Source: Bacteroidales bacterium Bact_19 (lineage in GTDB: Bacteria; Bacteroidota; Bacteroidia; Bacteroidales; ML635J-15). From it: a stretch of 62,514 nt of DNA. Under the pieces are notes generated by a model. It made no database searches and had not been told where the DNA came from. It saw only the letters and a program-made list of their open reading frames with translations. Shown here piece by piece: positions 1 through 62,514 of this stretch (within the stretch, counting starts at the first letter, position 1; each line of letters starts with the position of its first letter). Both the position numbers and the translations under genes were made by a program. The DNA lies in the NCBI GenBank assembly GCA_001603595.1, contig LUZK01000012.1:1-62514 (forward strand), read 5' to 3'.

Positions 1-7
1 GTCAGTA

Positions 8-15
8 TATTTTTG
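8..15 (+). promoter_or_regulatory. Promoter -7 box of the DUF5916 gene
   Basis: The octamer TATTTTTG fits the Bacteroidota -7 consensus TAnnTTTG and ends 17 nt before the ATG at 33. The -33 box would lie outside the window. Confidence 0.5.
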
Positions 16-32
16 TGAAAAATTTTTCTTAA

Positions 33-2444
33 ATGTTCAGACTAATTTTTCTATCAGTTTTGTTTCTAAGTTATTGTTTAAACCTGTTTCCTCAAAATAA
101 ACAAATAAATGCAATTAGAACTAACAATAAAATTTTTATTGATGGACAACTCGATGAACCTGACTGGAATATTGCTCCGTCGGCTGACAATTTTACAGTA
201 TATTATCCAATTCTCGGAAAACAACCCGACCAATTGTCTGAAGTGAAAATTCTTTACAACAATAATTCAATTTATTTTGGGGCTGTTTTATATGACAATA
301 AACCTGATAGTATTTATACTGAGCTAACAATTCGAGATAATGACAACGGAAATGTTGATTATTTTAAAATATTTCTTAATCCGAATAACGACGGTCAAAA
401 TATTTTTGCCTTTATTGTCAGTGCAGCAAATGTTCAAACCGACATAAGAATTTCAGGTGATAATTATGATTTTAATTGGGATGCCGTTTGGTTTAGTGCT
501 GTAACTGTAAATGAAAACGGTTGGACTGTTGAAGTCGAAATTCCATATTCCGCCATAAGATTTCCTAAAACTGATGAACATATATGGGCGGTAAATTTTT
601 TTAGAACAGTACGTCGCACACGTGAAACTTCTGCTTGGAATCCTGTTGATAAATCCAAAGGTTCTGAAGCAACACAAATGGGAAGAATTTACGGAATAAA
701 AAATATTGATACTCCTTTGAGGTTGTCTTTATTGCCTTATGCCTCTGCTTATTTGAATACATTTGACAATACAATTGGATATTCGTATAGTTACGGGCTG
801 GATTTAAAACTTGGACTTTCCGAGACCTATACCCTTGATATGACTCTTATTCCCGATTTCGGTCAGACAAAAACCGATGAATTAGTTTTAAATCTAACCC
901 CTCACGAGACTTATTACTCCGAAAATCGTCCTTTTTTTACCGAAGGCACAGAATTGTTTAACAAGGCAGGATTGTTTTACTCCAGACGTATTGGTAAAAC
1001 ACCGGCTCTTCACGATTACGTTACCGAACTTGCTGTTAATGACAGCATATCAATTATCTCTAATCCAAGTGTGGTTCCTTTAATAAATGCTTTTAAAATC
1101 AGCGGCAAAAATTCGGATAATCTTGCCATCGGAATTTTCAATGCTTTCACAGGAAAATCTGTTGCTAAATTATTGATTAATGATATTTCAGAAGAAGTTG
1201 TTACAGAACCTGCCGCAAATTATAACTTGATTGTATTGGATAAAACTTTCGGACTGAATAATTATGTTAATTTTACTAATGCTAACGTAATTAAACCGAC
1301 AACAGACTACTTTTCTAATGTTAATGCTGTTTCTATTAAACTGATGGATAAATCAAATGTTTTTGGAATAACGACTTATGGTTCATACAGTTATCGTAGA
1401 AATAATAATAATAATGACGATGGGTTCAGGTTTAATGGCAGTTTTGGGAAAATGAACGGAACATGGGTGTATTATATCTCAAGCGAGGTGGTTTCTGAAG
1501 ATTATAACCCTAATGATCTTGGGTATCTCACTATTTATAATCAAACAAATACATCTGCCACAATTGGTTATAGAAAATTTTCAAGATTTTGGAAATTTAA
1601 TGAAACTCGTAATAGCCTAAGTATTTCATATAGTACGTTAATGGACTTAAATAAATTTACAAAATCAGAAATAAAACTTTCTAATTATGCCACTACCATT
1701 AAACATTTGACCTTATGGAATACTCTAACTATGCAACCCACAGCTTCAAATGATTATTACGAACCTCGCAGTCCGGGCAGATTTTATAATCGGCCGGCTA
1801 TGTTTACTGAGTATTTCTTTATATCAACAGATTATCGTAAAAAACTTGCTTTTGATTTTAAAGCTGGTGTTTATGCCGATACTGAACAACGACACGGTGT
1901 ATGGGCAAACTTGAGTCCGCTTACCCGATTTGGCAAAAAAATCGGACTAAGGTTTAGCTTTTCAGGGGATTACGACCTTGCCGGTGCCGGTTATTTCAAG
2001 AAAATAAATGAAGATATTATCTTTAGCCGACGAGATGTTCTTACTTTTTCAAGTTCTCTAAAAGTTAATTATGTTTTTAATCCTAGAATTTCTGTTTCTT
2101 GCAATGCAAGGCATTATGTTTCGAATGTTGATAATTATGAATATTACAAATTGATGGACGACGGTAGTATTAGAAAATTGGACGAACAGTTGTCACAGTA
2201 TTTATATACGTTTAATATTTTCAATATTGATTTAATATTTTCTTGGAACTTTTTGCCTGGAAGTTATCTGTCGGTGATGTGGAAAAATCAGATTTTTGAA
2301 CGTAAATATTTTAATGATGTTGTTTTGCCTTCTTATTTTGAAAGTTTTAATCACATTTGGGAAGAGCCCATGGCTAACAGTTTTTCTTTGAAGTTTATTT
2401 ATTATCTTGATTATTATTCATTAGTTGGGAAAAACATCAATTAA
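33..2444 (+). CDS. DUF5916 outer-membrane protein with N-terminal CBM9-like domain
   Basis: This 803-residue protein begins with a signal peptide (hydrophobic residues 3-17). Residues about 25-215 form a carbohydrate-binding family 9-like beta-sandwich, recognisable by IFIDGQLDEPDWNIA and the later VEVEIPYSAIRFP. The rest is rich in alternating aromatic beta-strands and looks like a DUF5916 beta-barrel, containing LIPDFGQT and ENRPFFTEGTELF, which are typical of this family. It probably sits in the outer membrane. The substrate is not known; the family is common in Bacteroidota and is annotated only as DUF5916. Its 3' end overlaps the convergent CPBP gene by 8 bp. The ATG at 33 is supported by the promoter box just upstream. 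Family call is confident; function is not. Confidence 0.85.
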   Translation: MFRLIFLSVLFLSYCLNLFPQNKQINAIRTNNKIFIDGQLDEPDWNIAPSADNFTVYYPILGKQPDQLSEVKILYNNNSIYFGAVLYDNKPDSIYTELTIRDNDNGNVDYFKIFLNPNNDGQNIFAFIVSAANVQTDIRISGDNYDFNWDAVWFSAVTVNENGWTVEVEIPYSAIRFPKTDEHIWAVNFFRTVRRTRETSAWNPVDKSKGSEATQMGRIYGIKNIDTPLRLSLLPYASAYLNTFDNTIGYSYSYGLDLKLGLSETYTLDMTLIPDFGQTKTDELVLNLTPHETYYSENRPFFTEGTELFNKAGLFYSRRIGKTPALHDYVTELAVNDSISIISNPSVVPLINAFKISGKNSDNLAIGIFNAFTGKSVAKLLINDISEEVVTEPAANYNLIVLDKTFGLNNYVNFTNANVIKPTTDYFSNVNAVSIKLMDKSNVFGITTYGSYSYRRNNNNNDDGFRFNGSFGKMNGTWVYYISSEVVSEDYNPNDLGYLTIYNQTNTSATIGYRKFSRFWKFNETRNSLSISYSTLMDLNKFTKSEIKLSNYATTIKHLTLWNTLTMQPTASNDYYEPRSPGRFYNRPAMFTEYFFISTDYRKKLAFDFKAGVYADTEQRHGVWANLSPLTRFGKKIGLRFSFSGDYDLAGAGYFKKINEDIIFSRRDVLTFSSSLKVNYVFNPRISVSCNARHYVSNVDNYEYYKLMDDGSIRKLDEQLSQYLYTFNIFNIDLIFSWNFLPGSYLSVMWKNQIFERKYFNDVVLPSYFESFNHIWEEPMANSFSLKFIYYLDYYSLVGKNIN

Positions 2445-3345
2445 ATGAAAGATCTTTTCTAAATAATATTTTCGAACAAAAATATGCAACAACCAATCCA
2501 AGAACTAAGTAAATAAAATCTTCTCTGTTTGTCCCAAAATTGTTGATTTCAGGATTTTGGGAATCTGAAACAATATAGGCTATTAATGCTGCCGCATTAT
2601 TCAAAAAATGTGCAAAAATAGCAGGCCAAATTGATTTTGAGTAATAAAACATATAACCGAAAATCATTCCAAGTAACATTCTGGGGATAAAACCAAAAAA
2701 CTGAAAATGGATAGCAGAGAAAATAAATGCACTTATAAATACAGCCAGATGGATGTTTTTAAAGAGATGATTCAATTTTTGTTGAATAATTCCTCTGAAT
2801 AGAAGTTCTTCACCAAATGCAGGGATTATGGCAACAACTATTAAAGAGAGAATGAAATCTCCTGTACTTTTACCCGAAATTACAAGCATTATCATGTTTT
2901 GGGAGGATTCTTCCATTGCTTTTAATGATTGTTCAAGGCTTTTTAGTGCCGAAGGCAAAACAATGGATTCATTCCAATTTATTATTAAATTTAATGCAGG
3001 CATTATGGCAAACATAAATACCGGAATTATAATGTAATATAATATCCCCGGCGTTCTGTTTATTTTAAGGTAAGAAGAAATCTTATTGCCAAATAAATAA
3101 GCCAAAATAATTGACGGTAATATAAAAGTAAAACTAGATGAAAGTAATTGTAAAATTTTTATAAGGTTAATTTCAAATTTGTTTTCGTTGTTTAATTCTC
3201 CGATTCTTTTGAATAATCCTGGCGAAAATGTTTCGGAAATAAAAAGTGATACTAATTGACTGAAAGCAAAACAACTCACAATAACAAGAATTGTTATTAC
3301 AAGTTGATAATAGACATCTTTTGATTTAGCAGAGAACATATTCAT
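2437..3345 (-). CDS. CPBP-family intramembrane metalloprotease
   Basis: This is a polytopic membrane protein of about 302 residues with the CPBP (CAAX protease/bacteriocin-processing, Abi) motifs: EELLFRG (the EExxxR motif), then a His in FIFSAIHF, then FAHFLNN. These supply the glutamate and histidine metal ligands of the family. It is predicted to cleave substrates within the membrane; the actual substrate cannot be read from sequence. An upstream start at 3402 would overlap ribD by 77 bp, so I prefer the ATG at 3345 (or 3339), which overlaps the end of ribD by only 14-20 bp and opens directly into the first hydrophobic segment. It is the last gene of the pyrE-SRPBCC-ribD-CPBP transcription unit. 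Confidence 0.85.
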   Translation of the reverse strand: MNMFSAKSKDVYYQLVITILVIVSCFAFSQLVSLFISETFSPGLFKRIGELNNENKFEINLIKILQLLSSSFTFILPSIILAYLFGNKISSYLKINRTPGILYYIIIPVFMFAIMPALNLIINWNESIVLPSALKSLEQSLKAMEESSQNMIMLVISGKSTGDFILSLIVVAIIPAFGEELLFRGIIQQKLNHLFKNIHLAVFISAFIFSAIHFQFFGFIPRMLLGMIFGYMFYYSKSIWPAIFAHFLNNAAALIAYIVSDSQNPEINNFGTNREDFIYLVLGLVVAYFCSKILFRKDLSFN

Positions 3346-4390
3346 TATGGTAATAAATTTCAAGTTTTGAATTTCCGTAAAAATGTGTTTCTTGTGGGAC
3401 AAATTTGAATTCGGGACCTTTTACTCCGGCATGAAATATTCTATTCCCTGTAAAAACTCTGGCTTCGTCCCATAAATCCTCTTCGATAAAACTTTTTAAT
3501 GTTTCTGTTCCTCCTTCTATTACGATGGATTGAATTTTATTGTCGTAAAGTTTTTCTAGTATTTGTTTTGCAAGATTTTTCGAAAAATCTACTTTAATGT
3601 ATAAAATGTTGTTTTGTCTTAAATCTTTTTTTGAGTTGAAAATCCATGTTTCTGCTGAAGTGTCGAAGATTTTATATTCTTTTAAATCAAGTAAACAATT
3701 TTTATCTACAGTAATTCTAACAGGATTTCTCCCATACCAGCTTCTTGCTGTTAGTTGTGGATTATCTTGTATTACAGTGTTTGTGCCCACGAGAAATGCG
3801 TCTTCTTCTGTACGCCACTTATGAACTAAAGTTTTACAAAATTCATTCGTTATCCAGTTTGGAGCTTTTTTATTTTTTCTGTCTGAATCAATATATCCGT
3901 CAAGTGTTTGGGCCCATTTAAGAATTATGTATGGTCGTTTTTTTTGGTGGAAAGTGTAAAATCTTTTATTCAAGCTTATGCATTCTTTTTCTAAGATTCC
4001 AGCTACAACTTTTCTTCCTGCATTTGATAAAATTCTAATCCCCTTTCCTTGAACGAGTTCAAAAGGGTCAACACTGCCAACATATATTTCTGGGATTTGT
4101 TCCTTTAAGATTAAGTCGGTACAGGCAGGAGTTTTTCCGACATGAGCACAAGGCTCTAAAGAAACATAAATTTTGGAGTTCTTTAATAACGTTTTATCTT
4201 TTACTGAATTTACTGCATTAACTTCGGCATGTGCTCCTCCGTATTTGCGATGAAATCCTTCGCCAATAATTTTACCGTCATTAACAATTACTGCTCCAAC
4301 CATAGGATTTGGAGATACCGATCCTAATCCGCTTTTTGCAAGTTCGATACAGCGTCTGATATATTTTTCGTGAATTTCAATCTCAGACAT
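3326..4390 (-). CDS. ribD: Bifunctional riboflavin biosynthesis deaminase/reductase RibD
   Basis: RibD catalyses the second and third steps of riboflavin synthesis: deamination of the diaminopyrimidine, then reduction of the ribose side chain with NADPH. The N-terminal cytidine-deaminase-fold domain (about 1-145) has the zinc site HAE at 54-56 and PCAHVGKTPAC at 80-90, with Cys81 and Cys90 as ligands. The C-terminal reductase domain begins near residue 150 with ILKWAQTLDGYI. At 354 residues it matches the usual length of the family. It overlaps the upstream SRPBCC gene by 8 bp and the downstream CPBP gene slightly, which indicates one operon. No other rib genes are in the window. Confidence 0.95.
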   Translation of the reverse strand: MSEIEIHEKYIRRCIELAKSGLGSVSPNPMVGAVIVNDGKIIGEGFHRKYGGAHAEVNAVNSVKDKTLLKNSKIYVSLEPCAHVGKTPACTDLILKEQIPEIYVGSVDPFELVQGKGIRILSNAGRKVVAGILEKECISLNKRFYTFHQKKRPYIILKWAQTLDGYIDSDRKNKKAPNWITNEFCKTLVHKWRTEEDAFLVGTNTVIQDNPQLTARSWYGRNPVRITVDKNCLLDLKEYKIFDTSAETWIFNSKKDLRQNNILYIKVDFSKNLAKQILEKLYDNKIQSIVIEGGTETLKSFIEEDLWDEARVFTGNRIFHAGVKGPEFKFVPQETHFYGNSKLEIYYHNEYVLC

Positions 4391-4790
4391 AAGGCGTTAC
4401 TTTCATTATATCGGCCAGTTGGTCGAGAGCATTTTTAAGGGGAGTTTTCAGTGCATTTCGCATTAAGAAATTTAGCTCGGCACGAATTACTATTCTTGCC
4501 GCTGTTTCATAAGCTGATATCTGCTGTAGTTGTATCCACATATTAAATTTTATAGGTGAAGAAGTTCCCGAGCAATATTTTATAGTTTTGTTAGGTTCGC
4601 GAGATTCTATCAGTATTTCTACTTTTTGTCCTTTGGCATCAAAGCTGCATGAGTTTTCATCGGCTTCCCAGTTGCTCACTTCAGGGGGAATTATCGCAGA
4701 AAGATTTCTGAAATCCGAATAAAATTTAAAAATTTTTTCGTCGGAATTTTGAATTTTTACAACTTTACTAATAATTTCGAGTTCTTTCAT
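4383..4790 (-). CDS. SRPBCC/START-like domain protein
   Basis: This 135-residue soluble protein has no signal peptide. Its pattern of an N-terminal strand, a helix near FKFYSDFRNLSAIIP, a curved antiparallel sheet and a long C-terminal amphipathic helix (MRNALKTPLKNALDQLADIM) fits the SRPBCC (Bet v1/START-like) fold, which binds hydrophobic ligands or chaperones proteins. Small proteins of this type next to pyrE are common in Bacteroidota. It starts 3 bp after the pyrE stop and overlaps ribD by 8 bp, so it is co-transcribed with both. No ligand can be named. The fold assignment is an inference from sequence pattern. Confidence 0.7.
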   Translation of the reverse strand: MKELEIISKVVKIQNSDEKIFKFYSDFRNLSAIIPPEVSNWEADENSCSFDAKGQKVEILIESREPNKTIKYCSGTSSPIKFNMWIQLQQISAYETAARIVIRAELNFLMRNALKTPLKNALDQLADIMKVTPYV

Positions 4791-4793
4791 GGT

Positions 4794-5429
4794 TTATTCC
4801 TTTTTCCATTTGTCTGGAGCAATTCTCCATTGATTTAATAATTCAACCTCGTCATTAGTAATATACCCTGTTTCCAGAGCTTGTTCTATTAAAATATTGT
4901 AATTACTCAGAGTAATGAGCTTAACATTGGCTTCATTAAAAGCATCAACAGATTTTTGAAAATTATATGTAAATATTGCTACCATTCCTACAACTTCGCA
5001 ACCGGCATTACGAACAGCTTCTGCTGCACTCAAACTACTTCCTCCCGTAGAAATCAGGTCTTCGATAATCAGAACTTTTTGTCCTGCATCAAGTTTCCCT
5101 TCTATTTGATTGCCAAGTCCATGGTCTTTAGCTTGCGAACGTATATAAACAAATGGTTTTTTAAGAGCATCGGCAACCAGAGCACCTTGAGCAATTGCAC
5201 CCGTAGCAACTCCGGCAATAACATCAAAATCTTTAAAATTTTCTTTTATCACCTTTACAAAAGAATCCTTGATAAAAGTTCTAACTTCGGGATATGATAA
5301 GGTTTTTCGATTATCGCAATAAATTGGAGAAAACCAGCCCGATGCCCAAGTAAAATGGTTTGTAGGTTCTAATTTAATTGCTTTAATTTGTAAAAGTTTT
5401 TCGGCGATTTGTTTTGCTGTATTATCCAT
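4794..5429 (-). CDS. pyrE: Orotate phosphoribosyltransferase
   Basis: PyrE joins orotate to PRPP to make orotidine 5'-monophosphate in pyrimidine synthesis. The PRPP-binding motif VLIIEDLISTGGSS spans residues 119-132, and the catalytic loop region with KDHGLGN lies at 101-107. The N-terminal segment FTWASGWFSPIYCDNR (26-41) is typical of the family, and 211 residues is the normal length. It is the first gene of the minus-strand unit with the SRPBCC protein, ribD and the CPBP protease. Its ATG is only 6 bp from the ATG of the divergent NUDIX gene, so its promoter must lie inside that gene; a candidate box is at 5506-5513. Confidence 0.95.
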   Translation of the reverse strand: MDNTAKQIAEKLLQIKAIKLEPTNHFTWASGWFSPIYCDNRKTLSYPEVRTFIKDSFVKVIKENFKDFDVIAGVATGAIAQGALVADALKKPFVYIRSQAKDHGLGNQIEGKLDAGQKVLIIEDLISTGGSSLSAAEAVRNAGCEVVGMVAIFTYNFQKSVDAFNEANVKLITLSNYNILIEQALETGYITNDEVELLNQWRIAPDKWKKE

Positions 5430-5435
5430 AATGCT

Positions 5436-6050
5436 ATGATTAAAATTTATTACAATAATAAAATTATTCTCTTCTCAGAACATCCAACTTCTGATTTTGG
5501 TTTTACAAAAATACATTTTTTAAATGAAGTTGAAATTAAAATTTCGCTAAAAGAGTTTTTAGAATTTGAAAAATCCACTAACCTTAATATTTATGGAAAC
5601 ACAATAACAGAAATCCCCGATTATTTTTTTGAAATTTTTCATTTTGTAGAAGCTGCCGGAGGTTTTGTAATCAATAGTTCCGGAGAGTTTTTGTTTATTA
5701 AAAGGTTGGGATTTTATGACTTGCCAAAAGGAAAAATCGAAGCTAACGAAACTCCCGAAGTTACTGCCATACGCGAAGTCTGTGAGGAATGCGGAATTTT
5801 TGAAAATGAAATTAAAGTTTTAGATAAACTTCCTGAAACTTATCACATATATTTTTATAATTATAAATATTTTCTCAAAAAAAATCATTGGTTTTTAATG
5901 GATTATTCCGGAAAACACACATTGAAACCTCAGACAGAAGAGGATATAACCGAAATAGTATGGCTGAGTTTTGATTTTATTCATTTGTTTCTCGAAAGAA
6001 CTTATCCTTCTTTAAGGGATATGGTGAAAATTGCTATAAAAAAGATATAA
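5436..6050 (+). CDS. NUDIX hydrolase
   Basis: This 204-residue protein hydrolyses a nucleoside-diphosphate-linked substrate that cannot be specified. The NUDIX box runs from Gly99 to Ile121 and is complete: G-x5-E-x7-REVCEECGI, with the metal-binding glutamates REVCEE. An N-terminal domain of about 70 residues precedes it, as in several Bacteroidota NUDIX proteins. The frame extends to 5409, but that would overlap the pyrE start; the ATG at 5436 gives MIKIYYNN and leaves 6 bp between the two divergent start codons. It ends before a hairpin that probably terminates transcription from both directions. Confidence 0.9.
   Translation: MIKIYYNNKIILFSEHPTSDFGFTKIHFLNEVEIKISLKEFLEFEKSTNLNIYGNTITEIPDYFFEIFHFVEAAGGFVINSSGEFLFIKRLGFYDLPKGKIEANETPEVTAIREVCEECGIFENEIKVLDKLPETYHIYFYNYKYFLKKNHWFLMDYSGKHTLKPQTEEDITEIVWLSFDFIHLFLERTYPSLRDMVKIAIKKI
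5506..5513 (-). promoter_or_regulatory. Candidate pyrE promoter -7 box inside the NUDIX gene
   Basis: The minus strand reads TATTTTTG here, a match to TAnnTTTG, 76 nt upstream of the pyrE ATG. It lies within the coding sequence of the divergent NUDIX gene, as the head-to-head arrangement requires. No clear -33 box was confirmed. Confidence 0.35.
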
Positions 6051-6067
6051 TAAAGTTTTTACTCAAA

Positions 6068-6093
6068 AAAAGCTACCATTTTAAGGTAGCTTT
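6068..6093. terminator. Bidirectional rho-independent terminator
   Basis: AAAGCTACC and GGTAGCTTT form a perfect 9-bp stem with an 8-nt loop, flanked by A-runs on the left and a T-rich stretch on the right. It sits between the convergent NUDIX and antiporter genes. Confidence 0.8.
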
Positions 6094-6118
6094 ATATTGT
6101 TATTTTATGATATAATAA

Positions 6119-7441
6119 TTAGTGTATGAAAAGCAATTGAGTAATTATATATAATGGTAATAAAATAATCAACGAGAACTTAATTATATAACCGAAGAAA
6201 CTTGGCATATTTATTTTGTTTTCTTCTGCAATAGCTTTAACCATAAAGTTTGGACCATTACCGATGTAGGTCATTGAACCAAAGAAAACAGCTCCCAAGG
6301 AGATTGCAGTTAATACCATTTCATCAATTCCTGCAACATAAACACAATCGTGGAACGAATCAAGACCACAAGCCATTTGATGGAAAGACACAGCAGTTGG
6401 TGCATTATCCAGGAATGAACTCAAAGCCCCTGTAGCATAATAAAATTGTGCCGGAGTTTCTACGCCAAAATCTGCGGCATGTACCGATAAATAATTTAAA
6501 GCAGGAACCATAGTAATAAAAATACCTAAAAACAGAAATGCAACCTCAGTAATCGGAGCCCAAGTAAACTTATTGTCTTCACGAGTTTTCTTTGAAGTAA
6601 AAAGTAATGATAATCCACCTAAAGTTAATAAAGCTATTTCTCTGATGAATGCTAAATTATGATTTTCTTTAATGGCAGGAATGTATTGTTCGTTTAAGAA
6701 TGCAACAGAAAGAACAACTCCCAAAAGGAAAATGAAATTAATGTTTCCTTGTATTCTTACTGGCTCAATGTTAGAATTATCTATTTGCAAATTTTCGATA
6801 GGTTCTTTCTTATAATAATAAGAATCGAAAATAAAATAAATAATCCATAACATACCATTAACAAATATCCACTCTGGAAACATGTGGAAGAACCATGTAA
6901 ATCCGGCACCTCTTAAATAGAGTAAAAATAAAGGAGGATCTCCTAGTGGGGTTAAAAGCCCTCCGCAATTTGCAACTGTCGCAATAAAAAACAAAATTGT
7001 ATGTACTTTATATTTTCTTTGAGAATTAGTCTTTATTACTGGTCTGATAAGTAACATTGCAGCACCGGTTGTTCCCATGAATGATGCCAGAACAGAACCA
7101 GTCATTAAAAACAATGTGTTTATCCATGGTTTAGCTTGTATATCACCTTTGAGATGAATACCTCCTGTGATAACAAATAAAGATCCCAATAAAATGATAA
7201 ACGGAACATAATCAAACAAAATCTGATGTATCAGAGCATGCGACATCTCATTACTAATCAAATATATTGCTGTGGGTATTCCTAAGGCTAAAGAAATAAT
7301 TAATTTGTTTTTATTTTCTTCCCACCAGTGGTGAAATAATATAGGCCCGACAGCAATCATTGCTAGCATCAAAACAAAAGGTGTTATTGACCATAAAGGT
7401 AAACTTACACCGGCTTCTTGTGTTGCAGATAATAGTATCAT
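6119..7441 (-). CDS. Sodium:proton antiporter-like carrier (ArsB/NhaD/CitMHS superfamily)
   Basis: This 440-residue inner-membrane protein has about 11-12 hydrophobic helices. Conserved stretches include GTTGAAMLLIRP, TPLGDPPLFLLYLRG and, near the C-terminus, SSFLDNAPTAVSFHQMA with a polar break inside a helix. This pattern belongs to the ion-transporter superfamily that includes NhaD Na+/H+ antiporters and CitMHS carriers; Bacteroidota proteins with these motifs are normally annotated as sodium:proton antiporters. It follows lspA on the same strand but has its own promoter box at 7464-7471 and a terminator beyond its stop. The transported ion is inferred from family only. Confidence 0.8.
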   Translation of the reverse strand: MILLSATQEAGVSLPLWSITPFVLMLAMIAVGPILFHHWWEENKNKLIISLALGIPTAIYLISNEMSHALIHQILFDYVPFIILLGSLFVITGGIHLKGDIQAKPWINTLFLMTGSVLASFMGTTGAAMLLIRPVIKTNSQRKYKVHTILFFIATVANCGGLLTPLGDPPLFLLYLRGAGFTWFFHMFPEWIFVNGMLWIIYFIFDSYYYKKEPIENLQIDNSNIEPVRIQGNINFIFLLGVVLSVAFLNEQYIPAIKENHNLAFIREIALLTLGGLSLLFTSKKTREDNKFTWAPITEVAFLFLGIFITMVPALNYLSVHAADFGVETPAQFYYATGALSSFLDNAPTAVSFHQMACGLDSFHDCVYVAGIDEMVLTAISLGAVFFGSMTYIGNGPNFMVKAIAEENKINMPSFFGYIIKFSLIILLPLYIITQLLFIH

Positions 7442-7463
7442 AACTTCAATTTTTTTTTCGCAG

Positions 7464-7471
7464 CAAAACTA
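7464..7471 (-). promoter_or_regulatory. Promoter -7 box of the antiporter gene
   Basis: The minus strand reads TAGTTTTG, matching TAnnTTTG, and ends 22 nt before the ATG at 7441. The 130-bp gap from lspA supports separate initiation here. Confidence 0.55.
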
Positions 7472-7571
7472 CAATATTTTTTTTGTTGTTAAAAGAAAAA
7501 CAATGCCGATTAATCTGTTTTTTGACAGATTTTTGGTATTCGTGTCAATATTATAATTATGAAATTTCGTT

Positions 7572-8207
7572 TTACTCGGGTGCTGTGTCCAAATTTTCTT
7601 GATCTTTTGAACTGGAAGTTTCTTTTTTCTTGTAAAATATTTTTTTGTAAAAAATAATCATTAAAAATACTGAAATGGTAATAGATGAATCTGCTACATT
7701 GAAGATTGGTTTGAAAAATAAAGTTTCTCCCGCAGAATCTTTTATTATCGGACAATAAAACATGTCAACAACCTTTCCATGCAGAAATGGAGCATATCCT
7801 CCTTCGGCAGGAAATATTTTTGCAACTTCAAAAAAAGTACTTTCCGAGAATATCATTCCGTAAAATAAACTGTCAATTAAATTTCCTGTGGCACCAGCTA
7901 TTATCATAGAAATGCATACTACAAAAATGGTACTTTCGCCGTTGCGTATGATTTTTACTAAGTAATATATCAATATTGTTATTGCAAAAATTCTAAACAG
8001 GGATAAACTGATTTTTCCCCATTTTCCGGGAATTTCCATGCCAAAAGCCATTCCGTTGTTTTCAACAAATAATAACTTTATCCGTTCCCCTATAAGATTT
8101 AATTCCTGTCCGTATGTGAATGTGGTCTTTACCCAGATTTTCAAAATCTGATCAATTACCAAAATTCCTAAAATCACTAATATTGAAATAATTGTATTTT
8201 TTTTCAT
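7572..8207 (-). CDS. lspA: Lipoprotein signal peptidase (signal peptidase II)
   Basis: LspA is an inner-membrane aspartic protease that removes signal peptides from prolipoproteins. Four hydrophobic helices are visible. Family motifs are VENNGMAFG, GNLIDSLFYG followed by VVDM, and FNVADSSI; the aspartates in VVDM-type and NVADSS motifs are the catalytic pair in the family. At 211 residues it is longer than Escherichia coli LspA because of an insertion between the third and fourth helices, as is usual in Bacteroidota. The frame opens with TTG at 8213, but the ATG at 8207 (MKKNTII) lies 19 nt after a strong promoter box and is preferred. The window's lipoproteins (GldH and the protein at 8357) are potential clients. 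Confidence 0.93.
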   Translation of the reverse strand: MKKNTIISILVILGILVIDQILKIWVKTTFTYGQELNLIGERIKLLFVENNGMAFGMEIPGKWGKISLSLFRIFAITILIYYLVKIIRNGESTIFVVCISMIIAGATGNLIDSLFYGMIFSESTFFEVAKIFPAEGGYAPFLHGKVVDMFYCPIIKDSAGETLFFKPIFNVADSSITISVFLMIIFYKKIFYKKKETSSSKDQENLDTAPE

Positions 8208-8226
8208 TTCCAATTTTAAATTTCGA

Positions 8227-8256
8227 CAAAAATAAAACTTTTATTTATTGAACAAA
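8227..8256 (-). promoter_or_regulatory. lspA promoter with -33 and -7 boxes
   Basis: On the minus strand TTTG (8256-8253) is followed after 18 nt by TATTTTTG (8234-8227). This is a full match to the Bacteroidota TTTG-(17-23)-TAnnTTTG promoter. Confidence 0.7.
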
Positions 8257-8280
8257 ACTCGGAAAGTTTATAAAAAGAAA

Positions 8281-8317
8281 CTCCAATGAGTTATTACTAT
8301 TAAACAGCTCATTGGAG
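8281..8317 (-). terminator. Terminator after the lipoprotein gene
   Basis: CTCCAATGAG (8281-8290) and CTCATTGGAG (8308-8317) form a perfect 10-bp inverted repeat with a 17-nt loop. On the minus strand it is followed by TTTCTTTTT, as expected for a terminator of the gene at 8357-9208. Confidence 0.75.
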
Positions 8318-8356
8318 GCTAACTTGTTTTGGAGAATATTAAAATGAAGTTTGTAT

Positions 8357-9208
8357 TTACTGCATTATGATAGGATTTTCTGTTCCGTTTATTGTAACAG
8401 TGGCTGTTGCATCACAAGTGTTATTGCCATAGTTTACGCTTATTGTCGGCAAACCTTCGATGTCGAGATTTAAAATGCCGCCTCTAATCCATCTGCAACA
8501 AACCTGCACGTTTAAAGCTTCAATAACGGTTAATGTATATGTGATTTGGTTTGAACTTATTCCGCTTTGGCTTCCAATTATTTCATATACATCATCACAA
8601 TGTTGAAGTAAAGTTTCTTCTCCTTCAATCCATTTTCTAACTGTACTTTCGTTGAATATAATAACTTTATCTTCGGGAGTGGTAATTCTTCCTTGGTTTA
8701 TGTTAACAGTATAGCTTAAAAATCCGTCTTCTCCTCTTCCGTTGTTTGTTATAACCTGAGTACCTTCTACTTTATGGTCATTCTGGTAATAGTTGTCGAA
8801 AGTTACTGTTATGACTGTTCCGGCCTGACGATAAAAACCTGTTGTTCCGATTAAGATTTTACCTCTTCTGTAGCGCCCGTCTTGGCAAAGATAATTTGTA
8901 TTACCGTAGTCAACAGTTATGTTTTTTGGCCATGTAACAGCATCAAAAGGTGTTATTGTAATAATTGGATAACCCTCTTTTTGTCCTTGATTGTGATTGT
9001 CAATTTGATCATCCGAATTTTTTGCTGCTTTATCGGATTCGCTAAATGCATCACTGAACAGTTTACTTGCAATGCTATAATCCTGAACGGCTTTTAGCAC
9101 CTGCTCATTAGTAGGAGGATTGTTTTGCGGATCTTTTTCTTTGCAAGAATATCCAAGAATAATTAAAGTCGCGATAATTAATATCAATATTAAATTTGTA
9201 ATTTTCAT
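8357..9208 (-). CDS. Hypothetical lipoprotein
   Basis: This 283-residue protein has a signal peptide ending in the lipobox LGYSC, so Cys22 should be lipidated after cleavage by LspA. The mature part starts with a low-complexity polar linker rich in Asn, Gln and Asp, followed by a beta-rich domain containing NITVDYGNTNYLCQDGRYR, VEGTQVITNNG and two adjacent cysteines (VCCRW). Proteins with this DYG...CxDGRxRxG pattern are frequent in Bacteroidota without an assigned function, and I do not recognise one. It starts 2 bp after the lplA stop codon and so appears to be transcribed with lplA. It ends before a strong terminator. Confidence 0.75.
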   Translation of the reverse strand: MKITNLILILIIATLIILGYSCKEKDPQNNPPTNEQVLKAVQDYSIASKLFSDAFSESDKAAKNSDDQIDNHNQGQKEGYPIITITPFDAVTWPKNITVDYGNTNYLCQDGRYRRGKILIGTTGFYRQAGTVITVTFDNYYQNDHKVEGTQVITNNGRGEDGFLSYTVNINQGRITTPEDKVIIFNESTVRKWIEGEETLLQHCDDVYEIIGSQSGISSNQITYTLTVIEALNVQVCCRWIRGGILNLDIEGLPTISVNYGNNTCDATATVTINGTENPIIMQ

Positions 9209-9210
9209 AA

Positions 9211-10212
9211 TCAGTTTGATTTAAGATTTATAATGCAATTTACAAAATTTTCTTTTTCGATGGCGTAAAAATATTTATCAAAATCAAAATTGTCTAAAAC
9301 TTTCATAATTTCTTTTTTTGATAATTTAATGTTTTTTAGTGCATTTTCAATCTCTTTTACATCCTTCATCGAAAAGAAATCACCAAAAAATCGGATATCC
9401 TCGATTATTGAATCGGGTGAAAGTTTTATGAACATTTCTATACTTCCGCTAAAACATTCCAAAGCAGAATAATAATTAAAATCAGGCCTTGTACCGTAAT
9501 TCCATTCAAAAGTTGAATACTTTGTTTTAACAAGTTCTTTAATTTTTTCAATTTCATTCGAACTAAGTTGATAAAACTTATTGTTCGGGAATTTCGATTG
9601 GAAATAATTTATTAATAGAGCCCAGAAATCTTCTGTTTTTATTTTGTTAGTAAGTACTTCATTAATATTTGTAATTACTTCATTTGTTGGAATAATACTC
9701 CTTAAATAATTTTTTTCATCCGAGAATTTTAATGCATTTACCAATGATTTTTTATTTGTGGAAATAAGAATCGTCCCATGATGTAAAATCCTGTCTTCAT
9801 GAAAATATCGAGCTTGTCCGCTAAATTTTTTACCGTTTATGCAAATATCATTTCTACCCTCACATTTTGCATCAATTCCTAGTTTCTCTTTAAGAAAATC
9901 AGCGATAAATGATGCAACATAAGAAAAATCCAATAAATCAGAGCCATCATTTTTATATATAAAAGAGAAGTTTAATATGCCTTCATCCTGAAAAACAGTT
10001 CCGCCACCGGTAATTCTCCTTACAACTTTTAATCCATTTTGTTTAACATACAAAGCATTGATTTCATCATAAGCATTTTGATTTACTCCTAATAATACTG
10101 AAGGTCCGTTTATTGCTGTTAAGAAAAACTCTTCATCGGAGTTTTTCAACAAATATTCCTCCATTGCCAGATTAAAGTATGCATCTCTGCTTTCTGATTT
10201 AATGATATACAT
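9211..10212 (-). CDS. lplA: Lipoate-protein ligase
   Basis: LplA activates free lipoate with ATP and attaches it to lysines of lipoyl domains in 2-oxoacid dehydrogenases and the glycine-cleavage H protein. The biotin/lipoate transferase core has the lipoyl-AMP binding loop RRITGGGTVFQDEG (65-78), followed by NFSF and NGKKFSGQARY, which contains the conserved lysine. The C-terminal accessory domain found in LplA is present (about 250-333), and the length of 333 residues is usual. A promoter box TAACTTTG lies 22 nt upstream of the ATG. The hypothetical lipoprotein gene follows after 2 bp. Confidence 0.92.
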   Translation of the reverse strand: MYIIKSESRDAYFNLAMEEYLLKNSDEEFFLTAINGPSVLLGVNQNAYDEINALYVKQNGLKVVRRITGGGTVFQDEGILNFSFIYKNDGSDLLDFSYVASFIADFLKEKLGIDAKCEGRNDICINGKKFSGQARYFHEDRILHHGTILISTNKKSLVNALKFSDEKNYLRSIIPTNEVITNINEVLTNKIKTEDFWALLINYFQSKFPNNKFYQLSSNEIEKIKELVKTKYSTFEWNYGTRPDFNYYSALECFSGSIEMFIKLSPDSIIEDIRFFGDFFSMKDVKEIENALKNIKLSKKEIMKVLDNFDFDKYFYAIEKENFVNCIINLKSN

Positions 10213-10234
10213 GGCTAGAATTTTTTGATTTTTG

Positions 10235-10242
10235 CAAAGTTA
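10235..10242 (-). promoter_or_regulatory. lplA promoter -7 box
   Basis: The minus strand reads TAACTTTG (TAnnTTTG), 22 nt before the lplA ATG at 10212. Confidence 0.55.
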
Positions 10243-10283
10243 TAAATTTTTGATTATTGAGAACAGAAAACTCTTTAGTAAGT

Positions 10284-11111
10284 TTAATTTTTGTTAATTG
10301 AATTTTGATAGGAATATTTTCGGTGTTTTAGTAAGTTAACTAGTTCGTAACCGTTGAGAGATTTGATGAAATCATAATTAAAATTATTCCAATCAATAAA
10401 ATTATTAAAATCCTCTCTTGACATTTCGAGTATATCAGCCAATTTTTTGCACGAGATTTTGCTTTCGATTAGTTCGAAAAGGTTATCATTTTTTTGTATC
10501 TCGATAAGTTTTTGTTTTTCGCGTCCTTCTTTGGAAAACATATCATAGAGTGCTGTAATTGGACTCACAACAATACCGAACATCGAATTCCCGGACCGTG
10601 AATAATAGGAAATGTCTTTGGGCTTAATTGGGAAGTTTTTTTGTGCATAAACGTAATCATCGTCTTTCAATTTCATATTAAGAATTTCGTATTCGAGTTG
10701 TTTATACTTTTTAAGTGCAACAATATCAACCGATTTTAATTCATAAATTTTCGTATTTAAAAATAAAATTATCGGTTTGGTATTGTCTTTTGCTGAATCG
10801 TTTATTATAAGATAATTTCTGTCGTATCCAATAATTGAAAAGACTATTGTATCTTTCATTTGTGCACTTAATATAAAATGTCCTGAAGTGTCGGTAATTG
10901 TCCCGGAGCGAGATTTTTTTACGTAAATATTTACGTAAGGCAAAGGTTTACCTGTGTTTTCTTCAAAAACATATCCCGAAACAATAACCCTGTCATTCAA
11001 AACAAAAAATTGAGAATACGCACTATTCGCTGCAAAGAATAATCCTGTGATAAAAAGAATAATTTTATGGAATATCTTGTAGTTTTTTTTCAAGAAATTA
11101 AGAATTTTCAT
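10284..11111 (-). CDS. Carboxypeptidase-like regulatory-domain protein
   Basis: This 275-residue exported protein has a charged N-terminus, a hydrophobic signal segment (about 16-33) and then a CarboxypepD_reg-like beta-sandwich (about 42-120): VSGYVFEENTGKPLPYVNIY, followed by TITDTSGHFIL and IVFSIIGYD. This domain is the N-terminal module of many TonB-dependent receptors, but no barrel follows here. The C-terminal 150 residues are helical and charged, with no recognised domain. Its ATG shares one base with the stop codon of the class-V enzyme gene upstream (TAATG), so the two are translationally coupled. Location in the periplasm or at the outer membrane is an inference from the signal sequence. 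Confidence 0.75.
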   Translation of the reverse strand: MKILNFLKKNYKIFHKIILFITGLFFAANSAYSQFFVLNDRVIVSGYVFEENTGKPLPYVNIYVKKSRSGTITDTSGHFILSAQMKDTIVFSIIGYDRNYLIINDSAKDNTKPIILFLNTKIYELKSVDIVALKKYKQLEYEILNMKLKDDDYVYAQKNFPIKPKDISYYSRSGNSMFGIVVSPITALYDMFSKEGREKQKLIEIQKNDNLFELIESKISCKKLADILEMSREDFNNFIDWNNFNYDFIKSLNGYELVNLLKHRKYSYQNSINKN

Positions 11112-12589
11112 TAAAACGTTTCTCTCGAAAAAATATTATTAACAAATTCTTTGTGATATTGAATGTTGTTTTTATGGTAAAATTCATTTTTATGTTTGTC
11201 GTAGATGTAGTCTTTAGAATAAATTTTGTGGTTTTCTGCTATATCTTTAAGCGCATCAATGATATAATTGAGTTCTGAATCAGTCATGGTAGGATGAAGT
11301 GAAAGTCTTACCCAACCGGGTTTTTCCGAAAGATCGCCTTCGTTAATTTTTGATGTTATAAGATGTGATTTTTCGTGTGTAACATCAAGTAAGTAATGTC
11401 CGTATGTTCCTGCACAGGCACAGCCGCCTCTCACCTGAATACCATACATGTCGCTTAAAAGTTTTACACACAAATTATAATGTAGGTCGTTGATATAGAA
11501 GGATATTGCTCCAAGTCTCTGTTTTGTTTCTCCGGCTAGAATTACAAGATTAGGTATTTTCTCCAGTCCTGAAAAAGCAATTTCGAGAAGTTCTATTTCT
11601 CTTTGCATGATTAATTGAGGATTCATTTCTTCTTTGAGTAATATGCACAGAGCCGTTCGTATTGCTTGCATAAATCCGGGAGTTCCTCCGTCTTCGCGAG
11701 CTTCTATATCTTTATGATATTCATATTCGCCCCAGGGGTTGGTCCATTCAACAGTGCCGCCTCCTGGTTGGTCGGGACTTTTGCTGTTGTAAAGTTTTTT
11801 ATTAAATATTAAAACTCCGGAACTGCCGGGACCTCCTAAAAATTTATGGGGAGAGAAAAAGATAGCGTCCAGAGCCATTTCGGGATCTTCGGGATGCATG
11901 TTTATGGTTTCGTAGGGGGCATTTGCAGCAAAATCAACAAAGCATACCCCTCCGTATTGATGCATTATTTTTGCCAATTCATAATATGGAGTATGTATTC
12001 CCGTAACATTTGAGCACGCGGTGAAAGATCCTATTTTTATTTTACGATTTTTGTATTTTTGTATTGTTTCTCTCAAGTTTTCGGGATCAACCAATAAATT
12101 TTTATCCGGTTTTATTATTTCAACATCGGCAATTGTTTCATACCACGATGTGTGATTAGAATGATGTTCCATGTGAGTAATAAAAACAACCGGTCTTTCT
12201 GATTTGTCCAGACAATCTCTGCCGCTAATTTTACCACAAACTTTCAAGCCTATTATTCTTTGAAGTTTAACAATAGCAGCAGTCATTCCGAAGCCGGGAG
12301 TAAGAAGTACATCATTTTCGTTTGCATTAACATGTTTTTTTATAATTTTTCGGGCAGTATGATATGCCTCGGTCATAAGAGTTCCGGTGGTGCTGGATTC
12401 TGTGTGGGTATTGGCAACGAATTGGCCTATATGTTCGGAAAGTTTTTTTTCAATCGGAGCATATAATCTTCCGCTTGCAATCCAGTCGGCATAAACTAGT
12501 GGTTTTTCTCCGTAAACAGTTTTGTGTTTTAAATTATATCCTATGGTGTTTGCTCTGAATCTGTTAAAATATTCCTCAAGTTTAGTCAT
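11111..12589 (-). CDS. Class-V aminotransferase-fold PLP enzyme (cysteine desulfurase-like)
   Basis: This 492-residue protein belongs to the fold-type I, class-V PLP enzymes (NifS/SufS/Csd relatives). Expected residues are visible: HMEHHSN (140-145) with the PLP-stacking His, Asp219 in VDFAANAPYE, and the Schiff-base Lys249 in SPHKFLGGPGSSG. A C-terminal RGGCACAGTYGH (387-398) offers cysteines 390 and 392, in about the place of the persulfide-bearing Cys of desulfurases. It is longer than SufS (about 400 residues), so it is a divergent member; whether it is a desulfurase or another lyase cannot be settled from sequence. It is translationally coupled to the next gene. It could in principle supply sulfur to the Dnd proteins, but nothing links them directly. 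Confidence 0.8.
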   Translation of the reverse strand: MTKLEEYFNRFRANTIGYNLKHKTVYGEKPLVYADWIASGRLYAPIEKKLSEHIGQFVANTHTESSTTGTLMTEAYHTARKIIKKHVNANENDVLLTPGFGMTAAIVKLQRIIGLKVCGKISGRDCLDKSERPVVFITHMEHHSNHTSWYETIADVEIIKPDKNLLVDPENLRETIQKYKNRKIKIGSFTACSNVTGIHTPYYELAKIMHQYGGVCFVDFAANAPYETINMHPEDPEMALDAIFFSPHKFLGGPGSSGVLIFNKKLYNSKSPDQPGGGTVEWTNPWGEYEYHKDIEAREDGGTPGFMQAIRTALCILLKEEMNPQLIMQREIELLEIAFSGLEKIPNLVILAGETKQRLGAISFYINDLHYNLCVKLLSDMYGIQVRGGCACAGTYGHYLLDVTHEKSHLITSKINEGDLSEKPGWVRLSLHPTMTDSELNYIIDALKDIAENHKIYSKDYIYDKHKNEFYHKNNIQYHKEFVNNIFSRETF

Positions 12590-12678
12590 ATTTTTTTTAT
12601 TGCAAATAAAAATAAAATTTGTGTATTGGCAATGTTTGTTTTTGGAACGTAAAAATGTATTTTTATCGCATAATAAAA

Positions 12679-12699
12679 AAACCGCTAATAAAGCGGTTT
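12679..12699 (-). terminator. clpS terminator overlapping its stop codon
   Basis: On the minus strand AAACCGC, a 7-nt loop and GCGGTTT form a perfect 7-bp stem followed by a T-run. The stem begins within the clpS stop codon (12698-12700). Confidence 0.75.
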
Positions 12700-12988
12700 A
12701 TTCAATTGATACTCTTAATCCTTTTTCGATTAGTTGTTCCTTCATTACTTGCAGTTTGGAATACGAACCTTTTTTTATGTCGCATTTGCCTTTGTAATGT
12801 GTTATCATGGCACATTGTTCTGCTTGAATTATATTGTGATCACAAACCTCAATCAAGCAGGACATGACATAGTCAAAGGTGTTAATATCATCATTGTATA
12901 ACACCAACTTTAGATTCTCATTTTCGTTTGAGCCTGTTACCCCAAACTCTATTTTTAGGGGCTTGTTTATTTCTTTGTTCTTTTTCAT
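12698..12988 (-). CDS. clpS: ATP-dependent Clp protease adaptor ClpS
   Basis: ClpS hands N-degron substrates (proteins with destabilising N-terminal residues) to ClpAP-type proteases in the cytoplasm. The core motif LVLYNDDINTFDYV near the N-terminus and the later QAEQCAMITHYKGKC are the family's substrate-pocket and ClpA-contact regions. The protein is 96 residues from the ATG at 12988. The open frame extends to a TTG at 12997, but that would place the start inside the promoter box at 12995-13002. With the ATG, only 6 nt separate the -7 box from the start, so the mRNA is likely leaderless. A terminator overlaps its stop codon, making this a very compact single-gene unit. Confidence 0.93.
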   Translation of the reverse strand: MKKNKEINKPLKIEFGVTGSNENENLKLVLYNDDINTFDYVMSCLIEVCDHNIIQAEQCAMITHYKGKCDIKKGSYSKLQVMKEQLIEKGLRVSIE

Positions 12989-12994
12989 ACATTG

Positions 12995-13002
12995 CAAAAA
13001 TA
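12995..13002 (-). promoter_or_regulatory. clpS promoter -7 box
   Basis: The minus strand reads TATTTTTG (TAnnTTTG), ending 6 nt before the clpS ATG. It rules out the longer TTG-initiated frame and implies a leaderless transcript. Confidence 0.55.
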
Positions 13003-13106
13003 CGCAAAAAATTTATTCCTTCGGAGAATTTAAACGCGAAAAATTTTTATTTATACATGAAAATCTTTAATTTATACCTATAATGATTTAAGAATTTTAA
13101 AAACTA

Positions 13107-14528
13107 TTAATTTTTAGTTTTAGGTTGAAATATTTTAAATAAATAATTCTCAATATTTTCTGAAGGGAGTGTTGCCGGAGACAAAACAAGAGTGCCGACA
13201 GGATCTATTAAAAAACATGTGGGAAACGAAGTTACCTTATAGGTTGATATTGTTGAGGAATTTATTTCTGTAAATAAGAAATCCCATGTTAACTGATTTT
13301 TGTAAATGAAATCAAGGGCTTTTTTTCTGTCTTCATCAGTTAATATTGTAACAAAAATGCAAAGTCCTTTATATTTTTCATATATTTTTTTCATCATCAA
13401 GAATTCCGTTTGACAAGTGTATGACTGAGTATTGGCAAAACACAGATAAACATAATTTCCACGGTAATCACTAAGTTTCACTGTATTGCCTGACGTATCT
13501 GTAAGTTCAAATGGTGGAGCAATAGTTCCTTTAGCCATACTTAATGTGTTGTCGGCAATGTTTTGTGCAATTCTTTGGTGTATAGGATATTCTGTTGATA
13601 AATACAATGAGTCCAGCGTTAAAAGTAAAGGTAGCCATGCCAGATCTTTATTCGAGAAAGCGTCATTCAGTCCTTTTAAAATAACAAGTTCCTGAAATTG
13701 AGAGTTGCGTAAATAATAATATTTTGCATTTAAGAATTTTTTCAACCTGGTGATGCTATGCCCGTAGTGAATAATTGCATATAATATTCCGCCGTCCTTA
13801 GAGGTCAAAATTTTATCGAAAAAATTATAAAAAATATTATTGAATAAATCCATGTATGCCGGATTATCATATAATACGGGACTTTTAGAATAATTTGCAA
13901 AAACCAATACATCTTCAAGTTGCTTTTGTGTTGCTATATTTTTTAAAGCTGCAATTCTATATTTACGATAATCCTGAAAATATTTGTTTTCATAGATTTT
14001 GTATCTTTTGTTTAATTCGGTTATAAAAGTGTCAACATCTGATTTTATACCCTGAGCATAAACATCTAAATAATTCATTTCGAGGTATCGGAAATAATAA
14101 TAATCAAAATCCATGATGAGGTAGTTGAGATCGGTTTCTTTCATATTTTTGATACCGAGATGTGTCTCTTGCGGACTGAAAAACGGATTGAATAAATCTG
14201 CAAGTTCTTTTTCTTCGTAAGGTGGTAAAACTAATTCATATTCATAACCGGGTTCTGCATAAAAATATGCAAAATAAACACCAAATTCCGAAAAAACATA
14301 AGTTATTTCATCAATATCGAAAGTTGTATCAAAATTACCTTCTTCGTCAATATTAAGTTCGAAAACCTTTTCTCTTAAGTAAGTTATCCTGTCGGAATAT
14401 TTATTAAAAATTAAAGTTGATGATTTATATTCTTGAGCATTTCCGTAAACTCTAACGGGCAAAGCTTCAAGATTATTGATAAATCCCGACAAAACAATTA
14501 CTATCAAAAATATTCGTTTCCCTATCAT
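13107..14528 (-). CDS. TlpA-like exported thioredoxin-fold protein with single active-site Cys
   Basis: This exported protein of 473 residues starts at the ATG at 14528, which opens into a signal peptide (GKRIFLIVIVLSGF) and lies 11 nt after a promoter box; the open frame reaches 14597, but that adds an unlikely leader. A long helical N-terminal part (about 25-340) is followed by a redoxin/TlpA domain: PPFELTDTSGNTVKLSDYRG, VYLCFANTQSYTCQTEF and a cis-proline loop VTSFPTCFLID. The usual CxxC is SYTC here, so only the second cysteine remains. TlpA-family proteins normally reduce periplasmic disulfides; this one cannot cycle in the standard way. It is a common architecture in Bacteroidota, function otherwise unknown. 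Confidence 0.8.
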   Translation of the reverse strand: MIGKRIFLIVIVLSGFINNLEALPVRVYGNAQEYKSSTLIFNKYSDRITYLREKVFELNIDEEGNFDTTFDIDEITYVFSEFGVYFAYFYAEPGYEYELVLPPYEEKELADLFNPFFSPQETHLGIKNMKETDLNYLIMDFDYYYFRYLEMNYLDVYAQGIKSDVDTFITELNKRYKIYENKYFQDYRKYRIAALKNIATQKQLEDVLVFANYSKSPVLYDNPAYMDLFNNIFYNFFDKILTSKDGGILYAIIHYGHSITRLKKFLNAKYYYLRNSQFQELVILKGLNDAFSNKDLAWLPLLLTLDSLYLSTEYPIHQRIAQNIADNTLSMAKGTIAPPFELTDTSGNTVKLSDYRGNYVYLCFANTQSYTCQTEFLMMKKIYEKYKGLCIFVTILTDEDRKKALDFIYKNQLTWDFLFTEINSSTISTYKVTSFPTCFLIDPVGTLVLSPATLPSENIENYLFKIFQPKTKN

Positions 14529-14539
14529 ATTATTTTTTG

Positions 14540-14547
14540 CAAAAATA
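14540..14547 (-). promoter_or_regulatory. Promoter -7 box of the TlpA-like gene
   Basis: The minus strand reads TATTTTTG (TAnnTTTG), 11 nt before the ATG at 14528. This decides in favour of the shorter start. Confidence 0.55.
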
Positions 14548-14659
14548 ATCCATTGAAAATTTATTCCTACTAAAATATTTAAGCATTTATTAAACACTAA
14601 ATTTTAATAAAATATTATTCTTTTTTTAAAATTTAATAAAAACTTTTCCTTTGTAAAGT

Positions 14660-15292
14660 TCAATTCGTTTTTCTGAGAATAATAACTCTCTTATTATCAC
14701 AATATTCTATTATATATCCGTATTTTTTGCAAATAAATTTCATGCTTTTATTACCGAAAAAGCATACATGGGTAGGGTCTTTATGATAATACCAGTTGTG
14801 GAAATCGGATATTTGGTCGTAAAGTTCCGTCATGATACCTAAAATAGCGTTTGGTTTTAGTATAGAGCTTATGAGCCTGAGTTCCTTTTCCGGATAAAAG
14901 AAGTGCTCAAATGCCTCTGTGGAAACGATAAAATCATATTTTTTTGAGAAATCCGCATTCGGAAAGAAAAAAGGGTCGTAAACATCGCAATTATAAGAAT
15001 TGATTTTCAAAATTTCGCTTAAAACCGGAGTGTGTCCGCATCCAAAATCAAGACCTGAATCTTCAGTCCGAACAAAATTCAATAGCGGGATAATCAGTTG
15101 ATTCAAAAAATCAATATACCCCCGATCTGCGATTGAATTTTGATGAAACAAGTATCTCTTCTTTTCTATATCGCGATTTAATCTTGAATGCGGCTCTTTA
15201 TAAATAAGTCCGCAATTTTCGCATTTCCAAAACCCAATTAAATTTACACTTAGAAAAAAAACTGCTTTATTATTGCATAACGGACAGTTCAT
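14660..15292 (-). CDS. Class I SAM-dependent methyltransferase with zinc ribbon
   Basis: This 210-residue protein starts with a zinc ribbon, MNCPLCNNKA and WKCENCGLIY, giving two CxxC pairs. A methyltransferase core follows with motif I GLDFGCGHTPVLSEIL, an acidic strand end in CDVYDPFF, and IVSTEAFEHFFYP. Such ribbon-plus-methyltransferase proteins are widespread; many act on sugars or small molecules, but the substrate here is unknown. The gene is divergent from holB and shares its 125-bp upstream region. It is preceded on its own strand by TTACTTTG, which is one base off the -7 consensus. Confidence 0.82.
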   Translation of the reverse strand: MNCPLCNNKAVFFLSVNLIGFWKCENCGLIYKEPHSRLNRDIEKKRYLFHQNSIADRGYIDFLNQLIIPLLNFVRTEDSGLDFGCGHTPVLSEILKINSYNCDVYDPFFFPNADFSKKYDFIVSTEAFEHFFYPEKELRLISSILKPNAILGIMTELYDQISDFHNWYYHKDPTHVCFFGNKSMKFICKKYGYIIEYCDNKRVIILRKTN

Positions 15293-15389
15293 CCTTTTAA
15301 AAATTTTTTTAAATAATTGGCAAAGTAAAGCTTTTTGTTTAAAAATCTAAAACATTGGGATTTAATATAAATAAAACCAAATGTTTTTG

Positions 15390-15397
15390 TAATTTTG
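15390..15397 (+). promoter_or_regulatory. holB operon promoter -7 box
   Basis: TAATTTTG (TAnnTTTG) ends 20 nt before the holB ATG at 15418. It lies inside the longer open frame that begins at 15355, so the longer start is unlikely. Confidence 0.55.
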
Positions 15398-15417
15398 CAG
15401 ATTGGAAATATTGTCTA

Positions 15418-16545
15418 ATGAGATTTAAAGATATAATAGGGCAAGAAGATATTAAGAATAATTTAATAAAGAGCTATTATTCCAACAGGATTAGCCATGC
15501 ATATCTGTTTTATGGAATTCCGGGAGTAGGGAAAAAAGCTCTTGCATGGGCTTTTGCCCAGTTTTTATCCTGTCAGAACAAACAGGAAAATGATAGTTGC
15601 GGAGTTTGTCCATCATGCCATAAATACGAAAAACTCATTCATCCCGATTTCCATTTTGTATTTCCCGTTGTAACGATAACAGGTAAAAAGAGCATTAGCG
15701 ATTCGTTCATAAACGAATGGAGACAAATAATGTTAAATGACCCATATTTTTCGTATAATGATTGGACAAATTTGCTTGTTTCCGATAAAAATAAATCCAA
15801 ACAAGCAAATATTTTTGTTGATGAATCCACTGAGATAATTAACAAGTTGAATTTTAAAAGCTTTGAATCAGATTATAAGATAATGATGATCTGGTTGCCG
15901 GAGAAAATGAACCAGCAATGTGCAAACAAGATTCTCAAAACGCTTGAAGAACCGCCTCATAATACTGTTTTTCTGATGGTCTCCGATAGTCGCGAAGATA
16001 TTTTGCCGACTATATATTCCCGAACCCAACCTGTAAAAGTATTGGGTATTGATGATGAATCACTAAAAAAACATTTGATTGAAAAATATAATATTTCATT
16101 ACTCGAAGCAGCAGACATTGTCAAAATTTCTAACGGGAGCCTTATTGAAGCTAAAGAACAAATTCAAACAAGTGAAGACAATAAATTTAATTTGCAACAG
16201 TTTATCGCTTTGATGAGATTGGCATATAAGAAGAACATCAGCGAAGGCTTTTCGTGGGTAGATACAATGACTAAAATCAATAAGGAAAAACAAAAAAACT
16301 TCCTTTATTATTGTACAGTTCTTCTAAGAGAAAGTTTTGTTTACAACTTCAGAAATTTTGACATTGTTTATCTCACTTCAGAAGAAAAAGAGTTTGTTGA
16401 AAAATTTTCTGCCTTTATAAAACCTGAAAATATTGAGAGTTTAGTCAAGATAATAAATGATTCAAGTTATCATATTGAACGAAACGGAAACGAAAAAATC
16501 ATATATACCGATATGTTTTTTTTAATAATGAAAGTGCTCAAATAG
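15418..16545 (+). CDS. holB: DNA polymerase III delta-prime subunit
   Basis: The delta-prime subunit is part of the clamp-loader complex that places the sliding clamp on primed DNA. The AAA+ domain has SHAYLFYG followed by the P-loop GIPGVGKKA (33-41), and a zinc-binding set of cysteines C52, C61, C64 and C67. Sensor-type segments MMIWLPEKM and KTLEEPPHNTVFLM follow. The open frame begins at 15355, but the promoter box at 15390-15397 and the family alignment support the ATG at 15418 (MRFKDIIGQ), which gives 375 residues. ricT follows after 6 bp, as in many Bacteroidota. Confidence 0.93.
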   Translation: MRFKDIIGQEDIKNNLIKSYYSNRISHAYLFYGIPGVGKKALAWAFAQFLSCQNKQENDSCGVCPSCHKYEKLIHPDFHFVFPVVTITGKKSISDSFINEWRQIMLNDPYFSYNDWTNLLVSDKNKSKQANIFVDESTEIINKLNFKSFESDYKIMMIWLPEKMNQQCANKILKTLEEPPHNTVFLMVSDSREDILPTIYSRTQPVKVLGIDDESLKKHLIEKYNISLLEAADIVKISNGSLIEAKEQIQTSEDNKFNLQQFIALMRLAYKKNISEGFSWVDTMTKINKEKQKNFLYYCTVLLRESFVYNFRNFDIVYLTSEEKEFVEKFSAFIKPENIESLVKIINDSSYHIERNGNEKIIYTDMFFLIMKVLK

Positions 16546-16551
16546 AAAACA

Positions 16552-17703
16552 ATGGAAGAAAAAAATATAACAGTAAGAGATTTTGAGAGAGGTTGTCGCC
16601 CGGAAGATGTGGATTGTAATTCATCAGTAGATATTCGTAGATGCAGTTGCAAACTTAACGTTTATGATTGGATCGGAAATATAAATGATCCACTTAAAGA
16701 TAATACCTTTGTTGAAGTGAGGTTTAAAAATACCCGCAAGGCTATTTACGAAAATAATAATAATTTAGAATTAAAAGTTGGAGATGTTGTTGCTGTGGAA
16801 GCAACTCCAGGACATGACATAGGTATTGTTAGTGCTGTTGGTCGCATTGCTCGCATGCAAATGCATAAGTATAAAATGAAAGAACCAACTTTTAAGAAAA
16901 TTTATCGCAAAGCAAGACCAACAGATATTCAAAAATGGAAAGAAGCAATTAGCCTTGAAATTCCCACAATGTTGCGTACTCGTGAATTAGCACGCCAGCT
17001 TAATCTTAATATGAAGATTGGAGATGTTGAGTTTCAGGGAGATAAAACTAAAGCTATCTTTTATTATATAGCAGATGAAAGAGTTGATTTCAGAGAACTT
17101 ATAAAACGAATGGCTGAGGAATTCCGCATACGTGTAGAAATGAAACAAATCGGAGCAAGACAGGAAGCCGGACGAATTGGCGGAATAGGTCCTTGCGGTC
17201 GCGAACTTTGTTGCACCACCTGGATGACCGACTTTGTTTCTGTTTCAACAAACTCGGCACGATTGCAGGAATTGTCCTTAAATCCTCAAAAACTCGCCGG
17301 TCAATGCAGTAAGTTAAAATGCTGTCTTAATTACGAACTTGGAGTTTATTTACACGAAAGAAAAAATTTCCCCGACAACGTTTCCCTTATTAAAACTAAA
17401 ACAGGGGATGCTTACCATACTAAAAACGACATATTCAAAGGCTTAATGTATTTCGAAACAAAAATTAACGAAGTTACGGTTATAAGAGCTCTAGAAATTC
17501 AAAAAGTAAAAGAAATTATCGAACTCAATGCTAAAGGAATTTATCCCGATAATGTATTCGAAGAAGAAAAAAATACAGGTAAATTCAGTCTAAAACAATC
17601 AGCAGACCTTAATCAGGATAGTCTGACTCGTTTTCAGGAGACTCAAAATTCAGGTAAAAAGAAAAAAAAGATAAAAAAGAAAAAAAATAATCCGGAAAAT
17701 TAA
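16552..17703 (+). CDS. ricT: PSP1-domain iron-sulfur protein RicT
   Basis: This 383-residue protein matches the RicT (YaaT) family, which in Bacillus forms a complex with RicA and RicF that affects RNase Y processing. The PSP1 region holds two cysteine clusters, CGRELCC (215-221) and CSKLKCC (252-258), the ligands for an iron-sulfur cluster in the family. Extra cysteines near the N-terminus (C15, C22, C31, C33) are also seen. The C-terminus is a lysine-rich tail. It lies between holB and gldH, a conserved Bacteroidota neighbourhood. Partner proteins are not in the window, so its exact role here is not known. Confidence 0.88.
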   Translation: MEEKNITVRDFERGCRPEDVDCNSSVDIRRCSCKLNVYDWIGNINDPLKDNTFVEVRFKNTRKAIYENNNNLELKVGDVVAVEATPGHDIGIVSAVGRIARMQMHKYKMKEPTFKKIYRKARPTDIQKWKEAISLEIPTMLRTRELARQLNLNMKIGDVEFQGDKTKAIFYYIADERVDFRELIKRMAEEFRIRVEMKQIGARQEAGRIGGIGPCGRELCCTTWMTDFVSVSTNSARLQELSLNPQKLAGQCSKLKCCLNYELGVYLHERKNFPDNVSLIKTKTGDAYHTKNDIFKGLMYFETKINEVTVIRALEIQKVKEIIELNAKGIYPDNVFEEEKNTGKFSLKQSADLNQDSLTRFQETQNSGKKKKKIKKKKNNPEN

Positions 17704-17840
17704 AATTGATTTCATGAAACTCAAATATTAAAGTATGTTTAACTCAAATGCAGATGAATAAATTTTCGAGACATTATAGAAAAGCAATGAAATTGAGAGG
17801 TGTAAGTTCCATCTGTACTTTGAAATAAAATTTTATTCGG

Positions 17841-18323
17841 ATGAAAACAAAAATTCATATTCTTGCAATTATGATTGTTACATTGTTGGGAATGATCTCC
17901 TGCAACAACAATTTGCTTTATGACGAATACAAAAAAATTGAAAATGAATCCTGGAGTTTGAATGATAAATTGAAATTTGAATTTGAAGTTGATGATACTG
18001 TAGGATTTTACAATATTTTTATTACTGTGCGGCATACACAGGATTACCCGTACAATAACCTTTGGTTATTTGTTAAATCATCGGCTCCAAACGGACGTAC
18101 GGCTCTCGATACTGTCGAAATAATATTGTCGGATAATAAGGGTAGATGGCTGGGAAGCGGTCTTGGAGATATTTACGACTTTGACTTGCTGTGGAAAAAA
18201 GGAATCAGATTTGCCATTCCCGGAAAATACATTGTCGAGTATCAACAAGCTATGAGAATTGACGATCTTATGGGGATAAAAAAAATGGGATTAAGAGTTG
18301 AAAAAATTAAACAGTTAGATTGA
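17841..18323 (+). CDS. gldH: Gliding motility lipoprotein GldH
   Basis: This 160-residue lipoprotein has a signal peptide ending in the lipobox GMISC with Cys21. The mature protein contains NIFITVRHTQDYPYNNLWLF and GRWLGSGLGDIYDF, which are hallmarks of GldH. In Flavobacterium, GldH is needed for gliding and is linked to the gliding/T9SS machinery; its biochemical role is unclear. The gene occurs in many non-gliding Bacteroidota that have T9SS, so it does not prove motility. Its stop codon overlaps the trmB ATG by one base (TGATG). The two T9SS-type cargo genes elsewhere in the window fit with an active secretion system. Confidence 0.9.
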   Translation: MKTKIHILAIMIVTLLGMISCNNNLLYDEYKKIENESWSLNDKLKFEFEVDDTVGFYNIFITVRHTQDYPYNNLWLFVKSSAPNGRTALDTVEIILSDNKGRWLGSGLGDIYDFDLLWKKGIRFAIPGKYIVEYQQAMRIDDLMGIKKMGLRVEKIKQLD

Positions 18324-19036
18324 TGTCAGCAAAACGTAAACTTCAAAAGTTTGAACAGAATAAAACTTTTCCTCACTTTTTCGAACCACAACTATATTAT
18401 AATAATTTTTCGGACTTTGAGCTCAAAGCAAAGTGGCATAGCGAGTTTTTTAAAAATTCTAATCCGATCATCCTTGAATTAGGTTGCGGAAAAGGAGAAT
18501 ATTCTGTTAATATTGCTACTATGTTTCCTGAAAAAAATTGCATAGGTGTTGATATTAAAGGAGCTCGTATGTGGAAAGGAGCTTCGGAGTCGTTGAAAAT
18601 GGGATTAAAAAACATTGCCTTCTTAAGAACAAGAGTAGAGTTTACTCCTCTTTGTTTTGGAAAAGACGAAATTTCCGAAATTTGGCTCACATTTCCCGAT
18701 CCGCAACTGGGGCCAAAAAAAAGAATTAAAAAAAGACTCACCTCTTCTGTTTTCTTATCAAAATATCAGAAATTTTTAAAGAACAACGGAATAATAAATC
18801 TAAAAACCGATGATGACACTCTTTACAAATACACACTCCGCATAATACAAGCCAATAATCTTGAATTGTTAGTTAATACTGATGATTTATACAACTCATC
18901 ATATTATCAGGGATTACTTGCAATAAAAACACATTACGAATCTTTGTGGAATAAGGAAAACAGAATCATTAAATATTTAAAATTCAGATTGCCGTATAAT
19001 GTGGAAATAATTGAACCTGAGTATGAAGAAGAGTAG
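18323..19036 (+). CDS. trmB: tRNA (guanine-N7-)-methyltransferase
   Basis: TrmB methylates N7 of guanine 46 in the variable loop of tRNAs using SAM. Motif I LELGCGKGEYS, the acidic residue in IGVDIKGARMWKG, and the signature TFPDPQLGPKKRIKKRL are all present. The frame opens with TTG at 18320, but the ATG at 18323 overlaps the gldH stop by one base and is preferred, giving 237 residues. The 3' end overlaps the start of the next gene by 14 bp, so gldH, trmB and the alkyltransferase-like gene form one translationally coupled unit. Confidence 0.93.
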   Translation: MSAKRKLQKFEQNKTFPHFFEPQLYYNNFSDFELKAKWHSEFFKNSNPIILELGCGKGEYSVNIATMFPEKNCIGVDIKGARMWKGASESLKMGLKNIAFLRTRVEFTPLCFGKDEISEIWLTFPDPQLGPKKRIKKRLTSSVFLSKYQKFLKNNGIINLKTDDDTLYKYTLRIIQANNLELLVNTDDLYNSSYYQGLLAIKTHYESLWNKENRIIKYLKFRLPYNVEIIEPEYEEE

Positions 19037-19370
19037 ACCTGATGAAAATGAGGATTTTTTTGAAAGAGTTTATGAAATTGCTCGAAGGATTCCTTACGGA
19101 AAAGTAACAACATATGGTTTAATTGCTTCGGCAATTGGTACTCCCGGTGCTGCAAAAATGGTAGGCTGGGCTTTGAATAAATCTTTTTCGGCAATTCCTT
19201 TTGTTCCGGCTCATAGAGTGGTTAACAGAAATGGATTTCTCACAGGCAAAAAATATTTCGGGGCTTCAAATGTAATGGCAGATTTATTAAAATCGGAAGG
19301 TGTTGAGGTTGAAAATGATAGAATTGTAAATTTTAAAGAATTGTTGTGGAATCCTGAAACTAATATTTAA
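19023..19370 (+). CDS. Alkyltransferase-like (ATL/MGMT-family) DNA-binding protein
   Basis: This 115-residue protein has the MGMT DNA-binding domain: RRIPYGKVTTYGLIA, then GAAKMVGWALN, then the active-site region PAHRVVNRNG. The alkyl-accepting cysteine of true methylguanine methyltransferases (PCHRV) is alanine here, which defines ATL proteins. These bind alkylated guanine and mark it for nucleotide-excision repair rather than repairing it themselves. The ATG at 19023 lies inside the end of trmB. An upstream TTG at 19011 is in frame but less likely. Confidence 0.88.
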   Translation: MKKSRPDENEDFFERVYEIARRIPYGKVTTYGLIASAIGTPGAAKMVGWALNKSFSAIPFVPAHRVVNRNGFLTGKKYFGASNVMADLLKSEGVEVENDRIVNFKELLWNPETNI

Positions 19371-19500
19371 CGTTATTAGAAAACAAACGTTTGGAATATA
19401 AATAAGTAGGGTTTGGCTCAATAATATATTATTTAAGATAAATTAGTTATTTTATAACAAATATTTTATCAAAAATATCAATGTATGTTAATTTAAAGAT

Positions 19501-19508
19501 TACCTTTG
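19501..19508 (+). promoter_or_regulatory. Promoter -7 box of the RRM gene
   Basis: TACCTTTG (TAnnTTTG) lies 49 nt before the ATG at 19558, leaving an AT-rich 5' leader of about 45 nt. Confidence 0.55.
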
Positions 19509-19557
19509 TATAGTATTATTTAATTTATTTTGTTTAATTGTTTAATTTAGTTTTAGA

Positions 19558-19857
19558 ATGAACATTTTTATTGGAAGCTTACCTTATTCTGTTAAGGAAA
19601 GCGATTTGATCAGTTTCTTCGAAGAGTATGGAGAAGTAAATTCAGCAAAAATTATTACAGACAGAGCAACCGGACGCAGTAAAGGTTACGGTTTTGTTGA
19701 AATGAAAAACGATGATGAAGCAAAAAGAGCTATCTCCGAATTAAACGGAGCAGAACTTGAAGGCAGAACTTTGGTTGTTAATGAAGCTCACGAAAAAAAG
19801 GACTCTCACGAAAGAAATTCAGGAAACAGAAATTTTAGAAGTCGTAGAAATTACTAA
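19558..19857 (+). CDS. RRM-domain RNA-binding protein
   Basis: This 99-residue protein is a single RNA-recognition motif. RNP2 is IFIGSLPY (3-10) and RNP1 is KGYGFVEM (42-49), with the aromatic residues that stack on RNA bases. A basic, Arg/Asn/Ser-rich tail (about 80-99) follows. Small glycine/arginine-tailed RRM proteins like this are abundant in Bacteroidota and some cyanobacteria, where several act as global RNA-binding regulators or are cold-induced. It is a single-gene unit with its own promoter and a leader of about 45 nt. Confidence 0.92.
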   Translation: MNIFIGSLPYSVKESDLISFFEEYGEVNSAKIITDRATGRSKGYGFVEMKNDDEAKRAISELNGAELEGRTLVVNEAHEKKDSHERNSGNRNFRSRRNY

Positions 19858-19921
19858 AATTAGCAAACATTTTTATTACGAATTTTTTTCAATTATTTTC
19901 TTTTAAAACCTAAATAATCTG

Positions 19922-19929
19922 TATATTTG
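19922..19929 (+). promoter_or_regulatory. Promoter -7 box of the ferritin-like gene
   Basis: TATATTTG (TAnnTTTG) ends 24 nt before the ATG at 19954. Confidence 0.6.
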
Positions 19930-19953
19930 TGTAAAATCAAATAATAGATTATT

Positions 19954-20466
19954 ATGGGAAAACAAGCAGTTAAAATTTCGAATCTTGATGTGGATCAGTT
20001 GATCCGGATGTTGAATGAAGCACTTGCCGAAGAATGGTTGGCTTATTATCAATATTGGATTGGAGCACGTCTAATGGAAGGTCCTATGCGTAGCGAAATA
20101 GAACCGGAATTATTATTACACGCTACTCAAGAACTAAACCATGCCGTATTAGTTGTTGATAGAATTATTCAGTTAGGTGGTATTCCGCTTACAAATCCAA
20201 ACCTATGGGCATCATTTTCAAAATGTGATTATGAAGATCCGACAGATCCTTACGTAGAAGTTATTCTCGAACAAAATCTTCGCGGCGAAAGATGTGCCAT
20301 CAAACGCTACCAGCAAATTGCCGATTTTACCAACGGTAAAGATCATGCTACATATCAAATGGCTGTTACAATACTAAATGAAGAACTCGAACACGAAGAA
20401 GATATAGAATCCTGGATCAATGATATTCAAATCATGAAAGAAAACTTCAAAAAATTAAGATTGTAA
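19954..20466 (+). CDS. Ferritin-like di-iron protein (bacterioferritin/Dps-like)
   Basis: This 170-residue four-helix protein carries carboxylate/histidine motifs for a di-iron centre: EALAEEWLAYYQYW, ATQELNHA, EQNLRGERCAIKRY and ILNEELEHEEDIE. The EExxH-like pattern in helices 2 and 4 is that of ferritin-like/bacterioferritin proteins that oxidise and store iron or protect DNA from peroxide. Which subgroup it belongs to cannot be fixed from sequence alone. It has its own promoter. It is the last core gene before the Dnd island. Confidence 0.85.
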   Translation: MGKQAVKISNLDVDQLIRMLNEALAEEWLAYYQYWIGARLMEGPMRSEIEPELLLHATQELNHAVLVVDRIIQLGGIPLTNPNLWASFSKCDYEDPTDPYVEVILEQNLRGERCAIKRYQQIADFTNGKDHATYQMAVTILNEELEHEEDIESWINDIQIMKENFKKLRL

Positions 20467-20481
20467 ATTATCTAAAAAATT

Positions 20482-20547
20482 TCACTTCAAACCTACATTA
20501 AGTTTCAGAAATGGAATGAAATAATCGGCTTTGGGTCCTTCTTTGTA
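20482..20547 (-). pseudogene. C-terminal remnant of a possible outer-membrane protein
   Basis: The minus strand encodes YKEGPKADYFIPFLKLNVGLK followed by a stop. The alternating hydrophobic final strand is typical of a beta-barrel C-terminus. A stop codon sits just upstream in frame, and no start is available, so this would be a relic. Confidence 0.3.
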
Positions 20548-20774
20548 TTAGAAAATTGTAAAATATCGGCTTTAAACATGTGATTTTTTAAAATGACCGC
20601 AATTGTAAATTTATTCTACTTTTTTAAATATGGAATTTATGGAACTACTTTACTTTATGTGTTGGAAGTAGGTGTTTTGTATACTACCTTGTAAGCGATT
20701 GACTATATTGGATTTAGGGAAATAAATTGTTTGTTTTTGTATTTTTTGTCTGATTGAGAATGGTCTTTTTATTT

Positions 20775-20867
20775 CTATGAATGTCCGACAATTTTTTTTA
20801 AACAATTTTCCTTAAGTTTGATTACTCGTGTAGTTAAAGGATTTGCTAATTCATTTCGATAAATCAT
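20775..20867 (-). CDS. Candidate small protein, 30 residues, overlapping the CENC frame
   Basis: An ATG at 20867 opens 30 codons beginning MIYRNELANPLTTRV and ending KKIVGHS. Its composition is protein-like, and it overlaps the end of the small frame at 20851-20955 by 17 bp. It may be a separate small gene or the second half of one frameshifted gene. Length alone gives no statistical support. Confidence 0.25.
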   Translation of the reverse strand: MIYRNELANPLTTRVIKLKENCLKKIVGHS

Positions 20868-20955
20868 TGAATTGCTTAGAGAAATCGTTTGACTGTTGTA
20901 TGGTTTGTTTAGCTTTGGCACTATTAAAGCAATTTTCACAAAATAACTTTTTCAC
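20851..20955 (-). CDS. Candidate small CxxC protein directly after the Dnd operon
   Basis: A GTG at 20955, 6 nt after the stop of the DndE-ATPase gene, opens 34 codons beginning VKKLFCENCFNSAKA and ending FNDLSK. The CENC pair could bind metal. Spacing and strand fit a fourth gene of the operon, but the frame is short and could be chance. I do not recognise a family. Confidence 0.3.
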   Translation of the reverse strand: MKKLFCENCFNSAKAKQTIQQSNDFSKQFNDLSK

Positions 20956-20961
20956 ATTTTT

Positions 20962-22551
20962 TTATCCTACTTTACTTTTTCTTTCCCAATATTGTTTAAC
21001 TTTAAATAATTTTGCCACTTCAAATTCTTTAATATTTGAAATTGCTTGTCCCTTTTCAATTTTCTCCATGCTTCGAGCAATGTTTTTACTATGGTTACCA
21101 GATAAACCTAAGAATTTTTCTATGACTTTTAAATTCTTATCTTTGATGTCAAGTAAAAATGCTATTTCGCACATGGTTGAAAAGTCAAAATCGGGTTGAT
21201 TGTATTCTTCAATTCCTTGCGAAAGCAACACTACTGAAACACCTTTTGAACGAATTTCGCGTAACATTTTTTCAAGAATACTTTGATATTTTTTCTCTTT
21301 GAAAATTACATGTGCTTCATCAATTAAAATAACATATCGCATTGCTTTTATGTTATCTTCAACAGGACTGTTGTCCATATTCATGAAAATATTGTATATA
21401 TAATTGATTATTAGGAACAAGGACGTAAATCTAACAGAATTTGACAAGTCGCCTGATAAAGACAAATAAAGATTTTTTGCAAAGAAATCTGATTCATTTT
21501 TGGGGTCGTCAATGAATATTTTGTAGCGACTTAATTCGTCCATAATTTCAGTTAAAGTGTCTTTTTTGTCTCCGACAATACTTTGTAAATGTTCATTTAT
21601 TTGTCTGATTGATGGATATGTACCGCCACTTTGCTCAATAAATGCTTCTAAAGCAGCCTCACGAAGTTTCCCTTTTTGTTTAATACCGAGATTTGAATAT
21701 TTGCATATAATATCAACGAACTTATCAATCCCCATATTTCTATTGACTTCATTTACATTGTCAATAAATGTTAATGGATTTACAGGAAAAGGTGTTTGAG
21801 GGACGTCAATATAATCTGTTTTAGTATTAATAAAAAAATGTTCAAGCTCTTTTATGTCATCTTTTTTCAAGCCTTTAAAATCAAGATAAATAAAATTAAC
21901 ATGCCCATTAGACTGTTCATTTATTTGTGATAAGAACTCAAGTGCAAACTGTGTTTTACCTGTCCCTGAATTTCCAGCGACAGCGATATGACAGTTATTA
22001 TATATTCCTGTATTATTCAGATTAAGATAAATAGGTTCTCCATCTTCAATACGTGAACCGATTTCAATTTTAATAGGATTAGAATAATAAGACTTATCAA
22101 TGTGTTGTTGATTGTTTTTAACTGCATCTAACGAAACATCTAGGTCTGTCAATGAGAGTGTACCTTTCTCGATATGTTCTGATAAAAAATCAAAAAAAGT
22201 ATAGTTGTAATTATCACGGAAAATTCCATCCATTAATTCTAAACCGTGGTCTATATGTAATTTGATGTATTTAGGAATGTTATCATTAGTTTTGTATATT
22301 CCATAATGTTGACATATTAACGCAATATAAAAATCTCTATATTTTGCGTCAAAAAGAATATGATCTTTATATTCTTTACCTTTAGAATCGTATATATTGC
22401 TATCATTTATAGAAAATTTTTTACCTGTCTGTAATGAATAACCTAAAGCTATTCTAGCAATAACATTTTCTTTTGTTCCTTGTGGAAGTTTATTTGTCAG
22501 TTTTCGAATCACTTCCTGATTTTTCTCTGATGTTTTAATGTTAATCTGCAT
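20962..22551 (-). CDS. DndE-like domain fused to a HerA/FtsK-type ATPase
   Basis: This 529-residue protein combines two modules. Residues about 1-115 resemble DndE, the small DNA-binding protein of phosphorothioation systems: ENVIARIALGYSLQTGKKF (29-46), DSKGKEYKDHILFD (55-68), IALICQHYGI (76-85) and HIDHGLELMDG (99-109). Residues about 165-515 form a HerA/FtsK-type ATPase with Walker A GNSGTGKTQF (193-202), Walker B YVILIDEAHVIF (406-417) and a sensor-like VLLSQGIEEY. No nuclease motif was found. DndE is normally a stand-alone protein of about 110-130 residues, while HerA-like ATPase domains occur in the restriction protein DptH, so this fusion merges the two roles. The ATG overlaps dndD by 11 bp. 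Domain calls are by motif; the fusion is directly seen in one uninterrupted frame. Confidence 0.78.
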   Translation of the reverse strand: MQINIKTSEKNQEVIRKLTNKLPQGTKENVIARIALGYSLQTGKKFSINDSNIYDSKGKEYKDHILFDAKYRDFYIALICQHYGIYKTNDNIPKYIKLHIDHGLELMDGIFRDNYNYTFFDFLSEHIEKGTLSLTDLDVSLDAVKNNQQHIDKSYYSNPIKIEIGSRIEDGEPIYLNLNNTGIYNNCHIAVAGNSGTGKTQFALEFLSQINEQSNGHVNFIYLDFKGLKKDDIKELEHFFINTKTDYIDVPQTPFPVNPLTFIDNVNEVNRNMGIDKFVDIICKYSNLGIKQKGKLREAALEAFIEQSGGTYPSIRQINEHLQSIVGDKKDTLTEIMDELSRYKIFIDDPKNESDFFAKNLYLSLSGDLSNSVRFTSLFLIINYIYNIFMNMDNSPVEDNIKAMRYVILIDEAHVIFKEKKYQSILEKMLREIRSKGVSVVLLSQGIEEYNQPDFDFSTMCEIAFLLDIKDKNLKVIEKFLGLSGNHSKNIARSMEKIEKGQAISNIKEFEVAKLFKVKQYWERKSKVG

Positions 22552-24658
22552 TGTACAAAGTTTTGTATGTTTTCAAAAATTCAGATGGATGACACTCAAT
22601 GAATTCTGATTTTTCGTTAGAAATGTTATTTATTAAGAAAGTTTTGCAAACTTTAGGATGCAATTCGGTATATTCTTTCTCTGTTAGCTCTTTATTGATC
22701 AGCGGAAATATTACCACTTGTTTGGAAACATTTGGATAAAAATACTTAATAATATTTTCAGCATGCTTTTCATCAAACTTTTGCATTGGACTGTCAATAA
22801 AAACAGGAAATTCAATATCCGACTCATCCACTAGTGCATTTAATAATGCAGAAGCATACATTTGTCTTTCGCCCATTGATAAAGAACCTTTATCAATCAA
22901 TTTATTTCTACTATTGTATAATGAAATATCAATATCTTCACCGGTTAAACTTATATCAACTTCCACTTTTGTGATAAAATCTTTTTTGTGTAATAAATTA
23001 TTTAACCCTTTTAGTATTTTTTCTTCAAGGGACCTTTTCTTTTCTTCTTTAAACAAAGCAATAAAATTTTGTAAACGGTTAATTATTTGTTTAGTTTTTT
23101 GTTCCTTTTCAGAATATTCACTTGCTTCATCAATCTTTTTACGTAATATTTCCTGTCTTTGCCTTAGACTTTTAAGATGATTATTAAGTTCACCAATTCT
23201 TTGATTTAAGGTTTCAATTTCATTGTTTATTGATAGAATCCTTTTGTCTAAACTATCTTTTCTGCTTCTTAAGTTTGCAATATATTCATCTTCGGCCAAT
23301 TTCTCCGCATCACGAATTTTTCTACTTATTATATCTAATTGATTTTTTAGATAGGAATACTCCGCATTTAATCTTGAAAAAGTTTCTTTAAAACTATGTT
23401 TAATAGTATTTATTAGTTGATTAAACTCATTTGTTTCTGAATTCGAAAAATCATGCAGAACTTCAAAATTATCAGGTAGATCAGGTATATCCGAAAAGAA
23501 ATATTTTTTTATAAGTTTTTCTATTTGTTTTTCATAAAAATTTCGAACATTCGTATCAAATACAAGTCGTTCTTCAACTCGCTGTATTTCAATTTCCTGC
23601 TTTATTTGATTTATCTTTAAATTTACATCTTCTTGCTTATACTTTTGTTCAGTTAAGTTTCTTTCATTTGTCAATTGTTCTGAAATATTCATTAGTGTTT
23701 CACCTGCCAATGCAAATGGAATAATATCAAAGTATTGTTTTAAACTTTCCTGAACTTCATTCTTTTTCTGTTCAAGTTTACTTTGTTCATCTTTTAATGA
23801 ATTTAATTCATCAAGGGTCATTTTATCACCTTCTTTGATAAGCCTTCTTTGGATATCCTCTGCATCTTTTTCTTTTTGATTTCTTTCGTATTTTAAATCT
23901 TCAATATTTTTAACAAGTCCTTCAATTTTTATTTTGGTATTTTCAATTTCTGTATGAAGTAGGTTTAACTCTTCCTTTTCTTCAGGTTTAGCAGAACGAC
24001 GACGATATTCGTCTTGTTTTTCTTCAAGATTGGCTTTCAAATCTTCATACTTTTGAATACCTAAAACTTCTGAATATGCCTTACTCAACTGACGTCGTTG
24101 GTTACTTGAATTTATTTCAGCAAGTGATACTATTTTTTCTGCATCAAAGAAAAAGAACTTTGCTATTTCAATAGGAAGAATAAAATCACGAATAAAAATT
24201 TCTTCTCCTCTCTGGTTATCTTTTGTTAAATCTTCAATTAATTGGTTGGGATAACCATCTATTAAAACTTCAACTCTGTCAGAAGAGTTGGAAACAATAT
24301 TGTAACTCCTTTTTATTGTAACCTCATTACAAGTTACTTCTGGAATCTTAACATCTGTAAAAGTCACTGAAACAGAAAATTCAGTTATTCCTTCTTCATA
24401 AGCTTTACGATTTAAACTATTAGAAATATATTTTGTATAGTTGCCTTTATCTCTTATTTCTTTCTCATATAATTCATCAACTTTCTCCATTTGTTTACCA
24501 TACAAACACCAAACAAGAGACATTAAAAAGGTGGTTTTCCCGTAACCATTTTTTCCACTAATGACAATAATATTTTTATCACCTTCAGGTAATAAGGATA
24601 TTTTATTTTTCCCTTTGTAAATTCTGAAATTATTCAGTTCAATCTCTTTAATATACAT
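22541..24658 (-). CDS. dndD: DNA sulfur modification protein DndD (SMC-like ATPase)
   Basis: DndD is an SMC/RecN-like ATPase required for putting sulfur into the DNA backbone as phosphorothioate. The N-terminal half-site has Walker A GKNGYGKTT (35-43), long charged heptad stretches in the middle predict a coiled coil (about 220-580), and the C-terminal half-site has the signature LSMGERQMYASALL and Walker B FPVFIDSPMQKFD. A family-typical C-terminal extension of about 80 residues follows Walker B. The frame opens at 24688, but the ATG at 24658 (MYIKEIELNNFRIY) starts the ATPase fold directly and overlaps dndC by 11 bp. It yields 705 residues, close to known DndD proteins. Confidence 0.9.
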   Translation of the reverse strand: MYIKEIELNNFRIYKGKNKISLLPEGDKNIIVISGKNGYGKTTFLMSLVWCLYGKQMEKVDELYEKEIRDKGNYTKYISNSLNRKAYEEGITEFSVSVTFTDVKIPEVTCNEVTIKRSYNIVSNSSDRVEVLIDGYPNQLIEDLTKDNQRGEEIFIRDFILPIEIAKFFFFDAEKIVSLAEINSSNQRRQLSKAYSEVLGIQKYEDLKANLEEKQDEYRRRSAKPEEKEELNLLHTEIENTKIKIEGLVKNIEDLKYERNQKEKDAEDIQRRLIKEGDKMTLDELNSLKDEQSKLEQKKNEVQESLKQYFDIIPFALAGETLMNISEQLTNERNLTEQKYKQEDVNLKINQIKQEIEIQRVEERLVFDTNVRNFYEKQIEKLIKKYFFSDIPDLPDNFEVLHDFSNSETNEFNQLINTIKHSFKETFSRLNAEYSYLKNQLDIISRKIRDAEKLAEDEYIANLRSRKDSLDKRILSINNEIETLNQRIGELNNHLKSLRQRQEILRKKIDEASEYSEKEQKTKQIINRLQNFIALFKEEKKRSLEEKILKGLNNLLHKKDFITKVEVDISLTGEDIDISLYNSRNKLIDKGSLSMGERQMYASALLNALVDESDIEFPVFIDSPMQKFDEKHAENIIKYFYPNVSKQVVIFPLINKELTEKEYTELHPKVCKTFLINNISNEKSEFIECHPSEFLKTYKTLYNAD

Positions 24659-25994
24659 TTTCAGATTCAATTTTAAGATATTTTTCAATTACTCTTTCCA
24701 TATCATCTTTTAACCCTCTTTTGCGATTCAATAATGCTTTATTTTTTTGCATTATTAAAAGTTCCTGAATTAGATCAAAATCTGAGGGTTGGTCCTCGCA
24801 AACACTTTTAAGCAATGCGATTTCCTTTTGAATTTTTTCATCATTTTTTTTCATATCAAATTCTTTATTATAAACTCTATTGTAAATTTCTGAAACTTGA
24901 TAATCAAAACACAAATCTCTATGCCAAATTACTTGAATAGCAACTAATTCTTGATAGGTAATTAGTTCTAAATTTGGTTTTACAGATTGAATCTCTTTTT
25001 GTGCAATTAAAACCTGTTCTAATAATTTTGCTCTATATTCTTGTGTATAGTTTCCTTGGTGAAAACCTTCATCTGTTACAGCATTCTGTCCATTTCTTCT
25101 TGTTGGTAAACGATTTTCGGATTTATTTCTTTCTTCCACCATACTCGTTCTTAAATCTAATAATGGTTTTAGCCATGAATAACTTTTGCTTACCATTGCT
25201 GTCATAGATTTATCTTCTTTGACTACAGTGCATGTCCAACAACCAAAACGACTTTGTCCACATGAGGAATGGCTTTTGTCTGTTACGATTGTCGGACATT
25301 CATAATCATCAGCACTAGCTTCTGCATAAATTTGAAAGAGTTTAGAATTATCAGATCCCCAAGGGGAAGTCAGAGCATTAATAATATACCAAACTTCCTC
25401 AAGCATTAAATCTTTAATTGGAGAATAAACATAAGTGTTGTGAAGTTGTGGATGTTTTGACAATCGTTTCCCTCTTATTTCATGCTTTTTTATTGATTTT
25501 GCCCTAGTTGCACTTTCGGAACTTCTTGTTCCAATCAAAATAATTGCTTCTCCATTTTCTGCCACTTGGTCAATAATAAATCTTGAAGTTGGTTTTATCT
25601 TCATTTTATCTGTACACCACCGAAAAGTATTATTAGGTACTGGATAGCCACGACCAATTATATTTACCCAGAATGTGTCTTCTAATCTTGGAATAGTTTT
25701 TTGAACTTCGATAGGCAATCCTTGCTCAACAGCTGCTTGTTGAATTTGTGATAATACGCCGGAAACATGATCTGTTACTACAGGGTTTTCAACTAATGTG
25801 TTATTACAAACAACATAAATTTTTCTTTTTCTTAATTCATGTGGTATATTCTTTAATGCCAACCATACTAACTGCAGTAGTGCTGTTGAGTCTTTCCCTC
25901 CACTAAAACCAATTATCCATGGCCTTAATGAATCATCATTAATTAAGTATTGGTCTTTAAGTTCTGAAATTATGTAATTTATTCTTTTATACAT
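24648..25994 (-). CDS. dndC: DNA phosphorothioation sulfurtransferase DndC
   Basis: DndC is a PAPS-reductase-like enzyme that activates the DNA backbone with ATP and delivers sulfur from a desulfurase. The PP-loop SGGKDST (31-37), RWCTDKMKIKP (125-135), GTRSSES (155-161) and a C-terminal cysteine set C233, C245, C252 and C255 (in CGQSRFGCWTC) are present; the cysteines fit the 4Fe-4S cluster of this family. At 448 residues its length is in the normal range. It is the first gene of the island and has a promoter box 16 nt upstream. A cysteine desulfurase (DndA) is not adjacent and is presumably supplied from elsewhere. The identification is firm; the genomic modification site cannot be read from sequence. 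Confidence 0.92.
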   Translation of the reverse strand: MYKRINYIISELKDQYLINDDSLRPWIIGFSGGKDSTALLQLVWLALKNIPHELRKRKIYVVCNNTLVENPVVTDHVSGVLSQIQQAAVEQGLPIEVQKTIPRLEDTFWVNIIGRGYPVPNNTFRWCTDKMKIKPTSRFIIDQVAENGEAIILIGTRSSESATRAKSIKKHEIRGKRLSKHPQLHNTYVYSPIKDLMLEEVWYIINALTSPWGSDNSKLFQIYAEASADDYECPTIVTDKSHSSCGQSRFGCWTCTVVKEDKSMTAMVSKSYSWLKPLLDLRTSMVEERNKSENRLPTRRNGQNAVTDEGFHQGNYTQEYRAKLLEQVLIAQKEIQSVKPNLELITYQELVAIQVIWHRDLCFDYQVSEIYNRVYNKEFDMKKNDEKIQKEIALLKSVCEDQPSDFDLIQELLIMQKNKALLNRKRGLKDDMERVIEKYLKIESENVY

Positions 25995-26179
25995 ATTTGA
26001 TTATAAAATTCAAAGATAATGTTTTTTTTTGCATTTAGAAAAATTGCAGCTCTTTTGCAAGTTGGGATTTTAGAGTTGGCTTCACGAATAGCTGGAAAAA
26101 GCTGAGGAACTTTGGCAATGTGGTCCGGCAGTATTCCAAAATATTTGTGCGGTGAATAAAGAAAAATAAATACATTCGG
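25979..26179 (-). repeat. Possible dispersed repeat or gene remnant upstream of dndC
   Basis: The minus strand holds an open frame without a start that reads SPHKYFGILPDHIAKVPQ and continues to CKRAAIFLN before ending inside dndC. The opposite strand is also coding-like: IAALLQVGILELASRIAGK, then after a stop GTLAMWSGSIPKYLCGE. Coding-like sequence on both strands, with similar strings that I have the impression of seeing as spurious small proteins in other Bacteroidota, suggests a dispersed repeat rather than a gene. This is an impression and could not be tested here. Confidence 0.35.
26011..26018 (-). promoter_or_regulatory. dnd operon promoter -7 box
   Basis: The minus strand reads TATCTTTG (TAnnTTTG), ending 16 nt before the dndC ATG at 25994. 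No convincing -33 box is visible, which may mean weak or activated transcription. Confidence 0.55.
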
Positions 26180-26206
26180 TTAAGCTTGTATGTCGATTTT
26201 CGGGTA

Positions 26207-26400
26207 TCATCTATTATCAATATTTGCTTTTTCTTTCTGTACATTGGCTTTACTTTTCGATTTTACTATGTCGTTGGTTTCTTCTACACGTGATATTAAC
26301 TCGTTTATAAATGTGATAAAACTGCATAATAAAGTTATCCATTTTTGGTGTTTAAATTTATAACTAATATCGCATTTATTTTTTGAAAAATAAAAAAATT
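26207..26400 (-). pseudogene. Coding-like C-terminal remnant upstream of the Dnd operon
   Basis: One minus-strand frame stays open for about 60 codons and ends FINELISRVEETNDIVKSK, then a further 16 charged residues and a stop at 26207. The last 35 codons look like a charged helix of a real protein, but there is no start codon or promoter. I do not recognise a family. The upper boundary is approximate. Confidence 0.25.
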
Positions 26401-26609
26401 TTTTTTTATAAATCCCGATTTGGTGATTTTATTTTTATAAAACTTCTTTAAAACTAGTCTTAAAGTTTATTACTGAGTAAATAGAGGCTCTCAAAACACT
26501 CTTTCTTCAAATCTGATGACAATGATTTATTTAGCAAAACATTATTTTTGAGTATAATTCTTTCATGCATTTCTTTTAGCTATTTGTTATTTAATTGCAT
26601 TAAAATCAA

Positions 26610-26623
26610 CTATTAATTAATAG
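26610..26623. repeat. 14-bp perfect palindrome upstream of rpsL
   Basis: CTATTAATTAATAG is a perfect palindrome, about 130 bp upstream of the rpsL -7 box. It could be a regulator site, though palindromes are easy to find by chance in AT-rich DNA. Confidence 0.35.
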
Positions 26624-26642
26624 GTATAATTGAAAATTATAA

Positions 26643-26675
26643 TTATTAACAATCAAATAACAAGTTATTAACAAT
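26643..26675 (+). repeat. Direct repeat TTATTAACAAT upstream of rpsL
   Basis: The 11-mer TTATTAACAAT occurs at 26643-26653 and 26665-26675, a 22-bp period or about two helical turns. An inverted copy (ATTGTTAATA) lies at 26724-26733 over the -33 box of the promoter. Confidence 0.55.
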
Positions 26676-26724
26676 TATTAAACTGCCTAAAAGAGAAAAA
26701 ATTAAAAAAAAATTAAAACATGTA

Positions 26725-26754
26725 TTGTTAATAAAAAAAAATAATCTACCTTTG
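26725..26754 (+). promoter_or_regulatory. Promoter of the str-S10-spc-alpha cluster
   Basis: TTG (26725-26727), a 19-nt spacer and TACCTTTG (26747-26754) match both boxes of the Bacteroidota promoter. The leader to the rpsL ATG is about 60 nt. Confidence 0.75.
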
Positions 26755-26817
26755 CAGTCCGAAAATTTTAAGATTGGATAAAAGTAAGTATAATTTTTTA
26801 AAATAATTAGTGATTAT

Positions 26818-27237
26818 ATGCCAACAATACAACAATTAGTAAGAAAGGGACGCAAGTCGAAAATTGTAAAGAGTAAGTCACCTGCTTTGGATTCATGTCC
26901 GCAGCGTCGTGGAGTATGTACAAAAGTATATACAACAACACCGAAGAAGCCTAATTCTGCAATGCGTAAAGTTGCCAGAGTTAGATTAACAAACGGAAAA
27001 GAAGTTAACGTATATATTCCGGGCGAAGGTCATAACTTGCAGGAGCACTCTATTGTTTTAGTTCGTGGTGGTAGGGTAAAAGATTTACCCGGTGTTAGAT
27101 ATCACATTGTACGCGGAGCTTTAGATACTTCAGGCGTTGACGGACGTACTCAACGCAGATCCAAATATGGAGCAAAACGTCCGAAAAAATCAGCAGCAGG
27201 AGCTGCCCCGGCTGCACAAGGTAAAAAGAAAAAATAA
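26818..27237 (+). CDS. rpsL: 30S ribosomal protein S12
   Basis: S12 lies at the decoding centre of the small subunit. The conserved block [16 protein letters not shown] and the loop [13 protein letters not shown], where streptomycin-resistance changes arise in other bacteria, are normal; the lysine and aspartate of streptomycin-sensitive S12 are present. The protein is 139 residues, with an Ala/Lys-rich tail beyond the usual end. It is the first gene of the long ribosomal cluster. Confidence 0.97.
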
Positions 27238-27266
27238 TTGATGATTAATATAAAAAAGTTTTAAAA

Positions 27267-27743
27267 ATGAGGAAATCAAAACCAAAAAAGCGTTTAACAT
27301 TACCGGATCCAAAGTATAATGATCCCAGAGTTACTCGTTTTGTGAACGATATGATGTGGGATGGCAAGAAATCTACTGCTTTCAAAATTTTCTATGATTG
27401 CATGGATATTATTGCAAAAAAATTGAAAGACAGCGAAGAAACTCCGCTCGAAATCTGGAGAAAAGCTCTTGACAATATTACTCCGTCAGTTGAGGTAAAA
27501 AGTCGTAGAATTGGGGGTGCTACTTTTCAGGTACCTACCGAAATTCGTGCCGACAGAAAAATTTCTATCAGCCACAAATGGATGATCGGATTTGCTCGCA
27601 AACGCAGCGGACGTTCAATGGCTGAAAAGCTTGCAGCTGAAATTCTGGCCGCATACAATTCCGAAGGTGCTGCATTTAAGAAAAAAGAAGATACCCACAG
27701 AATGGCAGATGCTAATAAAGCATTCTCTCATTTTAAATTTTAA
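27267..27743 (+). CDS. rpsG: 30S ribosomal protein S7
   Basis: S7 nucleates assembly of the small-subunit head and contacts the E-site tRNA. At 158 residues with [16 protein letters not shown] and [14 protein letters not shown] it is a standard S7. It lies between rpsL and fusA, the usual str-operon order. Confidence 0.97.
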
Positions 27744-27749
27744 TTTTTG

Positions 27750-29855
27750 ATGGCTGTAGATCTTGTAAATATCAGGAATATAGGTATTATGGCTCACATT
27801 GATGCGGGTAAAACCACAACAACTGAGCGAATACTCTATTATACAGGTGTTAATTACAAGATCGGTGAAGTTCACGAAGGTACAGCTACAATGGATTGGA
27901 TGCCTCAAGAGCAAGAAAGAGGTATTACAATCACTGCTGCAGCTACAACTTGTTATTGGGATGTTAATAGTAACAGATACAGAATAAACATCATAGACAC
28001 GCCAGGTCATGTTGATTTTACCGTCGAAGTTGAAAGATCTTTAAGAGTGCTGGATGGTGCTGTAGCTGTTTTCTGTGCTGTTGGTGGTGTGGAACCTCAA
28101 AGCGAAACAGTTTGGCATCAAGCCAACAAATATAATGTGCCGCGTCTTGCTTTTGTAAATAAAATGGATAGAGGTGGTGCTGATTTTCTCGGTGTGGTAA
28201 AACAAATTCAAGAAAAACTCGGCGCCAGACCTTTAGTTATGCAACTTCCGATAGGCGAAGAAGAAAACTTCAAGGGAGTTGTTGATTTGATCGAACAGAA
28301 AGCATATATCTGGGATGATAATGACGATTCATTAGGACAGAATTATCAAATCCTTCCTGTGCCTGATAACATGAAAGATGAAGTTTATGAATACAGGGAA
28401 AAACTCATCGAAGCAGTTATCGAAGGTGATGATGCCATGCTCGAAAGATTTTTCGAGGACCGTAGCAGCATTTCGGTTGAAGAATTTAAAAATCTTTTAA
28501 GATCATTTGTTATTTCGGGTAAGTTTGTCCCGGTATTTTGTGGAGCTGCTTTTAGAAATAAAGGAATACAACCTTTGCTTGATGCAATTTGCGAATATTT
28601 GCCATCTCCGGTAGATATTGGTACAGTAAAAGGACATCATCCAAAAACTGATGAAATAATCGAAAGAAAAGCTGATGTTGATAGTCCTCTTTCAGCAATG
28701 TGTTTCAAAGTAGCGGCAAATACATTTGTAGGGAAATTGGTGTATTTGAGAATTTATAGTGGCAGCATAATTTCCGGACAAATGATTTATAATGTAAGAA
28801 CAGGCAAAAAGGAAAGAATTACCCGAATATTCCAAATGCACTCTAATAAGCAAAATCAAATAGATAAAGTAGAGGCTGGTGATATTTGTGCTGTGGTTGG
28901 ATTAAAAGAAACAATTACAGGGGATACTATTTGCGATGAAAACAAACCTATAGTCTTCGACAGAATGCAATTTCCCGAACCAGTCATATCTGTTGCCGTT
29001 GAAGCTCAATCACAAGCCGATCTCGATAAACTTAATGTAGCCCTCGCAAAAATGGAAGAGGAAGATCCTACTTTTTCAATCAGATATGATGAAAATACAG
29101 GACAAACTCTTATCAGCGGAATGGGCGAGCTTCACCTAGAAATTATACTCGACAGACTAGTTCGTGAATATGGTCTGGTGATAAATCAAGGTAAACCACA
29201 GGTTAATTATAAAGAAGAATTTCTCGAAACACTTACAACAACCTATACTTTCAAAAAGCAAACAGGAGGTAAAGGAAAATTTGCTGAAATAACTATTAAA
29301 ATCGGACCGGTTGAAGATAAAGAAACAACAGGCTTGGTATTTATTAATAGTGTTAAGGGCGGTGAAATTCCAAAAGAATATATTCCTGCCGTAGAAAAAG
29401 GATTCCGTGATGCAATGAGTAACGGACCTATTGGAGGATATCACATGTACAGCATGAAAGTTGAACTTTTAGGAGGTTCATACCATAATGTTGACAGTGA
29501 TGAATTATCGTTTAGAATGGCGGCTTCGATGTGTTTTAACGAAGTGTCAAAAAAAATTAAAGCAACCTTGCTTGAACCGATAATGAAACTTGAAATTGTT
29601 ACACCCGAAGAATATCTGGGAGACATAAGTGCGGACTTAAACCGTCGTAGAGCGACAATCGAAGGAATGGATTCAAGAGGTATGCATAGAGTTTTGAAAG
29701 CAAAAGTTCCAATGGCAGAACAATTTGGTTATGTTACAGCCTTGCGAACTTTAAGCTCGGGCAGAGCAATGTTTACAATGGAATTCTCTCATTACGAAAG
29801 AGTTCCCCAAGATATATTAGAGGAGTTTTTAAATAATAAGAAATTTATTTTTTAA
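27750..29855 (+). CDS. fusA: Elongation factor G
   Basis: EF-G is the GTPase that drives translocation of tRNA and mRNA on the ribosome. G1 [14 protein letters not shown], the switch region with RGITI, G3 DTPGHVDFT and G4 NKMD are all intact. At about 701 residues it has the five usual domains. The frame opens with TTG at 27747, directly followed by ATG at 27750, which I take as the start. No tuf gene follows, which is usual for this phylum. Confidence 0.97.
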
Positions 29856-29868
29856 ATAAAGTCAAAGT

Positions 29869-30177
29869 ATGAATCAAAAAATCAGAATTAAACTGAAATC
29901 TTACGACCACAATTTGGTTGACAAGTCTGCAGAGAAGATCTTAAAAACCGTTAAGGCTACAGGTGCAGTAGTAAGAGGACCAATACCATTACCTACACAC
30001 AAACGTATTTTTACTGTAAATCGTTCAACTTTTGTAAACAAAAAGTCGAGAGAACAATTCGAATTAAGTTCACACAAACGTTTACTCGACATTTACAGTA
30101 CCACATCAAAAACGATAGATGCACTCATGAGACTTGAACTTCCAAGTGGAGTAGATGTAGAAATTAAAGCAAGTTAA
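29869..30177 (+). CDS. rpsJ: 30S ribosomal protein S10
   Basis: S10 (NusE) is part of the small-subunit head and of antitermination complexes. The 102-residue sequence with [17 protein letters not shown] and the loop before it is typical. It begins the S10 portion of the cluster, 13 bp after fusA. Confidence 0.97.
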
Positions 30178-30197
30178 ATTTTTAAAAAAGAAGAAAA

Positions 30198-30839
30198 ATG
30201 CAAGGAATTATTGGTAGAAAAATTGGTATGACTTCCATCTACAGTGTTGAGGGGAAAAACATCCCATGCACTGTTGTTGAAGCCGGCCCTTGCGTAGTAA
30301 CTCAGATTCGCACAAAAGAAAAAGACGGTTACGAAGCAGTACAGCTGGCATTTGATGACAAAAAGGAAAAGCATACAACCAAAGCATTGAAAGGTCATTT
30401 TGCCAAAGCCGGAACAACTCCCAAACGCAAGTTAATGGAGTTTAGAAACTATGGCAAAGTAAAAAAAGGTGAATCTTTTGAGGAAGTAAAATTAGGAGAT
30501 GTTATTACTGTTGACATCTTTATCGAAGGTGAATTCTGTGACGTAACAGGAGTAAGCAAAGGAAAAGGTTTTCAAGGTGTTGTGAAACGTCATGGATTTG
30601 GTGGTGTTGGAGATCAAACACACGGTCAACATAACAGACTTCGTGCTCCCGGTTCACTCGGTGCATCTTCATGGCCTTCAAGAGTTTTTAAAGGTATGCG
30701 TATGGCCGGCAGAACAGGTGGAAACAATGTTAAAATGATTAGTTTAAGAGTGTTAAAAGTCATTCCCGAAAGCAATCTCCTTATTATTAAGGGATCTGTT
30801 CCGGGAGCAAAAGGTTCATATTTAAAGATAGAAAGATAA
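30198..30839 (+). CDS. rplC: 50S ribosomal protein L3
   Basis: L3 is an early-assembly protein near the peptidyl-transferase centre. [10 protein letters not shown] at the N-terminus and GHQ-type loop [15 protein letters not shown] identify it; 213 residues. Its stop shares a base with the rplD ATG (TAATG). Confidence 0.97.
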
Positions 30840-31465
30840 TGAAAGTAGCAGTATATACTAAAACAGGCGAAGAAACCGGAAGACATATAGAACTTAATGA
30901 TTCTATCTTCGGTATCGAACCAAATAACCATGCTATTTATCTGGATTGCAAACAATACATGGCTAATTTGCGTCAAGGTACACATTCCTCTTTACATAGA
31001 GGTTTGGTTTCCGGTAGTACCAGAAAGTTAAAAAGACAGAAAGGTACTGGAACTGCTCGTGCAGGCAGCATAAAAAACCCCTTATTTAGAGGCGGAGGTA
31101 GAATTTTTGGTCCCGAACCCAGAGATTACAGATTCAAATTAAACAAAAAGTTGAAAAGATTAGCTCGTAAATCAGCATTGACTTACAGAGCTCAAGAAAA
31201 CAACATTTTTGTTGTTGACAACTTAAATTTCGACGAAATTAAGACAAAGAATATCGTGAATTTATGTAAGAATTTTAAAATTAATAATAAAAAAGTTCTT
31301 TTAGTACTTGCAGAATCAAATAAAAGTGTATATTTGTCTTCTCGAAATTTAAGGGATGTGAATGTTGTAACTGCCTCAGATTTAAGCACTTACAATGTTA
31401 TGTGGGCTTCGGTTTTGTTAATTGAAGAGAAGTCGATTGATGTTTTTGAACAAATTTTAGCTTAA
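30839..31465 (+). CDS. rplD: 50S ribosomal protein L4
   Basis: L4 lines the nascent-chain exit tunnel; in some bacteria it also represses its own operon. The extended loop RKLKRQKGTGTARAGS is clear. Length 208 residues. It is translationally coupled to rplC by the one-base overlap. Confidence 0.97.
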   Translation: MKVAVYTKTGEETGRHIELNDSIFGIEPNNHAIYLDCKQYMANLRQGTHSSLHRGLVSGSTRKLKRQKGTGTARAGSIKNPLFRGGGRIFGPEPRDYRFKLNKKLKRLARKSALTYRAQENNIFVVDNLNFDEIKTKNIVNLCKNFKINNKKVLLVLAESNKSVYLSSRNLRDVNVVTASDLSTYNVMWASVLLIEEKSIDVFEQILA

Positions 31466-31476
31466 AACGAAGGAAA

Positions 31477-31767
31477 ATGGATATATTATTAAGGCCTATA
31501 GTAACCGAAAAAATGACGAAACAAGGAGAAACCTTGAATCGTTATGGTTTTATAGTAGATAAACGTGCCGATAAACCAGCGATAAAAAAAGCCGTAGAAA
31601 AAATGTATGGTGTTAATGTCATTGCAGTAAATACCATGAGATATAGCGGAAAACGTAAAACCCGTTACACCAAATCAGGTATGGTTACTGGAAAAACAAA
31701 TGCATACAAAAAGGCTATAATAACATTGGCACAAGGTGAGGTAATTGATTTTTACAGCAATATTTAA
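31477..31767 (+). CDS. rplW: 50S ribosomal protein L23
   Basis: L23 sits at the tunnel exit and docks trigger factor and SRP. The 96-residue protein begins with DILLRPIVTEKM and has the YGVNVIAVNTM strand typical of the family. Confidence 0.97.
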   Translation: MDILLRPIVTEKMTKQGETLNRYGFIVDKRADKPAIKKAVEKMYGVNVIAVNTMRYSGKRKTRYTKSGMVTGKTNAYKKAIITLAQGEVIDFYSNI

Positions 31768-31776
31768 TTTATAGCG

Positions 31777-32601
31777 ATGGGATTAAGAAAGTTAAAACCG
31801 ACAACACCGGGTCAGAGATTTAAAATCATAAATGCATTTGATGAAATCACATGCACAACACCCGACAAATCCTTGTTGGCACCATTGAAAAGTACCGGTG
31901 GAAGAAACAATCAAGGTAAGATGACCATGCGTTATATTGGTGGTGGTCACAAGAGAATGTATCGTTTGGTTGATTTTTACAGAAACCGTGATGGGATTAA
32001 AGCAAAAGTAAAAACCATTGAATATGATCCGAACCGTTCGGCTCGCATTGCAAAAATCGTATATGAAGACGGACAGAAGAGTTATATCATTGCTCCTCAT
32101 GGTTTGCAAGTTGGAATGGTTATTCAATCTGGCAAAGGAATAGCACCTGAAATAGGAAATACCCTGTTTTTATCTGATATTCCTTTAGGAACAGTTATTC
32201 ATAACATAGAACTTGTTCCGGGAAAAGGTGGAGCAATTGCAAGAAGTGCAGGATCATACGCACAAATCTTGTCGAGAGAAGGTAAGTATGCTATTTTGAA
32301 AATGCCTTCAGGTGAAACTCGTAAAGTATTAGTTACTTGCAGAGCTACTATAGGTAGTGTTTCTAACCCGGATCATGGTTTGGAAAAAAGCGGAAAAGCC
32401 GGTAGAAGCAGATGGCTCGGACGCAGACCTAGAGTTAGAGGTGTTGCGATGAACCCGGTTGATCATCCAATGGGTGGGGGTGAAGGTAAAGCTTCCGGAG
32501 GACATCCAAGATCAAGAAAAGGACTGTACGCAAAGGGAAGAAAAACTCGTTCGCCAAAAAAACAGTCTAACAAACTTATTTTAGAAAGAAGAAAAAAATA
32601 A
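31777..32601 (+). CDS. rplB: 50S ribosomal protein L2
   Basis: L2 is needed for subunit association and peptide-bond formation. [19 protein letters not shown] and the C-terminal [16 protein letters not shown], with the conserved His, are intact. Length 274 residues is normal. Confidence 0.97.
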
Positions 32602-32611
32602 TCATTGAATT

Positions 32612-32878
32612 ATGAGCAGATCATTAAAAAAAGGACCATTTATAGATTTTGAACTGGAAAAGAAGGTGAAAGCCATGGAAGCCAGTGGCAAGAAGAGTGT
32701 TATTAAAACTTGGGCTCGTGCTTCTGTTATTCCGCCAGAATTTGTTGGATATACATTTGCAGTGCATAATGGAAATAAATTTATTCCTGTATATGTTACT
32801 GAAAATATGGTCGGACATAGATTAGGAGAATTTTCACCAACCAGAACGTTTAGAGGTCACGGTGGTAAAAAGAAATAA
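32612..32878 (+). CDS. rpsS: 30S ribosomal protein S19
   Basis: S19 lies in the head of the small subunit near the A-site tRNA. The 88-residue protein starts [18 protein letters not shown] and ends with the typical [15 protein letters not shown]. Confidence 0.97.
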
Positions 32879-32891
32879 AAAAATTTAAGTT

Positions 32892-33314
32892 ATGGGTGCA
32901 CGTAAAAGAATAGTTGCTGATAAAAGAAAAGAGGAGAAAAAGAAAATTAGCTTTGCAATCCTCCGTAATTGTCCCAGTTCCCCTCGTAAGATGAGACTGG
33001 TTGCCGACCTTATTAGAGGTGTTGACGTTGATAAAGCTCTCGACATTTTAAGATATTCACCAAAAGCAGCATCAATTAATTTGGAAAAATTATTAAAGTC
33101 TGCTATCGCTAACTGGCAGGTGAAAAACGAAGGAAAGAGAGTTGAAGACGCCGGATTATATGTAAAACAAATTTATGTAAATGAAGGCAGAACACTCAAA
33201 AGAATAAAACCGGCACCACGAGGTAGAGCATATAGAATCAGAAAAAGATCTAATCATGTAACTATTGTGGTTGACAGTAGATATGAAAACGAAGTAGTTA
33301 ACGAAAAAGAGTAA
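32892..33314 (+). CDS. rplV: 50S ribosomal protein L22
   Basis: L22 has a hairpin that reaches into the exit tunnel near the macrolide site. The [18 protein letters not shown] start and the hairpin with [19 protein letters not shown] are standard. Length 140 residues. Confidence 0.97.
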
Positions 33315-33318
33315 ATTC

Positions 33319-34035
33319 ATGGGACAAAAAACTAATCCGATAAGCAATAGATTAGGCATCATAAGAGGCTGGGATTCTAACTGGTACGGCGGAAAGGACT
33401 ACTCTGATAAGATTGCCGAAGATGCAAAAATACGTAAGTATTTAAATGCTCGTTTGGACAAAGCCAGTGTTTCAAAGATTATAATCGAAAGATCTTTGAA
33501 AATGATCACCATTACCATTAATACAGCCAGACCAGGTTTCGTAATTGGTAAAGGTGGTGACGAAGTTGATAAACTTCGCGAAGAATTAAAAAAGATTACT
33601 AATAAGGATGTACAAATTAATATATTCGAAATTAAACGTCCTGAATTAGAGGCAGTTTTAGTTGCTAATAATGTCGCTCGCCAAATTGAAGGAAAAATAG
33701 CATATCGCCGAGCTGTAAAAATGGCGATTGCATCAACAATGCGCATGGGTGCCGAAGGAATAAAAATCCAAGTATCCGGCCGTTTAAATGGTGCTGAAAT
33801 GGCACGTAGTGAAATGTATAAAGAAGGGAGAACACCTTTACATACATTAAGAGCAGATATTGATTATGCTTTAGCTGAAGCACTTACTAAAACCGGTTTA
33901 TTAGGTGTTAAAGTATGGATTTGCCGTGGCGAAGTTTACGGTAAAAAAGACCTTGCACCTGTTACAGGTAAAGAAGTAAAAGGTAGAGCAAAAGCTAATG
34001 TCCCTGCTCAGAGAGGTAGAAGAAAAAAGAAATAA
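33319..34035 (+). CDS. rpsC: 30S ribosomal protein S3
   Basis: S3 forms part of the mRNA entry channel and has helicase-related function. The KH domain motif [17 protein letters not shown] and the C-terminal domain with [14 protein letters not shown] are present. Length 238 residues. Confidence 0.97.
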
Positions 34036-34052
34036 TTTGAAAAATTACAGCC

Positions 34053-34481
34053 ATGTTACAACCAAAAAAGACAAAATACAGAAGGCAGCAAAAGGGAAGA
34101 ATTAAAGGTAATGCCCAACGCGGAACTCAACTGGCTTTTGGTAGTTTTGGAATAAAAGCTTTAGAAACAGCTTGGATTACCGGACGTCAAATAGAAGCTG
34201 CACGTATTGCTGTTACCAGAAAGATGCAACGTAGAGGACAAATCTGGATCAGAATATTCCCGGATAAACCAATAACCAAAAAGCCTGCTGAAGTGCGTAT
34301 GGGTAAAGGTAAAGGTGCTCCGGAAGGATTTGTTGCCAGAGTAGCTCCGGGTTTAATCCTTTTCGAAGCCGACGGAGTTCCTTTCGATCTCGCAAAAGAA
34401 GCTTTAAGACTTGCTGCTCAAAAGCTTCCTATTAAGACAAAATTTGTCGTGAGACATGATTATGATTATAACAACGAATAA
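34053..34481 (+). CDS. rplP: 50S ribosomal protein L16
   Basis: L16 helps position A-site t[19 protein letters not shown] at the start and [15 protein letters not shown] identify it. Length 142 residues. Confidence 0.97.
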
Positions 34482-34492
34482 ATTGTGGTAAA

Positions 34493-34693
34493 ATGAATTA
34501 CAAAGAAATACAGGGATTGAGTACCAAAGAAATTTTGGAAAGAATCGAAACAGAAAAATTTAATCTTAATAAACTTAAGATTAATCATGCTGTTTCTCCT
34601 TTGGAAAACCCACAGAGAATTAAAGAGTTACGTCGCTTTATTGCCAGACTAAAAACTGAATTGAGAAGACGTGAAATTGAAGAGTCTAAATAA
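34493..34693 (+). CDS. rpmC: 50S ribosomal protein L29
   Basis: A 66-residue helical hairpin protein at the tunnel exit, with the family pattern ENPQRIKELRRFIARLKTEL. It is in the conserved rplP-rpmC-rpsQ order. Confidence 0.95.
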   Translation: MNYKEIQGLSTKEILERIETEKFNLNKLKINHAVSPLENPQRIKELRRFIARLKTELRRREIEESK

Positions 34694-34707
34694 TTTGAGA
34701 ACCCGGT

Positions 34708-34965
34708 ATGGAAACAAGGAATTTAAGAAAAGAACGTATAGGGATTGTAGTCAGTAACAGAATGGATAAATCCATCGTAGTAGCTGTTAAGAGAAAAGAA
34801 ATGCACCCTAAATACGGAAAGTTTGTTAATAAAACAAAGAAATTTGTTGCTCACGACGAAAATAATATCTGCGATATTGGTGATACCGTAAGAATAATGG
34901 AAACTCGTCCTTTGAGCAAGAGAAAGAGATGGAGATTAGTTAGTATAATTGAAAAAGTTAAGTAG
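34708..34965 (+). CDS. rpsQ: 30S ribosomal protein S17
   Basis: S17 is an OB-fold 16S rRNA-binding protein. The 85-residue sequence has [19 protein letters not shown] and [15 protein letters not shown], both typical. Confidence 0.96.
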
Positions 34966-34967
34966 TC

Positions 34968-35336
34968 ATGATACAACAAGAAACCAGATTAACTGTTGCT
35001 GATAACAGTGGAGCAAAAGAAGTTCTGTGTATCCGCGTTTTAGGAGGTACCGGAAGAAAATATGCCTCTGTTGGAGACAAAATTGTTGTTACAGTAAAAA
35101 ATGCTCTACCAGGAGGAGACATTAAAAAAGGTACTGTATCAAAAGCTGTAGTGGTAAGAACAAAAAAAGAGGTGAGACGTCCTGATGGTTCTTATATACG
35201 TTTTGACGACAATGCTTGCGTTTTATTAAACGCAGCGGGCGAATTACGTGGCACTCGTATTTTCGGCCCGGTTGCCAGAGAATTGCGTGAAAAACAGTAT
35301 ATGAAGATTGTATCATTGGCACCCGAAGTGTTATAA
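34968..35336 (+). CDS. rplN: 50S ribosomal protein L14
   Basis: L14 forms an intersubunit bridge and binds the silencing factor Rsf[19 protein letters not shown] and the C-terminal [15 protein letters not shown] are standard. Length 122 residues. Confidence 0.97.
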
Positions 35337-35352
35337 TTTAAATTTAATTAAA

Positions 35353-35676
35353 ATGGCTAAAAAATTGCACATAAAAAAAGGTGATACCGTTATAGTGATA
35401 TCGGGAGAATCTAAAGGCCAAAAAGGTAGAGTTCTCGAAGTTGACAGAAAGAACTTAAGAGCTATTGTCGAAGGTGTTAATCTAGTTTCAAAACATCAAA
35501 AACCTAATGCTGCTTACCCTCAAGGCGGAATTATTAAAAAAGAAGCTCCCATTCATATCTCAAATCTAATGCTTGTTGATCCAAAAACGAATAAACCAAC
35601 TCGTATCGGTCGCAAGTTAAACAGTGAAGGTAAGCTCGTGCGTTATTCAAAAAAATCAGGAGAGGAGATTAAGTAA
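35353..35676 (+). CDS. rplX: 50S ribosomal protein L24
   Basis: L24 initiates large-subunit assembly. The KOW motif [19 protein letters not shown] is present. The open frame begins at 35308 inside rplN, but the ATG at 35353 ([11 protein letters not shown]) matches the family start and gives 107 residues. Its stop shares one base with the rplE ATG (TAATG). Confidence 0.96.
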
Positions 35677-36239
35677 TGGAAACTAAGTATATTCCTGTAT
35701 TAAAAACAAAGTACAAAGAAGAAATCATCCCCCAAATGATGAAAGAGTTTGGATACAAAAGCATTATGCAAGTTCCCAGACTCGAAAAAATCGTATTAAA
35801 CCAAGGTTTAGGTCAGGCAATTTCCGACAAGAAATTGATTGATGTGGCGATTGAAGAAATGACTTTAATTTCCGGTCAAAAAGCAGTTGCAACACTTTCA
35901 AAAAAGGACATCTCAAACTTTAAACTTCGTCGTAAAATGCCTATTGGGGTAAGAGTTACTTTACGTCGCGATAGAATGTACGAATTTCTCGAAAGATTAA
36001 TCTGTATTTCTTTGCCACGTATCAGAGATTTCCAAGGTGTAAAATACAAAATGGACGGTAAAGGTAATTATACTTTAGGTATATCCGAACAAATTATTTT
36101 CCCTGAAATAGATATTGATAAAATCAATAGAATTTTAGGTATGGATATTACTTTCGTTACTACAGCTAAAACAGATGAAGAAGCTTATGCTCTTCTGAAA
36201 TATTTCGGAATACCATTTAAAAATTTAAAAAAGAATTAA
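35676..36239 (+). CDS. rplE: 50S ribosomal protein L5
   Basis: L5 binds 5S rRNA and the P-site t[21 protein letters not shown] and [20 protein letters not shown] identify it. Length 187 residues; start coupled to rplX. Confidence 0.97.
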
Positions 36240-36240
36240 T

Positions 36241-36510
36241 ATGGCAAAAGAATCAATGAAAGCCCGCGAAAGAAAAAGACAAAAATTAGTTGAAAAATAC
36301 GCGGCTAAAAGAGAAAAATATAAAGCAGAAGGAAATTTTGAAGCTTTACATGCATTGCCAAAAAATTCTTCCAAAGTAAGATTGCATAATCGTTGCAGTC
36401 AAACCGGAAGACCAAGAGGTTTCATCAGGCAATTTGGTATAAGCCGTATAGTTTTTCGTGAAATGGCATCACAAGGGTTAATCCCGGGTGTTAAAAAAGC
36501 AAGTTGGTAA
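36241..36510 (+). CDS. rpsN: 30S ribosomal protein S14
   Basis: The 89-residue S14 is the longer, zinc-free type without the CxxC pairs; only one cysteine, in [12 protein letters not shown], is present. It starts one base after the rplE stop. Confidence 0.96.
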
Positions 36511-36530
36511 TAATTTAAAATTCTTGAATA

Positions 36531-36926
36531 ATGACTGATCCTATAGCAGATTATTTGACCAGAATTCGCAATGCAATTATGGCTGGTCACAGAGTGGTTG
36601 ATATCCCGGCATCTAATATTAAACGCGAAATTACAAAGGTGCTTTATGAAAAGGGATATATTTTAAACTACAAGTTCGAGGATATCGGTTATCAGGGAAA
36701 TATTAAGATAGCTCTTAAATATCATCCTGTAACCAAAGCCCCGGCTATTAAAAAAATTGAGAGAGTTAGTAAGCCCGGTTTAAGAAAGTATGTATCAGCA
36801 GATTCTTTACCAAGAGTATTGAACGGCTTGGGTATTGCAATACTTTCAACCAATAAGGGTATTATGACCGACAAAGAAGCTCGTCAAGAGAATGTCGGTG
36901 GTGAAGTTTTATGTTATGTATATTAA
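36531..36926 (+). CDS. rpsH: 30S ribosomal protein S8
   Basis: S8 binds the central domain of 16S rRNA; in E. coli it also represses the spc operon. [14 protein letters not shown] and the C-terminal [19 protein letters not shown] are typical. Length 131 residues. Confidence 0.97.
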
Positions 36927-36938
36927 AAAATTAAGAAA

Positions 36939-37493
36939 ATGTCTCGAATAGGTAAATTACCCATATCAATACCGGCTAAAGTTTCGGTTGAAATATCACC
37001 CGAAAATGTGGTTACAGTGAAAGGACCGTTAGGAGAACTCAGACAGGCTGTAGATCCTGCAATTAGCGTTAAAATTGAAGACGGACAAATTTATGTCAGC
37101 AGACCAAACGATGAAAAAGAAATGCGTTCAAAACATGGTTTGTATCGTGCTTTAATATTTAATATGGTTAAAGGTGTATCCGAAGGCTTTAAAACCGAAC
37201 AAGAATTTGTTGGAGTTGGATATAAAGCCGAATTAAACGGGCAAATCCTTGAAATGTCTCTCGGATATTCTCACATAATCATGTTTGAATTTCCAAAGGA
37301 AATAAAAGCTGAGGTTAAGAGTGAGAAAAAAGGTAATACAACTTTGATTATGAGTTGTATTGATAAACAATTGCTGGGTCTTGTTGCTGCAAAAATAAGA
37401 TCATTCCGCAAACCTGAACCATACAAAGGCAAAGGTATTAAGTTTGTAGGTGAAGAGTTACGTAGAAAAGCCGGAAAATCGGCAAAAGTGTAA
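36939..37493 (+). CDS. rplF: 50S ribosomal protein L6
   Basis: L6 lies near the sarcin-ricin loop. MSRIGKLPISIPAKV and the C-terminal signature RKPEPYKGKGIKFVGEELRR are conserved. Length 184 residues. Confidence 0.97.
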   Translation: MSRIGKLPISIPAKVSVEISPENVVTVKGPLGELRQAVDPAISVKIEDGQIYVSRPNDEKEMRSKHGLYRALIFNMVKGVSEGFKTEQEFVGVGYKAELNGQILEMSLGYSHIIMFEFPKEIKAEVKSEKKGNTTLIMSCIDKQLLGLVAAKIRSFRKPEPYKGKGIKFVGEELRRKAGKSAKV

Positions 37494-37511
37494 TATTTAA
37501 ATTATAAAGAA

Positions 37512-37868
37512 ATGGCTCTGTCTAAAATTGAAAGAAGAATAAAAATAAAACATAGGATTCGTAAAAAAGTCTTTGGTACTCTCGAAAGACCTCGAATGAC
37601 TGTGTATAGAAGTAATCGTTACATAAGTGTACAGATAATTGACGATACCCGTGGTCAAACACTAGTTTCTGCCAGTTCCAGAATAAAAGAAATTTCTGAA
37701 GCTAATGGAACTAAATCGCAAAAGGCCGCTATGGTAGGAAAACTTATTGCACAGCGTGCTCTCGAAGCCGGAATTACAAAAGTAGTTTTCGACAGAAACG
37801 GATACCTGTATCATGGTAAGGTAAAATCTTTGGCTGATGGCGCCAGAGAAGGTGGTTTAATATTATAA
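37512..37868 (+). CDS. rplR: 50S ribosomal protein L18
   Basis: L18 carries 5S rRNA into the large subunit. [20 protein letters not shown] and the final [20 protein letters not shown] identify it. Length 118 residues. Confidence 0.97.
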
Positions 37869-37880
37869 AAAATTGTGAAT

Positions 37881-38393
37881 ATGAGCGATATACGTAAAAT
37901 AAGAACTAGCGACCTTGAATTAAAAGATCGTTTAGTAAGCATCCAAAGAGTAACCAAAGTTACTAAAGGGGGTCGTACTTTTAGTTTCGCGGCTATTGTT
38001 GTTGTAGGTAACGAAAACGGCATTGTAGGTTTTGGCCTTGGTAAAGCAAGTGAAGTTACTGCTGCAATAAGTAAAGGGGTTGAGGATGCTAAGAAAAATC
38101 TAGTTAAAGTTCCGGTTATTAAGGGAACTATTCCTCACGAACAAACTGCAAAATTTGGTGGAGCTAAAGTATGGATCAAACCTGCAGCTCATGGTACAGG
38201 AGTTATAGCAGGGGGTGCTATGCGTGCAGTACTTGAAAGTGCCGGAATTACTGACATTCTTGCAAAATCTAAAGGCTCATCAAATCCTCATAATCTCGTG
38301 AAAGCTACCGTAAAAGCTCTCACAGAATTAAGAGATGCTTATACTGTTGCTTATCAGCGTCAAGTATCATTAGATAAAGTTTTTAACGGATAA
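37881..38393 (+). CDS. rpsE: 30S ribosomal protein S5
   Basis: S5 lies near the mRNA entry and affects decoding accuracy. [20 protein letters not shown] and [19 protein letters not shown] are typical. A GTG at 37875 is in frame, but the ATG at 37881 (MSDIRKIR) is preferred, giving 170 residues. Confidence 0.96.
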
Positions 38394-38404
38394 TATAGGA
38401 TAAT

Positions 38405-38584
38405 ATGGCAAGAATAAGAATAACTCAGATAAAAAGCAAAATTGGTTCCAACCAAAGACAAAAACGTACTTTGGAAGCTTTAGGAATCAAAAAAATGCAT
38501 AATCCTGTTGAGCACGAAGCAAGTCCTGAAATTCTTGGAATGGTTGCCAAAGTGCGTCACTTGGTGAAAGTTGAAGAGATTTAA
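38405..38584 (+). CDS. rpmD: 50S ribosomal protein L30
   Basis: A short gene between rpsE and rplO encodes 59 residues beginning MARIRITQIKSKIGSNQRQK, with the L30 pattern KRTLEALGIKKMHN. The position in the spc operon and the length both fit L30. Confidence 0.95.
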   Translation: MARIRITQIKSKIGSNQRQKRTLEALGIKKMHNPVEHEASPEILGMVAKVRHLVKVEEI

Positions 38585-38606
38585 TAATTAAAAATATTTA
38601 GAGATT

Positions 38607-39056
38607 ATGAATTTAAGTTCTTTAAAACCGGCAGAAGGATCTGTAAAAAAACGCAAAAGAATCGGGCGTGGTCAAGGATCGGGTAGAGGTGGCACTTCTA
38701 CAAGAGGTCATAAAGGTGCGAAATCAAGATCCGGTTACAAAAATAAAATTGGATTTGAAGGTGGTCAAATGCCTCTGCAGAGAACATCTCCAAAGTTTGG
38801 ATTCAACAATAAATTCAGAGTTGAATACAAAGGTATAAATGTTTCTACATTACAGAGCTTAGCTGAAAATAAAGGCCTCGATACTATTGATATCGAAACT
38901 CTTGTTGCTAATGGCTTAGTTGCTCGTAAAGATTTGGTTAAAATTCTTGGCAACGGCGACTTAACAGCAAAATTATCGGTTAAAGCTCATGCTTTTTCAA
39001 AAACAGCTGTAGAAAAAATTCAAGCAGTAGGTGGTAATATCGAAAAAATCAAATAA
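38607..39056 (+). CDS. rplO: 50S ribosomal protein L15
   Basis: L15 is a late-assembly protein of the large subunit. The glycine-rich start KKRKRIGRGQGSGRGGTSTR and GGQMPLQRTSPKFGF are typical. Length 149 residues. The stop shares one base with the secY ATG (TAATG), linking ribosomal and secretion genes. Confidence 0.97.
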   Translation: MNLSSLKPAEGSVKKRKRIGRGQGSGRGGTSTRGHKGAKSRSGYKNKIGFEGGQMPLQRTSPKFGFNNKFRVEYKGINVSTLQSLAENKGLDTIDIETLVANGLVARKDLVKILGNGDLTAKLSVKAHAFSKTAVEKIQAVGGNIEKIK

Positions 39057-40390
39057 TGAAACGATTTATTGAAACAATATCGAATATTTTCAAAATCGAG
39101 GATCTGCGTATCAGAATTCTTTTAACCCTCGGTTACATTGTTATTTACAGATTGGGAGCACATATAGTTCTGCCCGGAATTGACCCAAACCAATTGTCAG
39201 CTTTAGATAAACAGACTGCTGATGGAGTTCTGAGTTTATTGGATATGTTTTCTGGTGGAGCTTTCTCGAATGCTTCAATTTTTGCATTGGGTATAATGCC
39301 TTATATCTCTGCAAGTATCGTTGTTCAGCTATTGGGGATTGCTGTTCCTTATTTTCAGAGATTACAGCGTGAAGGAGAAAGCGGACGTAAAAAAATTAAT
39401 CAAATTACAAGATATTTAACTGTCGGTATTTTGATTCTTCAAGCTCCAACTTATATTGCAAATCTTCACGCAACTTTGCCCCCTGAAGCATTTGTTACAT
39501 CAGGGACATTTTTCACTATCAGTAGTGTATTGATTCTTACTGCAGGTACCATGTTTGTAATGTGGTTAGGAGAAAAGATTACTGACCGTGGTATTGGCAA
39601 TGGTATTTCGTTAATAATTATGATAGGTATCATTGCAAGATTACCTTATGCATTCTTTGGGGAATTAGTATTAAGATTCGAAGAAGTTGGTGGTGGTCTG
39701 ATAATATTTGTTTTAGAAATAATCATACTTTTTATTGTTTTCATGTTCTCCATCGCATTAGTTCAAGCTGTTCGCAGAATACCTGTTCAATATGCTAAAA
39801 GAGTTGTTGGAAATAAACAATACGGAGGTGTAAGACAATACATTCCTTTAAAGGTTAATGCTGCAGGTGTTATGCCTATAATCTTTGCACAGGCTTTAAT
39901 GTTTGTTCCTATGATGCTTGCCGGTTTTGGTGGAGAAGGGATGAGTAAATTTGCTGCAGCCTTTGCAAATTATACTGGTTTTTGGTATAACTTTACTTTT
40001 GCATTTTTGATTATAATATTTACTTATTTCTATACTGCAGTAACCATCAATCCACAGCAAATGGCTGAAGATATGAAGAAAAACGGAGGATTCATTCCGG
40101 GAGTAAAACCCGGGAAAAAGACTATAGAGTTCTTAGACACAATTATGTCAAGAATTACTCTTCCGGGTTCTATTTTCTTGGCTATTATTGCGATTCTACC
40201 TGCAATGGCTAGCCTAGCCGGGGTAAATCCACAATTTGCCCAGTTCTTTGGTGGTACTTCATTGTTGATTCTTGTAGGTGTTGTTCTCGATACACTACAG
40301 CAAATCGAGAGTCATTTGTTGATGCGTCATTACGACGGATTAACGAAGAGTGGAAGAATTAAAGGTAGAGGTTCATTTTCTGCAATTTAA
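39056..40390 (+). CDS. secY: Preprotein translocase channel subunit SecY
   Basis: SecY is the protein-conducting channel of the inner membrane that exports signal-peptide proteins, including the T9SS cargo encoded in this window. Ten hydrophobic helices are visible in 444 residues. LGIMPYISASIVVQLL (helix 2/plug region) and the cytoplasmic loops with YAKRVVGNKQYGG and FIPGVKPGKKT are typical contact sites for SecA and ribosomes. It is translationally coupled to rplO. Confidence 0.97.
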   Translation: MKRFIETISNIFKIEDLRIRILLTLGYIVIYRLGAHIVLPGIDPNQLSALDKQTADGVLSLLDMFSGGAFSNASIFALGIMPYISASIVVQLLGIAVPYFQRLQREGESGRKKINQITRYLTVGILILQAPTYIANLHATLPPEAFVTSGTFFTISSVLILTAGTMFVMWLGEKITDRGIGNGISLIIMIGIIARLPYAFFGELVLRFEEVGGGLIIFVLEIIILFIVFMFSIALVQAVRRIPVQYAKRVVGNKQYGGVRQYIPLKVNAAGVMPIIFAQALMFVPMMLAGFGGEGMSKFAAAFANYTGFWYNFTFAFLIIIFTYFYTAVTINPQQMAEDMKKNGGFIPGVKPGKKTIEFLDTIMSRITLPGSIFLAIIAILPAMASLAGVNPQFAQFFGGTSLLILVGVVLDTLQQIESHLLMRHYDGLTKSGRIKGRGSFSAI

Positions 40391-40412
40391 TTAATATTAT
40401 TAAAGTTCTTTG

Positions 40413-41192
40413 ATGATTTTTATTAAGACAGAGGAAGAGATTGAATTGATGAGGCAAAGTTGCCTGTTAGTGTCAAGGACACATGCAATGCTTGCTTCAG
40501 AAATTCGAGAAGGGGTAACTACTCTTTTTCTGGATAAATTAGCCGAAGAATTTATCCGTGATAATGGAGGAATTCCGGGATTTTTAAACTACAATTCTTA
40601 TCCAAATACTTTATGTGTATCGGTGAATGATATTGTGGTTCATGGAATACCTTCAAATTATCAATTACGAAACGGAGATATCGTTTCTATTGATTGCGGA
40701 GTTATTCTAAACGGATTTAACGGAGATTCCTGCTATACTTTTGAAGTTGGGGAAGTTAACCCGGAAATCAAAGCTTTGCTTAAAGTAACTAAAGAGTGTC
40801 TTTACAAGGGAATAGAGCAGGCAGTAACCGGAAAAACCACAGGTGATATAGGAGCGGCTGTTCAAAAGCATGCAGAGTCTCATGGATATTCCGTTGTAAG
40901 AGAATTAGTTGGTCATGGCATTGGTCGTAGATTACATGAAGAACCTGAAGTGCCAAATTATGGTAAACCTGGAAAGGGTGTAAAATTAAAAGAGAGAATG
41001 ACAATTGCTATTGAGCCAATGATAAATTTAGGCCTAAGAGAAATTTTTCAGGAAAAGGATGGTTGGACAATAAGAACTTTTGACAGAAAGCCTTCGGCTC
41101 ATTTCGAACATACAATCGTAGTACGAAATGAAAAAGCAGAAATTTTGTCGGATTTTAGTATTATAGAAGAAATATTAAACAAACAAAAATAG
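40413..41192 (+). CDS. map: Type I methionine aminopeptidase
   Basis: MAP removes the initiator methionine from nascent proteins. The metal ligands can be seen in order: SIDCGVILNGFNGDS (two Asp), VGHGIGRRLHEEP (His), AIEPMI (Glu) and FEHTIVV (Glu). The frame opens with TTG at 40410, directly before the ATG at 40413; I use the ATG, giving 259 residues. Its place between secY and infA is standard for the phylum. Confidence 0.96.
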   Translation: MIFIKTEEEIELMRQSCLLVSRTHAMLASEIREGVTTLFLDKLAEEFIRDNGGIPGFLNYNSYPNTLCVSVNDIVVHGIPSNYQLRNGDIVSIDCGVILNGFNGDSCYTFEVGEVNPEIKALLKVTKECLYKGIEQAVTGKTTGDIGAAVQKHAESHGYSVVRELVGHGIGRRLHEEPEVPNYGKPGKGVKLKERMTIAIEPMINLGLREIFQEKDGWTIRTFDRKPSAHFEHTIVVRNEKAEILSDFSIIEEILNKQK

Positions 41193-41195
41193 ATT

Positions 41196-41414
41196 ATGGC
41201 AAAACAACCTTCTATAGAAATAGATGGTACTATATTGGAAGCGTTATCAAACGCAATGTTCAGAGTAGAACTCGAAAATGGGCATGTAATAACAGCTCAT
41301 ATTTCGGGAAAAATGCGTATGCACTACATTAGAATATTGCCGGGCGATAAAGTTCGTTTGGAAATGTCACCCTATGATCTGACAAAAGGAAGAATAATAT
41401 ACAGGTATAAATGA
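41196..41414 (+). CDS. infA: Translation initiation factor IF-1
   Basis: IF-1 is a 72-residue OB-fold protein that blocks the A site during initiation. It has the typical [20 protein letters not shown] start and [11 protein letters not shown] end. It lies 3 bp after map. Confidence 0.97.
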
Positions 41415-41430
41415 TTAAAAAATATAAACA

Positions 41431-41547
41431 ATGAAAGTTAGAGCATCAGTAAAAAAACGCAGCGACGATTGTATCATCGTCAGAAGAAAAGGAAGGATTT
41501 ATGTGATAAATAAAAAGAACCCTAAATTCAAACAACGTCAGGGTTAA
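41431..41547 (+). CDS. rpmJ: 50S ribosomal protein L36 (zinc-free type)
   Basis: A 38-residue gene between infA and rpsM, starting [14 protein letters not shown] and ending NPKFKQRQG. The zinc ligands of C+ type L36 are missing (one cysteine only), as usual for Bacteroidota. Confidence 0.95.
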
Positions 41548-41585
41548 TATTAACGAATTGTGTAATTAAAAACTAATAAGAGAAT

Positions 41586-41951
41586 ATGGCAAGAATAGCG
41601 GGTGTAGATATCCCTAACAACAAGCGTGGCGAAATTGCGTTAACCTACATCTACGGTATTGGTCGTAGCAGGGCAAATGAAATTTTAAGAAATGCCGGCG
41701 TTGACCGCGACATTAAAGCGAAAGATTGGACAGACGATCAGATTGCAGCTATCCGTCAGGAAGTTGGAAAATACAGACTTGAGGGAGAATTGCGTTCTGA
41801 AATTCAGTTAAACATTAAACGTTTACAAGATATCGGATGTTATCGCGGAATACGTCATCGTCTTGGTTTGCCCTTAAGAGGACAAAAAACTAAGAATAAT
41901 GCAAGAACTCGTAGAGGTAAGAAAAAAACTATTGCCAACAAAAAGAAATAA
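41586..41951 (+). CDS. rpsM: 30S ribosomal protein S13
   Basis: S13 forms bridges to the large subunit and touches P-site t[23 protein letters not shown] and [20 protein letters not shown] are conserved. Length 121 residues. It opens the alpha section of the cluster. Confidence 0.97.
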
Positions 41952-41960
41952 TAAATAGTT

Positions 41961-42350
41961 ATGGCTAAGAAGACAAAAGTTACAAAAAAACGTATAGTAA
42001 AAGTAGAACCTACCGGGCAGGTTCACATCCATACATCTTTCAATAATATCATTGTAAGTATTACAAATAATGATGGACAAGTGATTTCCTGGTCTTCATC
42101 CGGAAAATTAGGGTTCAAAGGGTCAAAGAAAAATACTCCTTATGCTGGTCAAATGGCTGCAGAAGATTGTGGAAAAGTGGCTTATGATTTAGGTATGAGA
42201 AAAGCCAAGGTTTTCGTTAAAGGCCCCGGTGCAGGTCGTGAATCTGCAATCCGTACAATCAATAACTTAGGTATTGAAATTACCGAAATAGTTGATGTTA
42301 CCCCATTACCACATAATGGATGCAGACCGCCGAAACGTAGAAGAGTGTAA
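41961..42350 (+). CDS. rpsK: 30S ribosomal protein S11
   Basis: S11 lies on the platform near the mRNA exit. THTSFNN-type segment [15 protein letters not shown] and the end [12 protein letters not shown] are typical. Length 129 residues. Confidence 0.97.
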
Positions 42351-42382
42351 AAGTAATTTAGAACCGTTTAAAAGTTTATAAA

Positions 42383-42991
42383 ATGGCAAGATATAGAGGA
42401 CCACAATCAAAGATTGCAAGAAAATTTGGAGAACCGATTTTCGGACCGGATAAAGTACTCGAAAAAAAGAATTATCCTCCAGGAATGCATGGTTTGAATA
42501 AAAAAAGAAGAAAAACTTCTGAATATGGAGTTCAATTACGCGAAAAACAAAAAGTAAAATACACTTATGGCCTACTTGAAAGACAGTTTAAAAATCTTTT
42601 CGAAAAAGCTACAAGAAAAAAAGGAATTACAGGGGTTGTATTTTTACAGCTGTTGGAATCTCGTTTAGATAATGTTGTTTTTCGCATGGGCATAGCTCCC
42701 ACAAGAGCCTCTGCTCGTCAACTCGTGTCGCATAATCATATACTGGTTAATGGAAAAAAATGTAATATTCCTTCATTGTTGTTACAACCAGGCGATATAG
42801 TTTCAGTACGCGAAAAATCCAAATCTCTCGAATTAATTACTAATTCTTTGAGTGGATACAATCATTCAAAGTATCCATGGTTAGAATGGGATGATAACGC
42901 TTTTGCAGGAAAATTCATGTCGGTTCCTGAAAGAGAAGATATCCCTGAAAATATTAAAGAGCAGTTAATAGTTGAATTGTATTCAAAATAA
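42383..42991 (+). CDS. rpsD: 30S ribosomal protein S4
   Basis: S4 nucleates 30S assembly and in other bacteria represses the alpha operon. It has 202 residues. The S4 RNA-binding domain has [20 protein letters not shown] and [13 protein letters not shown]. The zinc-binding cysteines seen in some S4 proteins are absent. Confidence 0.97.
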
Positions 42992-43002
42992 AAATTAATT
43001 AA

Positions 43003-43995
43003 ATGGCAATATTAGCATTTCAAAAACCTGATAAGGTAATAATGCTTGAGGCGAATGATTTTCATGGAAAATTTGAATTTCGCCCATTGGAACCCGGATA
43101 TGGAATAACTGTCGGCAATGCCTTGAGACGAATATTACTTTCTTCTTTGGAAGGATTTGCAATTTCCTCAATTAAAATCGAAGGTGTTGATCACGAGTTT
43201 TCTACTATCCCCGGTGTTATCGAAGATGTTACTGAAATTGTTTTGCAATTAAAGCAAGTTCGTTTTAAACAGCAAATCGAGGACGTTAATCAAGAAAACG
43301 TGAGCATTGTTATCTCCGGTCAGGACGAATTCAGAGCCGGTGATATCGGTCGTTTCCTTTCAGGTTTTAAAATTCTGAACCCGGATCTTTTAATCTGTAG
43401 AATGAACCCTAGTGTTACTCTTAAAATGGAAATGAGCATCATTAAGGGAAGAGGTTATGTATCCGCAGAAGAAAATAAACTCCTTGATGATACAATAGGC
43501 GTAATTCCTATTGCATCTATTTTTACACCTATTAGAAACGTAAAATATTACGTTGAAAATATGCGTGTAGAACAAAAAACCGATTATGAACGACTGATCA
43601 TTGAAATTGATACTGACGGCTCAATTCATCCTAAAGATGCATTGAAAGAAGCAGCTAAAATATTAATTTATCATTTCATGTTATTCTCGGATGAAAAGAT
43701 TACTCTTGACACATCCGATAAACAAGAAAATGATGAATTCGATGAAGAAGTTCTACGAATGCGTCAGCTGTTAAAAACAAAATTAGTTGATTTAGATTTA
43801 TCTGTTAGAGCTTTGAATTGCTTGAAAGCTGCTGAAATCGAAACATTAGGAGATTTGGTTCAGTATAATAAAAATGATTTACTGAAATTCAGAAACTTCG
43901 GGCGTAAATCTCTCACCGAACTTGAAAATCTTTTAGATGTCAAGAACTTGAATTTTGGTATGGATATTTCGAAATATAAGTTGGATAAGGAATAA
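43003..43995 (+). CDS. rpoA: RNA polymerase alpha subunit
   Basis: Alpha dimerises to start RNA polymerase assembly, and its C-terminal domain contacts activators and promoter DNA. The N-terminal domain has [20 protein letters not shown], and the C-terminal domain has the helix-hairpin-helix [20 protein letters not shown] and [16 protein letters not shown]. At 330 residues it is standard. Confidence 0.97.
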
Positions 43996-44009
43996 AAAAT
44001 TGAAGTAAA

Positions 44010-44555
44010 ATGAGACACAATAAAAAAGTTAATCACCTTGGAAGAACCAGTGCTCATCGCAAAGCCATGCTTTCGAATATGGCAAGCTCTTTGATTTTGC
44101 ACAAAAGAATTGAAACTACCGTTGCAAAAGCTAAAGCTTTACGTAAATATGTTGAGCCGCTAATAACAAGAGCAAAAGTTGATTCTACTCACAATCGCCG
44201 TATTGTTTTTAGTTATTTGGAAAACAAATACGCTGTCACAGAACTATTTAGAGAAGTTGCTGTTAAAGTTGGTGATCGCCCCGGAGGATATACTCGTATT
44301 CTCAAAACCAGAACAAGACTTGGTGATGCTGCCGATATGTGCATAATTGAATTGGTTGATTACAACGAAAATATGCTCGGTACTAAAGACGCATCTAAGA
44401 AATCTAAACGTCGTTCGCGTAGCAAATCTAAGAAATCAGAAACTAAAGTTGCTGAAACTACTGTAGGTTCTGAAACTACTGTTGAATCTGCTAATGAAAA
44501 TGTAGAAGTAAAACAAGCAGAAGAAAACAATAACGATACAACAGCTAAAGAATAA
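44010..44555 (+). CDS. rplQ: 50S ribosomal protein L17 with long charged tail
   Basis: The first 125 residues are a normal L17: [20 protein letters not shown] and [22 protein letters not shown] further 55 residues are low-complexity, first Lys/Ser/Arg-rich and then Glu/Thr-rich ([14 protein letters not shown], then [19 protein letters not shown]). Such tails are known in some Bacteroidota L17 proteins. It is the last gene of the cluster, followed by a strong terminator. Confidence 0.95.
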
Positions 44556-44571
44556 AGTTTAGTTCTGTACA

Positions 44572-44617
44572 AAAAATCGTCTGAGAGTGATAAATTCGCT
44601 TTTCAGACGATTTTTTT
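44572..44617 (+). terminator. Terminator of the ribosomal cluster
   Basis: AAAAATCGTCTGA (44572-44584) pairs with TCAGACGATTTTT (44603-44615), a 13-bp perfect stem followed by T-residues. Confidence 0.85.
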
Positions 44618-44643
44618 ATTTATTTTGTTAAAAATTTATTTTT

Positions 44644-45930
44644 ATGGGACAAATAGCAAATATACACGCAAGAGAAATTTTAGATTCTAGAGGTAATCCA
44701 ACTGTTGAAGCTGAAGTTTACACAACAGCAGGCGTTATCGGAAAAGCTTCGGTCCCCAGCGGAGCCTCTCGGGGAATGCACGAAGCTTTTGAATTGAGAG
44801 ATAATGATAAAAATAGATTTTTGGGAAGAGGGGTTCAACAAGCGATTTACAATATTGTCAATACAATAAATGAAGCACTGAAGGGATATTCTGTTGATGA
44901 TCAAAATGCAATTGACAGAGCAATGATTGAACTTGATGGATCTCAAAACAAGTCGGATCTTGGAGCAAATGCAATTTTGGCAGTGTCTATGGCATGTGCT
45001 TACGCTGCAGCAATTGAACACGGCATGCCTTTATATAACTATATCGGCGGAGTAAATGCCAGAACTCTGCCAATACCGATGATGAATATTATTAGTGGAG
45101 GTAAACATGCCGATAACTTCCTTGATATTCAAGAGTTTATGATAATGCCTATCGGAGCAGACAGTTTTAGCGAGGCTTTGCGAATAGGAGTTGAAATATT
45201 TCATAATTTGAAAACTGTTCTAAAAAATGCTGGTTTTTCCACCAACGTAGGCGATGAAGGAGGTTTTGCTCCTAATCTAAAATCTAATGAACAGGCTATT
45301 GAATTTATTTTGAAAGGAATTGAAATGGCAGGATATAAACCAGGCGAAGACGTTTTTATTGCACTTGATCCTAGTGCCTCCGAATTTTATGACTCCGAAA
45401 AAAAACTATATTTATTAAATTCCGGTCGAAACAGAATGGATTTTAAAGAAATAGTCCGTTACTGGGAAAAATTGACAAAAAAATATCCAATCATATCAAT
45501 TGAAGACGGGATGGCTCAGGATGATTGGGAAGGGTGGGAGTTATTGACCCGGAAATTGGGCTCAAAAATCCAAATTGTAGGAGATGATATTTTTGTAACA
45601 AATCCTTTAAGGCTAATTGAAGGAATTAAAAGAAATGTTGCTAATTCTATTTTGATAAAATTAAACCAAATTGGTACGGTGTCCGAAACTCTTGATACAG
45701 TTAACATAGCCCACCGCAATTCATATACTGCTATTATAAGTCATAGATTAGGAGAAACTGAAGATACTTTTATTGCTGATTTGTCTGTAGCATTAAATAC
45801 CGGCTTAATAAAAACAGGATCTGCTTGCAGGAGCGAAAGAATTGCAAAATACAATCAATTGTTGAGAATAGAGGAAAATTTAGGCCCAATGGCACATTAT
45901 GCAGGCAAAAGCTTTAAATATTTACTTTAG
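44644..45930 (+). CDS. eno: Enolase with atypical substrate loop
   Basis: Enolase converts 2-phosphoglycerate to phosphoenolpyruvate in glycolysis. Most catalytic features of this 428-residue protein are present: [42 protein letters not shown], the catalytic lysine in [13 protein letters not shown], and the second lysine in [11 protein letters not shown]. Two conserved positions differ: the loop normally SHRSGETED is SHRLGETED (Leu369, codon TTA at 45748-45750), and INGG is ISGG (Ser151). The serine of SHRS binds the substrate phosphate in known enolases. The gene lies alone after the ribosomal terminator and has no clear consensus promoter. Confidence 0.93.
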
Positions 45931-45940
45931 TCTATTCTGC

Positions 45941-45957
45941 TGCGACATTTTGTCACA
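45941..45957. promoter_or_regulatory. Inverted repeat upstream of groES-groEL
   Basis: TGCGACA-TTT-TGTCACA is an inverted repeat with one mismatch, 118 bp upstream of groES. It may be an operator for heat-shock control, but no CIRCE element is present and the regulator is unknown. Confidence 0.4.
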
Positions 45958-46074
45958 TTTTATTAATTAAATAAATTTCTTTTGGTAAAATTTGACATAA
46001 AATTTTTAATGGCATATTTTTAGTAAGAGCCCGAGCGTGAATTTGATAATGTTTAACCAAAAAACGAATAGAAT

Positions 46075-46353
46075 ATGGCAAACTTAGGAAGACCAATGAC
46101 AGGTAAAGTTTTGGTAAAACCTGAAGCAGCAGAGCAGAAAACATCAAGTGGAATTATTATTCCGGATTCAGCTCAGGAAAAACCTCAAAGAGGAAAAATT
46201 GTTGCAGTAGGAAAACCCAAAAAAGATGAAGAAATGGAAGTAAAAGTTGGGGATATGGTTCTTTATGGACGTTATGCAGGAACCGAAATAAAAATTGATA
46301 ATGAAGATTATCTGATTATGAATCAATCGGATATATTATTGATTATTGAGTAA
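46075..46353 (+). CDS. groES: Co-chaperonin GroES
   Basis: GroES caps the GroEL barrel and closes the folding chamber. The 92-residue protein has the mobile loop [17 protein letters not shown] and the domain [15 protein letters not shown]. It lies 30 bp before groEL, forming the usual bicistronic operon. Confidence 0.97.
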
Positions 46354-46371
46354 AATTTGTTTAACCAATAA

Positions 46372-48009
<1,638 letters not shown>

Positions 48010-48070
48010 TAGACATCAAAAACAGTAGGGTCGCTAAATTCGACCTGAAGCAGTTAACCAATATATATCC

Positions 48071-48105
48071 ACCCTTTTAATGAGAAATCATTAAAAGGGT
48101 TTTTT
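48071..48105 (+). terminator. groESL terminator
   Basis: ACCCTTTTAATGA and TCATTAAAAGGGT form a perfect 13-bp stem capped by GAAA and followed by a T-run. Confidence 0.9.
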
Positions 48106-48193
48106 GTTGTAATTTTTTCGTAAAAAAAAAGAAATTTATATATTTTGATACTAATATTCTCAATATTTGATAAGTGATTGTTCTTTTATGCAA

Positions 48194-48201
48194 TATATTT
48201 G
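48194..48201 (+). promoter_or_regulatory. Promoter -7 box of the hybrid kinase gene
   Basis: TATATTTG (TAnnTTTG) ends 15 nt before the ATG at 48217. This argues against the longer start at 48178, which is upstream of the box. Confidence 0.55.
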
Positions 48202-48216
48202 TACAAAATAAATTTT

Positions 48217-50433
48217 ATGGATTTTAATTTATTTCAACTTCTTGATTTATTAGACTACGAGGCTTTTGTTTTTGATACGGATAACCGGATTATTGTTTAC
48301 AAAAACAAAAAAATGACTTTTTCATTAGACAATGATTCTAACCAAATTATATCAGAAGTACAAAAGATTCTGTCAGATGCAAAAAACAGAGATCTAAATA
48401 ATTCTATACATATCAGATTTTTTCCTGAAATAAATAAGGTCTATCAAATAATTTTTTCCTCAGTTATTGAGAAAAATAATTTCATAATTGTTCAATTAAA
48501 AGAAATACGTCAAAATGACATAAAAAATTTGATTAACCAAATTGAGCCAAATGCACATTATAAAAATCTTAATCTTGAATCTATACACGAAAATCTTTCA
48601 GTTGTTGGATTGAGAAGTTATATTGACGAATCCCGTACCATAAAAGTAATTTCACGTAATTGTGTTCATTTGTTTGAATATTATCCACACCAATTAATTA
48701 ATAATAACGAAATCTCTTTTTACGATTTAATTCATCTTGATGATAGAAATATTCTTGTTAATAAATTAAAAAGTAATTATTCTAATGGCAAACAAATTCA
48801 ATTTGAATACAGAATTGTTACCGGAAGTGGAATTGTTAAATATATTTTTGAAAAAGGAATATTCATTGAAATAAATGGTGAAAAATTTATTGATTCTACA
48901 TTATTTGACGTTACAGAAAGAGTTAATTTTGAGAAAAAGCTAAAAGAAAGTGAAGCGAAATATAGATTGATAGTAGAAAATCAAAATGAACTAATTTTTA
49001 AATCAGATCGGCTCGGAAGACTTACCTATGTTAATCTTGCTTTCTGTAATGTATTTAACAAAGATGAAAATGAACTTTTGGGGAAATGTTTTAAGCAATT
49101 GATTTTCAATAATGAAAATATTTTTAGACATATTTTTGAAAGAATTTCAAAATATCCGTATTCTGCATATCTCGAAAATATTATTAATACTAAGAGTGGG
49201 AACAAATGGTTTTCATGGAGTTTTAGGGGTGTGGTTGATTCTGATAATCAATTAGAGCAGATTATTGGTGTTGGTAGAGACATTTCGGAACGAAAACTTA
49301 TAGAAATGGAATTGCTAAAAGCCAAAGAGATTGCAGAAGAAAATGACAGATTTAAAACTATTTTTTTGAATAACTTAAGTTACGAAATTCGCAATCCACT
49401 TAATGCTATTGTTGGCTTTAGTGAACTTTTATCATCAAATTCAGGGGATACAAAAGATAAATCCATATATGTAAATCACCTTAAAACAGCTTGTTTTAAA
49501 TTATCAAAAATTGTTGATGATATAATTAACATAAGTATTCTTGAATCGGGACAATTGTATTTGAGACTCGAAAAATTTGATATTAATGAACTCATAGATA
49601 ATCTATACAGTAATTTCGTAAGTAGCTCTAAGAGAAAAAACTTGACTTTAATTTCTGAAAAAAACATTGAGAAAAAAGCTTACATTTTCAGTGATAAAGC
49701 TCGAATAGAACAAATTTTTTCATATTTAATTGAGAATGCTATCAAATTTACCAATGAAGGTGATGTGCGGTTTGGATATAAAATAAATGATAATTCTATT
49801 CTTTGCTATGTTAAAGATACAGGCAAAGGAATCGAACCCGAAATGATAGAAAAAATTTTTGAACGTTTTGTAACAGGAAAATCTCAATCCGAAAATGTTG
49901 GAATAGGTTTGGGATTAAGTATTGCTAAAGGTTTTGTAGAAGCTCTGGGTGGAAAAATATGTGTTGAATCCAAACCGGGCAAAGGAACAAATTTCTTTTT
50001 TGATATTCCGGCAAAGACAAATTTAATTTCAGAGGCTGATAATATTGATTATGAAACCTTAACATTTAAAGGGAAAAATATTCTCGTTGCCGAGGACGAA
50101 AAAATTAATTTTATCCTTTTCAATACAATACTTTCAAAAAAGGGAGCAAATGTGTTTCATGCAAAAACCGGAACTGAAGTCGTAGAGTTCGTTAAAAACC
50201 AAAAAAATAAATTTGACTTGATTATAATGGACATAAAAATGCCTGAATTAAACGGCATTGAGTGTTTGAAAATTATTAAAACCATTGACCCCGAAATTCC
50301 CGTTATCGCCTGTACGGCTTACGCCCATGCAAATGACGAAAAAAATCTTTTACAGGAAGGTTTTGACGATTACATTTCCAAACCAATAAATAGAAAAGAA
50401 TTGCTCTATTTGATTCAAAAAAGGATATTATGA
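48217..50433 (+). CDS. Hybrid sensor histidine kinase lacking the phosphoacceptor His
   Basis: This soluble protein of 738 residues has two PAS-type sensor regions (about 115-230 and 245-365), a dimerisation (HisKA) helix, an ATP-binding HATPase domain and a receiver domain (about 620-735). The HATPase has the N box IENAIKF, G1 DTGKGIEPEM and G2 GIGLGLSIAKG. The receiver is complete: AEDE, phosphoacceptor Asp672 in IIMDIKMPE, ACTAYA and the lysine in SKPI. The H box, normally SHEIRTPLN, reads SYEIRNPLN, so the His that should be phosphorylated is Tyr389 (TAC at 49381-49383). It has no membrane segment. Autophosphorylation by the standard route should not occur. The ATG at 48217 is chosen because the promoter box precedes it. 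Confidence 0.88.
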   Translation: MDFNLFQLLDLLDYEAFVFDTDNRIIVYKNKKMTFSLDNDSNQIISEVQKILSDAKNRDLNNSIHIRFFPEINKVYQIIFSSVIEKNNFIIVQLKEIRQNDIKNLINQIEPNAHYKNLNLESIHENLSVVGLRSYIDESRTIKVISRNCVHLFEYYPHQLINNNEISFYDLIHLDDRNILVNKLKSNYSNGKQIQFEYRIVTGSGIVKYIFEKGIFIEINGEKFIDSTLFDVTERVNFEKKLKESEAKYRLIVENQNELIFKSDRLGRLTYVNLAFCNVFNKDENELLGKCFKQLIFNNENIFRHIFERISKYPYSAYLENIINTKSGNKWFSWSFRGVVDSDNQLEQIIGVGRDISERKLIEMELLKAKEIAEENDRFKTIFLNNLSYEIRNPLNAIVGFSELLSSNSGDTKDKSIYVNHLKTACFKLSKIVDDIINISILESGQLYLRLEKFDINELIDNLYSNFVSSSKRKNLTLISEKNIEKKAYIFSDKARIEQIFSYLIENAIKFTNEGDVRFGYKINDNSILCYVKDTGKGIEPEMIEKIFERFVTGKSQSENVGIGLGLSIAKGFVEALGGKICVESKPGKGTNFFFDIPAKTNLISEADNIDYETLTFKGKNILVAEDEKINFILFNTILSKKGANVFHAKTGTEVVEFVKNQKNKFDLIIMDIKMPELNGIECLKIIKTIDPEIPVIACTAYAHANDEKNLLQEGFDDYISKPINRKELLYLIQKRIL

Positions 50434-50492
50434 TTTAAAAAAATTATGGTATTTCTGCTTTAAAACACAATCAATTTATTTTTTACAACATT

Positions 50493-50513
50493 ATGGCATT
50501 GGAACTTTGCCAT
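50493..50513. promoter_or_regulatory. Inverted repeat overlapping the transporter promoter
   Basis: ATGGCA and TGCCAT, 9 nt apart, end where the -7 box begins (50514-50521). A regulator bound here would block RNA polymerase. Evidence is positional only. Confidence 0.35.
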
Positions 50514-50521
50514 TAATTTTG
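50514..50521 (+). promoter_or_regulatory. Promoter -7 box of the AspT/YidE-type transporter
   Basis: TAATTTTG (TAnnTTTG) ends 9 nt before the ATG at 50531, so the 5' leader is very short or absent. Confidence 0.55.
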
Positions 50522-50530
50522 TTTTGAATT

Positions 50531-52120
50531 ATGGAAATTATTTATCAACCATATTTTTCTCTGTTCCTTATAATAATACTTGGTTTTGTATTAGAGAACT
50601 TAAGAATAAGAAATATCAGTTTAGATATTTCTGCAATTTTGTTTGTTTCTATTATTCTTGGATATTTTGGCATTGTTATTCCTAAAGATTTGAGAGACAT
50701 AGGTCTTGTATTATTCATTTTCACAGTTGGTTTTCAGGCCGGACCTTCTTTTTTTGAAACACTTAAAAATGACGGAAAAAAACTTGCAATTTTAAGTATT
50801 GCAATAATCTTAACAGGCATTTTGTCAGTTGTATTAGTGTCATTGATTTTTAATTTTAGCCCCGATATTGCCGGTGGTATTTTTACCGGAGCTCTAACTT
50901 CTACACCCGGATTTGCCGCCGTTACCGAACTATCCAACAATATCAAAGATTCTGCTGTTGCTTACGGAGTAACATATCCTTTTGGGGTTATTGGCGTAGT
51001 ATTGTTTGTTAAGGTTTTACCTAAAATTTTAAGAATAAACATAAAACAAGCCGAAAATGAATATTCTTCAAAACTTGAAGAAAAATATCCTAAAATAATA
51101 AATAAGAATTTTGTTGTCGAAAATAATAATATTATTGAAAAAACTTTGAGTGAAATTAAACTTAGAGAAAAAAGTGGAGTAAATATTTCACGTGTGTTGT
51201 ATGAGAATAAAGCTTTTACTCCATCTCCAACGACGATTCTGCATAAGGGAGCAATAATAAAAGCCGTAGGAACAGAAAAAGCACTTAAAGAACTTGAAAA
51301 TATTGTTGGTCCTCCAACAGATTTGGGAATTGCCCTTGATAGTAATTATGATGCAAAATTTGTTATTGTTACTAACAAAAAGGTAATTGGCAAAACACTT
51401 CAAGATCTACACGTACAGAGTAAATATAATGTTGTGGCAACCAGAATTCGACGTAGTGGGGTTGACTTTTCTGCAGCTTCCGATATTAAACTGCAATTTG
51501 GTGATAAGATTAAAGTTGTTGGTGCTAAAGAGGATATTAAGAAACTGATTGAACTTATTGGTGACGAAGCTAATAAATTATACGAAAATAATTATGTTCC
51601 TTTGAGCATAGGGATAATTCTTGGCATTTTGATTGGAAAACTTTCACTTCAATTGGGAAGTATTAACCTATCACTCGGATTAACAGGTGGTGTGATGTTT
51701 TCGGCAATTATTTTAGGTAGGTTACGTAGAATAGGACCAGTAGTATTTTCTATGACCACGGCAGCAAATCAAATTTTGAGGCATATTGGTTTAATATTAT
51801 TTTTATCGGCTGTAGGTACCGAAGCGGGCAGTGAAATTGTTCAGGTATTGAAATCAAATGTTTGGCAAGTTTTAGTGTCCGGGTTTATTGTTACTCTTAT
51901 TCCAATGATTGTTGGAGTTGTTATTTCTTGGTATTTCCTGAAAATTGACATATTAACATTATTAGGTGTTATTTGTGGAGGAATGACATCTACTCCGGGT
52001 CTTGCGGCTGCTTCCTCTATGACTAAATTACAAGCTCCTTCAATTGCTTATGCAACTATTTACCCATTGGCTTTGGTTATGATGTTATTAGGTGCTCAAG
52101 TTATTTTTCTGATTCTTTAG
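50531..52120 (+). CDS. AspT/YidE/YbjL-family transporter with two RCK-C domains
   Basis: This 529-residue inner-membrane protein has the two-repeat organisation of the aspartate:alanine exchanger family: about five helices, two cytoplasmic TrkA-C (RCK-C) domains in the middle (roughly residues 200-350), then about five further helices. Each repeat holds the family motif, GALTSTPGFAAVTEL in the first and GGMTSTPGLAAASSM in the second. Characterised members exchange aspartate with alanine or remain of unknown substrate (YidE, YbjL), so the substrate is open. It has its own promoter and a possible operator, and is followed by selO. Confidence 0.88.
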   Translation: MEIIYQPYFSLFLIIILGFVLENLRIRNISLDISAILFVSIILGYFGIVIPKDLRDIGLVLFIFTVGFQAGPSFFETLKNDGKKLAILSIAIILTGILSVVLVSLIFNFSPDIAGGIFTGALTSTPGFAAVTELSNNIKDSAVAYGVTYPFGVIGVVLFVKVLPKILRINIKQAENEYSSKLEEKYPKIINKNFVVENNNIIEKTLSEIKLREKSGVNISRVLYENKAFTPSPTTILHKGAIIKAVGTEKALKELENIVGPPTDLGIALDSNYDAKFVIVTNKKVIGKTLQDLHVQSKYNVVATRIRRSGVDFSAASDIKLQFGDKIKVVGAKEDIKKLIELIGDEANKLYENNYVPLSIGIILGILIGKLSLQLGSINLSLGLTGGVMFSAIILGRLRRIGPVVFSMTTAANQILRHIGLILFLSAVGTEAGSEIVQVLKSNVWQVLVSGFIVTLIPMIVGVVISWYFLKIDILTLLGVICGGMTSTPGLAAASSMTKLQAPSIAYATIYPLALVMMLLGAQVIFLIL

Positions 52121-52141
52121 TTTTAAAATTTCTGCTATCTT

Positions 52142-52149
52142 TACCTTTG
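52142..52149 (+). promoter_or_regulatory. selO promoter -7 box
   Basis: TACCTTTG (TAnnTTTG) lies 78 nt before the selO ATG, leaving a leader of about 72 nt that contains a hairpin followed by a T-run (52187-52227). Confidence 0.55.
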
Positions 52150-52186
52150 CCCAACAAAAACATAGTGTTACTTAGATATTCAACAA

Positions 52187-52227
52187 TTAGGTAATTATTC
52201 TGTTAATTGCCTAAATAGAATTTTTTT
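52187..52227 (+). terminator. Terminator-like hairpin in the selO leader
   Basis: TTAGGTAATTA (52187-52197) pairs with TAATTGCCTAA (52204-52214), an 11-bp stem with one G-U pair and a 6-nt loop. A T-run ends right at the selO ATG. It could end transcription of the upstream transporter gene or act as an attenuator for selO. Confidence 0.5.
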
Positions 52228-53673
52228 ATGAAAACTCAGAATACCCTTAGTTTCGAATATTCGTATTTAAACCTTCCTGAAAAATTTTACAGCTTTGAGT
52301 ATCCCCAAGTTTTTAAATATCCAGAATTTGTAAAAATCAACGATAAATTATGTCGTAATATAGGTATAGATCCTGAAAATTTAGTGAAGTTAATTGATGA
52401 AATAAAATCCGGAAGTTATAATAAAAAATTTTTTTCTCAAGCATATTCAGGTCATCAATTTGGACATTTTACTAACCTTGGTGATGGAAGAGCACTTATT
52501 TTAGGCGAACATATTATCGAAAATGGAGATAGGTTTGATATCCAGTTAAAAGGTAGCGGACGTACTGTTTATGCACGCAATGGGGACGGTAAGGCTACTT
52601 TAAAAGCAATGTTAAGGGAATATTTAATTAGCGAAGCAATGTATAATCTGGGGATTCCCACATCACGAAGTCTGGCAGTACTTAAAACCGGGGAGAAAGT
52701 CTATCGTGAGCAGGAGAATGAGGGTGCAGCTATTTTCCGCCTAATGAAAAGCCACATCCGTATAGGTACTTTTGAATATGCTGCAAATTTTTGTACAAAA
52801 AATGATTTGAAAGAATTGGCTTATTATACTATTAAAAGACTTTATCCGGAATTAATTAATGAAGATAATCCTATTCAGAGTTTATTAAATAAAATTATTA
52901 AAATTCAGGTTAATTTAGTATCAGACTGGATGAGGGTGGGTTTTATTCACGGTGTTATGAATACAGATAATGTTGCATTAAGTGGCGAAACATTTGATTA
53001 TGGACCTTGTGCTTTTATGAATTATTATAATCCCGCTACGGTTTATAGTTCAATAGACCATTTTGGGAGATATGCTTATGGTAATCAACCTCGAATAATA
53101 AAATGGAATCTGGCACGTTTTGCCGAAACTTTGTTGCCTATTTTACACGATGATGAAAACATGGCGATTCAAATGGCTCAAAACGAAATAAATGAATTTG
53201 ACAAATTATGGGAAACCGAGTATTATAAAAAAATGTTGAATAAAATCGGTTTTGAAACTGCATCTCCCGGTTTATATTTTTTAATTGATGATATTCTAAA
53301 ACTTATGCAAAAAAATTATTTAGATTTTACCAATACATTTTTTATGCTTTCAAACCAAGAGGGACGAGAAATTATATCAAATAAAAATGATGAACTGAAG
53401 CAATGGGTTAAAACATGGGAAAAATTTATTGATGATCGGGGTGGTTTTGAAAATTCAATTCCTATAATGCAGAAAAATAATCCTATTGTGATTCCTCGTA
53501 ATCATATAGTCGAAAGAGCTCTTGATGAAGCTATTGCAGGCAATACCTATTTGTTTGAAAATTTACTAAAAAAAATTTCAAATCCCTATTCTTATGATAT
53601 AGAAACTGATGAATATATGAATCCTCCTGATTTTGCCTTTGAAACAAGTTATCAAACATTTTGCGGCACTTAA
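52228..53673 (+). CDS. selO: Protein adenylyltransferase SelO (YdiU family)
   Basis: SelO is a pseudokinase-fold enzyme that transfers AMP from ATP to hydroxyl residues of other proteins and is linked to redox stress. Family motifs are AYSGHQFGHFTNLGDGRA, QLKGSGRTVYARNGDGKA, REYLISEAMYNLGIPTSRSL, and the active-site segment HGVMNTDNVALSGETFDYGP, containing the Asn/Asp metal ligands. It has 481 residues, close to E. coli YdiU, and no in-frame TGA, so no selenocysteine. It has its own promoter and a leader hairpin. Confidence 0.93.
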   Translation: MKTQNTLSFEYSYLNLPEKFYSFEYPQVFKYPEFVKINDKLCRNIGIDPENLVKLIDEIKSGSYNKKFFSQAYSGHQFGHFTNLGDGRALILGEHIIENGDRFDIQLKGSGRTVYARNGDGKATLKAMLREYLISEAMYNLGIPTSRSLAVLKTGEKVYREQENEGAAIFRLMKSHIRIGTFEYAANFCTKNDLKELAYYTIKRLYPELINEDNPIQSLLNKIIKIQVNLVSDWMRVGFIHGVMNTDNVALSGETFDYGPCAFMNYYNPATVYSSIDHFGRYAYGNQPRIIKWNLARFAETLLPILHDDENMAIQMAQNEINEFDKLWETEYYKKMLNKIGFETASPGLYFLIDDILKLMQKNYLDFTNTFFMLSNQEGREIISNKNDELKQWVKTWEKFIDDRGGFENSIPIMQKNNPIVIPRNHIVERALDEAIAGNTYLFENLLKKISNPYSYDIETDEYMNPPDFAFETSYQTFCGT

Positions 53674-53694
53674 ATATATAAATATTTTCAATTT

Positions 53695-53981
53695 ATGAAG
53701 ATGATAAAGCTCACAAAAAATGAAATTGAATCAAATCTCGGAAATCTTCCGGGTTGGGGTTATTCAGAAAATGGATTATACAAGGATTTTGAATTTGAAA
53801 ACTTTATAAATCTTTTTGCTTTTATAACTAAAGTTGCATTAATTTCTGAAAAATTAAACCATCATCCTCAATGGTGTGGGGGGACCGTAAAATTAAAATA
53901 ACTTTATTCACCAATGACCACAATGGTATAAATAATTTGGATTTCGAAGTTGCAAAATGTATAGAGAAAATAATAAAATGA
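53695..53981 (+). pseudogene. 4a-hydroxytetrahydrobiopterin (pterin-4a-carbinolamine) dehydratase, frameshifted
   Basis: The enzyme dehydrates 4a-hydroxytetrahydrobiopterin to recycle the pterin cofactor of aromatic hydroxylases. The first 62 codons are a normal start: LGNLPGWGYSENGLYKDFEF and the active-site EKLNHHPQW. At a run of six G (53878-53883) the frame shifts, giving a stop at 53901. In another frame the remaining domain continues intact: KIKITLFTNDHNGINNLDF and VAKCIEKIIK, then TGA at 53979-53981. Adding one G would restore the protein. Either the run is a sequencing or assembly error, or the gene is broken. No phenylalanine hydroxylase gene is in the window. Confidence 0.82.
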
Positions 53982-54000
53982 AAAAGAAATAGATACTTAT

Positions 54001-54444
54001 TTATTGACCACAACCGCTGCAACTACAACCACAGGTTCCGGAATTGCACGAACTGTCAAAATCATCGAGCTTATTAAGACCTCCCGATACTATTGGATAA
54101 TGTAGTTCTTCCCATTTTTTAATACCCCCATCAAGATTGGCAACTATTTTATACCCTTGCCGAATCAATAAATTTGCAACTTTTGTACTTCTCACACCTT
54201 CGTCGCAGACAATAATCAGAGGAATTTCTTTTGGAATATATTTTAAACGATCAAGAATGACACTCATAGGATGAAAAAATACATTCTGAAAATCAAAGTA
54301 TTTTCTTCGGGTTTCGGACGATTCTCTTACATCAATAAAATATATTTCATCTTTGAGGATTAAATCAAAAGCTTCTTGGGGAGCAATATGCAATACTCCA
54401 CTGATGTTAAAATTTTGATATTTAGGACTTTCGTAAAGATTCAT
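54001..54444 (-). CDS. Rhodanese-domain protein with Cys-rich tail
   Basis: This 147-residue protein is a single rhodanese domain: APQEAFDLILKD, YFIDVRESSETRR, the active-site loop VCDEGVRS (Cys80 within CDEGVRS) and LDGGIKKWEELHYPI. Such proteins carry a persulfide on the active-site cysteine and pass sulfur on. Residues 131-147 are an unusual tail, SSCNSGTCGCSCSGCGQ, with five cysteines in 13 residues, which may bind metal or accept sulfur. The gene is a single unit with no clear promoter box. It is convergent with the pterin dehydratase. Confidence 0.86.
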   Translation of the reverse strand: MNLYESPKYQNFNISGVLHIAPQEAFDLILKDEIYFIDVRESSETRRKYFDFQNVFFHPMSVILDRLKYIPKEIPLIIVCDEGVRSTKVANLLIRQGYKIVANLDGGIKKWEELHYPIVSGGLNKLDDFDSSCNSGTCGCSCSGCGQ

Positions 54445-54480
54445 AAGTATATAATTTTATTATTAAACATATTTTTATTG

Positions 54481-55299
54481 TTATTGTTTTTCAAAAATTA
54501 AAATATCTTGAAAATCAATGAAATTTTCAATTTTTTTACCGAACTTCCACCATCCCTCTTCGATCTTAGAAATTTTTAATCCGTTAATGACGGCTAATTT
54601 CTCGATATAATCTAAACGATAAGCAACATTAGCAGATGGTACAATTTTGTTATGTAATAAAATATCGCCATTGTCGTATGGGAAAAAATCTGATTTTTGC
54701 TTATTGCTGAGGATAAAAAAACTTGCATATAAAATGCCTGATGTTTTTAATAATTTTGGAATTTGTGAAAAATAGTTTTCTGTTTCATTTTTTTGCATGT
54801 GCGTAAAAACGGAAATTGAAATTATCAGGTCGAATGTATTTTCAGGATAAGGAAATTTAAACTCGGCAGCGGAAATTTTGCCGTAAGGATTGTATAAATC
54901 ATTCTTTATGGGGTAATAGTCAAATTCAAAAATTTCATATTCAGAGTAATTTTTCTTGCACCATTTAATTGGGCTTGGTAAAATGTCAAATCCAGTGTAT
55001 CTACCGGGTTTTTCAAGAAATTTTGTGAAAGGTGCCGAAATTCTTCCGCAGCCGCAACCAATTTCTAAAACTTTGGTTTTTGGGTTAATTTTAGTGTTTT
55101 CAATAATGTGATTAAAAAATTTGTTTCCGATTTCAAGAAAATCACCTTTTCCTATATTTCTGAGTCGTTTTGGAGGAACCAAATTTTTTTTTCTTGCAAA
55201 AATGTATTTTATGTCATTGGGAATTGCAAAGATGAGTCTAATCAAATTCCGCAACTCAAAAGGAATAAAGTAATATATTTTTCGTAAAAATCTCATCAT
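54481..55299 (-). CDS. Class I SAM-dependent methyltransferase
   Basis: This 272-residue protein has methyltransferase motif I KVLEIGCGCGRISAPF, motif II-type YTGFDILPSPIKW and motif IV-like DLIISISVFTHM. A hydrophobic-basic N-terminal segment (MMRFLRKIYYFIPFELRNL) may anchor it at the membrane. The open frame begins with TTG at 55305, but the ATG at 55299 (or 55296) follows a promoter box by 8 nt and is preferred. The substrate is unknown; glycosyltransferases nearby could suggest sugar or lipid methylation, but they are not in the same operon. Confidence 0.82.
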   Translation of the reverse strand: MMRFLRKIYYFIPFELRNLIRLIFAIPNDIKYIFARKKNLVPPKRLRNIGKGDFLEIGNKFFNHIIENTKINPKTKVLEIGCGCGRISAPFTKFLEKPGRYTGFDILPSPIKWCKKNYSEYEIFEFDYYPIKNDLYNPYGKISAAEFKFPYPENTFDLIISISVFTHMQKNETENYFSQIPKLLKTSGILYASFFILSNKQKSDFFPYDNGDILLHNKIVPSANVAYRLDYIEKLAVINGLKISKIEEGWWKFGKKIENFIDFQDILIFEKQ

Positions 55300-55307
55300 A
55301 ATCAATG

Positions 55308-55315
55308 CAAAATTA
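55308..55315 (-). promoter_or_regulatory. Promoter -7 box of the methyltransferase gene
   Basis: The minus strand reads TAATTTTG (TAnnTTTG), 8 nt before the ATG at 55299, implying a leaderless or nearly leaderless mRNA. Confidence 0.5.
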
Positions 55316-55370
55316 TTTATAATTATGATTTGTGAAAAAGTTTGAACAGTTTATTTTGGTTTATTCAGGA

Positions 55371-57236
55371 TTAAAGCACTGTTAGTTTCTTTCGAGAAAT
55401 TGAGTTGTTTTCATCCTTTATTACGACAATATAAGTGCCTGAAGAAAATTCATTTAATGATATCGAGACAATTGAATTATTATGTTTTTTTCTGTAAAGT
55501 AATGTCCCTGATAAGTCATAGACAGAAATTTCTGTAATTTTCTTCTCTGAAATTACAATTGCTTGATCCTTGGCAGGATTTGGATAAAGATTTACCGGAT
55601 CGGGAATTGAATTTAATGGAGATGATTTTTTATTAGGTATTGCTAATGAAGCGTAAAAAGACAATAAAGTAAACCTGGTTGAGATATTATCAACTTCAAG
55701 TACATTGTTCTTAAAAAATATGGATTGAACTCTTATAGGTAAATTTGTTGTTGTACGATTAGTCCAATAATTCTTTTCATAACGTTGATTTAAAAAATCC
55801 AATTTTTCTTGATTTGATGTATGAATTAGTGCATATAACGAATTAGCGATTATTTTAATATCTGGGTTATAATCTTTCCAGAACATGAATCCTCCCGAAT
55901 AGGCAGTGATTGACATATCCGAAGGTCCGTATCCGAAATTTTTTCTTTTGTCGTAATCAACTCTATACCAACCGTTAGTCCCATCAAAATAATTTGAAAA
56001 CAAAGGATATTCAAAATCACCGTTAAAAACTCTATATGCAAATTGATTTGCAAACATTTTCAATATGTTGTCGCCGGGAAAGTTCAGTCCTAAATAATCT
56101 TTGGTTTCGTAAAGGGTTTGAAAAACATTTACAAACCGTCTGGCATGACTTAAATCCCATCCGATATTTTCTACAGGAGCAAAGTTACTATTTGTTGGAA
56201 AAATATATTGATTGGTGTAGCCTGCAAATTTATTATCGGGATGATCGTATGAGCTACCGTTGTCGAAATCAGCTCCCCAAACATAGTTTCCCGAAAAATC
56301 TGTCAAACTCGTAACATTTATTCGCGATTCTATTAAAAGGTTGGCTTTTGGTAGATATACATCCTTGTAAAATTCAGGATGTGAAATGTTCTTAACAAGA
56401 GTCGAATCTAAATAATAAGCGGCCAAGTAAGAGCTTATTCCTGCAATAATCCATAAATCAGTATCGGTAATACTGTTGCAATATTTGGGAGAGCTACCGT
56501 TGCCGCATTTATTTTCCAATAAAAGATCTATAAGTTGATTATGCGAGAGTCTTGTTTCAGTATAAATGCCGTAGTACTTACAATTCCATCCGCGTCTTTG
56601 AAATGGACCGGCTTTTACAATGTTGTTATTTTCATCAATAACATTAATTCCTAAAATCCATCTTTCGTAATGACTGTCCAAAATTTTTGAATATCTATCA
56701 ACAAAAAGATACATTGTTTTAGTTCGATTTTGAGAAGGAATCAGGGCAATATTAAAAATTGCGTCCGAAATCAAGGCAAGAAACTGACTAATAGCCAAAA
56801 TCCTTTCCTGTGAAAGATTTAGCGTGTCGTTTCCGTCAATCCACATAGGATATTGTTTGTCCAATCTCAAGACAGATTCTCTTTTATTAGAATTTTTATC
56901 CCAATATGAAAATTTATATTTATCGAGGTATTTAACTTTTGTGGCGGCTTTCATATAAACCGAAAGCAAGTCGTCGATAAGTTGATAATCCTGGTTTATA
57001 AAGGCATATCTCAGCAAAACATTTGTTCTGATTTGTACTTGATAAAGATTATAAGAACTAATGTTAGCAGTATTTAAAAGAAGGTTGATATTAGGTTTGC
57101 TTTTTAACCACAATTGTTGAATTGTATCATGAAAATTACCCGAGTCAAGAACCTTATCAATATCTAATCGTTGTGAATATGAATTATACCCACAAACAAA
57201 AAGTATAATAGTCAATATTAATCTTAAATTCTGCAT
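55371..57236 (-). CDS. Secreted T9SS cargo protein of unknown function
   Basis: This 621-residue protein has a signal peptide (LRLILTIILFVCGYNSYS) and a C-terminal type A sorting domain: NLYPNPAKDQAIV, then ISVYDLSGTLLYRKK, then SSGTYIVVIK. The type IX system should carry it across the outer membrane and attach or release it. The main body (about 20-540) is mostly helical, rich in Tyr/Trp/Asn, and does not match a family I can name; an alpha/alpha-barrel lyase or glycosidase-like fold is a guess only. It ends before the divergent glycosyltransferase gene. Confidence 0.82.
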   Translation of the reverse strand: MQNLRLILTIILFVCGYNSYSQRLDIDKVLDSGNFHDTIQQLWLKSKPNINLLLNTANISSYNLYQVQIRTNVLLRYAFINQDYQLIDDLLSVYMKAATKVKYLDKYKFSYWDKNSNKRESVLRLDKQYPMWIDGNDTLNLSQERILAISQFLALISDAIFNIALIPSQNRTKTMYLFVDRYSKILDSHYERWILGINVIDENNNIVKAGPFQRRGWNCKYYGIYTETRLSHNQLIDLLLENKCGNGSSPKYCNSITDTDLWIIAGISSYLAAYYLDSTLVKNISHPEFYKDVYLPKANLLIESRINVTSLTDFSGNYVWGADFDNGSSYDHPDNKFAGYTNQYIFPTNSNFAPVENIGWDLSHARRFVNVFQTLYETKDYLGLNFPGDNILKMFANQFAYRVFNGDFEYPLFSNYFDGTNGWYRVDYDKRKNFGYGPSDMSITAYSGGFMFWKDYNPDIKIIANSLYALIHTSNQEKLDFLNQRYEKNYWTNRTTTNLPIRVQSIFFKNNVLEVDNISTRFTLLSFYASLAIPNKKSSPLNSIPDPVNLYPNPAKDQAIVISEKKITEISVYDLSGTLLYRKKHNNSIVSISLNEFSSGTYIVVIKDENNSISRKKLTVL

Positions 57237-57366
57237 AAAATAAACTGAAAGAAAGTAATAATTTATTTAAATCGGGAATAAAATTATTTTAAATATTTTT
57301 AAATATGAAAAGTAAATTAACACTTTTATATTTTATTGTTTTCTAAACAAATAAGAAATAATTATA

Positions 57367-57374
57367 TAATTTTG
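57367..57374 (+). promoter_or_regulatory. Promoter -7 box of the first glycosyltransferase
   Basis: TAATTTTG (TAnnTTTG) lies 22 nt before the GTG at 57397 and supports this non-ATG start. Confidence 0.5.
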
Positions 57375-57396
57375 TTATTCTAATTACATATTTACT

Positions 57397-58635
57397 GTGA
57401 ATAGGATTAAAGTATTATATGTTTCTTATGATGGGATGACAGATCCGCTTGGTCAGTCGCAAGTGATTCCTTATTTAGTTGGATTAAGCAAGCTAGGATG
57501 TGAAATACATATTCTTTCGGCTGAAAAAACAATAAATTTTGAAATCAATAATGAAAGGATAAAAAATTCCCTCGACGCAAACGGAATTTTCTGGCATCCT
57601 GTAAATTATACAAAAAAGCCTCCGGTAATATCAACAGTTCTGGATATATTTAAACTTTTACGTAAAGCCGAAAAATTGCATAAAACGAACAATTTTGAAA
57701 TTATTCATTGTAGGTCGTATATTTCTGCCTTTATTGGCTTGAGTTTTAAAAAAAAGTATGGGGTTAAATTCCTTTTTGATATGAGAGGCTTTTATGCCGA
57801 CGAAAGATTAGATGGGGGACTTTGGCCTCAATCAAATCCTTTATATAGAATTGTATACAAATATTTTAAAACAAAAGAAAAAGATTTTCTTTCAAATGCT
57901 GATTATGTAGTGAGTCTTACATCAAACGGTAAAAATATAATTAAAAATGATTTCGGATTTCGTTATCTTCCAATCGAGGTAATTCCTTGTTGTGCCGATG
58001 TTAATCATTTTAATTACAATAATGTAGATGTGGCAACGAAGAATAAATATATCTGCGAGCTAGGTCTTAGCAATGCGGATTTTGTGTTGCTTTATCTTGG
58101 GTCTCTCGGAACCTGGTATATGCCCGAAGAAATGTTGAAGTTTTTTTCTGTTTTAAAAAATAAAATGTCAAATGCAAAGTTCTTAATAATTACACGCGAC
58201 GACCCTTCGTTAATATACTCATTGGCAGAGAAGTTTGATTTAAAAAGTGAAGATATTTTAATTCATCCGGCAAATTATCCCGATATTCCGGCTTTAATAA
58301 GTTTAGCTAATTTGGCAATATTTTTTATAAAGCCTGTATTTTCAAAAAAAGCATCTTCTCCCACGAAACTGGCCGAACTTCTTGGAATGGGAATACCTGT
58401 GATTTGTAATTCCAGTGTTGGAGACCTTGATATTTTTTTTAAGGAATATGAATTAGGTATTTTAATAAAAGAATTCACCGAGGAGGAGTATTTAAATACT
58501 GTGGAGAGAATCGAAGAACTTAAAAATATCCCCAAAGAGCAACTAAGGCAAATTGCTTGCAATCTATTTTCTTTGGACGAAGGCATAAAGAAATACTTCA
58601 ATATTTACAAAAATCTGACCGGCTTAAGCAATTGA
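57397..58635 (+). CDS. GT4-family glycosyltransferase
   Basis: This 412-residue protein has the GT-B fold pattern of family 4 retaining glycosyltransferases: an N-terminal KVLYVSYDGMTDPLGQSQV, a central FDMRGFYADERLDGG, ADYVVSLTSNGK, the donor-site VLLYLGSLGTWYMPEEML, and KLAELLGMGIPVICN. The start is GTG at 57397, chosen because the frame starts there, a promoter box lies 22 nt upstream, and there is no nearby ATG. It is followed after 19 bp by another GT4 gene. The glycan made is unknown; candidates are O-glycans, capsule or LPS parts. Confidence 0.88.
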   Translation: MNRIKVLYVSYDGMTDPLGQSQVIPYLVGLSKLGCEIHILSAEKTINFEINNERIKNSLDANGIFWHPVNYTKKPPVISTVLDIFKLLRKAEKLHKTNNFEIIHCRSYISAFIGLSFKKKYGVKFLFDMRGFYADERLDGGLWPQSNPLYRIVYKYFKTKEKDFLSNADYVVSLTSNGKNIIKNDFGFRYLPIEVIPCCADVNHFNYNNVDVATKNKYICELGLSNADFVLLYLGSLGTWYMPEEMLKFFSVLKNKMSNAKFLIITRDDPSLIYSLAEKFDLKSEDILIHPANYPDIPALISLANLAIFFIKPVFSKKASSPTKLAELLGMGIPVICNSSVGDLDIFFKEYELGILIKEFTEEEYLNTVERIEELKNIPKEQLRQIACNLFSLDEGIKKYFNIYKNLTGLSN

Positions 58636-58640
58636 TTTTG

Positions 58641-58648
58641 TATTTTTG
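58641..58648 (+). promoter_or_regulatory. Promoter -7 box of the second glycosyltransferase
   Basis: TATTTTTG (TAnnTTTG) ends 6 nt before the ATG at 58655. It sits in the 19-bp gap after the first GT gene and implies leaderless transcription in addition to any readthrough. Confidence 0.45.
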
Positions 58649-58654
58649 TGCAAT

Positions 58655-59734
58655 ATGAAGAAAATTCTTGCAATAGTACAACATCGTAAAGGTCGTTCTC
58701 CGGGGCAGAGGTTTCGTTTCGAACATTTTATTCCTTATCTTGAAGAAAACGGATATCAGATAACTTATTCAAATTTACTTAACGAAACTGAAGATAAAAT
58801 TTTTTATTCGCAGGGAAAATATTTTTCAAAAGCCTTGATAATTATTCAAAGTTTTTTCCGGCGCCTAAAGGATTTGAAAAGACTAAACGAATTTGATATT
58901 GTTTACGTTTACAGAGAAGCATTTTGGCTTGGCACTGTGTTTTTCGAAAGGCAATTTTCCCGTAAAAAGCCAATGATTTTTGACTACGACGATGCAATAT
59001 GGCTTAATGATACCAGCGATGGAAACAAGGCTTTTTCCTGGCTCAAACGTACTTCTAAAACTGGAGATATTTGCCGGTTGGCAGATGTTGTTATTGTTGG
59101 AAATGAATATCTTGCTGAATATGCACAAAAATATAATGATAATGTTGTAGTTATTCCTACCACGATTGATACAAATTATCATAAGCCGGATTTAGAAAAA
59201 GAGACAAAAGATAAAATTTGTATTGGCTGGACGGGTACCGAGACTACTTTAAAGCATTTTGATATTGCTATTCCGGTTTTAAAAAAGATTAAAGAAAAAT
59301 TTGGCGACAAGGTATATTTTAAAGTTATTGTTAATACACAAAATTGGGAAAGGGATATTGATGTTAAGTTAAGTAAATGGACACTCAGGAATGAGATCTC
59401 TGACCTATTGGAATTTGATATTGGAATTATGCCTCTACCTGATGATAAATGGAGTAGAGGTAAGTGCGGTTTTAAAGGCTTGCAATGTATGTCGCTGGGT
59501 ATTCCTGTGATTATGTCTCCGGTAGGAGTTAATGTTGAAATAATAAAAAATGGAGAAAATGGCTTTTTAGCTTCTCATGATGATCAATGGTTTGATTGTT
59601 TAACAAATCTTATAATTAATCCCGAATTGAGAAAAATTTTAGGAGAAAACGGACGCAAAACTGTTGTTGATAGATATTCTGTACTTGTTTGGAAATCGAA
59701 GTTTTTAAAGATATTTGACGAATTATTAATATAA
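58655..59734 (+). CDS. GT4-family glycosyltransferase
   Basis: This 359-residue protein has a second GT4 pattern: ILAIVQHRKGRSPGQRFRFE at the N-terminus, MIFDYDDAIW, the sugar-nucleotide domain with ICIGWTGTETTLKHF, and the C-terminal FKGLQCMSLGIPVIMSPVGV with the donor-binding glutamate position replaced by other residues. The frame opens with TTG at 58646, but the ATG at 58655 (MKKILAIV) is the usual start for the family. It forms a pair with the GT gene upstream and is convergent with the AraC-type gene. Confidence 0.87.
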   Translation: MKKILAIVQHRKGRSPGQRFRFEHFIPYLEENGYQITYSNLLNETEDKIFYSQGKYFSKALIIIQSFFRRLKDLKRLNEFDIVYVYREAFWLGTVFFERQFSRKKPMIFDYDDAIWLNDTSDGNKAFSWLKRTSKTGDICRLADVVIVGNEYLAEYAQKYNDNVVVIPTTIDTNYHKPDLEKETKDKICIGWTGTETTLKHFDIAIPVLKKIKEKFGDKVYFKVIVNTQNWERDIDVKLSKWTLRNEISDLLEFDIGIMPLPDDKWSRGKCGFKGLQCMSLGIPVIMSPVGVNVEIIKNGENGFLASHDDQWFDCLTNLIINPELRKILGENGRKTVVDRYSVLVWKSKFLKIFDELLI

Positions 59735-59740
59735 TTATTT

Positions 59741-60888
59741 TTAAGAATTTTCTTGAATTTGTTTTTTAAACTCTGAAGGAGTTTGTCCGGTAAGTTTTTT
59801 AAACCAAATATTAAATGAAGATTTTGAATGAAAGCCTACATCATTTGCAATTGCTTCAATTGTAATATTGTTATATTCAGGATTTAAGAGTATTTTTTTT
59901 GATTCTTCTATGCGAAATTTGTTTATGAATGTATTAAAATTAGTGCCTGATATTTTATTTATTGCATTGGAAATATAGGTTTTATTAATTTCTAATTCCT
60001 CGGCAATATCAAAAATCGATAAATCTTGTTTGCGATATATTTTTTTATTTTCTAATAGTTCTAAAACTAAATTAAATATTTCTATTGATTTAACTTCTGA
60101 TAAATGCTTGCCTTTATCATATACATTTTCTTTTTCTAATCCTGATTCATTTTTTGATATTATTTGATCAGTGTATTTATTAATTCTATAATAAGAAATA
60201 TTATAAATTTGATTTTGTCGGACACCAAAATAACCAAAAAATATAAAGAAGAGATTCGAAAGAATGAAATAAAAGGGAGTTAAGTTTAAATATGGATTAA
60301 TGTAATAAACACTTAAATCTAAAATTGAAAAAATAAGAAAAGCTATAAAAAATATTTTTAACCAAGTTAGATTAATTTGATAATTTTCATACGCGAAATT
60401 TTCTCTTATGTTTTTACCGTGTTTTTTTAAACAAACAAAAATAAATATTGAATAAATAAGAATTTGTAAATTATAAATTACAATCGAAATTAGTTTTATG
60501 TTAGCAAAACTAAGTAGATTTTTAGGATCCTGATTTTTAATAAAATTTACAGAAATAATACTTAAAATCAATACAATTAATGCTGGAATAAAATTTAAAA
60601 TATATTTTTTCTTAAATACAAAAAATTCTTCGGTTAATGATTTTGTATATAGATAGTAAAAAGGAGTTATGCTAAGAAAAATAAAAAATTCAAATTAAAT
60701 TCACATGTATTAATTTTTTGGCAAATAAATTTTGCATTAACAAAATAATATATAGAAACAAATATTAACAGAGTTCCTAAAATTTTATGAGATGGTTTTC
60801 GAGTACTTGGATATGTAAATAATTGTAACGAAAAGATTAATGGAATCAAGATTAATGTGAAATGCAATAAGTTTATGTAGGTCAACAT
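59741..60888 (-). pseudogene. AraC-family regulator with N-terminal membrane domain, frameshifted
   Basis: Two frames together encode one protein of about 380 residues. The N-terminal frame (60888-60667) gives MLTYINLLHFTLILIPLIFS and further membrane helices. The second frame continues from near 60680 with SITPFYYLYTKSLTEEFF and ends in an AraC-type DNA-binding domain: DIAEELEINKTYISNAINK, then IEAIANDVGFHSKSSFNIWF and FKKLTGQTPSEFKKQ. The shift of one base lies in A/T runs at about 60677-60690. Membrane-anchored AraC regulators of this type are common in Bacteroidota. The shift may be an assembly error, a true mutation or a phase-variable run. A candidate promoter is at 61007-61014. Confidence 0.82.
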
Positions 60889-61006
60889 TTTTAAAAGTTT
60901 TAATTAAAAGAAAAAATTAAACATTGTGAATTCTATTTATATTGCTAAAAAACATAAAGTTAATTAAAAAGTTCATAAAATTGGTATTAAAAATTTTTTC
61001 ATTCAC

Positions 61007-61014
61007 AAAGATAA
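61007..61014 (-). promoter_or_regulatory. Candidate promoter -7 box of the AraC-type gene
   Basis: The minus strand reads TATCTTTG (TAnnTTTG), 118 nt upstream of the AraC-type start, divergent from the promoter of the T9SS gene. Confidence 0.35.
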
Positions 61015-61064
61015 AAATTTCTAAATCTGTACAATATCATTTACAATTTAATTTAATAAGAATG

Positions 61065-61072
61065 TAAATTTG
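61065..61072 (+). promoter_or_regulatory. Promoter -7 box of the second T9SS cargo gene
   Basis: TAAATTTG (TAnnTTTG) ends 38 nt before the ATG at 61111. Confidence 0.55.
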
Positions 61073-61110
61073 TAAGGTAAAAAAGTTATTAACCAATAAA
61101 TATTATAATT

Positions 61111-62121
61111 ATGAAAAGAATTTTACTTTTAGTTTCATCAGTAGCAATTAGCATTTTTTCATTTGGGCAATTTGTTACAATTAGCGGTCAAAACCAAATT
61201 CCGCAGATAGGAGATGTTATTAATTACATTAATTGCAGTGATTTTGGATTTGAAATTGGAGGAACAGGTTCTGTTACAAATAAGCTTTGGGATTATACAG
61301 GTTTGATGCAAGAATCCTCTGTTACATTTTCTTATCTTGATCCATCCACAGTTTCCGGTTATGAACAATTCACAGACGTAAATCTAGCTGAAACTACAAG
61401 TGGACAAAATGGTGCAATTTTTATTAAGGCCGGAAATTACTATATGGCCAGAAAGGGGATTACCGGAGATTTATATATGAACTATGCTAATGATTCTGCC
61501 TTATTATTCAAATTCCCGATAACAGCAGGTCAAAGTTTTAATAATACATATACCGGAACTTTTTTTGCATCAGGTTTAGATATGATAATTGATAATGGAA
61601 ATGTTCAAATACAAGCTGATGCTCAAGGGACATTGATTTTACCCAATGGAACAACACTAACTAATGTTCTTAGATTACATATTACTGAAACTTTTTCAGG
61701 TAAATATGATTTTGGAACAGGACCCATGGAAATTATGAGTGTCAACGACGATTATTATTACTGGTTCCATGAAGATTACAAGATGCCGGTAATGGTTTAC
61801 GGTATAACAAGTGTTAATAGTATTGGAGGAAATCAACAAAGTAAAGCGCTTAGATTTCAACCAATTGAAAATACTACTGATATAGTTTCTAATTCCTATA
61901 AATCTATTAGTGTATATCCTAATCCGGCTAAAGATATTGTTAATGTAATAAGTGATATTAACTTTGATATGGCCTTTATTTATGATGTAACTGGGAAAAT
62001 GGTAAAAGCTGTTAATGTTATAAATAAAACTGTTGATATTACTGATATTTCTGCAGGAATTTATTCATTAGAATTAAAAGCTGATGGACAAAGTTTCAAA
62101 ACAAAAATCGTAGTTGAATAA
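61111..62121 (+). CDS. Secreted T9SS type A sorting-domain protein
   Basis: This 336-residue protein starts with a signal peptide (RILLLVSSVAISIFSFGQ) and ends in a type A sorting domain: SVYPNPAKDIVNVIS, then AFIYDVTGKMVKAVN, then ISAGIYSLEL. The central part (about 20-255) is a beta-rich domain with NYYMARKGITGDLYMNY and a DDYYYW run; it resembles many uncharacterised Bacteroidota secreted proteins. It is expected to be exported by T9SS. The neighbouring, frameshifted AraC-type gene is divergent and may have controlled it. It is followed by a strong terminator. Confidence 0.85.
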   Translation: MKRILLLVSSVAISIFSFGQFVTISGQNQIPQIGDVINYINCSDFGFEIGGTGSVTNKLWDYTGLMQESSVTFSYLDPSTVSGYEQFTDVNLAETTSGQNGAIFIKAGNYYMARKGITGDLYMNYANDSALLFKFPITAGQSFNNTYTGTFFASGLDMIIDNGNVQIQADAQGTLILPNGTTLTNVLRLHITETFSGKYDFGTGPMEIMSVNDDYYYWFHEDYKMPVMVYGITSVNSIGGNQQSKALRFQPIENTTDIVSNSYKSISVYPNPAKDIVNVISDINFDMAFIYDVTGKMVKAVNVINKTVDITDISAGIYSLELKADGQSFKTKIVVE

Positions 62122-62143
62122 ACATATCATTTAATCTTAGGTG

Positions 62144-62175
62144 AAATAGCTGCCTTTTTTTGGTAGCTATTTTTT
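62144..62175 (+). terminator. Terminator of the T9SS cargo gene
   Basis: AAATAGCTGCC pairs with GGTAGCTATTT (one G-U pair) around a 7-nt loop, followed by T-residues. Confidence 0.8.
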
Positions 62176-62263
62176 ATTTATACAACTTTTAAATTTAAAT
62201 ATTATAAACATCATTGATTACTATAATTCCTTAGATTTTTATAATTTTTAAGATAAGTAAAGA

Positions 62264-62320
62264 TAATTGCACATTTTTACTTTAGATTATGATGTTTATT
62301 TGTGCAATTAATTTTTTTTT
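62264..62320 (+). terminator. Second terminator-like hairpin near the window end
   Basis: TAATTGCACA (62264-62273) and TGTGCAATTA (62301-62310) form a perfect 10-bp stem around a 27-nt loop, followed by A and nine T. It may end a small transcript or serve a gene beyond the window. Confidence 0.45.
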
Positions 62321-62514
62321 AAATTTTAACATGTTTGGTATATTATCAAAAGAATATTAAATAAAGCAATCTAAAATTTTCATAATTATATTAAATTAAA
62401 ATAAATTATTTTAATTTTTTGATTTAATCATTAGATTAATAAATGTTTAAAATTTTCTTGAAAAACTTTATAAAAATAAGATGTTAATTTTGATCTTTTT
62501 TTGAATAATTAAAA

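Follow-up and report, generated by a model that had tools for sequence, protein, structure and literature searches.

The window (the whole 62,514-nucleotide stretch of DNA that was analysed) carries a minus-strand operon, dndC-dndD-dndEi, that is very probably a DNA phosphorothioation operon with DndEi, a fusion of a DndE domain and a HerA/FtsK-type ATPase, as its modification protein. Such a fusion has already been described as DndEi, to which the window adds one more example, and the operon is an ordinary member of a known, little-studied Dnd variant. The interest lies in the exchange of cassettes behind dndEi in relatives, which the window does not itself show.

The operon and its DndE domain

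The three frames overlap, and dndEi is the third of them. The features are:

24648..25994, minus strand: dndC, PAPS-reductase-like sulfurtransferase (TIGR03183, 452.5 bits)
22541..24688, minus strand: dndD, coiled-coil ABC ATPase, above the TIGR03185 cut-off
20962..22551, minus strand: dndEi, 529-aa fusion of a DndE domain and a HerA/FtsK ATPase
22225..22539, minus strand: DndE domain of dndEi, residues 5-109 (PF08870)
21037..22077, minus strand: HerA/FtsK-type ATPase of dndEi, residues ~159-505, like the DptH C-terminal domain
21952..21975, minus strand: Walker A motif GNSGTGKT in the protein, residues 193-200
21310..21330, minus strand: Walker B motif ILIDEAH in the protein, residues 408-414
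20467..20961, no strand: downstream intergenic region, no restriction cassette recognised
25995..26817, no strand: upstream region from dndC to the divergent rpsL, presumed promoter region

The preliminary description had placed an uninterrupted 529-codon frame at 20962-22551. The frame is indeed uninterrupted, begins with ATG and contains the peptides that were cited from it, but the open reading frame check puts it on the minus strand, and the plus-strand frame there has many stops. Its position as third gene of a Dnd operon is borne out by both upstream genes, which exceed their equivalog cut-offs: DndC scores 452.5 bits against TIGR03183 (cut-off 290.4), and DndD 291.6 bits against TIGR03185 (cut-off 245.85). 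Cysteines C127, C233, C245 and C252 of DndC are present in 49 of 49 rows, and C255 in 48. DndD has a Walker A motif at 45 and LSMGE at 603, and the alignment of most of its relatives begins at residue 11, ten codons after the called start (ATG 24658, 705 aa). The window's two intergenic stretches gave weak tblastn matches.

A DndE-like N-terminal part had been proposed, and residues 5-109 match PF08870 with an E value of 3.2e-19 and 69.7 bits, passing the gathering score (cut-off 25); in the genome-wide search the same domain gave 6.5e-20. The other DndE profile suggested for checking it, TIGR03184, matches dndEi at 37.6 bits, under its equivalog cut-off of 71.85, so that dndEi is not filed as a canonical stand-alone DndE. 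A profile of 48 dndEi sequences matches the DndE structure 7X4E from Natronorubrum bangense over columns 23-114 (9e-8), a stand-alone protein that resembles the N-terminal domain of the window's protein. According to the part of PMC10853773 drawn on here, all DndEs consist of two ribbon-helix-helix units. Like dndEi, stand-alone DndE is encoded behind dndD in the operons examined (three of five genomes, L070-L072; L118 and L119 were left out). Among 395 genomes of the window's phylum, ten have a DndE domain, in five cases within 511-542 aa frames (fused, the window's genome included) and in five within frames of 135-169 aa that, unlike dndEi, have no motor. DndE is thus not always small and stand-alone, the fused form being as frequent in this sample.

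A published account of the same fusion had been named in the preliminary description as a refutation, and such accounts exist. DndEi is named in the title of Zheng et al. 2016 (J. Biol. Chem. 291:1492), a title cited in PMC7464106, PMC5316992 and PMC7692671 that calls the helicase essential for modification, and published text credits a relative named DndEi with a DNA-stimulated ATPase. According to PMC7464106, several strains of Prevotella and Bacteroides have a rare dndEi gene that encodes an extra helicase domain. The sections of PMC10853773 used here (Rakesh et al. 2024) report that in some Dnd systems one HerA/FtsK clade is fused to DndE and lies beside a DndD-related ATPase; these clade-3 fusions, with DndH-related motors, resemble dndEi, and their brief mention there contains no difference from it. 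The published DndEi joins DndE and an additional helicase domain in one protein and belongs to a phosphorothioation gene set. In the window, a DndE domain and a helicase/ATPase domain are likewise found in one polypeptide, co-encoded with DndC and DndD.

The DndEi of Zheng and colleagues reportedly comes from Riemerella anatipestifer. The comparison of the window with it is one of description, and the specificity loop of the window's DndC, PNNT (N-N-T), differs from the published GAAC/GTTC pattern: the published loop classes are TRS, TQN/NQT and RxK, with T-R-S reported for GAAC/GTTC systems. With N-N-T in place of T-R-S, the target of the characterised DndEi is not simply transferable to the window, and since N-N-x also occurs in stand-alone-DndE operons (L070-L072), the loop gave no target prediction.

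How might the three proteins work together? The N-terminal domain of DndEi would bind DNA and dock on DndD, and the C-terminal motor would be driven by ATP to travel along the target or open it, letting DndC insert sulfur that a host cysteine desulfurase supplies. Two candidate desulfurases are encoded, a SufS-like protein at 11111-12589 and a NifS-like one on contig C185, both scoring under curated cut-offs and neither adjoining the operon; either could be the sulfur donor. That the window's DndEi is active and oligomerises is something we infer, as are the donor and the target site.

The fused motor and its role

The preliminary description had also recognised a DptH-type HerA/FtsK ATPase in the fusion, and sequence, profile and fold all agree with it. 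Residues 148-461 match positions 1296-1615 of the best PADLOC DndH profile at 87.7 bits, residues 159-477 match DptH (PDB 7ES4) by sequence at 7.6e-13, and the 48-sequence dndEi profile matches 7ES4 at 2.1e-20. An AlphaFold2 model of the dndEi monomer, built from 48 aligned sequences (mean pLDDT 86.1, pTM 0.70), has 7ES4 as its top PDB match in Foldseek (E 8.3e-21, TM 0.84 over the target), with VirB4 and HerA structures ranking after it. The nearest solved relative of the dndEi motor is therefore the DptH/DndH C-terminal domain of 7ES4, with which it has motor fold and sequence in common; unlike the dndEi motor, which sits in a modification protein, that domain ends a restriction protein of 1600-1700 residues belonging to DndFGH. 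Walker A residues G193, G196, G198 and K199, Walker B residues D411 and E412, and the downstream R431, R434 and Q445 show no variation across 52 rows (of 55, with L067, L073 and L074 left out). Rakesh et al. (PMC10853773, in the portion used here) ascribe to the HerA/FtsK domain of DndH a sensor glutamine and an arginine just before that strand; dndEi has the Walker A and B motifs, a glutamine ending the next strand and an arginine just upstream.

The kinship of the motor with a restriction protein raises the question of whether it acts in defence, sensing unmodified DNA and pumping or unwinding it, so that the fusion replaces DptFGH and the three genes form a complete restriction-modification system. 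DptF is relevant here: TIGR03238 has no match in the window's genome at E 0.1, nor in any of 51 DndEi genomes (46 of those of the 47 relatives described below, L022 being left out, plus five further ones), against two of five stand-alone-DndE genomes in the phylum sample. The profile is equated with DptF by its position next to stand-alone DndE in G080, not by its name. It scores above cut-off in two of the 395 phylum genomes, both with stand-alone DndE, and under cut-off in two genomes of the sample. However, the other three stand-alone-DndE genomes also have no DptF above cut-off, and the 51 DndEi genomes are interrelated and some are incomplete, so the absence is a tendency and not a test, and it cannot separate replacement from independence.

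Several further findings make a defence role for the motor improbable. Pfam, NCBIfam and PADLOC profiles found no nuclease domain in the window's DndC, DndD or DndEi; of 50 DndEi rows, 20 have a cassette of the ParB-like or GHKL type immediately after dndEi, and eight others a DndB-type gene; and the 2016 title ties the helicase to modification. The idea of a self-contained modification-plus-defence module is accordingly not supported for the window, where no such domain was found in the three proteins and no cassette recognised behind dndEi, and whose genome has no DptF match. The survey proposed alongside it did recover further fusions, 47 loci with DptF in none of the 51 genomes, but their candidate partners are separate genes, and the case for replacement of DptFGH is at best indirect. 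The preferred reading, a phosphorothioation operon with DndEi in modification, makes the window's genome probably the host of a modification system without its own restriction partner.

A second alternative, that DndD and DndEi form an antiviral core of the CxC/PbeCD kind instead of serving phosphorothioation, takes its support from PADLOC, whose top profile for DndD (22541-24688) is PbeC PDLC02742 at 1105.6 bits, and from two distant loci, L065 and L066, where DndD and the fusion occur and the 20 kb retrieved contain no DndC match. In the window, however, DndC is adjacent, exceeds its cut-off and has its cysteines conserved, and DndD scores above the TIGR03185 cut-off and lacks any C..C or C.C motif. 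The CxC motif that marks the coiled-coil apex of the ABC ATPase in CxC/PbeABCD systems being absent, such a system was rejected, and we regard this alternative as very unlikely; the PDLC02742 score implies that this library may wrongly assign DndD proteins of the DndEi type to PbeC. A chance frame, or two genes wrongly joined by sequencing or assembly, a reading for which no supporting point was found, is already refuted by the 47 relatives in other records, 50-91% identical over nearly the whole length.

Distribution and genome setting

These 47 further DndEi loci come from a protein pattern scan in named genome records, which is not a census, and the genes of relatives are longest-ORF calls. 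Going by record titles, which we take to reflect their groups, 42 of the 47 belong to Bacteroidota, one each to Ignavibacteria, Alcanivoracaceae, Kordiimonadaceae and Gammaproteobacteria, and one has no group; the four titled outside Bacteroidota may reflect transfer or binning error. The titles of the relatives make Bacteroidota the probable phylum of the window's genome and of the 395-genome sample. A dndC, whole or in part, is present in 43 of the 47, and the contigs of the other four (L021, L023, L034, L048) begin only within dndD or dndEi. A dndD, whole or in pieces, is found in 45; L048 is cut by the contig edge, and L054 has no match. At L054:261-6597, HamA, HamB and HNH genes lie between a shortened dndC and dndEi, with dndD absent, and at L053:6095-10542 an HNH gene is followed by only a C-terminal piece of dndD. 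Both loci keep dndEi with no intact dndD, so the operon is not invariable; from the gene order, other defence genes appear to have recombined into it.

In the window's genus, three of 26 genomes match, the window's own included, with one other full-length copy at 70% identity; all that L069:9530-9781, of the same genus, retains of DndEi is 83 aa from the C-terminus, apparently a remnant. L065:5687-11521 and L066:4749-10797 hold a distant version, in which a DndD-like ATPase is encoded together with a DndE-HerA fusion of about 32% identity and a sigma-70 region 4 protein (by Pfam in L065). A plasmid- or phage-borne fusion was sought and rejected: six plasmid and two phage records matched, all below 60% identity and none covering 80% of the query, and all eight of those listed start after residue 155, which corresponds to the motor only.

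The nearest relative found in the genus, G419, has an RpsL identical over the match, and the flanks of the operon are 91-96% identical in DNA to those of the window. Between these flanks G419 has about 2.1 kb of other DNA, against 6.1 kb with dnd in the window, and its genome has no DndEi match. The operon is therefore accessory, at a variable site beside rpsL. In the sister genome, a gene at L100:7571-8560 separates two genes that are adjacent in the window; its 329-aa product has zinc-finger-like cysteines near the N-terminus and may be a transposase.

Cassettes behind dndEi

Phosphorothioation systems often have no DptFGH, which raises the question of what restricts DNA in them. The genes directly behind dndEi differ among relatives, and 50 rows were labelled by them (five of 55, namely L065, L066, L067, L073 and L074, were dropped as distant or without the fusion):

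ParB-like protein and ~328-aa protein: 15 rows, both genes visible in 14 (in L054 only the first is seen before the contig ends)
DndB/DGQHR protein: 8 rows, 7 with a small gene before the DndB-type gene (L064 has no small partner)
GHKL ATPase and Methyltransf_35 protein: 5 rows
RhuM: 2 rows
other: 3 rows, L045 (HAD/HTH protein), L057 (MMPL/acyltransferase protein) and L047
none: 15 rows, the window included, and L036 despite its deletion scar
unlabelled: 2 rows, where the contig ends before any downstream gene

The downstream genes of L045 and L057 do not resemble the cassettes; L047 was labelled from the two downstream genes read, and has a GIY-YIG-like gene and a fragmentary DndB. DndB is a regulator, so its eight rows need not be restriction cassettes. 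The GIY-YIG character of the small cassette genes is a motif impression, Pfam GIY_YIG_2 scoring under cut-off in two of three and absent in L018.

Do the cassettes follow the kinship of DndEi? On a quick DndEi tree, in which 24 of 47 inner branches are starred, the labels require 26 changes against a shuffled mean of 26.9, a value as low being reached in 77 of 200 shuffles, so that no clustering by kinship is detectable. L037 and L038 are 90.9% identical in DNA over a stretch that begins upstream of dndC and ends at the last bases of dndEi, and these near-identical cores are followed by different cassettes, from L037:5331 and L038:5299 onward; beyond the cassettes, and in L037 beyond an additional gene, the two resemble each other once more over 171 aligned bases. 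At L036:10560-10720, compared with L030, the first codons of the ParB-like gene run straight into its partner's final codons, a junction that reads as a deletion scar and would have left the modification core in place. The part of PMC10853773 consulted reports diverse nucleases downstream of Dnd genes, and in its main text the terms 'GHKL', 'MspJI' and 'DndEi' do not occur; the exchange of cassettes behind dndEi may be new.

The ParB-like cassette is the commonest. The N-terminal part of the ParB-like protein resembles PADLOC PD-Lambda-5_A (87 bits). Its 328-aa partner has no family in Pfam, PADLOC or NCBIfam at E 0.01, and its profile has no match among PDB sequences. A model of this partner built from 14 sequences (pLDDT 82.6) gave four top Foldseek matches, all to the modification-dependent restriction enzyme MspJI; the best has E 1.1e-3, the TM-scores are only 0.22-0.31, and no match falls below E 0.001. 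The invariant residues include D215 and Q235 of the L020 protein as well as K245, which may form a PD-(D/E)XK-like site.

Outside Dnd operons the same pair has other company. The 328-aa profile finds eight of the 395 phylum genomes, none among the ten with a DndE domain. Taking only the best place in each genome (G022 and G207 have others), the ParB-like gene directly adjoins the 328-aa protein gene in seven of the eight, and in these seven a DNA methyltransferase lies beside the pair (one gene away in L135), recognised by Pfam in four and by similarity to one of those four in three; in the eighth genome the 328-aa protein gene is at a contig edge. The seven loci (L131, L132, L133, L134, L135, L137 and L138) thus have the pair near C5-cytosine or D12-type adenine methyltransferases, with no DndE match; in DndEi operons phosphorothioation takes the place of the methyltransferase. 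In a literature search covering titles and abstract openings, we found no description of a pair common to Dnd systems and methyltransferases.

These observations suggest that the ParB-like and PD-(D/E)XK-like pair is a restriction half common to phosphorothioation and methylation. We tentatively extend this, at somewhat less than even chances, to a view of DndC, DndD and DndEi as a modification half with a swappable 3' restriction cassette, of which the ParB-like/MspJI-like PD-(D/E)XK version also serves methyltransferases; the window would then be the bare platform. If this is true, one nuclease pair would operate together with sulfur in the backbone as well as with methylated bases. Since differing cassettes lie behind near-constant cores and one of them is otherwise associated with methyltransferases, the restriction question becomes testable with few constructs.

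A similar repeat-like stretch lies behind the cassettes at L037:8644-8811, L038:7399-7568 and L039:12674-12754, and right behind dndEi at L042:10594-10680. The titles of these loci name Flavobacteriaceae, Gillisia or Winogradskyella, and the stretch could be a dispersed repeat or the mark of a recombination site.
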